61,734 nucleotides of DNA from assembly GCA_012959865.1 (NCBI GenBank), contig DUCH01000493.1, forward strand, positions 1 through 61,734, read 5' to 3'. The stretch is from Myxococcales bacterium. GTDB lineage: Bacteria > Myxococcota_A > UBA9160 > UBA4427. Made by a program: the position numbers and the translations under genes. The notes beneath the pieces were generated by a model that ran no database searches, was not told the origin of the DNA, and saw only the letters and a list, made by a program, of their open reading frames with translations. Shown here piece by piece: positions 1-61,734 of this stretch (position 1 is its first letter; each line of letters starts with the position of its first letter).

Positions 1-1
1 G

Positions 2-595
2 TTGGGGATCTTCGTGCCCTTCGTGCTCCTGCTCTACGGGTATTTTTTCGTGCCCACGCACTCCCAGGGCTGGATTGAACCTTGGGCTCTCGGCGCCCTG
101 GTTCCCGCCATGGTGGCCATCTGGTTGATTCATCCGGGCCTGTGTCTCTCCTCCCTGGCATCGGGCGCTCGGGGACCGGGGCTTCGTCATTGGCAACTGG
201 GCCTTGCACTGGGTCCGGCTGTTTTTCTTGTGGGCATCGCGGCCTGGTTCTGGGGGGATGTTCGCTTGGGGATGCTCTTTGGTTGGCTAGCGGTTCTGGG
301 GTGGGCGGGGACGCTCTTTTCGGGACTCCTCGTGAGCACGGTTCCCTGGCTGATTGCGCGTCGGGACTCTTCGCGGGCCCCGGCCGACACCCTGGCTTGG
401 CTTTCGGGGGGTTCGCACCTTTCGCTTGTCCTCCACGGCGCGGCCCTCGTGGCGGGCGCTGGGGCCATCCTCGCCCAGAGCGATCCCCTGTGCCGTCTGG
501 CGGGGGGCTTGGTCTTCGTCGACGGGGCCTGGCTTCTGGTCCTCTTGACCCGAGTTCTGCTCGACGGGCGCCCGCGGGCCCAGGCCCAGGGGTGA
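2..595 (+). CDS. Polytopic membrane protein, C-terminal part (cut by window start)
   Basis: The reading frame is open from the first bases, so the true start probably lies upstream; 197 residues are visible. About six hydrophobic segments can be seen, at roughly residues 4-18, 27-46, 66-84, 90-118, 139-157 and 166-183, so this is an integral membrane protein. No catalytic motif or soluble domain is apparent. The central hydrophobic stretch with several Gly and Trp, followed by a short basic loop, faintly recalls haem-copper-oxidase-like membrane proteins, but this is too weak for a functional name. The next gene starts 40 bp downstream on the same strand. Hypothetical. Confidence 0.6.
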   Translation: MGIFVPFVLLLYGYFFVPTHSQGWIEPWALGALVPAMVAIWLIHPGLCLSSLASGARGPGLRHWQLGLALGPAVFLVGIAAWFWGDVRLGMLFGWLAVLGWAGTLFSGLLVSTVPWLIARRDSSRAPADTLAWLSGGSHLSLVLHGAALVAGAGAILAQSDPLCRLAGGLVFVDGAWLLVLLTRVLLDGRPRAQAQG

Positions 596-635
596 TATGA
601 TGGAAGCCGTTTTTCGAGCCTGAAAGGAACGCCTT

Positions 636-1766
636 GTGATCACTTCCATGGACGACTACTTGATCCACCAGACGCCCGAGCCCATCGCCCAGCCCGAGCC
701 CACGGATCGGAATTTCTACGATCGGTACTGGATGAATGGGTACGACACGGCGGGCGGCTTCTTGTTCGAGTGCGGAATGGGGGTCTACCCCAATCGCAAG
801 GTTCTGGATGCCCACTGGAGCGTCTCCATCGACGGGGTTCAGCACAGCTTTCACGGCTCGCGCCGGGCGCCGGCGGATCGCACCCAATCCACTCTGGGCC
901 CCCTGGAAATCCGAGTGGTGGAACCCATGCGCAGCCTGCACGTGCGCCTGGCCCCGAACGAAACCGGCATCGAGTGCGATCTGACGTTTAGCGCCCGGAC
1001 CTTCCCCCATCTCGAACCCAAGAACGTGATGTACGACGAGCGCCGTTGCATCATGAACACATCGCGATTCACCCAACTCGGGCGCTGGGAGGGTTACTTT
1101 TCGGTGAACGGCCAGCGCACGGACGTCCGTCCGGACACCACCTACGGGACCCGGGATAAATCCTGGGGCGTTCGGCCCGTGGGCGAGCCCGAAGCCGGCG
1201 CGCCGGGGCTGCTGACCAGTGAACCCGGGGTGTACTGGGTTTGGGCCCCGACCTTCTGGCAGGACGGTTTCTGCACCCAGTTCGGCACCTTCGAGGATCG
1301 CGACGGGCATCCCACCCAGGTCAGCGGGCATCGGGTCCCCCTGTACGAAAGCGCCGACGCAATTCCCGCAGAGGTCGACTCCGGAATCGTCGATATGGCT
1401 TCGTCGCGGCACAAAATTCACTGGCACAAGGGCACTCGCCTGGCCGAGCGTGCCGAGTTCGAGTTGACCCAGCCCGACGGCGATGTCCTCGCCTTCACCC
1501 TGGAGCCGATGATTCGCTTTCACCTGCTCGCATTGGGCTACCAACATCCCGAATGGGGGCACGCGGTCTGGAAGGGCGAAGAAATCATCGCCGGCGAATC
1601 ATGGAAACTCGACGAGATCGATCTGCTGGATTACAAGCACATCCACAACCACCAGGTTTGCCGGGCCACCATGGGCGACCGCAAGGGAATCGCCACCCTC
1701 GAGACCATCGCGTTCGGTCGCCACGACCCCTCGGGCTTCGCGGGGATGCTCGACGGAGCGCCATGA
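636..1766 (+). CDS. DUF7064/DUF7065-like protein
   Basis: A 376-residue soluble protein without signal peptide. The GTG start at 636 is preferred because AAGGAA lies 8 nt upstream; an ATG at 648 is the alternative. It resembles the tandem beta-barrel (hydroxyneurosporene synthase/AttH-like) proteins annotated as DUF7065 plus DUF7064. The mid-protein motif GTRDKSWGVRP is the family's G-x-R-D-x-S-W-G-x-R signature. A second copy of this signature ([12 protein letters not shown]) occurs in the gene at 53706-54689, so the window holds two divergent members. Their function is unestablished; they are often found near lipid or CoA-ester metabolism genes. Family assignment is fairly sure, biochemical role unknown. 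Confidence 0.75.
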   Translation: MITSMDDYLIHQTPEPIAQPEPTDRNFYDRYWMNGYDTAGGFLFECGMGVYPNRKVLDAHWSVSIDGVQHSFHGSRRAPADRTQSTLGPLEIRVVEPMRSLHVRLAPNETGIECDLTFSARTFPHLEPKNVMYDERRCIMNTSRFTQLGRWEGYFSVNGQRTDVRPDTTYGTRDKSWGVRPVGEPEAGAPGLLTSEPGVYWVWAPTFWQDGFCTQFGTFEDRDGHPTQVSGHRVPLYESADAIPAEVDSGIVDMASSRHKIHWHKGTRLAERAEFELTQPDGDVLAFTLEPMIRFHLLALGYQHPEWGHAVWKGEEIIAGESWKLDEIDLLDYKHIHNHQVCRATMGDRKGIATLETIAFGRHDPSGFAGMLDGAP

Positions 1767-1794
1767 CGGTTCCGCCGACCGGCACCCCGGGCGG

Positions 1795-2682
1795 CTAGCC
1801 GTCTCCGTCCTTCTCCTCGTACTCGTCGATTAGGCCCTGGCGCATTTCGGCCTCGCGCTGTCGAATGGACCAGAAGCGCGGGGTACGCTTTTCCTGGAAG
1901 GAGGCGCCGCCCTCCTTGCCTTCGGGCATATCGAACCAGTCGGGATAGAACTGGCTCGAAATGATTCCCATTTCGTTGTAGCCGTCCATCTCCTGGTCGA
2001 AGCTGGCCTTTAGGATTTCCAGGCAGCCGGGGCTCTTTTCGAGCAACTCTTCGCACCACTTGTCCACTTCCTGCCAGATCTCATCGATGGGAAAGACCGC
2101 GTTAACGAGACCCATGTCGAGGGCCTGCTCCGCCGAGTAGCGACGGCAGAGCATCCACATCTCCCGGGCCTTCTTCGCGCCCACCACCTTGGTGAGGTAG
2201 GGGACGAAGAAGCCGTCGGCGGGACTTGAGACCTTGGGGCCCGCCTGGCCGAATTTGGCCGTGTCGGCCGCGAGGGTGAAATCGCAGCAATAGGCCATGT
2301 GGTTGTGGCCGCCCAGGCAATAACCCTGGACCACCGCCAACACGGGCTTGCGCGAATTCCGGATCAGGCGGTTGTGGGGGTAGCGATTGTAGAAAGCCTC
2401 GCGCAGCCCCCACTGCTCCCACTCCACGTCGCCTCCGGTGCCAAAATTCTTGCCCGCGCCGGCCACGATGATCACTCCGATCCGTGGGTCGTGGTTCGCG
2501 TCATAGAAGGCTCGAAACATCTCGTCCACCGTGGCCAGGGACATGGTGTTGTATTTTTCGGGCTTGTTGATCGTCACCCGGGCGATCCCTCCGCCGAGCC
2601 CCTGATGATGCTTTTTGTCGTAAAGAATCTCGTCGAAGGCCATTCCTTGGCCTTCAACCTGTTTCCACTCGGTCCAAGTCAT
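1795..2682 (-). CDS. Crotonase-family protein, MenB/BadI-like (ring-forming or ring-opening CoA enzyme)
   Basis: 295 residues. The start at 2682 is chosen because the first 20 residues (EWKQVEGQG then FDEILYDKK) align with the E. coli MenB N-terminus; an internal ATG at 2643 is possible. MenB/BadI hallmarks are GTGGD, GYCLGGHN, FGQAGPKVSSPADG (with the Asp that MenB uses), KKAREMWMLCRRY and ALDMGLVNAVFP, plus a C-terminal FQEKRTP. The family catalyses Dieckmann-type ring closure (MenB) or the reverse ring cleavage of beta-keto cyclic CoA esters (BadI, steroid EchA20). No other menaquinone gene is near, and the divergent neighbour is a molybdenum hydroxylase operon, so a catabolic ring-opening role is inferred. 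Substrate unknown. Confidence 0.85.
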   Translation of the reverse strand: MTWTEWKQVEGQGMAFDEILYDKKHHQGLGGGIARVTINKPEKYNTMSLATVDEMFRAFYDANHDPRIGVIIVAGAGKNFGTGGDVEWEQWGLREAFYNRYPHNRLIRNSRKPVLAVVQGYCLGGHNHMAYCCDFTLAADTAKFGQAGPKVSSPADGFFVPYLTKVVGAKKAREMWMLCRRYSAEQALDMGLVNAVFPIDEIWQEVDKWCEELLEKSPGCLEILKASFDQEMDGYNEMGIISSQFYPDWFDMPEGKEGGASFQEKRTPRFWSIRQREAEMRQGLIDEYEEKDGDG

Positions 2683-3089
2683 CGGTCTGCCGGCTCCCCG
2701 TACGGACGTGTTCGCCCGTTGCTCATGGGCCCAGCCGGGCGAAGGGGACGAGGCGTCCCGCTGCCGGCCTGGGTTCAGTGAAACTGTCGAAATCTGAGTT
2801 GGTGTTCCTGGTTCGTCGCCCGCTACGGATTGCCCGCTGGCCGTCACCGCCCGCCGGAAGGGCTGCCCGCCCGGCGTTGAAAAGTCGGAACGGGAGATCT
2901 GTCGATATACCCATCGGACTCGGGAATGTCTATGCTCAGGGCATAGCCCAAGGCTGGGTACACCTCTACACCTCGCCTCCCCGGGCAGGGCACCGACCGA
3001 CCCCCTCCGCGGCGCGCCGGTTGGCTTGTCCTTTGAATCCAGCGGGATGCGTTCTGCCTGACGTGAGAATCTGAATTGGAATCCAAGCC
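2683..3089. other. Divergent intergenic region between the crotonase and the molybdenum hydroxylase operon
   Basis: About 400 bp with no credible gene: open frames here lack protein-like composition. It must hold the promoters of both divergent units. The only ordered element noticed is the inverted repeat at 2930-2946, listed separately. No clear -10/-35 boxes could be assigned. Confidence 0.6.
2930..2946. promoter_or_regulatory. Inverted repeat, possible operator
   Basis: CTATGC-TCAGG-GCATAG is a perfect 6-bp inverted repeat around a 5-nt spacer. It lies in the divergent intergenic region, about 145 bp before the CoxM-like gene. The geometry suits a dimeric repressor, but no regulator gene is adjacent and no second copy was noticed, so this is only a candidate. 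Confidence 0.3.
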
Positions 3090-3977
3090 ATGAAGTCGGC
3101 ACCCTTCAAGTATGCCGCTCCCGCCACGATTGCCGAGGCTCTGGATATCCTCGGCGAGAACGACCCCGACGAGGTGAAACTCATGGCCGGGGGGCAGAGC
3201 CTGATGCCCCTGCTCAATATGCGCCTGGCCCGGCCGGAACTCGTGGTGGATCTGGGCCACGTTGCCGGTCTCGACTTCATTCGGGAAACCGCCGGGGGCG
3301 TGGCCATCGGCGCCATGACGACCAAGCGGGCGGTGGAGGAATCGGAGCTGATCCGAGGTGAGCACCCCCTTTTCTGGGAGTCCACCGTGGCCATCGGCCA
3401 CCCGCCCATTCGCAACCGGGGAACGGTGGGCGGGTCCATGGCCCAGGCCGATCCGGCGTCCGAATACCCGGCGGCCGCCATCGCGTTGGACGCGGAGTTG
3501 GTCGCGGTGAGCAAGGCCGGCGAGCGAGTCATCGCTGCCGAGGATTTTTTCGTCACCTACCTGACCACTTCCCTCGAGCCCGGGGAAATTCTCACCGAGG
3601 TGCGGATTCCGCGTCCGGTCGTGGGGACGGGCTGGTCCTTTCAGGAAGTGGCGCGTCGTCATGGCGATTTCGCCATCGTGGGTGCAGTGGCCACCCTCCG
3701 GCTCGAAGGCGGGGGGGTGGTGGATCCGCGCATCGTTGTTTTCGGCGCTGCGGATCGAGCGATTCGGATTCGCGAGGCCGAAGGCCTGGTGTCGGGCCAA
3801 CCCCCGACCGAAGAAAATTTCCAGGCGGCCGCCAATCGAATCGGCGAAGCCGTGGAGGATCCCCTGAGCGATGTGCATGCCAGCGAGGAGTATCGCCGCC
3901 ATCTCGCCGTGGTGCTGGGCGGTCGGGTGCTGGGAGAAGCCGCCGAGAGGGCGAGCCGAGAAAGCGTAGGAGCTTGA
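3090..3977 (+). CDS. Molybdenum hydroxylase FAD-binding subunit (CoxM-like)
   Basis: 295 residues, the usual length for the medium subunit of xanthine-dehydrogenase-family enzymes. It carries the two FAD signatures: AGGQSLMPLLNMRLA near residue 33 and the (R)GTVGGSMAQADPASE segment near residue 112. It transfers electrons from the Fe-S subunit to FAD. It is first in a three-gene operon (FAD, 2Fe-2S, Mo subunits), with 4 bp to the next gene. This subunit order is typical of CO dehydrogenase-like and 4-hydroxybenzoyl-CoA reductase-like enzymes; the substrate cannot be read from this subunit. Cytoplasmic. Confidence 0.95.
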   Translation: MKSAPFKYAAPATIAEALDILGENDPDEVKLMAGGQSLMPLLNMRLARPELVVDLGHVAGLDFIRETAGGVAIGAMTTKRAVEESELIRGEHPLFWESTVAIGHPPIRNRGTVGGSMAQADPASEYPAAAIALDAELVAVSKAGERVIAAEDFFVTYLTTSLEPGEILTEVRIPRPVVGTGWSFQEVARRHGDFAIVGAVATLRLEGGGVVDPRIVVFGAADRAIRIREAEGLVSGQPPTEENFQAAANRIGEAVEDPLSDVHASEEYRRHLAVVLGGRVLGEAAERASRESVGA

Positions 3978-3981
3978 GCCG

Positions 3982-4497
3982 ATGACAGTTGCCTCTCAAG
4001 ACCCATCCACATCGAGTCCCGGACGTCGCATCAAGCTGCGGGTGAATGGGGATGAGTACGAATCCGAGGTCGATCCGCGCATGACCCTGGTCGATTACCT
4101 GCGGGAGGTGCTCGGCCTCACGGCGACCCATGTGGGCTGCGAGCACGGGGTTTGCGGGGTCTGCAATGTTCTGGTGGATGGCCGGGCGGTTCGAGGCTGT
4201 CTGATGCTGGCCGTGCAGGCCGATGGACGCGAAGTGCGCACCGTCGAGGGCTTGGCTGAAGGGGGCAAGCTGCACCCGATCCAGGAGGCGTTTATCGAGG
4301 AGCACGGGCTGCAATGTGGGTTCTGCACCGGTGGCTTCATGATGGCCCTGTGCGAATTGCTCGAGAGCAATCCCAACGCCAGCCAGGAAGAACTCAAGGA
4401 AGTGGTGGGCGGACAGCTCTGCCGCTGCACGGGCTACAACTCCATCATGCGCGCGGCTCAGAACGCCGCGGCCAAAATGGGTGCCACCGGTTCCTGA
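3982..4497 (+). CDS. Molybdenum hydroxylase [2Fe-2S] subunit (CoxS-like)
   Basis: 171 residues. The N-terminal plant-ferredoxin-type cluster is visible as CEHGVCGVC followed by a fourth Cys (VRGC). The C-terminal four-helix cluster domain is visible as GLQCGFCTGG and LCRCTGY. These eight Cys ligate the two [2Fe-2S] centres that relay electrons from the Mo cofactor to FAD. The protein is the small subunit partner of the flanking genes. The Gln just before CGFC is the residue that usually contacts the pterin cofactor. A small N-terminal extension of about 15 residues precedes the ferredoxin fold. Confidence 0.95.
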   Translation: MTVASQDPSTSSPGRRIKLRVNGDEYESEVDPRMTLVDYLREVLGLTATHVGCEHGVCGVCNVLVDGRAVRGCLMLAVQADGREVRTVEGLAEGGKLHPIQEAFIEEHGLQCGFCTGGFMMALCELLESNPNASQEELKEVVGGQLCRCTGYNSIMRAAQNAAAKMGATGS

Positions 4498-4532
4498 CCG
4501 GGGGCGAGAAGGGCAAGAGGATCGTCATCCGC

Positions 4533-6956
4533 ATGGCCATTAAAATTCCCAAGAGCCCAGCCGATCTCCCCACCACCGCGCCGCGTTTCGTGGGTCGACG
4601 CCTTCGGCGAGTCGAGGATGTCGCTCTGTTGACCGGGCGCGTCGAATTTATCGACGACGTGGTGCTGCCCCGTATGCTGCACTGCGCGATCTTGCGGAGC
4701 CCCCTTGCCCACGCCCGGATTACCGGGATCGATACGACCCGAGCCGAATCCCTGGAAGGCGTGGAGGGGATAGTCACCGGAGAGGACGCCCAGCGCTGGA
4801 GCTTTCCCGCCCAGTCCTCGCCCGACGGTTGGGGGGTGCACTGTATTGCGGGCAGCAAGGTTCACTATGTGGGCGAGCCGGTGGCGGCGGTGGCGGCTTC
4901 GAGTCGCCGGGTTGCCGAAGATGCCCTCGAACTCATCGAAGTGGACTACGAACCCTTGGATCCGGTGGCGGATCCTTTCGAAGCCATGAAGCCCGACAGC
5001 CCCCGGGTGCTCGATGCCAACGCGAGCAATATCATGATGGACCGGGTCTTTACCTGGGGCGATGTGGACTCCGCCTTCGCCGACGCGGCCCATGTCTTTC
5101 AAGAAAAATTTCGTTGGAATCGCCTGGGTGCCAATCCTACAGAGACCTTCGGCTGCATCTCGGCTTGGGATCCGATGGGGCTCGACCTCACCATTCGCGG
5201 CAGTATCCAGTCCGCCGGGATGTTTGGTTTGGGCAGGGCGGCCACTTTCGGGCTCCCCTCCAACAAGGTCAATATTATTTCTCATCCCCACGGCGGGAGC
5301 TTTGGGGGCAAGGGGGGCACCCGGGGGTGCGACATCAGCTGTCTGCTCTCGCGCAAGGTCGGCGGTCGCCCGGTGAAGTGGATCGAAGATCGCGGCGAGT
5401 ACCTGCTCTCCGGGGGAAGTCAGGCCTGGGATCGGCACTACGACGTTTCGCTGGCGGTGGACGCCGGAGGAATCGTCACCGGTTTGAAGGTGGGTCTCGT
5501 GGACGATCTTGGCGCGACGGGCGAAGCCTACGGGGCGATCTCCGCCGCCAAGCCCCTGGCGGCCTTTACCGGGCCCTACACGATTCCCGTGGCGCAATAC
5601 GATCTCAAACTGGTGGCGACCAACAAGCTGCCCTGCGGCCCCTATCGCGGCATGGGGCCGCCGCCGCACTTTTTTGTTCTCGAACAGATGATGGACCGGG
5701 CGGCGCGGAGTCTGGGCGAGGATCCCGCCGAATTCAGGCGCAAAAATTTCATTCCTTCGGATCAGTTCCCGTACACGATCCCCAGCGGAAACGAATACGA
5801 CAGTGGCAACTACGACGAGGTGCTCAATCGGGTTCTTGCCCTCGCCGACTACGAGGGTCTTCGCGCCGAGCAGGCCCGGGCTCGGGCCGAGGGGCGATTG
5901 GTGGGCATCGGTGTGGCGAGCGCCATCGAGCCGGGCGTCTTCGATTGGAATGCCTACGCGATCGTCGGAATGCCGGGCACCGGGGTGCCCGAAGGGGCCA
6001 CGGTGAGCATCGACATCATGGGCATGGCTACGGTTCGGGTGGGATTCTCCTTGGAGGGGCAGGGCCAGTACACCCTGGTCAGCCAGCTGGTGGCCGATTA
6101 TTTCGGCTACGAGATCGAGTCGGTTCGGGTGGTCCAACTCGATACTCAGTCGGCGCCTCCGTCGTTTGGACCCGGCGGCAGCCGGCTCGGGGTGGCTATT
6201 ACCGGCGCGGTCCTCGGCGCCTGCGAGCGAATTCGCGAAAAGATGTGTCGAGTGGTGGCCGGGGCGATGCAGACCGAACCCGAAAATATCGAATTGATGG
6301 ATGGCAAATTCCTATTGAAGGGTGCGCCGGGAGCCGAGATGACCGTGGCCGAGGTGGCGGGCATGATGCTGGCGCGCAGTGATCTCCTGCCCCCGGACGT
6401 GGATCCTCGACCCGAGGCGACCCATGTTTGGACCGCCCCGGGGCGGACTCCCGCCGACGAAGAGGGCCGGGCCAAGAGTTACCTCACCGCCGCCCACGCG
6501 GTGCATATTGTTCAGGTGGAGATCGACGGCGACACGGGCATGGTCGAGATTCAGCGCTATTGCCTGGCCGACGATTGCGGCACCCGGCTCAATCCCGAAA
6601 CCGTAGAGGGCCAGACGGCCGGAAGCGTGGTCCAGGGCATCGGTGCCGCGCTCCTCGAGGAGTACGCCTACGATTCGGACGCCCAGCCGCTCTGCACCAG
6701 TTTCATGGACTACCTGATGCCCACGGTTTTCGACGCCCCGGAGATCGAAATGGTGGCCGTGGAAACCCCGTCTCCCTTTACGCCTCTGGGCGCCAAGGGC
6801 TGCGGAGAGGGCGCGATGCACACCACACCGGCGGCGGTTATGTGCGCCATCAACGACGCCTTGGCGCCCCTGGGCACCTCGGCCCGGGAAGTGCCCGCCG
6901 CCCCCAAACGACTTTGGAAGCTCATCCAGGAGGCCCGGAAAGGGACAGCGTCCTGA
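4533..6956 (+). CDS. Molybdenum hydroxylase large (molybdopterin-binding) subunit, CoxL-like
   Basis: 807 residues from ATG 4533; earlier in-frame starts would overlap the Fe-S subunit extensively. The aldehyde oxidase/xanthine dehydrogenase fold is clear: FVGRRLRRVEDVALLTGR at the N-terminus, GGSFGGKGG in the middle, and the C-terminal GAKGCGEGAMHTTPAA containing the catalytic Glu of the family. The substrate-pocket loop reads CGPYRGMGPPPHFF. It lacks the AYRCSFR Cys loop of true form I CO dehydrogenase, so this is not CO dehydrogenase. It is expected to hydroxylate an N-heterocycle, aldehyde or CoA-thioester-type substrate, which remains unknown. Downstream catabolic genes suggest an early ring or side-chain hydroxylation. 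Confidence 0.93.
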   Translation: MAIKIPKSPADLPTTAPRFVGRRLRRVEDVALLTGRVEFIDDVVLPRMLHCAILRSPLAHARITGIDTTRAESLEGVEGIVTGEDAQRWSFPAQSSPDGWGVHCIAGSKVHYVGEPVAAVAASSRRVAEDALELIEVDYEPLDPVADPFEAMKPDSPRVLDANASNIMMDRVFTWGDVDSAFADAAHVFQEKFRWNRLGANPTETFGCISAWDPMGLDLTIRGSIQSAGMFGLGRAATFGLPSNKVNIISHPHGGSFGGKGGTRGCDISCLLSRKVGGRPVKWIEDRGEYLLSGGSQAWDRHYDVSLAVDAGGIVTGLKVGLVDDLGATGEAYGAISAAKPLAAFTGPYTIPVAQYDLKLVATNKLPCGPYRGMGPPPHFFVLEQMMDRAARSLGEDPAEFRRKNFIPSDQFPYTIPSGNEYDSGNYDEVLNRVLALADYEGLRAEQARARAEGRLVGIGVASAIEPGVFDWNAYAIVGMPGTGVPEGATVSIDIMGMATVRVGFSLEGQGQYTLVSQLVADYFGYEIESVRVVQLDTQSAPPSFGPGGSRLGVAITGAVLGACERIREKMCRVVAGAMQTEPENIELMDGKFLLKGAPGAEMTVAEVAGMMLARSDLLPPDVDPRPEATHVWTAPGRTPADEEGRAKSYLTAAHAVHIVQVEIDGDTGMVEIQRYCLADDCGTRLNPETVEGQTAGSVVQGIGAALLEEYAYDSDAQPLCTSFMDYLMPTVFDAPEIEMVAVETPSPFTPLGAKGCGEGAMHTTPAAVMCAINDALAPLGTSAREVPAAPKRLWKLIQEARKGTAS

Positions 6957-7017
6957 TTCGGGTCCCCGCACAGCGTTCAGACCATTCACTGCCCCAACAG
7001 CCAAGAGGAGAGAAGAC

Positions 7018-7995
7018 GTGGCCGACAACGATCATTTTGTGGCGCTATCCGAATGCCATTTCATGAACCCCCAGACCATGGAGGAGCTTAGCTACTACCC
7101 GGGAATGCCTCGTTGGTGGGACAGCGTGAATGGCGTCATGCGCGCCTGGGCGGATCGTGACCTCACCGCCGAGGATGCCGAATGGCCCGCTCCTGTCGCT
7201 GAGGAATTGATCAAGCACATGGACATCGCCGAGGTCGACGTCTGTTTCTGCCTTCGCGAAGGCATGATGGACGTGAGCGGACAGACGGCGCCGCTCTCGA
7301 CCAACGGCTTCATGATGCAGCAGATTGCTCCCTATCCCGATCGCATGTATCTCGAATGCATGGTCGGGCCCATCATCCGGCGCGGCGTCGACAATGCGAT
7401 CTGGGAACTCGAGTACATGGTCAAGGAATGCAACGCCAAGCTCTGCAAGGTTTACGCACCCGAAGATCTCGGGGGCCTTGATGACAAGCGGCTCTGGCCC
7501 TTCTACGAGAAGGCCTGCGAACTCGACGTCGCGCTGACGGTCCACACAGGAATGTCCTATGTGGTGCCGCAGCCGAGTTGTCATACCCATCCCGATCGGC
7601 TGGATCAGGTATTGCTTGATTTTCCGGAACTCAAGATCATCGCGTATCACATGGGTTGGCCCCATACCGAGGAACTCATTGGTCTGGCGGGTAAGCACAC
7701 CAATCTCTACCTCAGTATGTCGGGGATCATCGGTTGGTATGCGCGCTCACCCTACCGGGGCTATCACGCCATCGGGACCGCACTGCAGTGGGTGGAGCCG
7801 CACAAGATCGTGATGGGCCTGGATCTCACCTTCGACGACATGAAGCGCGTGGTTGATTGGGTGCGGACCCTGCAAATTCCCGAGGAACTTCGGGAGCAAT
7901 ACGGTTACCTCGAGATCACCGAGGATATGCGCCGGGGCTTCCTGGGTGCGAACCTCGCGAAGCTGGCCAAGATCGATACCAAGAAGCGGGTTTGA
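7018..7995 (+). CDS. Amidohydrolase-family protein (amidohydrolase 2, PF04909 type)
   Basis: 325 residues with a GTG start and a strong upstream AAGAGGAGAG Shine-Dalgarno. The TIM-barrel amidohydrolase-2 pattern is visible: VHTGMS on a mid strand, AYHMGWPH later, and a C-terminal MGLDLTFDD with the metal/base Asp. The usual N-terminal HxH metal pair is reduced to a single ECH, so metal binding may differ. Members hydrolyse or decarboxylate cyclic substrates, including ring-opening hydrolases and ACMSD-like decarboxylases. Position between the Mo hydroxylase and the thiolase/DUF35 pair suggests it acts in the same pathway. Exact reaction unknown. Confidence 0.85.
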   Translation: MADNDHFVALSECHFMNPQTMEELSYYPGMPRWWDSVNGVMRAWADRDLTAEDAEWPAPVAEELIKHMDIAEVDVCFCLREGMMDVSGQTAPLSTNGFMMQQIAPYPDRMYLECMVGPIIRRGVDNAIWELEYMVKECNAKLCKVYAPEDLGGLDDKRLWPFYEKACELDVALTVHTGMSYVVPQPSCHTHPDRLDQVLLDFPELKIIAYHMGWPHTEELIGLAGKHTNLYLSMSGIIGWYARSPYRGYHAIGTALQWVEPHKIVMGLDLTFDDMKRVVDWVRTLQIPEELREQYGYLEITEDMRRGFLGANLAKLAKIDTKKRV

Positions 7996-8014
7996 GGGGA
8001 AACGGATCGCCAGC

Positions 8015-9172
8015 ATGAAGGAAGCCTGTATCGTCGGAATCGGGGAAACCGATTATTGTCGCAAGCCCGGTTCCGGGCTGAGCCAACTCGGCATTCAACT
8101 CCAGGCGTCGACTCGAGCCATCGCCGAGGCGGGCCTCAAGGCTTCTGAAATCGATGGCATCATGCCCTTCCCGAACCTGGGGAGGGCAGAGGAGATCGCC
8201 GCCAATCTCGGCTGCGAGAACCTTCGCTATGCGGCCACTATCCACATGGGGGGCGCGGCACCGGCCGCGTCCCTCCAAGCCGCAGCGGCGGCGGTGAACT
8301 CGGGCATGGCGAACTACGTCCTGCTGCCCGCCGGCTGGAACGGGTACTCGGGGGCGCGGGTACGACAAACGGTCTCACAGGATGTCTCGTCGATTCCCGG
8401 CGGCGCAATCGCCCGGGACTACTACCTGCCCTTTGGGTTTACCGCGCCTCCCCAGTGGTATTCGGTCTTGGCGCGTCGTCATATGCACGAGTTCGGCACC
8501 CGAAGCGAGCAATTGGGCGCCATCGCGCTCACCATGCGAGAGCACGCTCAGCTCAACCCCAAGGCGGTGATGCACGGCAAGCCCATGACCCTGGATGACT
8601 ACATGGCCTCTCCTATGCTCGCGGACCCCTATCGCTTTTTTGATTGCTGTCTCGAAACCGACGGGGCCGCGGCGGTGGTGGTGACCAGCGCCGAACGCGC
8701 CCGGGACTTGTCGGCTCAGCCCGTTCGCATCTTGGCCGCGGCCTGTGGGCAGCCCTATCCCGCCGACGAAATCACCAATCGGCGCGATATCTTCAAGACG
8801 GGCCTCAGCATCGCGGCCCCCGAAGCTTTCGGCAAAGCCGGGTTAACCCCTTCGGATGTAGACTTTGCGATGATCTACGACTGCTTCACTTTCGAAGTGC
8901 TTCAGCAACTCGAGGAGATGGGGTTCTGCAAGCGGGGGGAGGGCGGCCCCTTCGTGGAAGGGGGCCGGATCGCATTCGGGGGTGAATTGCCCGTCAATAC
9001 CCACGGAGGACTTCTTTCCGAAGCCCATGTCCTGGGGATGAGCCATATCGTCGAAGCCGTTCGCCAACTGCGCGGCGATTTGGGGGAGCGCCAGGTCGAG
9101 AATGCGAGTGTGGGCGTAGTGACCGGTTGGGGTGATTTCGGAGACGGCAGTCTGGCGCTGCTGGCCCGATGA
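8015..9172 (+). CDS. Thiolase-fold SCP2/Ltp2-like protein, probably an aldolase
   Basis: 385 residues from ATG 8015. The thiolase fold is recognisable in ACIVGIGETDY, the GMANYVLLPAG strand and a C-terminal NTHGG. The nucleophilic Cys of true thiolases is absent: the corresponding region reads HMGGAAPAASLQAA. In this Cys-less subgroup (Ltp2, Ltp3/Ltp4 of steroid degradation), the protein works with a DUF35 partner as a retro-aldolase on beta-hydroxyacyl-CoA side chains, using Tyr residues; MIYDCFTFEV is a likely Tyr motif. The next gene encodes DUF35 and the two ORFs lie end to end. The aldolase role is inferred, the fold is seen. Confidence 0.85.
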   Translation: MKEACIVGIGETDYCRKPGSGLSQLGIQLQASTRAIAEAGLKASEIDGIMPFPNLGRAEEIAANLGCENLRYAATIHMGGAAPAASLQAAAAAVNSGMANYVLLPAGWNGYSGARVRQTVSQDVSSIPGGAIARDYYLPFGFTAPPQWYSVLARRHMHEFGTRSEQLGAIALTMREHAQLNPKAVMHGKPMTLDDYMASPMLADPYRFFDCCLETDGAAAVVVTSAERARDLSAQPVRILAAACGQPYPADEITNRRDIFKTGLSIAAPEAFGKAGLTPSDVDFAMIYDCFTFEVLQQLEEMGFCKRGEGGPFVEGGRIAFGGELPVNTHGGLLSEAHVLGMSHIVEAVRQLRGDLGERQVENASVGVVTGWGDFGDGSLALLAR

Positions 9173-9186
9173 TAGAGAGGGGCTCA

Positions 9187-9600
9187 ATGAGCGAATACAA
9201 CGGCCCGCTGCCCGTCCTTGAAGGTCACAGCGCGGATTTCTACGGCTATTGCAAGCAGGGTGAGCTGCGCTTTCAACGGTGCGGTGGGTGCGACGCCTGG
9301 CGTCACGTGCCCCGGGAAATGTGCGCGGAATGCGGCAGTTGGGACTGGGCATGGGCGCTTTCCAGCGGTCAAGGCGAAATCTTCACGTTTACGGTGGTGG
9401 GTCGGGCTCTGCATCCTGCTTTCCGGGAAGCCGCCCCCTACGCGGTCACGGTGGTGGAAATGGACGAAGGCGTTCGCGTCTTGAGCCGGGTGGCCGACGT
9501 GAAGCCCGAAGACCTCGAGATCGGAATGCGTGTCCGGGTGGGCTTCGAGGCCGTCACCGAGGCCATCCACCTGCCGGTGTTTTATCGCCTGCCCGGCTAG
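9187..9600 (+). CDS. DUF35 OB-fold/zinc-ribbon protein (ChsH2-type partner)
   Basis: 137 residues from ATG 9187, chosen because GAGAGG lies about 5 nt upstream; an ATG at 9169 overlapping the previous stop (ATGA) is the alternative. A rubredoxin-like zinc ribbon is seen as RCGGCDAW...MCAECGSW (four Cys), followed by an OB-fold beta domain (GEIFTFTVVGRAL). DUF35 proteins bind CoA substrates and pair with thiolase-fold proteins. In steroid catabolism DUF35 plus Ltp2 forms a side-chain aldolase. Adjacent, coupled placement after the Cys-less thiolase supports the same arrangement here. Confidence 0.9.
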   Translation: MSEYNGPLPVLEGHSADFYGYCKQGELRFQRCGGCDAWRHVPREMCAECGSWDWAWALSSGQGEIFTFTVVGRALHPAFREAAPYAVTVVEMDEGVRVLSRVADVKPEDLEIGMRVRVGFEAVTEAIHLPVFYRLPG

Positions 9601-9665
9601 CAAACCGATCGGTCCCGATCAGAGAGAAGCGAATCGCGCGAGTCAATCCAGATTGGAGTTCAACC

Positions 9666-10439
9666 TTGGAACTGCCCAAAGAAATCCTCTACGAGAAGAA
9701 AGACCACGTGGCGATCATCACCATCGACCGCCCGGACGCCCTGAACTCGCTCACAGCGGATATGCTCCTGGGTATCGAAGCCGCCTTCAAGGAATTCGAC
9801 GGCGATCCCGATCTCTGGGTGGCAATTCTGACCGCTTCGGGGGAGAGGGCCTTTTCTTCGGGGCTCGACCTCAAGGAGGCCGCCCCCATGCTCACCGGCG
9901 GTGATCAGCTGGGCTTTGAGGATTGGACCAAGCGCCAGTTCTCCGACGTCTACAAACCGGTCCTTTGTGCGGTCAACGGTTTCTGCATTGCGGGCGGAAT
10001 GGAGATGCTCCTGGGCACCGACCTGCGAATCGCCTCGGAGCACGCGACCTTTGGTTTGGGCGAGGTGAAATGGGGTCTTGTCCCTCTCGGTGGCACCCAC
10101 ATCCGCCTGCCCCGCCAGATCCCCTGGGCGATGGCGATGCAGCTTCTGCTCACGGGCAAGAGTATCGACGCCCAGCGGGCCTACGAAGTGGGTCTCATCA
10201 ATGCCGTGGTTCCCGCCGACCAGTTGATGGAGACCGCCCTCGATTGGGCGCAGAAAATGTGCCGCAACGGTCCCCTGGCCATGCAGACCGCCAAGGAGAT
10301 CGCGGTGCGCAGCCTTGAACTCGAGAGCGGTTTCGTGCTTGAGAAAGCCCTGGGCCAGAAAGTTCTCAACTCCGAGGACGCCAAGGAGGGGCCGCGCGCA
10401 TTCGCGGAGAAGCGCCCGGCAGAGTTCAAGGGTCGCTAG
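9666..10439 (+). CDS. Enoyl-CoA hydratase/isomerase (crotonase family)
   Basis: 257 residues. No ATG lies before the conserved fold; the TTG at 9666 is chosen because GGAG sits 7 nt upstream. Crotonase motifs are IITIDRPDALNSLT, SSGLDLKEA for the oxyanion hole, and AGGMEMLLGTDLRIA. Both catalytic Glu positions of rat mitochondrial hydratase appear retained (GGMEM and FGLGEVKWGL), supporting hydration of an unsaturated acyl-CoA. It lies 65 bp after the DUF35 gene on the same strand, completing the hydroxylase-hydrolase-aldolase-hydratase set. Its stop codon shares the palindrome CTAG with the convergent methyltransferase gene. Confidence 0.92.
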   Translation: MELPKEILYEKKDHVAIITIDRPDALNSLTADMLLGIEAAFKEFDGDPDLWVAILTASGERAFSSGLDLKEAAPMLTGGDQLGFEDWTKRQFSDVYKPVLCAVNGFCIAGGMEMLLGTDLRIASEHATFGLGEVKWGLVPLGGTHIRLPRQIPWAMAMQLLLTGKSIDAQRAYEVGLINAVVPADQLMETALDWAQKMCRNGPLAMQTAKEIAVRSLELESGFVLEKALGQKVLNSEDAKEGPRAFAEKRPAEFKGR

Positions 10440-11119
10440 CCGGGGCCGAAGCCTCGGTTGGAAAGTTGGAAGACTGCCGCGGACTTTGCCGGCGAATCCA
10501 CGTCGGGAAGGGTCCGGACCGCGTATCGGGCTTGGGGAGCGATTTCGAAACGCGGTGAGGACGGCCGTTCAGGGTCGCTGACCAGTACGGGTCGGCCGCC
10601 TTGGGCCAAACTTTGAAGTCGTGCCCACTGCGAGGGCTGGTAGAGCACGTCGCAGGCCAGCAGCACATCCCACTCTTCGGGCAGGGCGCCGCTTGTGACC
10701 AGTTCGACTTCGTTGCTGGCCGCGTTGCGCGCTGCCGCCACCCGGGCCTCGGGGTCGGAGTCGACACCCATCACCGAATCGGCGCCGGCCAGCCCCGCCG
10801 CAATGGCGGCGACCCCGGAGCCGGTTCCGAAATCGACCACGCGCCGGCCGCGGACCCACTCGGGCTGATCGAGGAGGAAGCGCGCCATGGCCTGGCCGCT
10901 GCCCCAGCAAAAGGCCCAGAAGGGGGGGGCATGAAGTTGACCCAGGCCGAGGCACGTTGACTCGAGGTCGACCTGATCGCCCAGAAGCCAGAGACCCAGT
11001 TCGGGGCAGAGGGGAGGCCGTTGATATTCCAGGCTCTGCGCGAAAGCGCGCAAGGGCGGCGGTTCGGCGAGTTCGTTTTGGAGAACGAGGGGTTTCACAA
11101 TGGATTCCTCATCGGACAT
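10436..11119 (-). CDS. ETF-beta lysine methyltransferase-like protein
   Basis: 227 residues from ATG 11119. The N-terminal PFWAFCWGSGQAMARFLLD, the SAM motif VVDFGTGSGVAAIAAG, the acidic VDSDPEA, and DVLLACDVLYQ and SDPERP follow the pattern of human ETFBKMT (METTL20) and its bacterial homologues. These trimethylate lysines of the ETF beta subunit and tune contacts with dehydrogenases. A general protein or small-molecule methyltransferase role cannot be excluded. It sits 82 bp downstream of the N-terminal Gln amidohydrolase gene on the same strand, and an EtfD-like ETF:quinone reductase is encoded at 17111. No etfAB genes are in the window. Confidence 0.78.
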   Translation of the reverse strand: MSDEESIVKPLVLQNELAEPPPLRAFAQSLEYQRPPLCPELGLWLLGDQVDLESTCLGLGQLHAPPFWAFCWGSGQAMARFLLDQPEWVRGRRVVDFGTGSGVAAIAAGLAGADSVMGVDSDPEARVAAARNAASNEVELVTSGALPEEWDVLLACDVLYQPSQWARLQSLAQGGRPVLVSDPERPSSPRFEIAPQARYAVRTLPDVDSPAKSAAVFQLSNRGFGPG

Positions 11120-11201
11120 GCGGTCGCCGCCGACGTGTGGAAGCCCTGAGCCTAGAAGAGGAAACCCGGTTGCGGTCTGCAACCCGTTGCTGCGGGATGG
11201 G

Positions 11202-11753
11202 CTAGGCGCAGCGCGAGGCGCAAACCCGGACGCGCAGCTGCGTGAGATCGAGGACCTCGCCCAGAAACTCGGTTTCGGTATCGACGAAATGCATGAGATT
11301 GCTGCCTTGCCCGATGCACGGCGTCGGTGGCGGAGGCTCGAGCCACTCACCGGTCGCATCGCGCATGTGGCGACGGTCGCTGCGGAATTCGCGTCGGTAG
11401 AGATCGGCGGACAGCCAGCGAAAGCGAGGTGCATGGCTGCTGTGAGACGGGGGGAGCGGCCGGAAGGCGGCGTCGAGGTAGGCCGCTGCCGTCACCGGCA
11501 CGCCCAGGGTCGAGTCGGGATCGTAGATCCACCAGGTCTCCGCTTTTCGGGCCAGCCCAACGACATGGTAATCCCAGAGAACGGGTTCGGTGGTCGAGGC
11601 CGCCGCGCGTTGCTGCCAGATTGCGACCGAGCGCCGGGCGTTCGAGACGAAAACGACACTGGCTCCTTCGAGTCGGCCCAGTGCTCCGCCGCAGCGATGC
11701 CAAATATTCTCTTCGCAGTAAAAGGGCCAATCGTGGGCGGCGGGATCGGGCAC
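11202..11753 (-). CDS. Protein N-terminal glutamine amidohydrolase (NTAQ1 family)
   Basis: About 183 residues. The three catalytic landmarks of eukaryotic NTAQ1 are present in order: Cys in YCEENIWHRC, His in WDYHVVGL, and Asp in WIYDPDS. The distal FRSDRRHM, PPPPTPCIGQGSNLMHF and a C-terminal LTQLRVRV also align well. The enzyme deamidates N-terminal Gln of proteins to Glu, an N-degron step in eukaryotes. No ATG precedes the catalytic Cys in frame; the GTG at 11753 is the best start but has no obvious Shine-Dalgarno. The frame continues upstream across the divergent gene, which is a shadow. Bacterial copies are uncommon and their substrates unknown. Confidence 0.87.
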   Translation of the reverse strand: MPDPAAHDWPFYCEENIWHRCGGALGRLEGASVVFVSNARRSVAIWQQRAAASTTEPVLWDYHVVGLARKAETWWIYDPDSTLGVPVTAAAYLDAAFRPLPPSHSSHAPRFRWLSADLYRREFRSDRRHMRDATGEWLEPPPPTPCIGQGSNLMHFVDTETEFLGEVLDLTQLRVRVCASRCA

Positions 11754-11831
11754 GGGCGAAAAACTAGCCGGGGGAGTCGGGTTTCTGCCAGAGCGGCTTA
11801 TTGCCGCTTCGTGCGCGAGACTGGGGTCCGC

Positions 11832-12803
11832 ATGCGACGTGTATCCTTCGATGAACTCGATGCTCTCTCGGGCGACTGGGACGCCCGGGTGGCCCAGGAT
11901 GCCGGCGTGGACGCTTTCTGCTCGCGGAGTGCGTGGCAGATCGCCTTCGCCCGGGCCTTCGAACCCGATCGAGTCCTCTGGCTGGACCACCGCGATGAGG
12001 CCATGGTGGTTCTGGCCGAGCGCGCCAATGGGGTTCTGGAGTGCCTCGAAAATATGTGGGGCTTTGGGACGCCGCTGATCGGTCCCGGCGCCGCCGAGTT
12101 GGTGTCTCCGTGGTTGCTCGAGCGTCCCCGGCCCGCGGTTCTGCGGGGCCTGCCCGCGACCCGGGAGCTTCTCGCGCCGCTGGTCGAGTCCCTCGCTCCC
12201 AGCTACGAGTTCAGCGTCCTGCCGCCGACCACGCGATTCGTGGCGCCCTTGGCCGAAGGTGTCGAGGGGTGGCTGGCCGGTCGCCGACCATCGTTCCGTC
12301 GCAATCTTCGCGCCGCATTGCGCCGGGTGGACGCCGCAGGGATCGAGTTTCGTTGGAGCGAAGTGAATTCCGAAGAAACAATGAAAACCCTCTACGCCAC
12401 GATACTCGACGTGGAGGCGCGGAGTTGGAAGGGACTCAGGGGAGAGGGCGCAGGGACCGGGCCCATGGAGGAATTCTACCGGAGACTCTGGCCCCTGCTC
12501 GTTCAGAGGGGGCGGCTCGGGGTCTTGCTGGCCGAACGCAATGGGGTCGCCGTGGGGTATCTCCATGGCGGCCGGGTCGGAGACCATTTTCGCGGTTTGC
12601 AGTTCAGTTTCGACCAGGCCCACGCAGACGTGGGCTTGGGAAACGCGTTGCAATTTCGGGCGTTGGGCCATTTGGCCCAGGCGGGAGTTCGCAGCTACGA
12701 CCTGGGCGGGTTCTCGGACTACAAGGGGCGTTGGGGCGACGAAGGTCTTCAGACGATGGGTCTTGTGCTTCGTCCACGGAACGCCGCCGGCACATTGGAT
12801 TAG
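11832..12803 (+). CDS. GNAT/FemAB-like acyl- or aminoacyl-transferase (CelD/BioF2-like)
   Basis: 323 residues from ATG 11832, divergent from the NTAQ1 gene with a 78-bp gap. Two tandem GNAT-like halves are suggested. The C-terminal half has RRPSFRRNLRAALRR followed by LDVEARSWKG, VLLAERNGVAVGYLHGG, and a final YDLGGFSDYKGRWG, typical of the GNAT/CelD family related to FemAB peptidyl-transferases. These transfer acyl or aminoacyl groups, usually to amines. The substrate is unknown. Its placement beside an N-terminal Gln deamidase raises the possibility of N-terminal protein modification, which is inference only. Confidence 0.7.
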   Translation: MRRVSFDELDALSGDWDARVAQDAGVDAFCSRSAWQIAFARAFEPDRVLWLDHRDEAMVVLAERANGVLECLENMWGFGTPLIGPGAAELVSPWLLERPRPAVLRGLPATRELLAPLVESLAPSYEFSVLPPTTRFVAPLAEGVEGWLAGRRPSFRRNLRAALRRVDAAGIEFRWSEVNSEETMKTLYATILDVEARSWKGLRGEGAGTGPMEEFYRRLWPLLVQRGRLGVLLAERNGVAVGYLHGGRVGDHFRGLQFSFDQAHADVGLGNALQFRALGHLAQAGVRSYDLGGFSDYKGRWGDEGLQTMGLVLRPRNAAGTLD

Positions 12804-12853
12804 ATTCTTCGGCGCCGTGCGCGACTCCCGGTCGAGTTCACGCGGACTGGGAG

Positions 12854-13567
12854 CTAAGAATTCGCGGATTTTTTCTGGCGTTCGAGTTGGGCCTGGCGGA
12901 GAGCCTCAAATTTTTCGCGCTCGATGGATATAAAGATTCCGCTGGACTCGGCGACGAGAAGGTCCCCGGCGTAGAGTTCTCCCGAGTTGTAGATCTTCCG
13001 ACCGTCCTGGCGATCGAAGCGCGCTTCCAGTCGCAGGGGCACCTCCAGGGGGGTGGGCTTTCGGTACCGGACAGTGATCTCGCCCGTCATTCCGGGCACG
13101 CCCGAAAAAACGCAGGCCAGGCCGAGAGCCTCGTCGAAGGTGGCGGCCACGTAGCCTCCGTGCACGCAACCCGGGGCGCCCTCGTAGGCTCGACCGAAAT
13201 AGACACTGCCGTGGACGATCTTGGACGCATGATCCGGGTCCAGGCTGACCGGTGGCGCCAGAGGGTTGGAGCGCCCCACCACCGGGCTTCGGTCCATGAA
13301 CATTTCCATGCCGCCGGCCAGGGAACCCTCGGCGATGCCGGGCAGGTTGGTCATGCGCGGCTGAATCTGAAATCGTTCGGCGCTCTCCCGGACCTGAGCC
13401 GCGATGGCGAGGAGCTCCTCTTCGGGGGCGTCCGTGGCGCACAGACAATCCATCAACTGGCGGATCGAGTCGGCCAGGACGCGTTTCGCCGGCCAAGTCC
13501 CCGGGGCCTGCTCGAGTTGTTCGCGGTAGTTCGCTATGCGGTCGATGGAGTCGTCGATTTCGCTCAC
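12854..13567 (-). CDS. PaaI-type hotdog thioesterase
   Basis: 237 residues with a GTG start at 13567 preceded by AGGGA. The C-terminal hotdog domain (from about residue 95) shows GAPGCVHGGYVAATFDEALG, the PaaI/4HBT helix that carries the catalytic acid, then MTGEITVRYRKPTPL. The N-terminal 90 residues are helical and poorly conserved. Members hydrolyse acyl-CoA esters to relieve trapped CoA. It is last in a minus-strand unit after the double CoA-transferase and CoxG-like genes, 69 bp downstream of the former, and fits a CoA-recycling role there. Confidence 0.88.
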   Translation of the reverse strand: MSEIDDSIDRIANYREQLEQAPGTWPAKRVLADSIRQLMDCLCATDAPEEELLAIAAQVRESAERFQIQPRMTNLPGIAEGSLAGGMEMFMDRSPVVGRSNPLAPPVSLDPDHASKIVHGSVYFGRAYEGAPGCVHGGYVAATFDEALGLACVFSGVPGMTGEITVRYRKPTPLEVPLRLEARFDRQDGRKIYNSGELYAGDLLVAESSGIFISIEREKFEALRQAQLERQKKSANS

Positions 13568-13636
13568 TCTATTTCCCTACTCGATATTTTTTATGGGTGG
13601 AGGATCTGAGAATCTATGGGGGGAGAAGATCGAGCT

Positions 13637-16102
13637 CTAGTAGATAACCTGAGCCTCTTTCAGCGCCTGATAGCGGGCTTCGTCCAGGCCGAGCAAGTCG
13701 AGAAAAACGCGATCGTTATCCTGGCCAATCCAAGGTCCGGGAGTGACTCGGGGGACACTGCGGCTCATTTTCACGTAGGCGTTGTAAATGGTTTCCCGGT
13801 AGCCGAGGGGATGGTCCACCTCGATGAATGTCTTTCGCGCGGTGTAGTGGGGGTCATCGAGGAGATCGGCAACGCCGAGCACGGGTGCTGCAGCGACGCC
13901 TGCAGCCTGAAGTTTTTCCGTGACTTCGCGCGCATCAAACTTCTGGGTCCAGTGCCCGATTTTTTCGTGGAGGGCATCTATATTTTTCAGGCGCTGGGCG
14001 AGCCCGGAAAACTCGGGCGCCGACGCCCACTCGGGAGCCCCCATGGCGGCGACGAGTCCGGTCCATTCGCTTTCTTCCTGGGCCACGATACTGACCCAAC
14101 GGTCCTCGCCGCTGCATGGAAAAACGCCGTGGGGCGCCGCCATGGCCAGGGGGTGGCGGTTGCCCAAGGGTCCGGCGACTCGCTTGTTGAGCGCGTAGTC
14201 GGCGAAGGCCGGCCCCACCATCTGCATCACCGCTTCTTGCTGGGAAAAATCGATCTGTTGTCCCTGGCCCGTGCGGTTTCGGTGGGCGAGCGCGGTGAGA
14301 ATCGCGAAGGCTCCAAAAATTCCGTTGTAGGGGTCGGAAAAGGCATTCTCGACCGGGAGAATGTCGCCTTCCGCGTACCCCACCAAGCTATCCAGCCCGG
14401 TTGTAGAGGTCAAACTGAGTCCATAGGTGCGGACATCTTTGAGCGGGCCGTAGAGTCCGGCCGCGGGCATGGAGAAGAGGATGACATCCTCCTTCACGCG
14501 CTTGAGTTCCTCGTAGCTGAAGCCCAGTCGGTCCATGACTCCGGGGCCAAAATTTTCCACCACCACGTCGCATTGGGCGATGAGGTCCAGGGCGAGTTCT
14601 CGGGCCTCGTCTTGTTTGAGGTTGAGGCTCACGCTTCCATTGCCCGCCCAGCACGCGTTGTTGGAAAGGCTTCGGTTGGGGTCGCGTTCGCCCCCGGCGA
14701 AGGGGGGGAGGGTACGGGTCATGTCCACCCGGGCGTAGGACTCGATCTTGTAGACATCGGCGCCCAGGAACCCGAGGGTTTGCCCGGTGACCGGGCCCGC
14801 CCAGACCCAACCAAAATTGGCGACCTTCAAGCCATCCAGGGGCAGTTTGCCGCCGGGACCAGCGGGGATAGGGGAACGGGAAGCGGAAATTGAAGCGGAA
14901 GAGGAAGAGGAAGCGGAAGAGGAAGAGGAAGTTGAAGAAGAAGCGGCTTCGCGGACCTCGCGGGTATGCTGGCCCAGGGTCGGCGCGGCCCGACTCGGCC
15001 CGCCGGGGGTTTTGGACAGTTTGAAGGGCGCTCCCAGGGTTCGGAAGCGACCGAGTTGGTCGTGTTCGAGTTCGACGATATAGCCCCGTTCCTTGAGGTG
15101 CGGGTGCTCGGCGGCTTCGGCCACGGTGAAAACCGCGGTGATGGGGCAGCCCGCTGCCTGGCAGCGGTCCATGATTTCCATCTTCCCGTGTTCGGCACAC
15201 CACTCGTTGACCATGGAATAGATGAGATCGGCGTTTTCGCCCCGAGTGAACATGTCCTGAAACATTTCGAGCTGCATCCACTCGGGGTCGCCCATGACCT
15301 CGCGCAGACCATTCCATTGGCCACTTTCCAGGGCCAGCATCCACACGTGGCCGTCCTTGCAGGGCACGATGCTGGCGGGTGCGGCGAGGGGCATTCCGAT
15401 ACCGGTTCGCTTGTCGAAAGCGCCGTCCTGGGCGAAGCCGCCGATGTTCTGTCCACCCACGAATGCGGCCGCGATGGCTTCGGCGCACGAAACGTCGACT
15501 TGCTGGCCTCCGCCCACATTCTCCCGGCCCAAAGTGGCAGCCAGTCCCCATGCCGCCGCGCTCACGGCGCCAAAGAAGTCCGCCGCGAAGGTGCCGTGCT
15601 CCAGGGGCATTTCCCCGGGTCGACCGCAGTAGCGGTCGCTGGCCCCGGTGAGGTGGTAGGCGTTGAGGTCGTAGCCCTTCCAGTCCGCGTAGGGGCCCGT
15701 CTGACCGAAGGCCGTAATGGAAATCATCACCAGCTTGGGATTGAGGGGTTCGAGCCGTTCCCAATCGAGTTCGTGTTCGCGTTTCCAAGCGGGGGTCATG
15801 TTTTCGATCAGGACGTCCGCCGAGCGGATCAGATCGCGGAAAGCGTCTCGCCCCTGGGATGTTTCGAGGTCCAACTGCACGGATCGTTTGTTGGTGTTGA
15901 GAAAATGGAAGAGGCCGCTTTTTTCCGAATGGGGGACATCCCCCGGAAACGGGCCCCAGGTGCGCGAGGAATCCCCGGCATCGCCGAACTCGACCTTGAT
16001 GACGTCGGCTCCAAAGTCCGAAAAGAGTTTGGCGCAATAAGGTGCTGAGACGCTCTCTCCCAGCTCGATAACCTTGATTCCCTCCAAGGCGCCTGCGGAC
16101 AT
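13637..16102 (-). CDS. Tandem class III CoA-transferase fusion (two CaiB/BaiF domains)
   Basis: 821 residues, twice the family norm of about 400. Domain 1 (about 1-384) opens with LEGIKVIELGESVSAPYCAKLFSDFGADVIKVE; domain 2 (about 413-821) opens with LDGLKVANFGWVWAGPVTGQTLGFLGADVYKIE. A Ser/Ala-rich linker (about 385-412) joins them, encoded by a low-complexity tract. Class III enzymes move CoA between acids; single-chain tandem forms occur in DddD-like and some bile-acid enzymes. The start at 16102 has GGAGAA upstream. Whether both halves keep the catalytic Asp was not verified. It follows the CoxG-like gene by 30 bp and probably activates an organic acid. Confidence 0.92.
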   Translation of the reverse strand: MSAGALEGIKVIELGESVSAPYCAKLFSDFGADVIKVEFGDAGDSSRTWGPFPGDVPHSEKSGLFHFLNTNKRSVQLDLETSQGRDAFRDLIRSADVLIENMTPAWKREHELDWERLEPLNPKLVMISITAFGQTGPYADWKGYDLNAYHLTGASDRYCGRPGEMPLEHGTFAADFFGAVSAAAWGLAATLGRENVGGGQQVDVSCAEAIAAAFVGGQNIGGFAQDGAFDKRTGIGMPLAAPASIVPCKDGHVWMLALESGQWNGLREVMGDPEWMQLEMFQDMFTRGENADLIYSMVNEWCAEHGKMEIMDRCQAAGCPITAVFTVAEAAEHPHLKERGYIVELEHDQLGRFRTLGAPFKLSKTPGGPSRAAPTLGQHTREVREAASSSTSSSSSASSSSSASISASRSPIPAGPGGKLPLDGLKVANFGWVWAGPVTGQTLGFLGADVYKIESYARVDMTRTLPPFAGGERDPNRSLSNNACWAGNGSVSLNLKQDEARELALDLIAQCDVVVENFGPGVMDRLGFSYEELKRVKEDVILFSMPAAGLYGPLKDVRTYGLSLTSTTGLDSLVGYAEGDILPVENAFSDPYNGIFGAFAILTALAHRNRTGQGQQIDFSQQEAVMQMVGPAFADYALNKRVAGPLGNRHPLAMAAPHGVFPCSGEDRWVSIVAQEESEWTGLVAAMGAPEWASAPEFSGLAQRLKNIDALHEKIGHWTQKFDAREVTEKLQAAGVAAAPVLGVADLLDDPHYTARKTFIEVDHPLGYRETIYNAYVKMSRSVPRVTPGPWIGQDNDRVFLDLLGLDEARYQALKEAQVIY
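14873..14950. repeat. Low-complexity GAAGAG/GAAGCG tract inside the CoA-transferase linker
   Basis: Imperfect 6- and 12-bp units (GAAGCG and GAAGAG alternating) cover about 75 bp. On the coding minus strand they yield a Ser/Ala-rich stretch linking the two CaiB domains. The length is in frame, and such tracts are prone to replication slippage, so linker length may vary between strains. Confidence 0.8.
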
Positions 16103-16132
16103 AAGTGCTTCTCCTGAAGGGCTAGCGAAGGG

Positions 16133-16720
16133 TTAGCGGGCGGACTTTCCGAACAGCCGCCGGAAGAAATTCACCACCATCTGCCAAAGGGTGCGGGCCA
16201 GAAGCGCGCCCACCGCCAGCGCCTCTTCGGCTTCGGGTGCCGGAGGCGTCACCGCGTCTGTGGAAGCTTCGGCGGACATCTGCGTCTTGGCGTTGCTCGA
16301 AAATTGTTTGAAGAGTTGGGCGGACACGCCCTTGATCATCCCCCGACCCATCTGCATGACCTTGCCGGTCAGGTCGACTCTGACATCGAATCGGAGTTCG
16401 GTACCGCCCTCGGCGGTTTCGCTGAGTTCGACGTCCAGACTGCCTTTGGCGGTTCCGCCCCCGGTCTCACGCCCCTCGCCCTCGATCCGCATGGTGTGCG
16501 CGGCGGGGTCGATATGCGAGAAGACCACCTGGCCCTTGTAGGCCGTGGTAATCGCTCCGAGTTTGATCTTCGCTTTGCCGTGGAAGGTCCGGGCGTCGAT
16601 TTCTTCGACGATTTCGGCGCCGGGCATACACCCGGCGACCCGCCGGGCATCGGTGATGAACGCCCAGGCGATCGCCAGGGGGACATCGACCTGCATCGTT
16701 TCAGTAATTTCAACGGCCAA
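16133..16720 (-). CDS. CoxG-like SRPBCC protein with C-terminal membrane anchor
   Basis: 195 residues from a TTG start at 16720 with AAGGA 7 nt upstream. The CoxG/SRPBCC pattern is clear: MQVDVPLAIAWAFITDARRVAGCMPGAE, KLGAITTAYKGQVVF, and a later VKVDLTGKVMQMGRGM-type helix. After the domain comes a Pro/Glu linker and a hydrophobic, basic tail (about 168-195) that could anchor it to the membrane. CoxG proteins help mature or recruit Mo hydroxylases to the membrane in CO oxidisers. Here the Mo hydroxylase operon lies 10 kb away, so a link is only possible. First gene of a three-gene minus-strand unit. Confidence 0.85.
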   Translation of the reverse strand: MAVEITETMQVDVPLAIAWAFITDARRVAGCMPGAEIVEEIDARTFHGKAKIKLGAITTAYKGQVVFSHIDPAAHTMRIEGEGRETGGGTAKGSLDVELSETAEGGTELRFDVRVDLTGKVMQMGRGMIKGVSAQLFKQFSSNAKTQMSAEASTDAVTPPAPEAEEALAVGALLARTLWQMVVNFFRRLFGKSAR

Positions 16721-17110
16721 ATGGGGTCCTTTCGCTGACGAATCGAGTCCTTGCCCGAAGGCTGTGTCCCCGCTTAGAGGGGAGGGTTTCCGGGCGAACT
16801 CAGTGCCGCTGAAACTTTTTGCGGCTGTTCCTGCTGGGTCTGCGGGCTGGCCCGCGCAGCCCTGGGGGCTAATTCAATCGGGAACGCCCACGATCGGCTC
16901 GACGTTCTCGCCTCGACGTTCTCCCGAGGACGAATTTTCCGCCCTTTCTTGATTTTTTTACGCGTTCGGGAAGGTTTCTATTGATCGGTCGGCAGGCCTG
17001 AATGCCACCCTCGGGTTCATTCGGAGAGGCTTGCCCGACTCAGCGGCCGAGTGTAGCGGGCGCCAAGGTTGCGACCAACGCGGCGAGGTTGGTAGTTTGC
17101 GGTCGGCTAA
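16721..17110. other. Divergent intergenic region, no gene seen
   Basis: 390 bp between the CoxG-like gene (minus) and the EtfD-like gene (plus). It contains one AT-rich patch (about 16930-16985) in otherwise GC-rich DNA, a plausible promoter location, but no well-spaced -35/-10 pair, hairpin or RNA gene could be defended. Confidence 0.55.
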
Positions 17111-19153
17111 ATGGAACCCACACGCGAGATCTACTGGAACATCGTCGGCGGGCCCGCAATTTATGGCCTGGCCATAATCGCAGTGGGGCTGTTGCTCCGC
17201 GGGATCTGGCGCCGTAGCCAGCTCTGGCGCCAGGGCACGTCGGAGCACCGGACGGACCGGCTCGCCGAGCGGTTGCGCGGGCTCCTCATCGAGGTGTTCG
17301 GCCAGCGTCGTCATCTACGCGATCCCTTTCCAGGGGTGGCCCACCTGCTGATCTTTTACGGCTTCCTGGGCGCTTTTATCGCGACGACGCTGATCGCGCT
17401 TCAGGAGTGGACGGGAATCCACTTCATTGCCGGCCCCTTCTATCTCTATTTTTCCCTCTTCGCCGATATTGCCGGAGGGATTGGGTTGGTGGGTCTCTCC
17501 ATGGCGCTTTATTGGCGGCTCATCGTTCGCCCGGATCGCCTTCATTCGGTGATGGACGATTGGGTTGCCCTGGGGCTGCTCTTTCTGCTCTTCATTCAGG
17601 GCTTCGTCGTCGAAGGGATTCGAATCGAGTCCACGGAATTGAACTCCGCTCCCGAGGTCGCCCGCTGGTCGCCCATTGGCTACGCGGTGGCCCTGATGTT
17701 CCGGGGGGTCGATTCCGCCAGCCTGCTGACGCTCCATCGCGGGCTCTGGTGGTTTCATGCGGTGACGGCCATCGCCTTCATCACCTATTTCGTTTATGGG
17801 AAATTCACCCATGTCATTTACGGTGCGGGAAATATTTTTCTGCGGAATCTGGGCCCCATGGGCAAACTTTCGCATCCCGACATTGACCAGTTGTTGGACG
17901 AGGACGAGGAAGCCCTGGATCGGCTGGGGGTCGGCCAACTCGATCGATTCAGCTGGAAGGCCCTGATGGATGTCGACGCCTGTGTGAATTGCGGGCGTTG
18001 TGAGTCGGTTTGTCCCGCGACGATCAGTGGCTCGCCTCTGAGCCCGCGGAAACTGATCCAGGATATGCACGGGCATCTCGACAAGTTGGGTGGGTCCATG
18101 CTGGCTGGCGAGGCGGTGTCCGATGCGCTCCCTTTGATGGGCGAAGCGGGTGATGCGAGTCAGCCCGCTGTGCTCGAAGCCGAGCTTTGGGGCTGTCGGA
18201 CGTGTGGGGCGTGCATGCAGGAGTGTCCCATGTACATCGAACACGTGCCCAAGATCGTCGATATGCGGCGGCATCTGGTGATGACCGAATCGAAAATGGG
18301 CGAGGATGCCCAGGCGTTTCTCAAGAATATGGACGACCGGATGCATCCCTTTGCGGGGGCTTCCCGGGACCGAGAGGAATGGTTCGAAGATCTGGACGTC
18401 AAGGTATTCGGTCGGGGAGATCGGGCCGAATACCTCTTTTGGGTCGGCTGTGCGGGTTCCATGGTGGATCGCAACATCGAGGTCAGCCGCTCCATGGTGA
18501 AGGTGTTGGACGCGGCGAACGTCGATTTCGGTCTTCTCGGCGCAGAGGAGGTCTGCACCGGCGATCCGGCTCGGCGGGTGGGCGGCGAACTCACCTACCA
18601 GATGTGCGCGAAGGAAAATATCGAAAGCTTCGAGCGCTACGGGATCAAGAAGGTGATCACCACCTGTCCCCACTGTTTCAACACGTTGAAGAACGAATAT
18701 TCGGATTATGGCGGTGAACTCGAGGTGGTCCATCACAGCGAGTTGATCGAGGAACTGCTTCACAGCGGCCGACTGACGCCGAAGAAAAACCTGGATAGCG
18801 TGACCTACCACGACCCCTGCTATCTCGGCCGCCACAACGAAGTCTACGAGGCTCCGCGCACGGTGGTGGAGAGCGTGTCGGAGAAGGGCGCGTTCGTCGA
18901 ACTCGAGAAGAGTCGGTCGAAATCCCACTGTTGCGGATCGGGTGGGGGCTACGCGTGGATGGACGACAACCCCGAGAAACGTATCAACCAGGAACGCTTC
19001 GAACAGGTTCAGGGCTGCGGAGCGAAGACCGCAGCACTCTCGTGCCCCTTCTGCATGCAGATGTTTGCCGATGCGAGCAGCGCTCTCGATCCCGAGGGCG
19101 AGGTCCGGGTGGCGGACATCGCGGAATTGGTGGCCGAGTCCCTGGAGGACTAG
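17111..19153 (+). CDS. Membrane Fe-S oxidoreductase, EtfD-like (ETF:quinone electron transfer)
   Basis: 680 residues. The N-terminal domain has about five transmembrane helices (around residues 12-32, 74-98, 110-134, 158-178 and 212-234) like the NarI/HdrE haem-b domain. Two [4Fe-4S] motifs follow: CVNCGRCESVCP and CRTCGACMQECP. Two CCG (HdrB/D) domains are seen, with CTGDPARR, CPHC, DPCYLGRHN and the terminal CCGSGGGYAW. This architecture matches mycobacterial EtfD, which passes electrons from acyl-CoA dehydrogenase/ETF to quinone. That fits the many acyl-CoA genes around. A different electron donor cannot be excluded. Confidence 0.87.
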   Translation: MEPTREIYWNIVGGPAIYGLAIIAVGLLLRGIWRRSQLWRQGTSEHRTDRLAERLRGLLIEVFGQRRHLRDPFPGVAHLLIFYGFLGAFIATTLIALQEWTGIHFIAGPFYLYFSLFADIAGGIGLVGLSMALYWRLIVRPDRLHSVMDDWVALGLLFLLFIQGFVVEGIRIESTELNSAPEVARWSPIGYAVALMFRGVDSASLLTLHRGLWWFHAVTAIAFITYFVYGKFTHVIYGAGNIFLRNLGPMGKLSHPDIDQLLDEDEEALDRLGVGQLDRFSWKALMDVDACVNCGRCESVCPATISGSPLSPRKLIQDMHGHLDKLGGSMLAGEAVSDALPLMGEAGDASQPAVLEAELWGCRTCGACMQECPMYIEHVPKIVDMRRHLVMTESKMGEDAQAFLKNMDDRMHPFAGASRDREEWFEDLDVKVFGRGDRAEYLFWVGCAGSMVDRNIEVSRSMVKVLDAANVDFGLLGAEEVCTGDPARRVGGELTYQMCAKENIESFERYGIKKVITTCPHCFNTLKNEYSDYGGELEVVHHSELIEELLHSGRLTPKKNLDSVTYHDPCYLGRHNEVYEAPRTVVESVSEKGAFVELEKSRSKSHCCGSGGGYAWMDDNPEKRINQERFEQVQGCGAKTAALSCPFCMQMFADASSALDPEGEVRVADIAELVAESLED

Positions 19154-19190
19154 CGGCTCCGGTGGGGTCTATTCCCATGCGGCGCTTGCC

Positions 19191-19240
19191 CCTTGCGGAG
19201 CTTATCCCTTACAGCGCTTAGCCCTTAAGACGCTTAGCCA
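19191..19240. repeat. Degenerate 16-17-bp tandem repeat
   Basis: Three units related to GCGCTTAGCCCTTA follow each other between the EtfD-like gene and the convergent MFS gene, and run into the MFS stop codon. No stable terminator fold with a T-tract was seen here. Likely a slippage product. Confidence 0.5.
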
Positions 19241-20439
19241 TTGCGGATTTTGAGGTTTCGGGTGACGACCATGAGCGCGAGGATGACACCCAGCAGTATT
19301 CCCAGAACGCCGCAGAGAACGGCGTAGACCGCGTGCCAGCCCGCGCTTTCGGCGACGGCTCGAACCATCCACACAGCGCTGGATCCCACCCCGAACGTCA
19401 AGATGAATTTCAGTCCATAAGCGGTGGAGCGCCAGCGCTCGGGCGTGAGCGCGGCGAAGAGACTGTTTTCGATGGGCTGCATCCCCAGGGCGAAGAAGGC
19501 GTAGATGGCCGATGCGATGAGCAGAGGCCATTCGGTCGCGGAGGCGATCACCACCAGGGCGGGCAGACTGGCCAAGTGATATCCGAGGTAGCTGATTCTG
19601 AGATCGAAGCGGTCGGCAATCCGCCCACCCGCGTACTGCCCGAGGGTGCCCAGCAGCATGGCGAGGGAAGCCGCCAGGCCGTAGCCCATGAAGGAAATTT
19701 CTTCGGCGAAAAGAGCGGGCTGGGCGACCGTATTGCCCCGATAGGCGAAGCCGCCCAGGGTGGCCGCGGCGCAGAGCAGCACGAAGGCGATCACGGCTCT
19801 TCGAGTATCGCCTCCGGACTCGGAGTCGCTTTCGGGCTCGGCCTGGATGGACCCGGGTTCGACGATTCGTATCCGGCTGAAGGCCAGGGTGGCAAAAAGA
19901 ATGAAAGCGCCCGTGGCGAGAAAGGTTTCTCGCCAGCCCAGGCTCTCCACCAGCAGGGAGGTCACCAGGGGCGAAAGTGCGATGCCCACATTCCCGTAGA
20001 CGCCGTTGATCCCCAGGGCGCGCCCCCGGGCGACGACCGCACGGGAGAGCAGTCCGGTTCCGGCGGGGTGGTAGAGACTTGCCCCCAATCCGATGCCGCA
20101 CAGGGCTAGGGCGAGGGTCCAGCCGGGTGAACTGGCTGCGGCCAGGCAGGCCGAAAGACCCGCGATCCCCAGTCCGGCGAGGATGACCCGGCGACCGCCC
20201 ACGCGATCCGCCGCCACTCCCGCCGGAAGGGCGCCCAGGCCAAAGAGCAGGTAGCCGCCGAAGCTCCAGGACAACGCCTCTTCAATCGAGTCGACCCCTG
20301 GGGTCTGGGCGACCAGACCCACCGCGAGTGTCGGATAAATGAGTTCGACGTAGTGGGTGGCCGCGTGGGCAAAACCCGTGAAGTGAACGATACGCTTCTC
20401 GTTCGCATCAAATTCCCGTTGGCCCTTCGCCGCGTCCAT
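19234..20439 (-). CDS. MFS transporter
   Basis: 401 residues with about 12 hydrophobic segments and the major facilitator pattern: an early loop resembling motif A (GVAADRVGGRRVILAGL near residue 75) and the repeated version in the second half (GQYAGGRIADRFDLRISYLG). It is an inner-membrane secondary carrier. It is the last gene of a minus-strand run with two CoA-transferases and a crotonase, so it may import the acid or exchange a product of that pathway. Substrate not identifiable. Convergent with the EtfD-like gene, 80 bp apart. Confidence 0.87.
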   Translation of the reverse strand: MDAAKGQREFDANEKRIVHFTGFAHAATHYVELIYPTLAVGLVAQTPGVDSIEEALSWSFGGYLLFGLGALPAGVAADRVGGRRVILAGLGIAGLSACLAAASSPGWTLALALCGIGLGASLYHPAGTGLLSRAVVARGRALGINGVYGNVGIALSPLVTSLLVESLGWRETFLATGAFILFATLAFSRIRIVEPGSIQAEPESDSESGGDTRRAVIAFVLLCAAATLGGFAYRGNTVAQPALFAEEISFMGYGLAASLAMLLGTLGQYAGGRIADRFDLRISYLGYHLASLPALVVIASATEWPLLIASAIYAFFALGMQPIENSLFAALTPERWRSTAYGLKFILTFGVGSSAVWMVRAVAESAGWHAVYAVLCGVLGILLGVILALMVVTRNLKIRNG

Positions 20440-20483
20440 CCCCAGCAGTTAGCCGAGGCTGAGCGAAGTCACAAGATGCGAGG

Positions 20484-21332
20484 TCAGTCCCATCCCTTCT
20501 TGGCGAGTTCGCCGCTGAGTTCGGCTACGCGCAATTCGCCCTGTCGGGTCTGGCCGCCCAGTTCGAGGAAGCGCTTCATCGCCTTGGGGGCCTCGGGCGT
20601 CCGCAGCAGGGTTTGGAATAGATAGTCCTCTTCGATCAAGCCCTGGGCCAGGGGCCCTTCGGCGGCGTTCACCGCGCGCTTGGCTAGGCGCAGGGCCTCG
20701 GGAGGAAAGGCCGCCATGCGCCGGGCGAGGTTGTCGACAAAGCCTCCGATTTCTTCGGCGGGAAGCGCGCGGTTCAGGTAGCCCCATCGCTCGGCGGTCT
20801 CCGCATCCAGGTCGATGCCGCCGAGGATGACTTCCAGCGCCCGGCCTCGCCCCAGCATGCGGGGCAATCGCTGAGTCCCGCCGCCGCCGGGAAGAATGCC
20901 CACGGGCACCTCCATCTGGTTGATCACCGTCTGGCCAACGACGCCGAAGCGCATATCGAAGGCCGCGGCCAACTCACTTCCGCCGCCGCCCACCCGTCCC
21001 TCGATCTGGGCCACGGTGGCCTTGTCCATCAAACGGAAGCACTCGCACATCTGGTGGAACGGGTTGTCGGGGGATCGCACGGCTTCGGTTTCGATGGAGA
21101 AACCCAGGATGGCCTCGACGTCGAAATGCGCCAAGAAGAACTCGGGGTTGGCACTCCGCAGCACGAGCACCCGGATCGCATCGTCTGCGGCGACGGCCTG
21201 GCCCAGGTGCATCAACTCGGCGAACAGGGGCAACGTGATGAGATTGATGGGGGGGTTGTCGACGGTCGCCCACGCGACGCCCGCGTCGATTTCGATTCGG
21301 ATCCATTCGTAGTTGTCCTCAAGCCCCGGCAT
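20484..21332 (-). CDS. Enoyl-CoA hydratase/isomerase family protein
   Basis: 282 residues with an excellent TAGGAGG Shine-Dalgarno before ATG 21332. The crotonase core is recognisable: ATVDNPPINLITLPL, the oxyanion segment (FFLAHFDVEAI, diverged), GRVGGGGSELAAAFDMRFG, and LPGGGGTQRLPRMLGRGRALE. The Glu of SELAAAFD matches one catalytic Glu. The position of the second is occupied by MEVPVGILPGG, so Glu is present there too. It is in an operon with two CaiB/BaiF transferases (12 bp from one), suggesting beta-oxidation-like degradation of a CoA-activated acid. Confidence 0.88.
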   Translation of the reverse strand: MPGLEDNYEWIRIEIDAGVAWATVDNPPINLITLPLFAELMHLGQAVAADDAIRVLVLRSANPEFFLAHFDVEAILGFSIETEAVRSPDNPFHQMCECFRLMDKATVAQIEGRVGGGGSELAAAFDMRFGVVGQTVINQMEVPVGILPGGGGTQRLPRMLGRGRALEVILGGIDLDAETAERWGYLNRALPAEEIGGFVDNLARRMAAFPPEALRLAKRAVNAAEGPLAQGLIEEDYLFQTLLRTPEAPKAMKRFLELGGQTRQGELRVAELSGELAKKGWD

Positions 21333-21344
21333 ATTTCCTCCTAG

Positions 21345-22613
21345 TCAGTCTTCGGGCCGCGTTTGGGTCTCGGCGCTGCGGGTGGCGGGCGCCTCTATGG
21401 CTCCCGTCGCCAGATAGTCGTTGTATTCGGCCTCGGAAAGGCCGAGTCGATCGCGGAAGACGCTCGCATTGTCCTCTCCCATGGCCGCGCCCGCACGGGG
21501 GGTTCGCCCGGGGGTTCCCGTGAGTCCCAAGGGAATGCCCGTCGCCACCACGGTGCCTTTCTTCAGATGCGGAATCGTCTCGAAAAAACCACGCGCGGCC
21601 AGGTGCGGATCGCGGAGATACTGATCCTCGGTGTTCTGCACCGCGCCCGCCGGAACTCCGGCGGCCTGCAATATTTTCGCCGCGTCATGGGGCGAGTGCT
21701 TGCGAGTCCAGCGGCCAATGGCCTCGTCGATCCGGTCCGCAGACTCCCGCCGGCCTGTGGCGGTTGCGAAATCGGGGTGCAGCGCCCACTCGTCCCGGCC
21801 GATGAGATGGCAGAGCGCCCGCCATTCTTCCTCGCTGGCGACAGAGATCGCGCAATAGCGATCCTCCCCCGCGCATGCATAGCAGCCCTGGGGTGTGCGG
21901 TGGGTCGAGCGATTGCCCAAGCGTGCCGGGGGCCGGGCGTGGGCGATCTGATCCATCATCTCGGGGCCGATCATGGCCACAGTGGTCTCGAGTTGGGCCA
22001 GGGCGATCCGCTGTCCTTGGCCGGTCCGCTCCCGGTGATCCAAGGCGCAGAGCACGGCAAAGAGTCCGTGCAGTGCCGACAGGGAATCCGGATAGGCGTA
22101 TTGCGTCATGGCGCCCTGACCTTCGGGGAAGCCCCCGAGCCAGGCCATTCCCGACATGGCCTCGATATTCGGACCCCAACTCACATAGCCGGGATGCAGC
22201 CCGTCGTCGCCGAAACCGCTGCTGCTGATGGCAATGAGTTTCGGGTTTGCCGCTCGGAGTGTCTCCCAACCCAACCCGAGTTTTTCCATGGCCCCGTAGC
22301 GATTGTTCTCGATGACCAAGTCGCTTCGAGCCACCAGTCGGGTCGCGAGTTCGACGCCGGCGGGTAGTTTGAGGTTGAGGGTGACGAAGAGTTTGCCCGC
22401 ATCCCAATCGGTGAACCAGGGAGACATTTCCGGTTGAATGCTTCGGTCCTCCGACGCGGGCGGAATATAGAGTCGCACGACTCCAGGAACCCGATGCGAC
22501 TCGATACGAATTACCTCGGCCCCGCACCAGGCCAGCATGCGCCCGATCCACGGGCCCGCCATGCCCTGGGTAAACTCGACGACCTTGAGACCTGCTAGCG
22601 CCTGGGCGTCCAT
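21345..22613 (-). CDS. Class III CoA-transferase (CaiB/BaiF)
   Basis: 422 residues. Family landmarks are LAGLKVVEFTQGMAGPWIGRMLAWCGAEVIRIE at the N-terminus, TLNLKLPAG with LVARSDLVIEN, SSSGFGDDG, and a C-terminal PHLAARGFFETIPH. It transfers CoA from a donor thioester to an organic acid in the cytoplasm. It follows the next CoA-transferase gene by only 6 bp and precedes the crotonase by 12 bp. The two adjacent transferases may form a heteromer, like the 2-hydroxyacid CoA-transferase pairs of aromatic degradation, or act on different acids. Confidence 0.93.
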   Translation of the reverse strand: MDAQALAGLKVVEFTQGMAGPWIGRMLAWCGAEVIRIESHRVPGVVRLYIPPASEDRSIQPEMSPWFTDWDAGKLFVTLNLKLPAGVELATRLVARSDLVIENNRYGAMEKLGLGWETLRAANPKLIAISSSGFGDDGLHPGYVSWGPNIEAMSGMAWLGGFPEGQGAMTQYAYPDSLSALHGLFAVLCALDHRERTGQGQRIALAQLETTVAMIGPEMMDQIAHARPPARLGNRSTHRTPQGCYACAGEDRYCAISVASEEEWRALCHLIGRDEWALHPDFATATGRRESADRIDEAIGRWTRKHSPHDAAKILQAAGVPAGAVQNTEDQYLRDPHLAARGFFETIPHLKKGTVVATGIPLGLTGTPGRTPRAGAAMGEDNASVFRDRLGLSEAEYNDYLATGAIEAPATRSAETQTRPED

Positions 22614-22619
22614 CGCGGT

Positions 22620-23843
22620 CTAGATGACCCCCGATTCGCCCAGGGCTTGGAGCGTTTCTTGGGCCATGCAGAGTTCTCCGCCCAGGACTTCGGCGTTGTG
22701 CTCGCCCACGCGGGGCGCCGGGCGAGAAATCGCCCACGGCGTCGCTTCCGGGCGGAAGGGGGCGCCCGGGTAGGAAAGGGTGCCGACGGTGGGGTGATCC
22801 ACATCGACGAAATAATTTCGCGAGAGCAGGTGGGGATCCCGGGCGGAGTCTTCGGTGGTTCGCAGAGGTGTGAACGCGATATGGCGCCGCTGCCCTTCGT
22901 GGAAAACTTCGTCCACGGTGTGGAGGGCGGTCAGATCCGAGATGAAGAGATCCAGGAGTTCGCGGTATTCGATCCGCTTCGACGACGGTCCCTCGAAGAG
23001 GGGATCCAAAACTTCTTCGTTCCCGGTTTCCTCGTGGATCCACTGGGCGAGGGCCTTCCAGTGCGCCGGACGATTGACCATCAGGTAGACGCGGCCGTCT
23101 TGGCACTTATACGCGCCCGAAGGCACCGAGGCCGTTAGCCCCGTCCCCACCCGGCGCGGGATGATTCCGTCGTCGAGCCATTTGCCGACGCCGGAAATGT
23201 GGGAAACCGCCAGGGTGGTTTCCTGGAGCGAGATGTCCACGTGCTGGCCGCGCCCGGTTCGCCGCGCCGCGAGCAGGGCGATCATGCTACTGGCTGCCGC
23301 GCAGGTAGAGGCCATCAGGAACTGTTGCTCCCCCGCCAGGGCCACGGGCGGATCGTCGGCTTCGCCGATGACATGAAGCGGCCCACCGGTGGCTCCGGCC
23401 ACCAAGTCCGAGGATTTCCAGCCCGCATGGGGGCCCGTCTGTCCGAAGCCCGTGATCGACGTGACCACGATTTCGGGCTTCTCTGCCGAGAGGGACGCGT
23501 AGCCGATCCCCAAATCGTCGAGTCGGCCGACCGGCAGGGTTTCGAGCACGATGTCGGCACTCAGCGCCAGGCTTCGGAGCAGCGGCCGGCTTTCGGGGCG
23601 GTTGATGTCCAGGGTGATGCCGCGTTTGCTCGTGTTCATGTACAGGAAGTGGAGGCTGCGGTCGGCTCCCGCGATGCCGGCGAGAAAAGGGGGAATCCAT
23701 CGCCCGGAGTCGCCTCCAGGGCGCTCGACCTTGATGACGTCGGCCCCCATATCGGCCAGGAGTTTTCCGCAGTAGGTGCCACTTTCGTCGGCGAGTTCCA
23801 GCACACGTCTGCCCGAAAGTGCCGATCTGTTCCCTGCAACCAT
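22620..23843 (-). CDS. Class III CoA-transferase (CaiB/BaiF)
   Basis: 407 residues. ATG 23843 is chosen over an ATG at 23906 because AAGGAG lies about 5 nt upstream and the fold begins right after it (LSGRRVLELADESGTYCGKLLADMGADVIKVE). Other motifs are LDINRPESRPLL, VVTSITGFGQTGPHAGWKSSDLVAGATGG and RDPHLLSRNYFVDVDHP. It heads the minus-strand unit CoA-transferase, CoA-transferase, crotonase, MFS. About 150 bp separate it from the divergent aldehyde dehydrogenase gene. Confidence 0.93.
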   Translation of the reverse strand: MVAGNRSALSGRRVLELADESGTYCGKLLADMGADVIKVERPGGDSGRWIPPFLAGIAGADRSLHFLYMNTSKRGITLDINRPESRPLLRSLALSADIVLETLPVGRLDDLGIGYASLSAEKPEIVVTSITGFGQTGPHAGWKSSDLVAGATGGPLHVIGEADDPPVALAGEQQFLMASTCAAASSMIALLAARRTGRGQHVDISLQETTLAVSHISGVGKWLDDGIIPRRVGTGLTASVPSGAYKCQDGRVYLMVNRPAHWKALAQWIHEETGNEEVLDPLFEGPSSKRIEYRELLDLFISDLTALHTVDEVFHEGQRRHIAFTPLRTTEDSARDPHLLSRNYFVDVDHPTVGTLSYPGAPFRPEATPWAISRPAPRVGEHNAEVLGGELCMAQETLQALGESGVI

Positions 23844-23994
23844 GCTGCTCCTTGCGGAATTTTTAGGGAACGGAAAGTGTAGCCTCTCCTCGGGGAGCGT
23901 CTCCATCGCCTGCGCTCGATTTGCTGGAGGTCGTCCCGGTTGTTAGAAATTCGTGTAACCTGTTGTCGCTTCCAACCCAGGAGATCCCCCCCTC

Positions 23995-25533
23995 ATGGCC
24001 ATTGTGACCCCCCTCGAGATCGGCTCGTCCGGGCGCCGCCGTCTGGCTCTAGCCAGCCCCGCGACCCTGGAGCCCATCGGAGACATCGAAGTTCATACCG
24101 CCGCCGACGTGTCGGCCGCTGTAGATCGTGCTCAAAAAGCACAGGTGGATTGGGGAGTGCTTCCGGTCTCCGAGCGCGCCCGATTCATGGTCGCTGCCCT
24201 GGAAGTTCTTCTTGAGCGTCAGGAGGACATCTTGTCCACGGTGACTCTCGAGACCGGAAAGCCCCGGACCGAGGCGCTCCAGATGGAAGTCTTCGCGGTG
24301 GGCGACGCGCTGAATTACTACGCGAACAACGCCGAACAAATTCTCAAGACCGAAAAACGAAAACTGCACGGTCTGATCCGCTTGATGAAGCGTTTGCGGA
24401 TTGTTTACCGGCCTCTGGGGGTCGTCGCCGTGATCAGTCCTTGGAACGGGCCTTTTGTTTTGGCGATCAATCCCGCGATTCAGGCGCTGATGGCGGGCAA
24501 CGCGGTGATCCTCAAGCCCTCGGAAGTGGCGCCCTTTTCGGGACTCCTCGCTGGGGAGATCTTTGCCCAGGCGGGTCTGCCCGAGGGACTCTTCCAGGTG
24601 TTGACGGGCGACGGGGAGACGGGCGCGGCGCTGTGCAAGGCCGGTGTAGACAAAGTGACCTTCACAGGAAGTGTCGAGACCGGGCGCAAAGTCGCCGTGT
24701 CCTGCGCCGAGCAATTGATCCCCTGCACCCTCGAACTCGGGGGCAACGACGCGATGATCGTCTGCGATGATGTCAATCTCGACTACGCGGCGGCCGGCGC
24801 AGTCGCCGGCGCTTTCATGAATACCGGCCAGTATTGTTGCGGTACCGAGCGCGTCTACGTGGTGGACTCGGTGGCCGACGCCTTTACGGAAAAGGTCGTC
24901 GGAAGAGTCGCCGAACTCAGGCAAGGTGTTCGGGGCGAGTTCGACGTCGGGGCGATTTTTTGGCCCCGTCAACTCGAGATCATCGAGGAGCATGTGGCCG
25001 ACGCCCGGGAGCGCGGGGCGAAAATTCTGACTGGCGGGCGGCGCAACCCGGATCTTGACGGCTTCTTCTATGAACCCACCGTCCTCACCGACGTCGACCA
25101 TTCAATGAAGATCATGCAGCACGAAACGTTTGGACCGGTTCTGCCCATTATGCGGGTCGCCAACGAAGAAGAGGCCATTGAACTCGCGAATGACAGTGCC
25201 TATGGGCTGGGGGGCTGCGTTTGGACTCGCGATAACCGAAAGGGAATCAAGATCGCCCAACGTATGGAATCGGGCAGTGTCTGCGTGAATGATATGACGA
25301 TGACCTACGGGATCCAGGAAGCCCCTTTTGGCGGACGCAAGGCGAGCGGTATCGGGCAGGTGAACGGCGAAGCCGGCTTGCGGGGCTACTGCCATGCCGA
25401 GCCCATTGTTGTGGACCGTCGCAGAGGGAAGATGTCGGCCTCCCGCTATCCCTATCGGGCCAAGAGCGACGCGGGCTTGCAGAAGCTCATGAAATTGCTC
25501 TGGGGGACGAGCCTGGGACGCTGGCTGTTCTGA
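23995..25533 (+). CDS. NAD(P)-dependent aldehyde dehydrogenase
   Basis: 512 residues. ALDH superfamily motifs are PWNGPFVLAINPAIQALMAGNAVILKPSE, FTGSVETGRKV, the Glu of TLELGGNDAMIV, and the nucleophile Cys281 in NTGQYCCGTERVY. C-terminal ETFGPVLPIM and PFGGRKASGIG are normal. About 40 extra C-terminal residues, rich in basic and aromatic side chains, extend beyond the typical end and might contact membrane or partner. It oxidises an aldehyde to acid or acts as a succinate-semialdehyde-like enzyme. It is divergent from the CoA-transferase unit, which could take the resulting acid. Confidence 0.93.
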   Translation: MAIVTPLEIGSSGRRRLALASPATLEPIGDIEVHTAADVSAAVDRAQKAQVDWGVLPVSERARFMVAALEVLLERQEDILSTVTLETGKPRTEALQMEVFAVGDALNYYANNAEQILKTEKRKLHGLIRLMKRLRIVYRPLGVVAVISPWNGPFVLAINPAIQALMAGNAVILKPSEVAPFSGLLAGEIFAQAGLPEGLFQVLTGDGETGAALCKAGVDKVTFTGSVETGRKVAVSCAEQLIPCTLELGGNDAMIVCDDVNLDYAAAGAVAGAFMNTGQYCCGTERVYVVDSVADAFTEKVVGRVAELRQGVRGEFDVGAIFWPRQLEIIEEHVADARERGAKILTGGRRNPDLDGFFYEPTVLTDVDHSMKIMQHETFGPVLPIMRVANEEEAIELANDSAYGLGGCVWTRDNRKGIKIAQRMESGSVCVNDMTMTYGIQEAPFGGRKASGIGQVNGEAGLRGYCHAEPIVVDRRRGKMSASRYPYRAKSDAGLQKLMKLLWGTSLGRWLF

Positions 25534-25550
25534 GGCGGCTGTTCTGAGGC
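25523..25550. repeat. Perfect 14-bp tandem duplication at the ALDH stop codon
   Basis: GGCTGTTCTGAGGC is repeated twice head to tail. The first copy contains the ALDH stop codon, so the duplication lies across the gene end and leaves the protein unchanged. It is one of several short tandem duplications in this window. Confidence 0.85.
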
Positions 25551-25568
25551 GATGGAGGGGTTTCGGGC

Positions 25569-26597
25569 CTAGAAGATGGCCGCGGTGCGTTCGAGCATCC
25601 AGTAGACAGCCAGGGTGCCGATCGCGTAGGCGGGGGCGCGGAATAGCCAGCCCGGCGCGCGAGAAAGCGGGGCGCGCAGCAGGGCATTCCCGGTCAGGAT
25701 AACCGCGACAAAGGCCAGTTGTCCGGCTTCGATGCCCACGTTGAACGCAAACAGAGCCAGGGGGATCTCGTCGTCGGGAAGCCCGATCTCGGCAAGCGCG
25801 CCCGCAAAGCCCATTCCGTGCAGGAGTCCGAAAGCCAGCGCCACCAGCCAGGGTTTTCGGCGAATCAGGCTCGGACGCTCGGGACTTCGGGTGGTGAGTT
25901 CGACGGCGAGCAAGAGCACGCTTCCGGCGATGAGGATTTCGATCAGGGAAGAGGGAACCCGGACCCACCCCAGGGCGACAATGGAAAGCGTGATGCTATG
26001 CCCCACGGTGAACGCCGTGACGGTTTTGACCAGCGGACGCGTTCCGACGACCAGCAGGATCAGGCCGAGGACAAAGAGCAGATGGTCGGGACCCGTCAGG
26101 ATGTGTTCGAAACCCAGCTGGGTGTACGCGCGAAGGACCTGGCTCTTCTCGGGCCGGGCCGGAATCAAGAACTCGGAATCCCCCGCGTGGAGAACCGTGC
26201 TGACGACGCGGCCGTCGGCGAGGGTGACGCGAACCAGCACGTCGATTCGCGTGGCTTCAAGGCCGCTGATGGCGATCCGTCGACCGACCAACCCCTGGCC
26301 CTCGGGGCATTGAATGTTCCAGCGTAGGGTCACGCTCTGCTCGTCCTCGTCCACCCGGGCATCCGAAATGGCCGGGCATTCGCTGGGGAGGAGCGGGCGA
26401 ATGTCTGCTCCCCGGGGCTTGAGGCGTGAAGTTTTCCAAGCCACTTCGGCCTGGCCGGCATCCAGGGTCTGAAGCTCGAGCAGCGCTGGGGCGAGGGGGT
26501 GAGCGGCGGCGGGGGAGGGCGCAAGCGCGACCAGAGCCAGGGCCCAGGGGAGGACGGCCATCGCGAAGAGTCGCTTCGTTGTCGAGCGCTTGTGCAC
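25569..26597 (-). CDS. HupE/UreJ-like membrane protein with signal peptide
   Basis: 342 residues from a GTG at 26597, which has GAGGAA upstream and gives a good signal peptide (KRSTTKR, then a hydrophobic stretch ending in AAAHP). An ATG at 26561 would remove the basic n-region. An extracytoplasmic beta-rich domain (about 40-150) is followed by a HupE/UreJ-type domain of about six helices with FEHILTGPDHLLFVLGL, TAFTVGHSITLSI and FGLLHGMGFAGAL; the His-rich motifs may bind Ni or other metal. In the two-part family (HupE/UreJ_2) the role is unclear, possibly metal uptake. No hydrogenase or urease genes are nearby. Confidence 0.83.
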   Translation of the reverse strand: MHKRSTTKRLFAMAVLPWALALVALAPSPAAAHPLAPALLELQTLDAGQAEVAWKTSRLKPRGADIRPLLPSECPAISDARVDEDEQSVTLRWNIQCPEGQGLVGRRIAISGLEATRIDVLVRVTLADGRVVSTVLHAGDSEFLIPARPEKSQVLRAYTQLGFEHILTGPDHLLFVLGLILLVVGTRPLVKTVTAFTVGHSITLSIVALGWVRVPSSLIEILIAGSVLLLAVELTTRSPERPSLIRRKPWLVALAFGLLHGMGFAGALAEIGLPDDEIPLALFAFNVGIEAGQLAFVAVILTGNALLRAPLSRAPGWLFRAPAYAIGTLAVYWMLERTAAIF

Positions 26598-26678
26598 CTT
26601 CGATTCCTCGACTGGTCGGCGGCGGATTGCCCGGAGAGGTTCCCGGGATGGCGTGGCCCGTGTCGGTGGTTTCGGGCC

Positions 26679-26710
26679 GACTCGTTGACTGGGTGACTCG
26701 TTGACTGGGT
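26679..26710. repeat. Perfect 16-bp tandem duplication
   Basis: GACTCGTTGACTGGGT occurs twice head to tail just upstream of the HupE/UreJ gene and 3' of the VOC gene. It ends three bases before the VOC stop codon, and the unit itself carries an internal partial direct repeat (GACT-GTTGACT). Not an evident terminator. Confidence 0.85.
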
Positions 26711-26712
26711 GC

Positions 26713-27264
26713 CTAGGTGGAAGTGGCCACCGAGGTTTCCTTGACGGAATCGGCCGGGATCGTGTCGGGGGCCGTTCGCAGAAGCTTGAGCGCTTCCTCC
26801 TCACCCTGGGCGAAGGCTTCGGGGTCGGTGGTGACACAGAACTCGACCATGATTCCATTGGGATCCACGAGGTAGATGGATCGGCACCAGCCGTGGTCTA
26901 CTTCCTGGAGTTGGTCGATTCCACGATCGTGCAGCTGTTTGACCATGGCTCTCAACTCTTCCTCGCTGTCGAGGCGGAATGCGAGATGATTGACCCAAAT
27001 AGGAAGTCCTGCGCCGAGAGAAACCGCCGTGGTGTAGTCGTCTTTTTCGCCCACATCCTCGACCTGGAAGAATGCCAGGTAGTCGTCGCCTCCCATGTCG
27101 AAGAAAAAATGCCGAAAATAACCATCGCCCTGGCGATGGTTCTCGGTGTGAACCAGGGGCATGCCGAGTTTTTCGCTGTAGAAGGCGTGGGTGGCCTCGG
27201 GGTCCCGAGTCGCATAGGCGACATGGTGCAGACGCTTCGAGCGGATCGGCAGGGCGGTGGTCAT
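26713..27264 (-). CDS. VOC (glyoxalase/dioxygenase fold) family protein
   Basis: 183 residues with GGAGAAC upstream of ATG 27264. Two beta-alpha-beta-beta-beta modules are visible: KRLHHVAYATRDPEATHAFYSEKLGMPLV, and later WVNHLAFRLDSEEEL ending in LVDPNGIMVEFCV. The His of LHHVAY, the His of VNHLAF and the Glu of MVEFCV are the usual metal ligands. Members include glyoxalase I, extradiol dioxygenases and epimerases; the substrate is unknown. About 30 residues follow the fold. It is divergent from the thioredoxin/selenoprotein operon, with 255 bp between starts. Confidence 0.87.
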   Translation of the reverse strand: MTTALPIRSKRLHHVAYATRDPEATHAFYSEKLGMPLVHTENHRQGDGYFRHFFFDMGGDDYLAFFQVEDVGEKDDYTTAVSLGAGLPIWVNHLAFRLDSEEELRAMVKQLHDRGIDQLQEVDHGWCRSIYLVDPNGIMVEFCVTTDPEAFAQGEEEALKLLRTAPDTIPADSVKETSVATST

Positions 27265-27519
27265 CGGGAGTTCTCCAGAGGATGCCGGGCAAGGCCCGAC
27301 TCGGGGTTGCGGCTGAAGTTAGGTCAGAGTCCCCAGCGAGGCCAAGACGGAGATCGCTCAGCGCGCGGGTTTTTCCGAGGCAGTGCATCGAGGGCGGGAT
27401 CTCTCGGTTTGCGGTGCCGGGCGCCGAGGGGGAGATTCTCTGGGGCGGGATGCGCGAAGGCGGCTACCTTCGGGTTGTCCAAATCCTCTTGGTTCTTGCC
27501 TCCAAGGAGCCCTGCTGCA

Positions 27520-28965
27520 ATGACCGATTCCGCCCGCCCTCCGCTGCCTTCGGGTTTCGTGGTCTTCGTTAAACGCGATTGTCCGACGTGCGAATTGGTC
27601 GTTCCGGTACTCCAGGAGTTGGCCAATTTGGGCGCGCTCACGATTTTTTCCCAGGACGATCCGAATTTTCCGTCGGGCATGAAGATTCGAGACGACCGGA
27701 CGCTCGAAAACTCATGGCGCCATTCCATTGAAGCCGTGCCAACGCTGATCGTGGTGGAGGGGGGCGTCGAGCGGTCAAGGACCGTGGGCTGGGAGCGCGC
27801 CGAATGGAAAGCCTTGACGGGTGCCGCGAATCTGGGTTCGGGACTTCCGGATTTCCGGCCGGGATGCGGATCGCTCTCGGTTGACCCCCAGTACGCGCTG
27901 GATTTGGCGGTCCGTTTTGGCGGCGGAGCGATGAAGTCGCGACGCGTTCGCTTTGCACCTCTCGAGGACGAGATGGAAGCGGCCTTCGATCGGGGCTGGA
28001 CCGACGGCCTGCCCGTAGTGCCCCCCAGTGAGCGAAGAGTCCTGGCCATGCTCCAGGGAACCTCCCGCAAGCCCGACGAAGTCGTGGCGGTTGTGCCTCC
28101 CGATCTCATCGAGTGCACGGTGGAGAAGGTGGCGGTCAATGCCGTCATGGCGGGTTGTCGGCCCGAGTATTTTCCGGTGGTGCTGGCGGCGGTGGAAGCC
28201 GCCTGCACCGAGCAATTCAACATGCACGGACTTCTGGCGACAACCATGCCCGCCGGGCCGGTCATCATCGTCAACGGCCCCATCCGGCGTGCGATTGGAA
28301 TGAATTCGGGGGGCAATGTATTCGGCCAGGGGAACCGGGCGAATGCCACCATCGGTCGTGCCCTGCAACTGGTCATTCGAAACGTGGGCGGCGGGCGTCC
28401 GGGCGAGGTGGACCGGGCGGCCTTCGGGAACCCTGGAAAGCTTTCCTTCTGTTTTGCCGAGGACGAGGAGGGCTCACCCTGGGGACCCCTCTCCGCCGAT
28501 CTGGGCGCCGAGTCCGGGGTCAGCACGGTTACGCTCTTCCCCGGAGAGGGGCCGCGCATTATTGTCGACCAGTTGTCCCGAGAGCCCGAATCCCTGGCGC
28601 GCTCCTACGCGGCCAATCTGCGTACCTTGATCCACCCCAAGCTCGTGATGGCCTTCGATTGTATTTTGGCCATCGGTCCCGAGCACGCCCGGGTCTTCAG
28701 TGAGGCGGGCTGGACCAAGGAGCGGCTCGTCGCGCGCTTGCACGAACTTTTGATGATTCCCACCACCGAACTGGTCCGGGGAGCGGGGGGCATGGCCGAA
28801 GGTGTGCCCCCAGAGGTTTCTGCCCCAGCCCTTCCCAAGTTTCGTCCCGGCGGTATCCTGCTCGTGTACTGTGGCGGCGACGCGGGACTCTTTTCCACTA
28901 TGATTGGCGGGTGGGTGACGGGCGAAGTGGGGAGCCAACCCACCCTACGGGAGATTCGATCGTGA
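27520..28965 (+). CDS. Thioredoxin-fold fusion protein, partner of the UGSC selenoprotein
   Basis: 481 residues with AAGGAG upstream of ATG 27520. Residues about 10-100 form a thioredoxin-like domain: the redox pair C21-P-T-C24 sits at the normal place and a cis-Pro loop appears at AVPTLIV. A GCGS motif follows at about 115-118. The rest (about 140-481) is a conserved domain of unknown function with GWTDGLPVVPP, NAVMAGCRPEYFPVVLAAVEA, VNGPIRRAIGMNSGGNVFG and LVYCGGDAGLFS. It overlaps the following GTG by four bases (GTGA), so the two are translationally coupled. The pair may be a reductase and its electron donor; the reaction is unknown. Confidence 0.85.
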   Translation: MTDSARPPLPSGFVVFVKRDCPTCELVVPVLQELANLGALTIFSQDDPNFPSGMKIRDDRTLENSWRHSIEAVPTLIVVEGGVERSRTVGWERAEWKALTGAANLGSGLPDFRPGCGSLSVDPQYALDLAVRFGGGAMKSRRVRFAPLEDEMEAAFDRGWTDGLPVVPPSERRVLAMLQGTSRKPDEVVAVVPPDLIECTVEKVAVNAVMAGCRPEYFPVVLAAVEAACTEQFNMHGLLATTMPAGPVIIVNGPIRRAIGMNSGGNVFGQGNRANATIGRALQLVIRNVGGGRPGEVDRAAFGNPGKLSFCFAEDEEGSPWGPLSADLGAESGVSTVTLFPGEGPRIIVDQLSREPESLARSYAANLRTLIHPKLVMAFDCILAIGPEHARVFSEAGWTKERLVARLHELLMIPTTELVRGAGGMAEGVPPEVSAPALPKFRPGGILLVYCGGDAGLFSTMIGGWVTGEVGSQPTLREIRS

Positions 28966-29513
28966 GCGGAGCCAGCGAGAGTCCCGAAGCATCCGGCGGC
29001 GTAGTCGTCCTCGACCCCACCAGCGAGCGATCGCTCGCCACTCGCGAGCGCCTGCCGCGTCCTGTCAAACTCGACGGGCTCGATCTAGCGCTGCTCGATA
29101 TTTCCAAGGCCCGGGGCGATGTCTTCATGGATCGGCTGGAAACTCTCTTCACCCAGCAAGGCGCCCGAGTCAAACGTTTCAGCAAACCGACCTTCACCAA
29201 ACCCGCTCCCCCCGACGTGCGCCGGCAGATCGCCGAGGAGTGCGCGGCGGTGGTGGAGGCCCTCGCGGATTGAGGCAGTTGCACGTCGTGCAGTGTGCAC
29301 GACATGGTCAATCTCGAGGCCCAGGGCGTTCCTGGTGTCTTTATCGCGAGCGATGTGTTCAAGGACGGCGCGCGGGGTCAGGCCAAGTCCCTCGGCGCCG
29401 ATCCCGCGGCGGTCTACATCCCGCATCCGATTCAGGACCGTACGGACGCGGAGATGGTGGCTCTGGCGGATGCGTCTTTCGACGAGATCGTGGGTCAGTT
29501 GGTGGGCGGCTGA
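28962..29513 (+). CDS. UGSC-motif selenoprotein (in-frame TGA at 29271-29273 read as selenocysteine)
   Basis: 183 residues if TGA at codon 104 is read as Sec; otherwise a 103-residue product ends in ALAD. The frame continues past TGA without interruption and is clearly coding: U-GSCTSCSVHDMVNLEAQGVPGVF, then FIASDVF, LGADPAAVYIPHPIQDR and ADASFDEIVGQL. The U-G-S-C motif with a further Cys at 110 is typical of a redox-active selenoprotein, and I recall a UGSC (seleno)protein family named from genome annotation, with unknown function. A SECIS-like hairpin lies 11 nt after the TGA. GTG start with GGGAG about 8 nt upstream, overlapping the thioredoxin-fusion stop. Needs selABCD, not in this window. 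Confidence 0.92.
29271..29273 (+). other. Recoded UGA codon (selenocysteine)
   Basis: The TGA sits in frame between GCGGAT (Ala-Asp) and GGCAGTTGC (Gly-Ser-Cys), giving Sec-Gly-Ser-Cys at residues 104-107. Coding signal of the same frame is strong on both sides, which argues against a true stop or a pseudogene. Confidence 0.9.
29285..29303 (+). promoter_or_regulatory. Bacterial SECIS-like hairpin
   Basis: GUCGUGCA-GUG-UGCACGAC forms a perfect 8-bp stem with a 3-nt loop beginning with G. Beyond one C-A mismatch, two more base pairs extend the stem. The spacing from the UGA to the stem is 11 nt, equal to that of the minimal E. coli fdhF SECIS upper stem-loop, and a G at the start of the loop is the feature SelB usually needs. 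The element lies inside the coding sequence. Confidence 0.82.
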
Positions 29514-29607
29514 AGGGTTCGGGGAAAAGTCGAGGCCCACGGGCAATTTCCAGGGTCTCTTCGCGAGCGGCGACGGTCTCGGGGTGGCCCATTTCGGGGA
29601 GCAATCC

Positions 29608-30000
29608 ATGCTGAAATTGCTTTTGATTGCCGTGGGTGGAGGTTTGGGAACCTTGGCCCGTTACGGGGTGACGGGTTTTGCCCAACGTTTGAGCGAGAGC
29701 CATTTCCCGTTGGGGACGCTGATGGTCAACCTCACGGGTTGTCTCTTGATCGGGGGGCTGTCGGCTTTCTTTGCGGGCGGGGTCGGGGTTCGCGAGGAAT
29801 ATCGCTGGGCGATCACCGTGGGCTTTTTGGGAGGCTTCACCACCTTCGCAGCCTTTGGCTTCGAAACCTTCGCGTTGTTCGAAAATCGACACGGGGGACT
29901 CGCGGTGGCGAATCTGGTGATCAGCAATTTGGGCGGATTGATCGCGGTTTGGGCGGGCTATCGACTGGTGGGCCTGCTCCGGGTCGCCGGCGCGGCCTGA
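29608..30000 (+). CDS. crcB: Fluoride channel CrcB/FluC
   Basis: 130 residues, four hydrophobic segments, normal length for a dual-topology fluoride channel subunit. Family motifs are GGGLGTLARYGV at the N-terminus, LMVNLTGCLLIG with the pore Asn, and VGFLGGFTTFAAFGFET with the conserved Phe/Thr pore track. It exports F- from the cytoplasm as a dimer. The start lies 94 bp after the selenoprotein stop on the same strand, so co-transcription is likely. No fluoride riboswitch consensus was found in that gap. Why a fluoride channel adjoins the selenoprotein is unexplained. Confidence 0.93.
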   Translation: MLKLLLIAVGGGLGTLARYGVTGFAQRLSESHFPLGTLMVNLTGCLLIGGLSAFFAGGVGVREEYRWAITVGFLGGFTTFAAFGFETFALFENRHGGLAVANLVISNLGGLIAVWAGYRLVGLLRVAGAA

Positions 30001-30036
30001 AGTTCGAAGACCCGGCCCCGCCGCAGGGGCGCCTCG

Positions 30037-30966
30037 CTAACGAATGGCGACGGGGTTGATGACGCTCTGTACGGTGCCCACGAAACGCGGCGCCCCGAGG
30101 ACGAAGAGGAATTCCGAAGCCCCGTCGGCGGCTAGCGCCCGCGTGTCCATATTTTCGAGAATGTAGACCCCAGAGCGCGCGAGCAATTCGGGGTGAACGG
30201 GAAAGGCAGTCTTTGGATCCTCGGAAGGCAGGGCCTCCAGGGCCCATGTGTCGGCGCCCACGGCAACGACCCCGAGTTTCGCCAAGTAACGGGCGCCCCC
30301 CAGTCCCAGGCCCGGTTGCCCCGCCATGAATCGCTGGGGGTCGCTGTCGGCTACATCGAGCCAGCCCGTGTGAAAGAGCACCACGTCGCCCTTCTCGAGT
30401 GTGAGCCCGCGCTCGCGCGCCACCGCCTCGATTTCTTTCTGATTGAAAGCCGTGCCCTCGGGCAAGGGGCTCACCCCGTAGTGCCGGGTCATGTCGAGCA
30501 GGACGCCCCGAGTCACGATGGGAGGCAAGGTATCGATGCCAAACTTCAGCAGGCCCTGGGTGGTGACGAATTCGCTCGCCGGGGTGTTGTTGTAGTAGAC
30601 ATGGTTGACTCCCATGTGTCCCAGCCCGTCGATCTGGCTCCCCACCCCCATCCACGCGTAAATGACATCGTCATTGCCCGTGGCCTTGTTGCTACCCAGG
30701 GGCGTCCCCGTTCCGTCGGAGAGTTGAGTCACCGTCAATTGGTAGCTTCGGGGACCGTAGGCCGGAGTTTCTGGGCCCGTCGGCACGCCAAGGGGATAGG
30801 TCTTCCCGGTCTTGATCAGGCGGGCCGCGGCCAACACTTTGGCGGGGGAGAGGTTGTTGATGGCGCCGAGGGTGTCGTCCGGACCGTACGGCGAGGGCAG
30901 CTCCCCGGAACTCGTCAGGGGTAGGGCGAAAACGAGGAAGACCAGTGTGCTGAGAATTTTGGGCAT
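30037..30966 (-). CDS. Cyclase-family (kynurenine-formamidase-like) metal hydrolase, secreted
   Basis: 309 residues with GGAG 9 nt upstream of ATG 30966. A signal peptide (KILSTLVFLVFALPLTSSG) predicts export. The cyclase/PF04199 motif that is HxGTHxDxxxH in KynB appears as GVGSQIDGLGHMG, in the SQIDGLGH variant, so the metal Asp and His are kept. Later LDMTRHYG, VLFHTGW and VGADTWALEA fit the family. These enzymes hydrolyse amides or lactones. It is convergent with crcB and divergent from the LLM gene. Substrate unknown. Confidence 0.87.
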   Translation of the reverse strand: MPKILSTLVFLVFALPLTSSGELPSPYGPDDTLGAINNLSPAKVLAAARLIKTGKTYPLGVPTGPETPAYGPRSYQLTVTQLSDGTGTPLGSNKATGNDDVIYAWMGVGSQIDGLGHMGVNHVYYNNTPASEFVTTQGLLKFGIDTLPPIVTRGVLLDMTRHYGVSPLPEGTAFNQKEIEAVARERGLTLEKGDVVLFHTGWLDVADSDPQRFMAGQPGLGLGGARYLAKLGVVAVGADTWALEALPSEDPKTAFPVHPELLARSGVYILENMDTRALAADGASEFLFVLGAPRFVGTVQSVINPVAIR

Positions 30967-31100
30967 GAGCTTGCTCCTGGGTGGGTGAGTCGGGCGCCAG
31001 AATCGAGGCGAAGAAAGGGGGTCAGAATCGCCCAGGGTAGCAGCCCGCCGACGCCGCCAAAATTTTCTATGCTCGCCCCTTCACCCCTCAGGAGAAAACC

Positions 31101-31946
31101 GTGACCGACTTTGGCGTCGCCTTCTTTCCCACCGACTACTCGATCCAGCCCGTGGAGCTCGCTCGGGCCCTGGAAGAGCGGGGTCTCGACTCCCTCTACG
31201 TCACCGAGCACACGCACATCCCCACCAGTAGAGAGACCCCGTGGCCCGGCGGTGCCGACCTCCCCGAGGAGTATTGGCACACCCACGACCCTTTCGTCGC
31301 CCTGGCGGCGGCTGCGGCGGTGACGAAAACCCTGCGGCTGGGAACCGGCATCTGCCTGGTGGTCGAGCGCGATCCGATTCAACTCGCCAAGCAGGTGGCC
31401 TCTTTGGACATGATTTCCGGTGGCCGGGTTGTTCTCGGGGTGGGGGCGGGGTGGAACCGTGAGGAAATGGAGAATCACGGCGTCGACTACGCGAATCGCT
31501 GGGCCGTGGTGCGCGAGAAGGTGCTGGCCATGAAGGCGATCTGGACCGAAGACGAGCCCGAGTTTCACGGTGAGTTCGTCGACTTCGATCCGATCTGGTC
31601 GTGGCCGAAGCCCGTTCAGCCCGGAGGCCCGAAGGTCTTGATTGGTGCTCAATCGCGCTGGACCTGGGAGCGGGTGGTGGACTATGGCGATGGCTGGATG
31701 CCGATCGGTATTCGGGGTGGCCTGGAGGAAGGCATGGCCGAACTTCGCGCCCAATGCGCGGCGACGGGGCGAGACTTTGACGCGTTGGAGAAAACAATTT
31801 TCGCGGCGCCCGCGAAGCCCGAAGCCGCCAAGCGGCTGATCGAAGCGGGTTTTTCCGAGTTGACCTTCTCGCTCCCTTCGGTTCCGTCGGAGAAAGCCCT
31901 TCCGCTTTTGGATCGCTTCGCCGAATTGGCCCGGGTGCTCCGCTAG
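31101..31946 (+). CDS. LLM-class F420-dependent oxidoreductase
   Basis: 281 residues with CAGGAG before GTG 31101. Bacterial luciferase-like TIM barrel motifs are GLDSLYVTEHTHIP, LRLGTGICLVVERDPIQLAKQVASLDMISGGRVVLGVGAGWNREEMENHG and GGPKVLIGAQS; the Gly/Asn-rich GAGWNREE is characteristic of the F420-utilising branch (TIGR03619-like). It would use reduced F420 or FMN for hydride transfer or Baeyer-Villiger-type chemistry. If F420 is used, cofactor genes must exist elsewhere. The physiological substrate cannot be deduced. Confidence 0.88.
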   Translation: MTDFGVAFFPTDYSIQPVELARALEERGLDSLYVTEHTHIPTSRETPWPGGADLPEEYWHTHDPFVALAAAAAVTKTLRLGTGICLVVERDPIQLAKQVASLDMISGGRVVLGVGAGWNREEMENHGVDYANRWAVVREKVLAMKAIWTEDEPEFHGEFVDFDPIWSWPKPVQPGGPKVLIGAQSRWTWERVVDYGDGWMPIGIRGGLEEGMAELRAQCAATGRDFDALEKTIFAAPAKPEAAKRLIEAGFSELTFSLPSVPSEKALPLLDRFAELARVLR

Positions 31947-32032
31947 GCATACGCTGGGGGCGGTTCGGCCGGCTACCCACTGATCTCAAGTCGCCCTTCG
32001 GGCATTCAACCCATGGAAGCCGAGTCGATTCA

Positions 32033-33010
32033 ATGAGGATTCTTCCTACCTTGTTCCTGCTGGTGCTGGTCTTGTTCACGGCGCTGGGACTCTTTCTTTT
32101 TCGCCCGTTCCTCGAGTATCCCCTGCCCGCCCAGTTGGTATGTCTGGACGCTTCGGCGGGGCAGAGCGAAGCGTTGGGCGAGCCGGGGGATATTTACGGC
32201 CTCGGTCTCAGCTACGCAGGGCATATTGCCGAGTCACCGGGCCTCTATAACCCCGAGGTGGGTCCGCCGATTTTCCGCAAGCGATCCCACACCGTGAATC
32301 CGAGCGATGAGGTGGTCTATCCGTCGCGCGAGGTACTCCTTCAGGGGGTCCGCAACATCGACATCGAGCATGCCGAGACCCTCGCGGAACACTTTCCGGA
32401 AATTCCCGCGCTGCTCGATTACGAGGTCGAGATCGGGCTGAAGGTACTCTCCGATATCTCGGTTCAGGATCTCGGTCGCGCGAACTTCGCCCCCCCGGTT
32501 GGCTACTTCGTCGCCAATGATATTACGGCGCGAATCCTGATCGGAATGGCGCCGCGTTTCGAGGAAACCGTCGCCTACCTCGCCGAAGGCAAGGGGCTAC
32601 CGGGCTTCCTTCCAGTGGGCGAGAGGGTCTGGGTTCCCAAGAAGGCCGGGGTGGACGCTTGGCCGTGCGTAGAACTTCGCACCGAGGTCAACGGCAAGGT
32701 TCGGCAGAACGCTCCATCCGAGAATATCATCGTCGGTCCTCGGGCGATTCTTGCCGGCGTGGCCGAGCGCTTCGGACTCGATGGATTCAAGGCGGGGGAT
32801 TGGGTCATTACCGGGACTCCGTCCGGGGTGGCGGCGCAGGTGCCGGGCTGGGTGCAACGTGCCCTGAGCCTTGTGGATCCCGAAGCCGAAACGAAGCTCG
32901 ATTTCATGATTGGTGGCGCCGGCTCGGATCCCGCCTACCTGCGTCCCGGGGACGAGGTCACCGTGAGCGCCGGATTCCTGGGCAGCAAGACGAGTCGGAT
33001 CGTGCGCTAG
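32033..33010 (+). CDS. Fumarylacetoacetate hydrolase-family protein with N-terminal membrane anchor
   Basis: 325 residues. An N-terminal hydrophobic helix (residues 4-26) precedes the FAH domain, which is unusual since FAH-family enzymes are normally soluble. Domain motifs are LGLSYAGHI, ALLDYEVEIGLKVL with the metal-binding acids, GYFVANDITAR, WPCVELRTEVNGKVRQ and VITGTPSGVAAQV. The fold catalyses C-C bond cleavage, hydration or decarboxylation of beta-diketo or oxo-acids. Downstream 160 bp separate it from the Rieske protein on the same strand. Membrane attachment suggests a lipid-like substrate or lipid-phase partner. Confidence 0.85.
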   Translation: MRILPTLFLLVLVLFTALGLFLFRPFLEYPLPAQLVCLDASAGQSEALGEPGDIYGLGLSYAGHIAESPGLYNPEVGPPIFRKRSHTVNPSDEVVYPSREVLLQGVRNIDIEHAETLAEHFPEIPALLDYEVEIGLKVLSDISVQDLGRANFAPPVGYFVANDITARILIGMAPRFEETVAYLAEGKGLPGFLPVGERVWVPKKAGVDAWPCVELRTEVNGKVRQNAPSENIIVGPRAILAGVAERFGLDGFKAGDWVITGTPSGVAAQVPGWVQRALSLVDPEAETKLDFMIGGAGSDPAYLRPGDEVTVSAGFLGSKTSRIVR

Positions 33011-33091
33011 CCCTTGGGGTTCCGCCTGAGGTTGGGCCGGTCAAGGGGGAGCCAAGGTGACCCGGGTTTGGCGAGACGGGTTGAATGCGGC

Positions 33092-33127
33092 CAGAAAGCT
33101 AAGCAGAAAGCCAAACAGAAAGCCAAG
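33092..33127. repeat. Three tandem 12-bp units
   Basis: CAGAAAGCTAAG, CAGAAAGCCAAA and CAGAAAGCCAAG lie head to tail between the FAH-like gene and the Rieske-protein gene. No fold or reading frame of interest; probably slippage. Confidence 0.8.
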
Positions 33128-33186
33128 CCGAAATTTTCTGGACGGAGAGCCGATGCTCGACGAGTTCGGGAAGGGGAGTGCGCGTT

Positions 33187-34005
33187 GTGCCGACTGAACT
33201 GACATTGGGTGCGGTCTACCAGCGCCGGGTTGCGGTGTCCCTCGAGCGGGTTTGGGAAAACGTTCACGACTGGGAACATTTGCCCTGGCTCCACGATGCT
33301 TCCTTTTCGGGGATCGAGTTGGAAGATTCCGGCGAATGGGGATGGCGGGCCCGGGTTCGGCTGGCCTCCCCGGGCGAAGCCGAAACTCTTCTGATTGATT
33401 TGCGCAGAGAACCCGACCGAAACGTCTATCACACGCGTACTCTCGAGGGGGCGGGGAAGGGCGCGGATACCCTGGTGACGCTGACTCCCGAAACCGAGAA
33501 CTCCACCCATGTCAGGGTGGAGTTCTGGCTTCCCATTGCCGACGCCGAACAGGCTGAATCCGTCGGCGCATCGTTGGTTGCGGTGTATACCCGGCTCTGG
33601 GACGAGGACGAGTCCATGATGATTCGTCGCCAGCAGGAACTGGATGCGGCAAGTGCCCGGAGGCGCGAAGGAGTTCCTCCCGCTATCGATGCGATTTCCC
33701 TGGGTCCGTGGGAGTCGCTCTCGAGCCGTCTGCCGCTGCGGATTTCCAGCGCGGCGGGGGACTATCGCGTGGTGGAGACCGGTGCCGGATTCGCCGCCCA
33801 CATGACCCGGTGTCCACACTGGGGCGGCCCCCTCGCGGACGCGGAAATTTCCGATGGCCACGTGGTCTGCCCCTGGCACGGTTACCGTTTTTCCCTGGAC
33901 GACGGCCGAGCCGCCGACGGCCGACGTTGCCATATGCGGCCCCCGCCCCGAGTCGAGTGCGACGACCACGGCGAGGCGCGGCTGGTTTTTCCAGACCGGG
34001 GTTAA
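33187..34005 (+). CDS. SRPBCC-Rieske fusion protein
   Basis: 272 residues from GTG 33187, chosen because AAGGGGAG lies 8 nt upstream; the GTG at 33178 is inside that motif. The N-terminal half (about 1-145) looks like a SRPBCC/START-type domain (YQRRVAVSLERVWENVHDWEHLPWLHDA). The C-terminal half is a Rieske [2Fe-2S] domain with CPHWGGPL and CPWHGYRF (two Cys, two His). This order is the reverse of ring-hydroxylating oxygenases, where Rieske precedes the catalytic domain. No D/E-x2-H-x4-H iron site was noticed, so it may be an electron-transfer protein. It ends convergently with the desaturase, sharing TTAA. Confidence 0.82.
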   Translation: MPTELTLGAVYQRRVAVSLERVWENVHDWEHLPWLHDASFSGIELEDSGEWGWRARVRLASPGEAETLLIDLRREPDRNVYHTRTLEGAGKGADTLVTLTPETENSTHVRVEFWLPIADAEQAESVGASLVAVYTRLWDEDESMMIRRQQELDAASARRREGVPPAIDAISLGPWESLSSRLPLRISSAAGDYRVVETGAGFAAHMTRCPHWGGPLADAEISDGHVVCPWHGYRFSLDDGRAADGRRCHMRPPPRVECDDHGEARLVFPDRG

Positions 34006-35012
34006 CGCGTCAGGCTTTGCCGAATGGATTCGCGATGAAACGCGAGGTAGCCCGGGAGCGTGTGGATCGAATGGGGTGGGCAATGTTGCTGAAAATGTTG
34101 CCGAAGTTGGGGCAGCGCGTGAAAGGGAATTCCTGGGAAGGCGTGATGCTCGGAGTGGTAAGGCATATTCCACATCAGCCAGCGCAGGGGGGCAATGCTG
34201 TTCAGACTGCGTGTGCGCTCGAATTGGGATCCGCGATTGGATCGCCCGGTATGTTCGGCGCTGAGGTAAAGGCCGAGGCCCAGGTGAGCCAAGGGCCAGG
34301 CGAGTAGTAAGAAAGCGAAGCCCGGAACGGTTTTGAGTCCGAGCCACAGTACGCCCACGATCAGCCCGAGCACTGCCCGACTTTCCCAGGCGATGCGTCG
34401 ACGTCGATCCTCGCGGACGAAGGGAAAGAGTCGAACCCAAATCGACTCGGGAAGCAGCGCGCAGGCCACGGTGAAAGCGAATTTGCCAAGCATGAGGAAT
34501 TGCCCCGAGGCCAGCCCCAGGTAGACGATCGGGTTTTTCGGCCAACCGTCCATTTGCTCCGGCGCATAGGCGATTTCGGGATCGAGTTCCCGGTCCTGGG
34601 TCCAGCGGTGGTGCGCCCGATGGAACTCCCGGAAGAAACTGGGGGCCTGGAGCATGAAGATCGCCCCCCATACGTAGCAAGCCACATTCCAGTTCTTGCT
34701 CGCGAACGCGGTGCGATGGCCCGACTCGTGGAGCATGGCGAAGAAACCCATGATCATGAGTGCGCAGAGCGTCACCGCCAGCCAAGCGCCGCCGTGGCTC
34801 GCAGCAGCGAGTTTCAGGGTTGCCCAGACGCTTAGCGCGAAGGCACCCACTTGAGCGATCGCACGGGTTCGCGCGGGTCCGTCCCGTCTCAGCGCGAGTC
34901 GGCGCAGGATTGCGGGCTCGATATTTTCGCGCGACGTGGAATCCAGAAGCGCATCGCCGGTCGTTTCCGGTCGGTGGAAGTGGGGCTCTGGGCTTTCGCG
35001 CTTATCGATCAT
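34002..35012 (-). CDS. Membrane fatty acid desaturase
   Basis: 336 residues from ATG 35012, overlapping the glycoside hydrolase stop by 11 bp. The three His boxes of membrane di-iron desaturases are present: HESGH, HRAHH and HSEHH. About four to six hydrophobic segments flank them. It introduces a double bond into an acyl chain, or hydroxylates one, using O2 and an electron donor. It is the last gene of a minus-strand unit with a PhyH dioxygenase and a GH protein. The adjacent convergent Rieske protein is a conceivable electron donor. Confidence 0.9.
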   Translation of the reverse strand: MIDKRESPEPHFHRPETTGDALLDSTSRENIEPAILRRLALRRDGPARTRAIAQVGAFALSVWATLKLAAASHGGAWLAVTLCALMIMGFFAMLHESGHRTAFASKNWNVACYVWGAIFMLQAPSFFREFHRAHHRWTQDRELDPEIAYAPEQMDGWPKNPIVYLGLASGQFLMLGKFAFTVACALLPESIWVRLFPFVREDRRRRIAWESRAVLGLIVGVLWLGLKTVPGFAFLLLAWPLAHLGLGLYLSAEHTGRSNRGSQFERTRSLNSIAPLRWLMWNMPYHSEHHAFPGIPFHALPQLRQHFQQHCPPHSIHTLPGYLAFHRESIRQSLTR

Positions 35013-36111
35013 CAGCCGTGGTTTCGAGGAAGGTGCGGAGGAATTGGGTTTCGTCCGGATCGAAGGGGCTTCCGTCGGGGCGCAGGATATCGTGGAACCA
35101 GACCTCGGGTTCCGGGCTGGGTTTTTTATCGAACCAACTCCACCAGGGGTAGATGGTCTGGCTGCGGCCGCTGACGAGCCCCCAGCTGATCGCGCCCACC
35201 GAACGCTCACGGAAGGCGGGGAGATGGGTTTCGAACCGGCTCTTCATGCTGCGCGCGAGGTACTCGCTACACAAGAGCGGCCGATCCGTGGAGGTGCGAA
35301 TTCGATCGTGAAGCTCGACGAGGTCTTCCAGCGGCCCGTAGTGGTGGAAAGAGACGATGTCCGAACCGGCCAGCTGCAACTCGCCGATGGAGGCCGGCAG
35401 CGGATTCAGGGGGTTCCACCAGAGCCCACAGGTCAGGGGCTGATTGGGCTTCGCCGCTCGCGCCCAGGTAAACACGTCGGCAAGCAGCGGCAAGCAAGCT
35501 TCGCCCACAGGGTCGGCGCCGGGAGAGGGGTAGCCGCCGGGCTCGTTGTAGACGTCCCACATGAGCACTCGGGGATCGGTGGCGAAGCGGCCGATGATGC
35601 CGCTCGTATAGGCCTCGAGGCGGGCGGGAATCTCCGGGTGATCCTCGTACGCGTTGAGGGCCGCGAGCCCGGGACCCTGGACCCAGCCCGAATTGTGGCG
35701 CCCCGGGAAAGGTTCCGGCTGGGGGCCAAGCTTGGGCTCCGGATTCCAGACGTCGTCGAAGAGAACGAGAATGACCCGAATCTCCGCGCGCTTCGCCGCT
35801 TCGAGGACTTCATCGATGCGTTGGAGGAAGCCGCTGGAATCCTGCTCCCAGACGAGGTCGTGAAGATAGACGCGGACCGCGTTGAATCCGAGCTCCGCCG
35901 CCCAGCCCAACTCGCGCTCGACGGTGGTCAAGTCGAACGTTTCCTCTTGCCACATCTCCAGCTGATTGATGGCCGTGCTGGGGATGAAATTGCAGCCCAC
36001 GGGCAGGGGCTGCGAGTCCCACCAGGTATTCGCCCGGTCGACGCTCCAGCGCGCTTCCTCGAGCGAACGAATGGCTGGGTGAGCGGAGGATTCGTCGGGT
36101 TCGAGGCTCAT
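35002..36111 (-). CDS. Glycoside hydrolase, GH5-like (cellulase-type TIM barrel)
   Basis: 369 residues from ATG 36111, with GGAGACG about 9 nt upstream. A TIM-barrel clan GH-A protein: GCNFIPSTAINQLEMW, ELGFNAVRVYLHDLVW, and the acid/base Glu of WDVYNEPGG; the nucleophile Glu is in PLLCSEYLAR. An acidic/aromatic cleft (SFHHYGPLED) fits glycan binding. No signal peptide is seen, so it acts inside the cell or leaves by another route. The substrate is uncertain. It sits between a PhyH dioxygenase and a desaturase, an odd context for a polysaccharidase, perhaps a glycolipid enzyme. Confidence 0.85.
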   Translation of the reverse strand: MSLEPDESSAHPAIRSLEEARWSVDRANTWWDSQPLPVGCNFIPSTAINQLEMWQEETFDLTTVERELGWAAELGFNAVRVYLHDLVWEQDSSGFLQRIDEVLEAAKRAEIRVILVLFDDVWNPEPKLGPQPEPFPGRHNSGWVQGPGLAALNAYEDHPEIPARLEAYTSGIIGRFATDPRVLMWDVYNEPGGYPSPGADPVGEACLPLLADVFTWARAAKPNQPLTCGLWWNPLNPLPASIGELQLAGSDIVSFHHYGPLEDLVELHDRIRTSTDRPLLCSEYLARSMKSRFETHLPAFRERSVGAISWGLVSGRSQTIYPWWSWFDKKPSPEPEVWFHDILRPDGSPFDPDETQFLRTFLETTADDR

Positions 36112-36131
36112 GCAGGATCGTCTCCAGAATT

Positions 36132-36956
36132 TCAGCCCCGGGCGGGCGACTCCGACCGAATGTCGCGTTTTTGACCGTTGCGCCATTGGGATAGGCCCGA
36201 GGGTTGGTAGGCGAGGAGGTACGCCCGGCGGTTCTGGTCTGTGCGATTCGTCTGTGACCCGTGGACGATATCCCGGTGGAAGAAGCCCACCGAGCCGGCC
36301 GGCAGATCCAACGCGAGTGGCTCTTCTTCGAGTGCATCGACGTCGGTGTAGAGCCGGCCCAGCGTGCCGCGATCCTTGAGGGATTCCAGCGCGCCGTATT
36401 TGTGTGTGCCCGGGATGATCCAGAGACAGCCGTTGTCCACCGTGGCGTCGTCGAGATAAAGGATCAGGGTGACGACCCGTTCGAGATCCTCGGCCCCATA
36501 GGCCCAATAGGGCCCCTCCTGATGCCAGGGAAAGGGCGCGCCGCCCGGGCGTTTGACATTGAGCTTGTCGCTGAACAGGGAGAGGGTCTCGCAACCGACG
36601 ATTTCGGCGCAGGGTTTCCAGATCCGGGGATCATCGATCACTCCTGCCAGGCGATCGTCGAGCTGGAAAACCGGCTCCATGGAACGCACCGCACGCAGGT
36701 CGTCGTCCCACTCCCACTTGATCGTCGAACCGAGGATTTCCTGGTATTTCTGGTTGTCCACTTGAGCGACGGGCCCGACGTCATCGCCGCCGGGGTCGGG
36801 CTCGCCCTTGCCGTCGGCTGCGTCGAGCACGCGTTGGTGAGCGTTTTCTGCGGCGGCCCGAATGCCCGCGAGCTCGGTCTCGGAGAAGACGCTCAGCCGG
36901 GTGAAGAAGCCAAGCCTTTCGAATTGATCGCGCTCTTCGGGAGTTATCTCGTGCAT
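36132..36956 (-). CDS. Phytanoyl-CoA dioxygenase (PhyH) family protein
   Basis: 274 residues. The Fe(II)/2-oxoglutarate jelly roll is recognisable from PFPWHQEGPYWAY (HxE variant of the HxD iron motif), LYLDDATVDNGCLWIIPGTHK, and the second iron His in GFFHRDIVHGSQTN with a downstream Arg. Members hydroxylate acyl-CoAs or other small substrates. First gene of the minus-strand unit PhyH, GH5-like, desaturase, with 20 bp to the next. Given the desaturase, a lipid substrate is plausible but not shown. Confidence 0.88.
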   Translation of the reverse strand: MHEITPEERDQFERLGFFTRLSVFSETELAGIRAAAENAHQRVLDAADGKGEPDPGGDDVGPVAQVDNQKYQEILGSTIKWEWDDDLRAVRSMEPVFQLDDRLAGVIDDPRIWKPCAEIVGCETLSLFSDKLNVKRPGGAPFPWHQEGPYWAYGAEDLERVVTLILYLDDATVDNGCLWIIPGTHKYGALESLKDRGTLGRLYTDVDALEEEPLALDLPAGSVGFFHRDIVHGSQTNRTDQNRRAYLLAYQPSGLSQWRNGQKRDIRSESPARG

Positions 36957-37183
36957 GGGAATCCGGAGTGGGTCCGGCGGGCCGCGCTCATCGCGCTCGA
37001 GGTCACTCGCCTCGGTCCCAACGGCTTAGAGAGCGGCGACTCTAGCCCCACGGCGCGGACTCGGCGAGATGCGATTCTTCTCCCGAGGGGGAGTCCCGAA
37101 GCTCGGGCCTCGCCGCTATGGTGTGCGCTCCCGAGAGCGGGGCCTGAAACGCCGGCTTCGCGAATAGCCCACGGATCAAGACA

Positions 37184-38983
37184 TTGGACACCCTGACCGG
37201 AATTTGGAGCGCCATCGCAGATCTTGGCGGCGGACTGTCCCTGGCCTTCATCGCCGTGGTGGCCTTGGCGATGGTCGTGGTCGGCGGAGTGTATATGGTC
37301 GCGGCTTTCGTCGTGCTCGGGCGCTTCGCCCGGGCGGCGACCCGGCTGCGGTTGATTGCGCCCGTAGCGGGGGCGCTGTGCGCGGTGTTCTCGATGCTCT
37401 GGCTCGACTACGCCCAGCCCGAGCTTGGATTGGGTTCTTGGGCGGAATGGGCTCGGGCGCTCTCTTCGGTCCTGGGTGCGCTGGTTCTGGGGAGCGGAGT
37501 CGCGATGGCGCTGTACCGCCAAGCACTCGCGCACGGCGTTCCCTCGCGCGTGGCGCTCACCGTTGTTCTGCCGGGGTTGATCGGTGGCTTCGGGGGGGGC
37601 TTCTTCGAGTCGGGTGCCGATTTGAGTTTTGTCCAGGGGGCCTTCCTTGGTGTTTTCTCCGCCGTTTTGTTGGGCCTGCTCCCTCTCTCCCTGGCGGGCT
37701 TGGTCGAGATTCGAACCCGTGCCGAGTGGTTTATCGCTACGCGTTATCTGTTGGCCGAGAGAAAACAAGTTTTCATCTCAGCGATTACGTTGATCTGCGT
37801 GGGGGCGGTGGCGGCTGGAGTCTGGTTGATCATCACCGTGCTGTCGGTGATGAATGGTTTTGAACGCACCTGGCGCGATGAGATCGTGGGCAACTACGCC
37901 CATTTCCTGGTGCGCAGTTATTACGGCGAAATTGTGGAATCGGCCTCGCTCCTCGAGCGGATTGAAGGCGTTGAGGGAGTGGTGGCGGCCAGTCCCTTCG
38001 TCGAAGCCGAGGGTATGGTGCGCAAAGCCGGCGGCGGCATAGCTCCCGTGCGTCTGCGGGGAATCGATCCCGTTCGAGCAGTGGCGGTGACGAGCCTCGC
38101 CGACCGGGTTCTTGCCGGAGATCTGAGTGATTTGATCGCACCCGATGCCGCTGGGGATGAGGGGCCAGCGGGCCTGATGATCGGGAATGCACTGGCAGAG
38201 AGTCTCGGCGTCGGAATCGGGGACACAATCGTATTGATCTCTCCGCACGGTGGGCGCCCGACCCCTCTGGGCCCCGCTCCACGGATGATTCGTTTCCGGG
38301 TGGTGGGGCTCTTCGCGTCGAGTTTTCTGCAATTCGACGAACTCTACGCCTACTCGAGCATTCCCGCGGCCCAGGCCTTTCTGGGGGGAAGCGTCGGAGT
38401 TGCGGGTTTCGAGGTCCGCAGCACGGATTTCTTTCGGTCGCGCCAGGTGGCCGACGCGGTGGAGGCCGAATTGGGTCACCCCTTCTTCGGACGGGATTGG
38501 AAGGAACTCTTCCCCGGCTTTTTTCATGCGCTCCAAGACAATCGTTCATTGATGTTCATGCTTCTCGTCATGATCATGGTGGTCTCGGCCTTCGTGATCG
38601 TTGTGACGCTGATGATGATGATCATGGCCAAATCCCGGGACGTTGCGATTCTGAAGACCATGGGGGCGCGGGATCAGAGCATCGAATTGATTTTTGCCAT
38701 CGAGGGCACGCTGATCGGGATCGCGGGGGTTGCCTTGGGGGTGTTGGCCGGAATCGCGGTTTCGACCCAACTCGCGTGGGTCCAGGCGCGCATCGAGGAC
38801 TTCACCGGTATCGATACGCTGCCCTCGAGTGTCTACCAGATATCGACGCTTCCCTCGGAAGTGGATCCGGTCCAGGTCTTCGGAGTTGTTTCGATCGCTC
38901 TGGTTCTCGCTCTGGGCGCCACGCTCTTGCCCAGTCGCCACGGGGCGCGGTTGGACCCTGTCGAGGCGCTGCGCGAGGATTGA
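37184..38983 (+). CDS. LolC/LolE-type ABC transporter permease with extra N-terminal membrane domain
   Basis: 599 residues from a TTG start at 37184; the usual LolC/E length is about 410. The canonical permease begins near residue 183 with EWFIATRYLLAERKQVFISAITL, has the large periplasmic domain (VNGFER-type start, VRLRGIDP), and ends in three helices with ILKTMGARDQSIELIFAIEGTLIG. The first 180 residues form about five additional transmembrane helices not seen in LolC/E. It would extract lipoproteins or other lipids from the inner membrane. No LolD ATPase gene is adjacent, which is unusual. Confidence 0.85.
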   Translation: MDTLTGIWSAIADLGGGLSLAFIAVVALAMVVVGGVYMVAAFVVLGRFARAATRLRLIAPVAGALCAVFSMLWLDYAQPELGLGSWAEWARALSSVLGALVLGSGVAMALYRQALAHGVPSRVALTVVLPGLIGGFGGGFFESGADLSFVQGAFLGVFSAVLLGLLPLSLAGLVEIRTRAEWFIATRYLLAERKQVFISAITLICVGAVAAGVWLIITVLSVMNGFERTWRDEIVGNYAHFLVRSYYGEIVESASLLERIEGVEGVVAASPFVEAEGMVRKAGGGIAPVRLRGIDPVRAVAVTSLADRVLAGDLSDLIAPDAAGDEGPAGLMIGNALAESLGVGIGDTIVLISPHGGRPTPLGPAPRMIRFRVVGLFASSFLQFDELYAYSSIPAAQAFLGGSVGVAGFEVRSTDFFRSRQVADAVEAELGHPFFGRDWKELFPGFFHALQDNRSLMFMLLVMIMVVSAFVIVVTLMMMIMAKSRDVAILKTMGARDQSIELIFAIEGTLIGIAGVALGVLAGIAVSTQLAWVQARIEDFTGIDTLPSSVYQISTLPSEVDPVQVFGVVSIALVLALGATLLPSRHGARLDPVEALRED

Positions 38984-39001
38984 ATGTCCTCGGCGCCCTG
39001 C

Positions 39002-39060
39002 GAAGCTCAAGGGGCCGAAACTGAAGGGGCCGAAACTGAGAGGGCCGAAGCTCAGGGGAT
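39002..39060. repeat. Four tandem 15-bp units
   Basis: GAAGCTCAAGGGGCC, GAAACTGAAGGGGCC, GAAACTGAGAGGGCC and a diverged fourth unit lie between the permease stop and the PPIase stop, extending into the last bases of the PPIase gene. Likely slippage; no terminator fold was evident. Confidence 0.8.
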
Positions 39061-40053
39061 CTGGCCGAGAACGACGATCTCTGCGTTCTCGCGCAGCCGG
39101 GCGGTGTGGTCGACCATCGCGGCGCGCTCGCGCTCGCGCAAGAGTTCGTTTTCGACTCGGGTGCGAATCTCGGCCAACGGGGGCACCTCGGCGGGACTGC
39201 GATCGTAGGCCCAGACCCAGTGTGTCCCGTAGCTCGACGGGATCGGCCCACTCCAGCGGCCCACGGGCGCGCGGATGGCCGCGGCCGCAAACCCGGGTCC
39301 ATATTGGCGCCCGATGGATTCTTCGCTGGAGAGCGCGATTCGATGGGAAAGCAGAAAGGGGTCGCCCCACTCGTTGGCTTGCTCGGGTGAAATTTTTTCT
39401 GCTTCCAACCGCAGCCCGAGCGCCTCGGCGTCGGCCTGCAGGTGCTCCTGTCGGCTATCGCGACTCAGGAAGATGTGGCTCAGGGCCACGCGATCGGGCC
39501 GCCGGAAGAAATCGAGATTTTCGGCTCGATAGGCTGCGAGTTCGCCTTCGGTGGGCGGGTTTGCCCTGACCCTCGAGGCGATCAACAGGCGCATGCGCTC
39601 CAGCAATCTTCGGCGCACGACCAAATCGGTCTGGTCCATTTTCTGGTCGAAGGCGCGCTCGAGAAGGATACGATCGGAAACGCTTTCGTCTTCCTCCAGG
39701 AAGCGCTGGTTGCGGAGCAGTCTTCGCTGCACGATGCCATCGGTGAGATGCCAGCCGAGGGCCCGGGCTTCGTGGAGGAGGAGTTCATCTTGAACATGGG
39801 AGTCGATGAGGGCCTGGAGGAGTTCGGGACTCGGGGCTTGACCGTTGCGTTCGCGCCACCCCTTCTCAAGTGCCGCGACGTCTTGAGTCGTCATTCGGAC
39901 CACGACCTCGGGCTCGGGGTCGAGCAGCATCCGCTGGCCGAAGAAAAGCAACGCGCCCAAGACAACGAAATGGAGCAGGGGCGAGTCAAGGGCGCGGAGT
40001 CGCCGACTCGTCTCGGGGCCGGGTGTGCTCTCGCGTTTCTCGGAAGCCGTCAT
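39052..40053 (-). CDS. Membrane-anchored parvulin-type peptidyl-prolyl isomerase
   Basis: 333 residues. One N-terminal transmembrane helix (about residues 25-42, LLHFVVLGALLFFGQRM) is followed by a SurA-like helical region and a divergent parvulin domain (VALSHIFLSRDS, then GWSGPIPSSYGTHWVWAYD). It probably assists folding of envelope proteins or acts as a chaperone. It lies 17 bp downstream of purB on the same strand, so it is probably co-transcribed. The catalytic residues are diverged and chaperone activity alone is possible. Confidence 0.82.
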   Translation of the reverse strand: MTASEKRESTPGPETSRRLRALDSPLLHFVVLGALLFFGQRMLLDPEPEVVVRMTTQDVAALEKGWRERNGQAPSPELLQALIDSHVQDELLLHEARALGWHLTDGIVQRRLLRNQRFLEEDESVSDRILLERAFDQKMDQTDLVVRRRLLERMRLLIASRVRANPPTEGELAAYRAENLDFFRRPDRVALSHIFLSRDSRQEHLQADAEALGLRLEAEKISPEQANEWGDPFLLSHRIALSSEESIGRQYGPGFAAAAIRAPVGRWSGPIPSSYGTHWVWAYDRSPAEVPPLAEIRTRVENELLRERERAAMVDHTARLRENAEIVVLGQIP

Positions 40054-40070
40054 TGTGCGAAGGATCTCTG

Positions 40071-45382
<5,312 letters not shown>

Positions 45383-45508
45383 CGTACCCCTCTATCGCGA
45401 ACCGGGGGAAGGTTCGGACTGGACAACGGAGCCTCTAGTGTATCGCCTGCACCGGGTCGGACAAATAGCCGGATCCCAATCGGGCTCCTGGGTTTCTAGG
45501 TAAAACGG

Positions 45509-48253
45509 CTAGACGAGGAGCGCCAGGGTGGTGTCCTTTCGGCGCTGCTGGATCTCGTCTTCGGACTCTTCTATGACAACCTCGTCGGGAACGATTTCGA
45601 AGATCTGCTGTCCCTTGGTGACGACGGAGCCTTCGGTGTTTTCGATCAGGCAACGCGTCACCGTACCCGAGAAGGGCGCGTTGATCTTATTGAACATTTT
45701 CATGACCTCGATAATGAAGAGCGGCTGGCCCACTTCGAAATGCATGCCTTCTTCGACGAGGAGGGGAAGATGGGGAGCCTCTCGAGCGTAGAAAGCTCCG
45801 CCCATGGGCGTAACGATTTCGTTGCTGCTCGCCTTGGGGGGGGGCGCAAGGCTCCGAATGAGAGGCGCAGCGATTTCGGGATCGGCGTACTGGCTGGGAA
45901 AGATCGGCTCGAACGTGTCGTCCACTCGGATATCGCTGAAGCCCGACCGTTCCCCGATTCGCGCGATCACCAGGAGCAATTCCATTCCGGCCTGATAGCC
46001 CGCGTGGGCGGCTTGGCAGCGCGCCCAAAGGTCGGGGTTCCCAGGAGCCACGGTCTCGCATTCGGGGCTGGCGAGAAGCGCTTGGGTCTCGGACCAATCG
46101 TCCACTCGGGAGAGTCGGGCGATTTCGCTGTAGAAGGCAAGCGCACCCTGCAGCACCTCGTGATCGTGCTCCCAGATCATTTCGGAGGCGGGCCTGCCCG
46201 GCATGAAATTCATATGCAGGTAGTGGTAGAGCGTCTTCAAAAGCAACAGCGGATTGCGCTTGAACGCGAGCTCGCCGGCCGTCTCGCCCCAGAATTGGGT
46301 CTGGTAGCGGCCTATGAATCCCGCGAGCGCGTGGGCGTCTTCGAGCAGGCGAGCCACCGGGCGAAGCAGAAGGGTTTCCTTGGCTCCAATGACGTTGCGG
46401 GCATCGCCGTTCGGAGCATTCGCCATCAACTGCCCTGAGGCGATGTCAAGATCGACATCTTGGGCGATCACGCGGAGGGATCCCACCGCGGCGAGGTAGT
46501 GGGTCAGGAAGCGGGTGTTGGGCTTCATCATCGGTTCGACGCCGAGAATCCAGTTGATGAGGCCGTATTGTACGGGGACGTTGGTTTCAAGATCGTCGCC
46601 GCGGATTTCGCTGCGCCTTAGAATTTCGGACAAACGCTCGAGGTTGTGCTCGCGGTTTTTCCCGTAGCTAAGGATCAGCGCGATGTTGGAATCGTACGCG
46701 CCGGCGAGGTTGTAATACATGAATGCGCCGGTATCGGGATTTCGAGTACCTATGCCCTGGTCGTCCCGAATTTCGTGAGCGATCGGCTGCGACCACTGAC
46801 GGATCAGGCCACCGGCGTGGGGTTGGAGCGCCGCGTTGGTCGCGTTGACTCGGATTTCGGCGCCCGAGTTGTGTCGCGGCTCGCGCTCGGGCTGGGGCAG
46901 GCGTTTCCCATGAAGGGAGAGTAAGACCATGGCCTCGATCAAGCGCTCGATTCGGAAGCTTTCGGTGGGGTCCTCAGGGTTGACGAACTTCAGTCGATAG
47001 GCGAGTTCTGTAACGCCATGTTCGACTTGGATTCGCGTATTCATCTCCATGAAGAAATGATCAGATCCCTCAACGATGCACTCGAAGGTCGAGACACTGT
47101 CGAGTCCCACACCCTCGCCGAAGGCTTTGGCGTCCCGTTCCATGGCCAGCAGGGTTTGGGCGTCCTTGGCCAAGGTTTCGGCCTTTATTCCGGTGTGGAG
47201 CGCCACGGCTTCATCGAGTAGTTCGGATGTTAGGGAGAATTCGAGCTGCTTCTGCTCGTGCATTTGGATCGAGCAGTCGCGCCCCCCCAGAGCCACTGCC
47301 CAATCCCCGTTGCCGATCACCTGAATTTCATTGTGGCGAGTGGTTTCGAGATTGAGCTCGATCAGGAAATTCCGGTTGGATCCCGGGTCCATGACTTTCT
47401 GTTCGGCGAGGATCTCCATGACCGCTGCGGGAATCTCGCCCGGCTCCGTGATCACGCGCTGTCCCTTCCCTCCTCCCCCACCGATGCACTTGAAGCGGAT
47501 TCGCTTGCCGGGGTATTGGGCCCAAATTTCCTGGCTTTCGCGTTCTCCGGCCTGCTGCAACTCCTCGATGCTGACGAGCTCGATGGTTCTCGCATAACCG
47601 AGCTGAAGCAGGGCTTCGGCGTTTTCTGTCGGGGATTGGCTTTCGTCGTACTCGAAGTCGAGAGAATGTTCCTGAGCCAGAGATTCCAGGCCGGCTCGAT
47701 TTTTCACCCGGGCCAATAGCGCGCGCGAGGAGATGTCGTCGATCCCGGGGATCACCGCGTTGTCGAGACTTCGCGCGAGTTTTTTGGCTTCATCCTTTGC
47801 GCCAGCGCGTCGGATGACCGACGCAGAGGGCCCAAAGAATCCGATTCCAGCATCTTCGATCGCCTGAATGAAGTCGGCGTCCTCGGCCATGAAGCCATAG
47901 CCTGCAAAAATGTGGGTATACCCATAGTCTCGAGCGATCTGAACGATCTGGGCGATGCGAACGATCTTCTCCTCCTGGCCGGCCCCCATGTAGTCGGGCA
48001 CCCGATGAATATTGGCCGGGAACGAGAGCGATCGAATTTCTGGGGCGATACAGCGCGGGTAGACGACGGAGTCCTTCTCGGAAAGCAGCATGCCGAATTC
48101 TCGGATGCCGATTTCCTTGAAAATGTCGAAGGCCTCCATGCGCACCGGGCCGCGGCAGACCACAAGGCACTTGATGTCCTGAAGGGAGAACGAACGAAGC
48201 CATTCGGAGTCGGCTTCGTGAAAGCGTTGGGGCGTAAGGTCGGGACCGAGCAT
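45509..48253 (-). CDS. Biotin carboxylase-BCCP fusion subunit of an acyl-CoA carboxylase
   Basis: 914 residues. The biotin carboxylase part covers about 25-490, with the ATP-grasp core (RFKCIGGGGGKGQRV, FIELNLETTRHNEIQVIGNG, FMEMNTRIQVEHGVTELAY). About 60 residues are inserted where short BCs have their B-domain hinge. A helical linker leads to the C-terminal biotinyl domain with the biotinylated Lys852 in IEVMKMFN. It uses ATP and bicarbonate to carboxylate biotin. It overlaps the carboxyltransferase stop (TAATG), so the two form one enzyme. Substrate (acetyl-, propionyl- or branched acyl-CoA) is unknown. Confidence 0.9.
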   Translation of the reverse strand: MLGPDLTPQRFHEADSEWLRSFSLQDIKCLVVCRGPVRMEAFDIFKEIGIREFGMLLSEKDSVVYPRCIAPEIRSLSFPANIHRVPDYMGAGQEEKIVRIAQIVQIARDYGYTHIFAGYGFMAEDADFIQAIEDAGIGFFGPSASVIRRAGAKDEAKKLARSLDNAVIPGIDDISSRALLARVKNRAGLESLAQEHSLDFEYDESQSPTENAEALLQLGYARTIELVSIEELQQAGERESQEIWAQYPGKRIRFKCIGGGGGKGQRVITEPGEIPAAVMEILAEQKVMDPGSNRNFLIELNLETTRHNEIQVIGNGDWAVALGGRDCSIQMHEQKQLEFSLTSELLDEAVALHTGIKAETLAKDAQTLLAMERDAKAFGEGVGLDSVSTFECIVEGSDHFFMEMNTRIQVEHGVTELAYRLKFVNPEDPTESFRIERLIEAMVLLSLHGKRLPQPEREPRHNSGAEIRVNATNAALQPHAGGLIRQWSQPIAHEIRDDQGIGTRNPDTGAFMYYNLAGAYDSNIALILSYGKNREHNLERLSEILRRSEIRGDDLETNVPVQYGLINWILGVEPMMKPNTRFLTHYLAAVGSLRVIAQDVDLDIASGQLMANAPNGDARNVIGAKETLLLRPVARLLEDAHALAGFIGRYQTQFWGETAGELAFKRNPLLLLKTLYHYLHMNFMPGRPASEMIWEHDHEVLQGALAFYSEIARLSRVDDWSETQALLASPECETVAPGNPDLWARCQAAHAGYQAGMELLLVIARIGERSGFSDIRVDDTFEPIFPSQYADPEIAAPLIRSLAPPPKASSNEIVTPMGGAFYAREAPHLPLLVEEGMHFEVGQPLFIIEVMKMFNKINAPFSGTVTRCLIENTEGSVVTKGQQIFEIVPDEVVIEESEDEIQQRRKDTTLALLV

Positions 48254-49914
48254 TATTCGTGCTCTCGATGCGTGCCACCCATGGCGGAGGGCTGGTAGTG
48301 GCGCATGAGGAAGGAAAGGTTCTCGGCGAGAACCCTCCGGCTTTCGCCCGGGCGTACGATGCTGGAGACCGAACCCAGGGCCAGGGCTTCCTTGGGGTTC
48401 ATCAATTCTTGTTCGTAGCGGTCGGATAATTTGGCCAACCCGGCAGTCTGAGCGGCGGCGGCGTTTTGCTCGGATTCACCGGCCTTGATGGCCTCCTGAT
48501 ATTCGCGGGCGAGTTGACGCATTTCATCCTTGTAGACGAAGTCCTTGCCCGCCGGCCCCATGACTGCGATTCGTGCCATGGGCATGCTGAAGACCCGGTC
48601 GGCTCCCGTGAAATACGAGTTCCAACTCGCGTAGGCGCCGCCAAAGGCGTTTCGGATGATCATTGTCATTCGCGGGGTGCGGACGTCAATAATCGAGTCG
48701 AGGAGTTTTCGACCCGCGAGGATGATGCCCCGGCTCTCCTGATCTTTGCCGGGCAGGAAGCCCGTGGTGTCTTCAATGAAGATCAGAGGGATATTGTAGA
48801 GGTTGCAGAAGCGGATGAAGCGGGTGCCCTTGAGTGCGGCATCGATGTCGATCTGCCCAGAGGCGACCGCGGAGTTATTTCCGACGAATCCCACGACGTG
48901 CCCCGCTAAACGGCCGAAGGCCGTGATGAGGTTTCTGGCGCGTTGAGGCTGCAACTCGAAGTACTCGCCAAAATCGGTGATCTGCTGGAGGTAGAGGCTT
49001 ATGTCCATGGGGGCATTCATGCCCGCCGGGCTCAAGAAGGTCCGCCTGAAGAGGATATCTTCCTCGATGGTGTAGCGATCGATGGGATCCGAGGTTTGTT
49101 TGAAGGGTGCCGAAGACGTGTTGTTGTCGGGCAGGTAGGAGAGCAGGCGAATCGCCGTTCGCAGCGAGCCAAGTTCGTCCATGGTGGTGAGGTCGCAGAC
49201 GCCGCTCATGCCGTGGACGCTCGGACCCCCCAACTCATTGGCGGTAACTTCTTCGCCGAGAACGGACTTGACGACTCCCGGCCCAGTCAGGCCGATAAAG
49301 GTCTCCTCACACTGGATCATGAAGGAACCTTGTCGCGGAAGGTAGGCCCCGCCGCCGGCATTAAAGCCGAACATCAAGCTGATGCTGGGAACTCGGCCGC
49401 TGATTTTGCGAAGGGCTGTAAAGGCCTCGCTATAGCCATCGAGCCCCCCGACGCCAGCAGGCACAAAAGCACCCGCCGAATCGTTCATCCCGATGAGCGG
49501 AATTCCATGTTCGCCTGCCATGTAGATCAGGCGGGCAAGCTTGGCGCCGTTGGTGGCGTCCATGGAACCCGCCCTGAGGGTAAAATCATGCCCATAGACG
49601 GCGACATCGCGACCGCCAATATTGAGTATGCCCGTAACGATGGATGCTCCGTCGAGCCCGGGCCCCCAATTGCGCCAGAGGATATTGGGTTCCTGGTCGG
49701 TGAGAACCTTGATGCGTTCCCAGACGGTCATCCGCCCCTTGGTGTGCTGGGTGCGGACGCGATCGACTCCGCCGCCTTGCAGGGGCAGCTGATGGAGCTC
49801 GCGTTCCAGTCCGAGAGCTCGATCGTAGATGTTATCGTCGCGCGCTTCGCCGGGTCCGTCTCCCGCTGGATCTTTCGGGAGTGGGTTCTGGAGTGAGAAA
49901 GAAGGGGAAGACAT
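48253..49914 (-). CDS. Acyl-CoA carboxylase, carboxyltransferase subunit
   Basis: 553 residues. Crotonase-like N and C halves of the carboxyltransferase domain are visible: [52 protein letters not shown], and in the C half [27 protein letters not shown] and [14 protein letters not shown]. It moves CO2 from carboxybiotin to an acyl-CoA. ATG 49914 has no clear Shine-Dalgarno. It precedes the biotin carboxylase gene with a one-base stop/start overlap. Distance and orientation place purL, purB and the PPIase downstream on the same strand, perhaps one long unit. Confidence 0.92.
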
Positions 49915-50329
49915 ATTCTGTCGCGGTGCGCCTCTGATTGGGATTGGACTCAGTTCGGTGGGGTTGCGGCGGAGCCGGCGGATCGGATAGACACACGGCT
50001 TCAGACGTCAGAGTCCTGCGCCACCCACCCCGGCCTCTATGCGGAACCCGTGCATACGCTTGTTTGCCCGTGTGTGCCCGTGTGTGTGCCCGTGTGTGTG
50101 GGTGTGTGTGGGTGTGTGAGGGCACGATCAACGGAGCCCCTTGGGGAGGCCCGCCGTGTCGCCCAAGGAGCACGAAGCCTAGCCGTTTTGATCGGGCTGA
50201 GCGACAGGCGGAGCCCCCGTTGCCCCAGGCGGTTTTCGCCAGGAAGTTCCCACAGCTGGGCCTCCCCCGCAGTTCCCTGCGATAGAGTGGCCTTCGAGGG
50301 GTCGACGGGTTCTCGAAGGGTGTTGCCCG
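49915..50329. other. Divergent intergenic region with GT-rich tract
   Basis: 415 bp between the carboxyltransferase (minus) and the APH-like gene (plus). It contains a G/T-biased low-complexity tract (listed separately). No gene or clear promoter was identified, although both flanking units must be driven from here. Confidence 0.55.
50060..50125. repeat. GTGTGTGCCC / GTGTGTGG low-complexity tract
   Basis: Units of the form CCCGTGTGTG and GGTGTGTG repeat over about 60 bp. Alternating purine-pyrimidine of this kind can adopt Z-DNA and is prone to length change. It lies upstream of both divergent genes. Confidence 0.75.
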
Positions 50330-51508
50330 ATGGAACCGCCTGTTACTGGCCTCGCGGCGTCCCACTTCCTTGAACCCGACGCAGGCCCGGTTTGGGGCCG
50401 GTCCGCAGACTCGAAGGTCGACTTCCCTATGCCCCAGCCCATCGGCCGCGATCTCAACGACACCCGTCACCGGCTCGTTGATTGGCTGGCGAATCGTCTG
50501 CCCGGGGCGTCGCGGCTTCGGATCGAAGACCTTCGCGGCCCGAAGGACACCGGTTTCTCGAGCGACACCCTGATGTTCTGTCTCCGCTACGAGGAAAACG
50601 GAATCGATTGCCTCAAGGAGATGGTGATTCGCTTGGAACCCGCCGGCGATTTCCAGCTTTTCCCCGAGTACGATGTCGCGCTGCAGTACAACATGATGAC
50701 AGCCCTGGCCGATACGCGGGTTCCCGTTCCCGAGATGTACTGGCTCGAAGAGGATCCGGCTCTCCTGGGAAATCCCTTTTATGTAATGGAACGAATCGAT
50801 GGGCAGGTGCCCAGCGATTCCCCGCCGTATCACTCGGAAGGATGGCTGTTCGATGCCGCTCCCGAAGACCGCGAACGCCTTTGGAATAGCGGATTGGATG
50901 CGATGTCCGAAGTGCATAAGCTGGATTGGCGCAAGCCCGAGTTTGCATTTCTCAAAGTGCCACCCCCGGGCCAAACCAGCATTCAGGCGCAGATTGATTA
51001 CTGGGAAAATTTTATGGACTGGGGCCTGGATCGTTCGCAATATCCGCTGATCAATACGGGCTTTGAGTGGCTAGTGGCCCATCAGCCCCAAGAGGCGGAG
51101 GTGGGTATCTGTTGGGGCGACGCGCGGATCTCAAACCAGATCTTTCAAAACCATGAAGCGGTTGCCGTCATCGACTGGGAGATGGTTTTCGTCGGCAACC
51201 CGGTGGCCGATCTGGCTTGGTTTATCACCCTCGATCGCGTTCTCACCGAAGGCATCGGACTCGAGCGACTGAACGGGGTTCCGGGAAAGGCCGCTTCGAT
51301 CGCGCGCTGGGAGCGGAACGTGGGCCGGCCCGCCAAGGACTACGGGTACTACGAAATTTTCGCCGCCTGGCGTTTTTCCGTCATCATGGCCCGGATTTTT
51401 CTTCAAATGAAGCACTACGAGGTTCTCCCCCAGGAAGCCACAGTCGATGTCGAAAACCTTTCGACACCCATCCTGCGTTCGCTGCTGGACGAAGCCCCCA
51501 AGGTCTAG
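50330..51508 (+). CDS. Aminoglycoside phosphotransferase (APH)-family kinase-like protein
   Basis: 392 residues from ATG 50330 (GAAGGG about 8 nt upstream); an ATG at 50429 would match the usual family start better. Kinase-like motifs are GPKDTGFSSDTLMF, EMVIRLEP with the Lys-like strand, CWGDARISNQIF for the catalytic Asp/Asn, and VIDWEMVFVGNPVADLAWF for the metal-binding Asp. This subfamily is close to the kinase domain of human ACAD10/ACAD11, which phosphorylates 4-hydroxy acyl-CoAs. That would fit the surrounding lipid metabolism. Real antibiotic resistance is unlikely. Confidence 0.87.
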   Translation: MEPPVTGLAASHFLEPDAGPVWGRSADSKVDFPMPQPIGRDLNDTRHRLVDWLANRLPGASRLRIEDLRGPKDTGFSSDTLMFCLRYEENGIDCLKEMVIRLEPAGDFQLFPEYDVALQYNMMTALADTRVPVPEMYWLEEDPALLGNPFYVMERIDGQVPSDSPPYHSEGWLFDAAPEDRERLWNSGLDAMSEVHKLDWRKPEFAFLKVPPPGQTSIQAQIDYWENFMDWGLDRSQYPLINTGFEWLVAHQPQEAEVGICWGDARISNQIFQNHEAVAVIDWEMVFVGNPVADLAWFITLDRVLTEGIGLERLNGVPGKAASIARWERNVGRPAKDYGYYEIFAAWRFSVIMARIFLQMKHYEVLPQEATVDVENLSTPILRSLLDEAPKV

Positions 51509-51542
51509 AGGCTGGGGGTGCCGACTCAAGGAGGGAGAGCGT

Positions 51543-51935
51543 TCAAACTCTCTCGCGTTCGCTCAGGGTTCGCGTTTCGGTGAGAAAGAAGGTCGCGGTG
51601 GCTCGGGCCACCAGGCGTCCGTCCTGATCGACGATTGAGCCCTCGGTGTAGGCGGTGTGGCGGGTTTTGATGACCACCCGGGCGGTTGCGCGGAGCGTTC
51701 CTCGAATCACCGGCCGAAAAAAGTTGATCTTGCACTCGAGGGTCGCGCAACCGCGGCCTTCGGGGAGCGAAGAGACGACGGCCCGGCCGAGGGCGGTGTC
51801 GAGCACGCTGAAGAGAACGCCGCCGTGGGCGCGTTCCGCGGTGCTCCAATGGTCCTCGGTGGCATCGAGTTCAAGTTCGACTTCTCCCGACTCGACGGAG
51901 ATCTCCTTGACGCCGAGGCTCTGGGTGAATTCCAT
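51543..51935 (-). CDS. PaaI-type hotdog thioesterase
   Basis: 130 residues with GGAGGAG before ATG 51935. The single hotdog domain shows AERAHGGVLFSVLDTALGRAV (family helix with the catalytic acid) and CKINFFRPVIRGTLRATARV. It hydrolyses acyl- or aryl-acyl-CoA. It lies 133 bp from, and divergent to, the TetR regulator gene, so it may be the regulator's target, but convergent with the APH-like gene. Confidence 0.9.
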   Translation of the reverse strand: MEFTQSLGVKEISVESGEVELELDATEDHWSTAERAHGGVLFSVLDTALGRAVVSSLPEGRGCATLECKINFFRPVIRGTLRATARVVIKTRHTAYTEGSIVDQDGRLVARATATFFLTETRTLSERERV

Positions 51936-52068
51936 GGACTCCTCCGTGGGGTTTCGCGGGCGAATCAGTCTGGCACCGAGGTCTAGCTCGGGCAAGTCAG
52001 CTAGAGAGGCGCGAGACGCCCCCAAGGGGCTGTTGCCGAGAGCAGGGGTTTTGGAGCAAACTCATCGA

Positions 52069-52752
52069 ATGGCCAAGCCCACCGAGTTAGAGAAAGCGCT
52101 GAAATGGGAGCGGGGCGGCGAGGAGGCTCCCCTGCCGCGAGACGGTCGCGAGGCGCGTGCCGAGCGGACCAAAAAAGCCGTGGCCGATGCGCTGATCGAA
52201 CTGATCGAAGACGGCGACTTGCGTCCGACTTCGAGGGCAATCGCCGAAAAGGCGAAGGTGTCCGAGCGAACCATTTTTCAGCATTTTGCCGATCTTGAAA
52301 CACTGTTCAGCGCGGCGGCGAGAAGACTGGGCGAGCGCATCTTGCGCAACCTGGAGTACATCTCCGACGAAGGGCCCTTCGAAGAGCGCCTGAAGAATTA
52401 TCTCGATGAGTTGGTATTCCTCCACGAATCGATGACGCCGGTTCGGCGGGCCTCACGACTCCATGAACCCTTTTCTCCGGTGCTGGAACATGCGCTTCGA
52501 TCCTGGCGCGAAGGGATGCGTCGGGGAATCGATCGTGTCTTCAGCCTGGAACTCGAGACTCATTCGATCGATCGGCGCGTGTTGATTATTGAAGGTTTGG
52601 CCTTGGTTGCGACTTGGAGCAGTTGGGAAAACATGCGCCGGCATTCCGAGTTGGGTTTGGCCCAGGCTCGTGGTGTGATCGAGTTGAATTTTCGCGCATT
52701 GCTCTGTCAAGTCGAACCCGTTCGCGAATGCGATTCGAACGGAGACCGATAG
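52069..52752 (+). CDS. TetR-family transcriptional regulator
   Basis: 227 residues from ATG 52069. The N-terminal HTH reads TSRAIAEKAKVSERTIFQHFADLETLFSAA, at about residues 62-91, preceded by a longer-than-usual basic/acidic extension of about 35 residues. The C-terminal ligand domain is helical and not diagnostic. It is five bases upstream of an alcohol dehydrogenase gene on the same strand and divergent from a thioesterase gene, so it likely controls both in response to an acyl-type ligand. Confidence 0.9.
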   Translation: MAKPTELEKALKWERGGEEAPLPRDGREARAERTKKAVADALIELIEDGDLRPTSRAIAEKAKVSERTIFQHFADLETLFSAAARRLGERILRNLEYISDEGPFEERLKNYLDELVFLHESMTPVRRASRLHEPFSPVLEHALRSWREGMRRGIDRVFSLELETHSIDRRVLIIEGLALVATWSSWENMRRHSELGLAQARGVIELNFRALLCQVEPVRECDSNGDR

Positions 52753-52757
52753 GAAGC

Positions 52758-53693
52758 ATGCGAGCGGTTCGTTGCGTAGACGGTGGGGTTGAAGTTGTCG
52801 ATCTCCCAGAACCCGGGGGAGACGGCATTCGAGTCAAGCTTCGCTCGGCCGGCATCTGCGGTTCGGATCTTCACTTGCTCGATTCAGGCTTCGCCCCCAA
52901 GGTCACCCTGGGACACGAAATGGCGGGAGAACTCGCCGACGGAACGCTTGTGGCCGTCGAGCCACTGGTAATCTGCGGCGAGTGCGATTGCTGCGAGCGG
53001 GGCGACTACAATCTGTGTCGTGGGGGTCCGGCTGGGATCATGGGCGTGGCGCTCGACGGCGGTATGAGCGAAATCATCGTGGTGCCCGAACGGTGTCTAG
53101 TTGCGCTGGCACCGGGTGTCCTCGTACGGGATGCCTGCCTGGTGGAACCCATGGCGGTGGCCGTTCATGGGGTGAGATTGGGCGGGATCGGCCCGGGTGA
53201 CACCGTGGCGGTCATCGGGGGGGGAACCATCGGCCTTTGCGCGGTCACCGCGTCTCGGGCACTGGGCGCCTCGGTGGCTCTGTATGCGCGCCACGACGTT
53301 CAGCGCGAGGCGGGTGAGCGATTGGGTGCCGGGAAGCCGCTTGATGAATACGACATCGTGATCGAATCGGCGGGGACTGATTCGGCGCTGGACAGCGCGG
53401 TGGCCATGGCTCGACCCGGAGGGCGGGTGGTTTTGCTCGCGACGTACTGGCAGGGGATGAAGATGCCCGGCTTTCCCCTGTGCATGAAGGAGTTGAAGGT
53501 GATCCCTTCAAGCATGTACAGCCGCGACGGAGATCTGCGCGACTTCGACCGAGCCGCGGCTCTCGTCGCTGAGACCCCCGATCTCGCTGATATCCTGATT
53601 ACCCATCGATTCCCCTTGGACGCGGCGGCGGCGGCTTTTGCCACCGCGAGGGACCGTGCCCAGGGCGCCATCAAGGTCGTGCTCGAAGCCTGA
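52758..53693 (+). CDS. Zinc-dependent alcohol dehydrogenase (MDR family)
   Basis: 311 residues with AGGAAGC directly before ATG 52758. Medium-chain dehydrogenase motifs are AGICGSDLHLLDSG, TLGHEMAGE (catalytic zinc site), CGECDCCERGDYNLC (structural zinc, four Cys) and VAVIGGGTIGLCAV (cofactor Rossmann). It oxidises an alcohol or polyol with NAD(P). It is slightly shorter than the usual 340-350. Following the TetR gene by five bases, it is probably co-transcribed with it. Convergent with the DUF7064-like gene 12 bp beyond. Confidence 0.92.
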   Translation: MRAVRCVDGGVEVVDLPEPGGDGIRVKLRSAGICGSDLHLLDSGFAPKVTLGHEMAGELADGTLVAVEPLVICGECDCCERGDYNLCRGGPAGIMGVALDGGMSEIIVVPERCLVALAPGVLVRDACLVEPMAVAVHGVRLGGIGPGDTVAVIGGGTIGLCAVTASRALGASVALYARHDVQREAGERLGAGKPLDEYDIVIESAGTDSALDSAVAMARPGGRVVLLATYWQGMKMPGFPLCMKELKVIPSSMYSRDGDLRDFDRAAALVAETPDLADILITHRFPLDAAAAAFATARDRAQGAIKVVLEA

Positions 53694-53705
53694 AAGGTGT
53701 CCCCA

Positions 53706-54689
53706 CTAGGCCGTGGGGTCGACCGTGCGCAAATATTCCGAGAGTCCGTAACCGACCTGATCCCCGCAGCGCCACTGGGTCATTCCTTCGCCAATGTGGG
53801 TTACGAGTCCCTGGCGTCGATTGCGCAGGGGAATGAACCCCTTGACTTCGCCAAGGATTGTCAAGGTTTCGCCTCCATGGGTTTCGACGCGAACGTCCAA
53901 TTCGCGGTGGTAGAGACCGTTTTCCTCGAAGCGGGTTTCAATTTCGACGTGCTTGATGAGGCTGAGTTCGCCTCCGCGCACCACGACCCCGCCTCGCTTC
54001 TCGTTGTCCGCGTCGCGCCGGATGATGGATACCATTGCGCCAAAATCGGGTCCGAAATTCATGGTCAGCCATTCATAGCTCTCGATCGCTTGCCAGTGGC
54101 GGGGCCCCCAGGAATGGTCCCGTAGCCCATAACCCTTGAAGTCCAACGCTTCATCGTCGATCTCTATGCGGCCCGCAACCCGCATATGCTGCTCGTAGTG
54201 GGCTTTGCCAAATTGTTTCTCGCTCTTGCGCGCCTCTTCGGTTCGGGAATGGGTGCTTCCGTACATGGGTCCTGAAGCCCAATGGGTGAGATCGATTTTT
54301 AGTCGTCGACGGGGGCTGTTCTTAAAAGCCTTGGCGGGCTCCGCCATGGAGCGCGGTTCGCGCAACTCCACCGCGCTGCCCGAGTAGCGGGTACGGAGTT
54401 CTTCGCTGGGGTCGCAGACTTCGAACTCCATTCCCCCGGCGTTGAAAGCATCGTTGTGGTCGATGGGCGCCCGCTTGAAATTGAAGAGAACCCGTCCATC
54501 GGCGAGATAGAGACAAACGGTCATCTCGGCGTTGCCCTCGTTGGCGCGATTGCCCAGGCGAACAAACCCTCCGATGGACTGATCGGGATCGAAGAAGTTG
54601 AAGTACATGCTCTCGTTGAAATTGGACTCTTCGCCCAGGGGGTGGGTGTAATCGTCTTCAGGGACGATGTTGCCGATGATCTGCGCCAA
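53706..54689 (-). CDS. DUF7064/DUF7065-like protein (second copy)
   Basis: About 327 residues if the TTG at 54689 (GGAGG a few nt upstream) is the start. No ATG precedes the conserved region and the open frame upstream has poor, frameshift-like composition, so the start is uncertain. The signature [12 protein letters not shown] parallels GTRDKSWGVRP in the gene at 636, and the N-terminal part ([21 protein letters not shown]) matches the same two-barrel family. Function unknown. It is divergent from topA, and convergent with the alcohol dehydrogenase. Confidence 0.75.
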
Positions 54690-55174
54690 GGCGCCTCCGG
54701 GGGGCTCGAGAGGGGGCCACGACGCCTGCGCGTAGGGGCCCGGGGAAAAGAAAGAAGGAAGAAGATTGGACGCGATGGTCGCCGAGGGCGTGCGGGGGGT
54801 CAATCCATCAGACCGAACCCCCGTGGGAAATCCGTTGCCCCAAGGCGAACGAATTAGATTCGTCTTTGCAGATGACGGGGCAGCCGGGCGCGGGCGAAGA
54901 AACCCCCTTCGACAAAAAAATTTTCTCCCGCCGAGAAAGAGCCCATTTCCCGATCTTCGGCCCAAGAAGACTCGTTAGGGCCCCAAATTCCACTCGCCCC
55001 CGGGAAAGTTCGTCAAACGCAAACCCGCGACGATTGCCCCCCACGGGGCAAAAGATTTCCCTGGGAAATGCTTGTGCTAAAAGCGTCTCGCTTACGCATC
55101 GGATCCTGGGGGTGGGGTCCCGTGGGGATTCAAGTCTCTCCCCAGCGATTCCGATGGCCGCACCCAGAGGGAAT
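54690..55174. other. Divergent intergenic region before topA
   Basis: About 485 bp depending on the starts chosen for the DUF7064-like gene and topA. The frame open upstream of topA has no protein-like composition. It should contain promoters for both genes. Nothing convincing as a terminator or RNA was seen. Confidence 0.5.
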
Positions 55175-57922
55175 ATGGGAAAGTCGCTCGTCATCGTGGA
55201 ATCGCCCGCAAAGGCGAAGACCATCAATAAGTATTTGGGGCGGGACTTTATCGTCAAGTCCAGCGTCGGTCATATTCGCGATTTGCCGGTGTCGGGGTCG
55301 GGGAAAAAGGTCGACCCCGTCGCTCGGGCGAAGGCGGCGGCCAAAACCCGGAGCCTGACCGGCGCCAAGCGCGCCGCGCATAGAAAGAAGAAGGCCCATG
55401 AGGCGCTCATCGCCCGCATGGGGATCGACCCCGACAAGGACTGGCGGGCCAATTACGAGATCCTTCCCAAGAAGGAGAAAGTGGTCGAGGAGTTGCGCCG
55501 GCTCGCCGGCGAGGCCGACCTCATCTACTTGGCGACGGATCTTGATCGCGAGGGCGAGGCCATCGCATGGCATCTCCGAGAAGTCATCGGGGGGGCCAAG
55601 AAGCGTTTCAAGCGGGTTGTCTTCAACGAGATTACCCGATCGGCAATTCGTCAAGCGTTCGATTCTCCAGGGGAACTCGACATTGCCCGGGTCAATGCTC
55701 AACAGGCCCGGCGTTTTCTGGATCGGGTCGTTGGCTATACGCTCTCGCCGCTCTTGTGGGCGAGAGTTGCCCGGGGGCTCTCGGCCGGTCGGGTGCAATC
55801 CGTGGCGGTGCGCCTGCTGGTGGATCGCGAGCGCGAGATTCAGGCCTTCATCCCCGAGGAGTTCTGGGAACTCTATGCGGACGTACAGACCTCGGCCGGC
55901 GAGCCCATGCGGCTGCAGGTTATGAAGCAGGCGGGCCAGGAGTTTCGGCCCACCAGTGAGGAGGCCACGAATGTCGCCGTCGCGGCGATCCAGGGTCGGC
56001 CGTTCGAGATCGCCGAGCGCAATGACAAACCGACCTCGACCCGGCCTTCGGCGCCCTATATCACCTCGACCCTCCAGCAGGCTGCGAGTACGCGGCTGGG
56101 CTTCGGGGTAAAGAAAACGATGGTGTTGGCCCAGCGTCTGTATCAAGAGGGCCACATTACGTATATGCGAACGGATTCGACAAACCTTTCCACCGAAGCG
56201 GTGGACGGCTGTCGCTCCTATATCGGGGATCAATTCGGCGAGCCCTACCTGCCCGAAGAAGCGTTGAGTTATTCGAGCAAAGAGGGCGCCCAGGAAGCCC
56301 ATGAGGCGATTCGCCCTTCGGATGTCAATGTTGGCCCGGGGGATATCGCAGGTCTCGAACCCGATCAGGAGCGGCTCTATTCCATGATCTGGCGGCAGTT
56401 CGTCGCCTGCCAAATGCCGCCGGCTCGCTATCTGAGCACCAGTATCGTGGTGAATATCGGCGAGTACGAGTTGCGAACCCGGGGTCGCATTTTGGTTTTT
56501 GACGGGTATACCAAGGTGCAGCCGCCCACGGGCAAGACCGACCGGAATGCCGCTTTACCCGACGTGCAAGTGGGCGAAGAACTCAGCGTCCAGGCACTGG
56601 ACCCCGTGCAGCATTTTACCAAGCCGCCCCCGCGCTACAGCGAGGCGAGCCTTGTTCGCGAACTCGAAAAGTGCGGCATCGGACGTCCTTCGACGTATGC
56701 GTCGATTATTTCCTCGATTCAAGATCGCGGCTACGTGCGGGTCGAAAGCCGTCGCTTCTACGCCGAGAAGATCGGCGAAATCGTAACCGAGCGCCTCGTC
56801 GAAAATTTCGGGGATCTGATGGATTTCGGTTTTACCGCCGAATTGGAGGAATCCCTCGACGACGTCGCTTTGGGCAAGAAAGAGTGGAAGGACGTTCTCG
56901 GGAAATTCTATTCGGGCTTCAAGAAGCAAGTCGACGCTGCAGGCGCGGAAAACGGGGGCATGCGGTCAAATTCGCCCACGGATACCGATATCGCCTGTCC
57001 CCAATGCGCTCGACCGATGCAAATCCGAACCGCGTCCACCGGTGTTTTCCTGGGTTGCTCTGGCTACGCGCTGCCGCCGAAAGAACGCTGTAAGTCGACG
57101 ATCAATCTGGTCCCGGGCGACGAGGTCGTCAGTGCCGATGCCGAGGATCAGGAGGAGGGCGAAGCGCGGCTACTTCTGAACCGACGGCACTGCTCGCGCT
57201 GCAAGACAACCATGACGAGCTACCTCGTCGATGAGGCTCGCAAGCTCCATGTCTGCGGAAAAAATCCCGACTGCGAGGGTTTTGACGTCGAGGCAGGCCA
57301 GTTCTTCATCAAGGGATACGATGGCCCTGTCCTCCAATGCGACAAGTGCGAAGAGGATATGCAACTCAAGTCGGGGCGCTTTGGAAAGTACTTCGGATGC
57401 ACGGGAGAGGACTGCAAGAACACCCGTAAGCTGCTTCGAAACGGTGAACCCGCTCCGCCCAAGGTGGACCCGATTCCCATGCCGGATCTTGCTTGCGAGA
57501 AATGCGATGACTTCTACCTTTTGCGCGACGGCGCGGCAGGGATCTTCTTGGCCGCCAGCCAATTCCCCAAACATCGGGAGACCCGCGCGCCTCTTGTCGC
57601 GGAAATTCTCACCGTTGCTGAAGAGTTGGATGAGAAATACAAGTTCCTGGCGAGTGCGCCGGTCAAGGATGGCTCGGGGAACAAGGCCATCGTGCGGTTC
57701 TTGCGAAAGACCAAGGAACAGTACGTGATGACCGAGAAGGACGGAAAGCCCTCGGGTTGGCGGGCCTATTACCGAGACGGGAAGTGGATTGAGGAGCAGC
57801 CCAAGGCGCCTGCTCGCAAGAAAAAAGCCGCCGCCCGAAAGGGGCCGGCGAAGCGCAAGAAGGCGGCAAGGCGTAAAAAAGCCGCTGCCAAGAAATCGAC
57901 TTCCCAGGCTGGCGGTGGCTGA
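55175..57922 (+). CDS. topA: DNA topoisomerase I
   Basis: 915 residues from ATG 55175 (AGAGGG upstream); the ATG at 55154 is a weaker alternative. Toprim motif [15 protein letters not shown] at the start, [13 protein letters not shown], the gate region, and the nucleophile Tyr330 in [10 protein letters not shown] are all present. The C-terminus holds four zinc-ribbon-like modules (for example [26 protein letters not shown] and LACEKCDDF); the last lacks its second Cys pair. A Lys/Arg/Ala-rich tail of about 35 residues ends the protein, a DNA-binding extension known from high-GC bacteria. It relaxes negative supercoils. Confidence 0.97.
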
Positions 57923-57958
57923 TGGCTTGCGTTGATTGGGGATGCGGCGGGGTGAACC

Positions 57959-57973
57959 CCGAGTGGCACTCGG
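57959..57973. terminator. Short hairpin after topA, weak terminator candidate
   Basis: CCGAGT-GGC-ACTCGG is a perfect 6-bp stem with a 3-nt loop, 37 bp after the topA stop. It is not followed by a run of T, so intrinsic termination is doubtful. Confidence 0.25.
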
Positions 57974-58096
57974 ACTGTTCGAATAACGTACGAGTTCGCG
58001 TCAAATAGCGTGGACCCCGAGCCGGTGATAGTGTGACCCGTCGAATGGTCGAACGGAGAGTAGAGGCGGCTTGAAGCTGCCACGGGAACGCTGCTG

Positions 58097-59410
58097 ATGG
58101 AACGGGCGTTTGATCGTGTTCTCCTGGCGAGGCATTTTGGGCTCTCGGTAGGGGCAATTGCCGCGTACCTTTTTCGCGCCGAGTTGGCGATCGGCTACGT
58201 GGCGCTCTGGATTGTCGGCATCAGCGCCACCCTGAATTTTCTCGCGTACGCATTTGGCGCCCGCCCAAGTATGGCCCGGATCTGCATGGGGGCTTCCCCG
58301 GTGATCGGGGTGGGGGGCTGGACCGCGCTGATTGCCGTTACCGGCGGAGTCGCGTCGCCATTCATTGCCGGTCTCTGGCTCGAGATAGTCCTCTCGGCCA
58401 TGAGCCTCAGCCTCAGGCATATTGTCCTTGTCACGTTGGGCTCGATCGTCGGATTGTGGTCCCAGCAGGTCTGGCTTGGCATAAGTGGTGAAACGCGGGC
58501 CGTCGTGCTCCAGGTGGGGTTCATGGCGGGAATGGGGCTGGCGACCTTCCTGGTGACGCGTCGCTGGACCCAGCGGCAAAGCTCGATGGTTGTGGAAAAC
58601 GATGCCCTCGACCATCGGCTGGGCGTATTGACCCGGGAACTCGAGGATGAGCGAACGGTGGCGGCCCTGGGCGAGAACGTCGCCCGGCTCGCCCACGGAA
58701 TCAAAAATACGGTGCACAGTCTTCGGGGTTTTGTTCGTTTGATCGAGCCGCAGATCGAATTTGAAGGCCAGGCACGATCGGCCCTCGAAGGGCTCCACAC
58801 GGCAATTGACAACCTGGAGGCGCTCGCGCGGAACAATCTCGTACCCGTCGACCCCGTGGCTCCGTCGGCCGTCGTCGATGGGGACCGGCAGGATCGCTCA
58901 CCGAATGAGAGCGGCGGACCCGGGCCATTCGCCGCGCCGGGCCTTGCCCAGGAGGAAGCCGGGGTTCTGACCGCCGTGGAGCGGGCGGTGGGCGAGGTTG
59001 TGCGTTCTCATCCGGGGGTGGATTGGACGATCCGAGCCGATGCGGGTGCGCCACGGGTGACGATTCCCAGCGCGTCCCTCGCCGAAACCCTTGTCATTCT
59101 GCTGCGCAATGCCGTCGAAGCCATGCAGGGCGAGGGCAGGGGCATGCTTGAGACCGAAATTTCTGAGGGTCAATTCAAGGTCCGCATTGGTGACGAAGGA
59201 CCGGGACTGAGCGAGTCCCAGATCGGCGAAATTTTCAAGCCGGGTTATACCACGAAGGACGCGGGAAGCGGCTACGGGCTCTTCCTGGCCCGGCGGATCG
59301 CCGAAGAGCACGGTGGTAGTATCACTGCGAGGGCGAGGGCAGGGCGCGGTGCCCTGTTTGAACTGATTCTTCCCGTGGCCTCTCCGCCAAGCAATTCCGA
59401 CGGCCAATAA
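58097..59410 (+). CDS. Membrane sensor histidine kinase
   Basis: 437 residues. About five or six N-terminal transmembrane helices (residues 12-165) without a periplasmic sensor domain suggest sensing of membrane state or an intramembrane ligand. The kinase core follows: phosphoaccepting His200 in NVARLAHGIKNTVHSL, N-box RNAVEAM, G1 IGDEGPGLS and G2 YGLFLARRIAEEHGG. The H-box variant (AHGIKN) is of the NtrB/AtoS style. It is 11 bp upstream of a sigma-54-type response regulator gene and would phosphorylate it. Confidence 0.93.
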   Translation: MERAFDRVLLARHFGLSVGAIAAYLFRAELAIGYVALWIVGISATLNFLAYAFGARPSMARICMGASPVIGVGGWTALIAVTGGVASPFIAGLWLEIVLSAMSLSLRHIVLVTLGSIVGLWSQQVWLGISGETRAVVLQVGFMAGMGLATFLVTRRWTQRQSSMVVENDALDHRLGVLTRELEDERTVAALGENVARLAHGIKNTVHSLRGFVRLIEPQIEFEGQARSALEGLHTAIDNLEALARNNLVPVDPVAPSAVVDGDRQDRSPNESGGPGPFAAPGLAQEEAGVLTAVERAVGEVVRSHPGVDWTIRADAGAPRVTIPSASLAETLVILLRNAVEAMQGEGRGMLETEISEGQFKVRIGDEGPGLSESQIGEIFKPGYTTKDAGSGYGLFLARRIAEEHGGSITARARAGRGALFELILPVASPPSNSDGQ

Positions 59411-59421
59411 GGCGAATTTCA

Positions 59422-60753
59422 TTGGGTAGCAAGATTCTCATCGTCGATGACGAACCGTCCGCGTCGGACTATCTGCGCCTTCTTCTCGAGCAGGAGAAGT
59501 TTGAAGTTCGCACCACGGCCAACGGGGTCGAGGCGTTGATCGCGCTTGAGACCAATCCATTCGATTTGGTGATTTCTGACATCCGGATGCCGCAGATGGA
59601 CGGACTGGAACTCCTCACCCATCTCCAGCAGCGCTGGCCCGATCTCCCGGTAATCGTGCTCACCGCCAACGAAGGCATCGAAGACGTCGTGCAAGCGATT
59701 CACCTAGGGGCTCTCAACTATCTCGTGAAGCCCTCGTCCGCCGCGGCCGTCGGCGAGGCGGTCAAAAAGGCCCTGCGCTTTCGCCCCAGCAAGAGCGTCG
59801 AGCCGCCTCTTGTTTCCGAACTCGTCGGGGAAAGTCCCGCGATCGTGGATGTGAGGCACCGCGTGGTGATGGCCGCGCGCAGCGATGTTCATGTCATCAT
59901 CACCGGCGACACCGGCACGGGGAAGGAACTGGTCTCTCGGGCGATTCACGCTTATTCGGCCGCCGCCGCTGGCCCTTTCGTGGCCCACAACTGCGCCCTC
60001 TCTCCCCCGGAACTTTTCGAGAGTGAATTTTTTGGCCATCGGCGAGGGTCTTTTACGGGCGCTGATCGGGACCACTCGGGTTTGTTGCGCCAGGCGGACG
60101 GGGGAGTTCTGTTTCTGGACGAACTCGAAACGATGCTCGCCGCGCATCAGGCGAAATTGCTTCGAGTGATCGACGATGGCGAGGTGCGATCGGTGGGCGC
60201 CGAGCAGAGCCAGAGAGTTTCGGTGCGTTTTCTGGCTGCGACCAACCGGGACCCCGCGATCATGATGCAGGAGCGAACTTTGCGCGAGGATCTCTACTAC
60301 CGCCTACGGGGGATCGAGATTCGCCTGCCGACGCTGAGCCAGCGCCTGGATGATATCCCTCTGCTGGCACAGCATTTTGCGGGTGCGGATTCCGCGGGCT
60401 TCACCCCCGATGCTCTCGACGCCCTGATGCGGGCCGAATGGCAGGGCAACGTCCGCCAATTGCGAAACGTGGTTCAGGGTGCGAAAGCAGCGGCTGGCGA
60501 AGGTAAGGTCGGTGTGGCGCATCTCTCGCTCCAATCCGGGGGCCGGGGGTCGCATCAGTTCGGTGGGGAGGGGCAACGTGCCCGGGAGTCGGATGGAAGC
60601 GCACCTCAGGGTTCGACCCTCCGCGAAATCGAATATTGGGCGATTCAACGGGCGCTTCAGGAGTGCGGGGGCAACCGGACCCGCGCGGCAAAGATGCTCG
60701 ATATCGACCGCTCCACCTTGCGCCGCAAGCTCGCGGAATTCGGTGTGACCTGA
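59422..60753 (+). CDS. Sigma-54-dependent response regulator (NtrC family)
   Basis: 443 residues from TTG 59422 with AAGGCG upstream. Receiver domain with phosphorylatable Asp53 (SDIRMPQMDG) and K at the end (YLVKP). AAA+ domain with Walker A GDTGTGKE, the sigma-54 loop as GSFTGA instead of GAFTGA, Walker B FLDELE, and sensor motifs FLAATNRD. A C-terminal Fis-type HTH ends the protein (GGNRTRAAKMLDIDRSTLRRKL). The FTGA core that contacts sigma-54 is intact. It forms a two-component pair with the preceding kinase; targets unknown. Confidence 0.94.
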   Translation: MGSKILIVDDEPSASDYLRLLLEQEKFEVRTTANGVEALIALETNPFDLVISDIRMPQMDGLELLTHLQQRWPDLPVIVLTANEGIEDVVQAIHLGALNYLVKPSSAAAVGEAVKKALRFRPSKSVEPPLVSELVGESPAIVDVRHRVVMAARSDVHVIITGDTGTGKELVSRAIHAYSAAAAGPFVAHNCALSPPELFESEFFGHRRGSFTGADRDHSGLLRQADGGVLFLDELETMLAAHQAKLLRVIDDGEVRSVGAEQSQRVSVRFLAATNRDPAIMMQERTLREDLYYRLRGIEIRLPTLSQRLDDIPLLAQHFAGADSAGFTPDALDALMRAEWQGNVRQLRNVVQGAKAAAGEGKVGVAHLSLQSGGRGSHQFGGEGQRARESDGSAPQGSTLREIEYWAIQRALQECGGNRTRAAKMLDIDRSTLRRKLAEFGVT

Positions 60754-60847
60754 TCGAGGGGCCGAAGAGTTTGCTCTCCCGGTGGCCCTCTGCCCCCGAA
60801 GCGGCCCAAGTATGGAGCCGGGCGGGCTCGCCCGGGGTCGCAAACGC

Positions 60848-61734
60848 TCAGCCGTGGGGGGGCCGGGCGAGAAGGGCCGCCGCTTCGGATTTTTCGGCGG
60901 CCTGAGCGGCTCGAAGTGGTGTCTTTCCATCGATGGCTCGTAGGTTCCGATCAGCGCCTCGCTCGAGCAGAATCCTGATGACCGGAAGGTTCCCCTGTTG
61001 GGCGGCCAGGAGCAGGGCCGTGGCTCGATGCTTGTTTCTCGCGTCGATTTCCGCGCCGTGATCGATCAGAAGAGTCGCCATTTCGTTGCCGCGCTGGGTG
61101 TTGAACGCGGTGGCGTGCAGGGGCGTGAGACCACCGGCGCCCGGGCGGCTCGGATCGGCACCCCGGGCGAGGAGAAGCGCGGCGGCCGCGAGTTGGGGCG
61201 TCACTGCGGCAGCGTGCAGAGCCGTGGAGCCCAATGGGTTGACTTGATCGACGGGGACCCCGAAATCCAGCACGGTCTCGAGGACCCAAAGATGGCCCTT
61301 GCTCGCGGCGAGCTGCATGGCGGTGTGGTCGTCGGGGTTGGTGGCCTCGGGGTCGGCTCCGCCTTCGAGAAGCGCGGCGACTGCCCGGTGGTGGCCCAGC
61401 AGGCTTGCGAAAAGCAGAGGCGTCCATCCGTTGTCGGTGATTCGGTTGGGGTCGGCGCCGTGTTCGAGCAGGTGCAGCACCATCTCGGCCTGCCCCGCCT
61501 GGGCGGCGGCGTGGAGGGCGGTGGCCCCCGAAGGATCGGCCGCATCGACGGAGACGCCGGCCCGGACGAAGGCATCGATCACTTGGGGGAGCCCCTTGCT
61601 CGCGGCGAGCCGCATGGCGGTGTCGCCGTCGGGGTTGGTGGCCTCGGGGTCGGCTCTGCCTTCGAGAAGCGCGGCGACTGCCCGGTGGTGGCCCAGCAGG
61701 CTTGCGAAAAGCAGAGGCGTCCATCCGTTGTCGG
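60848..61734 (-). CDS. Ankyrin-repeat protein, C-terminal part (cut by window end)
   Basis: At least nine ankyrin repeats of about 33 residues, each with the pattern G-x-TPLH-A-A and a hairpin of G-A-D-P. The frame runs to the window end; the ATG at 61615 is internal to the repeat array (MRLAASKG), so the true N-terminus is beyond the window. The protein has no visible signal in the part seen. Ankyrin proteins mediate protein-protein contacts. A duplication of three repeats at DNA level is present (listed separately). It is convergent with the response regulator. Confidence 0.85.
   Translation of the reverse strand, partial: DNGWTPLLFASLLGHHRAVAALLEGRADPEATNPDGDTAMRLAASKGLPQVIDAFVRAGVSVDAADPSGATALHAAAQAGQAEMVLHLLEHGADPNRITDNGWTPLLFASLLGHHRAVAALLEGGADPEATNPDDHTAMQLAASKGHLWVLETVLDFGVPVDQVNPLGSTALHAAAVTPQLAAAALLLARGADPSRPGAGGLTPLHATAFNTQRGNEMATLLIDHGAEIDARNKHRATALLLAAQQGNLPVIRILLERGADRNLRAIDGKTPLRAAQAAEKSEAAALLARPPHG
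61290..61734. repeat. 297-bp-period duplication inside the ankyrin array
   Basis: The DNA around 61290-61437 recurs at about 61587-61734 with only a few mismatches over about 148 bp. The offset is 297 bp, exactly 99 codons or three 33-residue ankyrin repeats, so the reading frame is kept. The second copy is cut by the window end and may extend further. Confidence 0.85.

Follow-up and report, generated by a model that had tools for sequence, protein, structure and literature searches.

The stretch of DNA analyzed here (the window; 61,734 nt from a Myxococcales bacterium) holds a reading frame interrupted by a TGA codon. It raises the questions of whether this codon is read as selenocysteine (Sec), what kind of protein would result, and with which partner that protein would act.

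The UGSC gene and its internal TGA

Read through, the gene (Table 1) specifies 183 residues (VSGASE...EALAD-U-GSCTSCSVHD...LVGG), with a single internal TGA at codon 104 and a terminal TGA. The translation bears out the initial annotation, which had placed Gly-Ser-Cys and then Thr-Ser-Cys behind this codon in a coding frame, and mechanical ORF calling split the frame in two (28911-29273 and 29295-29513), as had also been anticipated. Profile searches with the read-through protein returned 138.5 bits for PF24696 (cut-off, 25) and 137.1 bits for NF041046, "UGSC family (seleno)protein" (cut-off, 125), both alignments running across the TGA. By these matches, the window gene is a member of the known UGSC family (NF041046/PF24696). 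This family was named in 2008 from ocean metagenomes (PMC2398784), and metagenomes from oceans and fresh waters show it to be one of the most abundant selenoprotein families (PMC2398784, PMC9402790). It stands in a 2026 review among the largely uncharacterized selenoproteins, without an assigned reaction (PMC13188914). The NF041046 match and the review agree with the initial annotation in that the family is named in genome annotation without a reaction. Translation probably starts at the GTG at 28962, whose 4-nt overlap with the stop of the upstream partner gene (GTGA in the window, ATGA in two same-genus relatives) suggests translational coupling.

TABLE 1 Features at the UGSC locus of the window
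Feature	Position	Strand	Basis or remark
Partner gene: thioredoxin domain fused to PARTC, 481 aa	27520..28965	+	ORF, profiles, model; stop overlaps UGSC start by 4 nt
Thioredoxin domain, CPTC (Cys21, 27580-27582; Cys24, 27589-27591)	27520..27850	+	NCBIfam thioredoxin, E=0.0015; Foldseek
PARTC (name given here), unnamed ~330-aa partner domain	27868..28965	+	Accompanies UGSC in all subfamilies examined
UGSC selenoprotein gene	28962..29513	+	GTG start, internal TGA as Sec104, stop TGA 29511-29513; read-through translation and profiles
Sec codon TGA, residue 104	29271-29273	+	Translation
Cys107; Cys110	29280-29282; 29289-29291	+	With Sec104, UxxCxxC motif
SECIS-like hairpin, GUCGUGC-AGUGU-GCACGAC	29285..29303	+	Fold; synonymous-codon test; compensatory pair counts
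crcB fluoride exporter gene	29608..30000	+	94 nt downstream of UGSC

Comparison of the window with three same-genus relatives yielded dN/dS values of 0.07-0.11 on the 3′ side of the TGA and 0.14-0.21 on the 5′ side; coding constraint persists beyond the codon. A search for sel genes, which it had suggested, retrieved selA, selB, selD, and tRNA-Sec (69 bits, anticodon TCA) from the same genome, all above their cut-offs. The UGSC family was present in 68 of 379 genomes sampled from the phylum, its genes containing a single internal TGA in almost every case. A cross-phylum scan of 80 loci, seeded with the partner domain, found TGA at the Sec position in 71, TAG in two, and a Cys codon in one; one further gene was cut off by the contig ahead of this position, and in five loci UGSC was not found in the stretch covered, which for two of them (L099 and L121) extends no further than the end of the partner gene or slightly past it. 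Relatives thus carry Sec (TGA), UAG-encoded Sec, or Cys at the position in question, where the initial annotation had expected Sec or Cys. None of the three findings that the initial annotation had named as counterevidence was obtained. Both TAG cases belong to Geodermatophilaceae (L100 and L128, 6362-6364), with a tRNA-Sec of anticodon CUA and the downstream hairpin kept; UAG recoding in UGSC proteins is already on record (PMC5330540, in a passage citing Mukai 2016). In the genome with the Cys codon (L171), the best tRNA-Sec match was a tRNA-Ser.

The SECIS-like hairpin begins 11 nt 3′ of the TGA. Since an Rfam search of the window returned no match, the case for this element rests on its fold and on the synonymous-codon and pair tests. 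Across 132 distinct genes, the 39 nt that follow the TGA folded more stably than their synonymous recodings: the mean z was -1.16, and control windows taken from these genes gave -0.15. Considered by itself, the hairpin of the window does not stand out (z, -1.1 to -1.2). Compensatory changes occur at pair 20-26 (CG/GC) and pair 18-28 (UA/AU/CG), and these positions are paired in 97-98% of cases, compared with the 80-84% expected from shuffling. The hairpin is weaker in Cys homologues, where 5.0 rather than 6.5 of the 7 pairs are formed, in a small sample of four Cys sequences.

Gene callers end the ORF at the TGA, as they would if it were a genuine stop or a sequencing or assembly error, with the downstream part a separate or dead gene. 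This reading is hardly credible, however, given that >100 independent loci have TGA at this codon and that the conserved hairpin, the purifying selection 3′ of the codon, and the sel genes all speak against it. That the codon-104 TGA encodes Sec, and hence the selenoprotein status of the product, is well supported.

Genes for Sec synthesis and insertion also lie near the pair in part of the sample: among the 91 loci that exceed 6 kb in length, 13 have selA, selB, selD, or tRNA-Sec genes next to it. At L106, L111, L117, L120, L126, L130, L131, L135, L149, and L151, a pair of UGSC and a thioredoxin-bearing partner shares an island with selA and selB and, in most cases, with tRNA-Sec as well. In such genomes, the UGSC pair may be the main reason for keeping Sec.

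The partner gene and its pairing with UGSC

The N-terminal ~110 residues of the partner matched thioredoxins in Foldseek with a probability of 1.0. The initial annotation had inferred a physical and translational link between UGSC and a thioredoxin-fold partner, and this neighbor is real: these residues, with their CPTC motif, lie in the overlapping upstream gene. However, thioredoxin turned out to be a fused accessory of one clade, whereas the universal partner is the ~330-aa PARTC domain that makes up the rest of the protein. PARTC comprises ~330-365 residues and has no relative that we could find in Pfam, NCBIfam, or the PDB. The AlphaFold model of the partner, folded separately from UGSC, is confident (mean pLDDT, 94.5). 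Fumarase was considered as a fold relative of PARTC and discarded at a TM score of ~0.2, with no Foldseek match in the PDB below an E value of 0.001.

Wherever the contig allowed inspection, PARTC stood beside UGSC in nearly every locus of every subfamily examined. Cultured bacteria with the two genes include Pseudohongiella sp. O18 (L149), Pseudonocardia bannensis DSM 45300 (L104), and Geodermatophilus obscurus (L128). The arrangement of the pair varies, with the genes in either order or fused; a tree of 67 PARTC rows implies that the order switched at least four times, and three natural UGSC-PARTC fusions were found (L052:3620-5320, L069:4587-6338, and L078 around 5877-7529). Presence and absence of the two families were concordant in 78 of 80 genomes of the order (61 with both, 17 with neither). 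The two discordant genomes hold PARTC fragments at contig ends and no UGSC, and UGSC alone was seen in none of the 80 (Fisher p = 2e-15, relatedness being ignored). Three genomes (G125, G172, and G046) carry both families on different contigs. The constant companion of UGSC is PARTC, not thioredoxin, and the partnership is well supported as obligate. A fusion of UGSC to an uncharacterized domain with a conserved Cys, "Unknown_1," was described in the GOS data (PMC2398784) and may represent the same domain as PARTC.

The thioredoxin domain follows a third Cys in UGSC: it was present in 101 loci with the extended motif (UGSCxxC) and in none of the 33 loci without it. In the two apparent exceptions (L033 and L048), the reading frame of the partner is split or incomplete. 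Since the group with both traits occupies one side of a single branch of the tree (99% SH-aLRT), this association counts as one evolutionary event rather than as repeated support.

Relation to the Sec domain of GrdB and PrdB

The window protein weakly matched the models of GrdF (E = 7.6e-4), GrdB (E = 0.015), and PrdB (E = 0.03), in each case aligned at the Sec motif. The GrdB model also matched 17 of 37 other family members at E ≤0.1, a count that leaves out a 38th row (L073), which is a true GrdB also found by the UGSC profile. Profile comparison related UGSC to the GrdB Sec domains with 95% probability (E = 3e-8 over ~64 columns) and to a combined set of GrdB and short PF07355 proteins with 94% probability. 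The homology is limited to ~64 residues around the motif, and the full-length cut-offs were not reached for the GrdB type (TIGR01917, 14.2 versus 602 bits; NF040794, 18.2 versus 800 bits) or, by a wide margin, for PrdB (TIGR04483, 13.8 versus 300 bits). Judged by these alignments, UGSC is distantly homologous to the Sec domain found in glycine/sarcosine reductase (GrdB/GrdF) and D-proline reductase (PrdB). We found neither the relationship to GrdB nor the partner mentioned in the literature searched, which was largely open-access.

The AlphaFold model of UGSC (pLDDT, 94.6) alternates beta and alpha elements around five strands, with the Sec loop after the third. Foldseek placed it closest to solved structures of lumazine synthases, flavodoxins, and similar folds, the TM scores being mostly <0.5; a solved GrdB or PrdB structure for comparison was not found. 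The thioredoxin-like fold proposed for UGSC in PMC2398784 was rejected, as the model is flavodoxin-like and hhalign gave only 0.2% against the thioredoxin domain.

The likeness to GrdB/GrdF/GrdH (component B of glycine/sarcosine/betaine reductase; PF07355, TIGR01917) comprises a homologous Sec domain, a UxxCxxC motif, which in GrdB is documented (PMC13188914) and is the same pattern as UGSCxxC, and a second, obligatory subunit. In glycine reductase, the Sec of GrdB binds the substrate carbon and ammonia is released, with thioredoxin supplying electrons further on (PMC10298544). Thioredoxin, the reductant of the GrdB pathway, has its counterpart in the fused domain of UGSC partners in the third-Cys clade. 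PrdB resembles UGSC in being a short Sec subunit that carries Sec-x-x-Cys and has a larger subunit as its partner.

The differences lie elsewhere. UGSC lacks the N-terminal part of GrdB, and neither GrdA nor GrdC adjoins it in the window. The carbonyl of the pyruvoyl subunit GrdE is central to glycine reductase, whereas the UGSC partner is not homologous to GrdE: PF09338 (the GrdE pyruvoyl proprotein) had no match in it, and PARTC scored 0.1% against GrdE and 0.1-0.2% against GrdB in hhalign profile comparisons. PARTC was accordingly dismissed as a homologue of GrdE or of the GrdB N-terminal part. We would class the pair as a two-subunit variant of the glycine/proline-reductase kind, in which a GrdB-type Sec domain is combined with a GrdE-unlike partner.

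Other GrdB-related genes came to light as well. A second Sec family, with the motif VPVUPxC, consists of short proteins whose match to PF07355 is restricted to the C-terminal half of that model (L174-L195). It is widespread in the order, where PF07355 matches occur in 61 of 80 genomes, and the genome studied here has two such genes with an in-frame TGA (G000:C365:9037-9402, L198; G000:C408:1449-1784, L199). Within the same order or class, L196 and L197 hold a GrdB gene, with its Sec TGA, that neighbors a GrdE-type PF09338 gene, and L073 holds the end of a GrdB together with a GrdA-like frame with an in-frame TGA.

A candidate two-subunit reductase

With some reserve, we favor the view that UGSC and its partner make up a two-subunit, thioredoxin-fed selenoenzyme, in which UGSC is the Sec subunit with a GrdB/PrdB-type domain and PARTC is the substrate subunit. 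UGSC would then be a redox enzyme and, by analogy with GrdB, its chemistry the reductive cleavage of a small molecule. The small subunit would present Sec104 on the Sec-x-x-Cys(-x-x-Cys) loop of its GrdB/PrdB-type domain, and PARTC of the large subunit would most likely form the substrate site in place of GrdE; substrate binding by PARTC is a guess, because this domain has no relative of known function. As in the glycine reductase model, the selenolate of Sec104 would attack a small substrate bound with the partner and cleave a bond, after which Cys107 would resolve Sec104 to a selenenyl-sulfide. Cys110 might relay electrons, a Cys of this type being found only where thioredoxin is fused, and the fused thioredoxin domain, through its CPTC motif and recharged by thioredoxin reductase, would regenerate the enzyme.

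A Sec-x-x-Cys motif and a fused thioredoxin are both common among thiol redox proteins, and UGSC could on that account be a general thiol-disulfide or peroxide oxidoreductase, with a peroxiredoxin- or thioredoxin-like Sec-Cys pair that the fused thioredoxin would reduce and for which the partner would serve as a scaffold. We regard this as unlikely, as UGSC itself shows no similarity to thioredoxin, no thioredoxin appears among the 50 best PDB matches of its flavodoxin-like model, and its homology points to GrdB/PrdB; moreover, the paralogous subfamilies without the third Cys also go without the thioredoxin domain.

The two-subunit selenoenzyme, favored above, admits a wider and more tentative formulation. 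With up to eight UGSC copies per genome, UGSC and PARTC could constitute a superfamily of Sec-dependent reductases with two subunits that is undescribed, widespread, and expanded. It would combine the Sec chemistry of glycine reductase with a substrate subunit of a non-pyruvoyl type, each paralogous pair would have a small molecule of its own as substrate, and the setting would lie outside the anaerobic amino-acid fermenters from which this chemistry is known. The relation to GrdB/PrdB offers a first concrete idea of a possible function for the UGSC family and, together with the obligate partner, turns an "unknown selenoprotein" into a testable two-subunit enzyme. The Sec-dependent reductive chemistry of anaerobic amino-acid fermenters may likewise be represented widely, in a related form, among marine and soil bacteria.

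The gene downstream of UGSC invites a more specific proposal, namely, that the enzyme is a reductive dehalogenase (e.g., a defluorinase) comparable to the fluoroacetate reductase, related to GrdB, that has been proposed for Cloacibacillus; the fluoride would then be exported by way of crcB. GrdB-like proteins have been implicated in monofluoroacetate reduction (PMC10838667), and crcB lies directly downstream of UGSC in each of the five genomes of the genus; in one other genus, the distance is ~2.6 kb. However, the neighborhood is generally syntenic across the genus, and crcB was not found at the cross-phylum loci, which makes dehalogenation a very improbable function. A role for crcB alongside UGSC is doubtful because the gene belongs to this block of general genus-level synteny, and a fluoride link through crcB was set aside as the main explanation on the same two grounds.

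The neighbors of the paralogous loci include class III CoA-transferases, an acyl-CoA dehydrogenase, a thiolase, a P450, and luciferase-like proteins. They hint at acyl-CoA metabolism and are too inconsistent to name a substrate. In the window, the neighbors at 21345-22613, 22620-23906, 23995-25533, 30037-30966, and 31101-31946 look catabolic: by sequence, two resemble class III CoA-transferases, one an aldehyde dehydrogenase, and one a luciferase-like protein, alongside a putative cyclase (PF04199).
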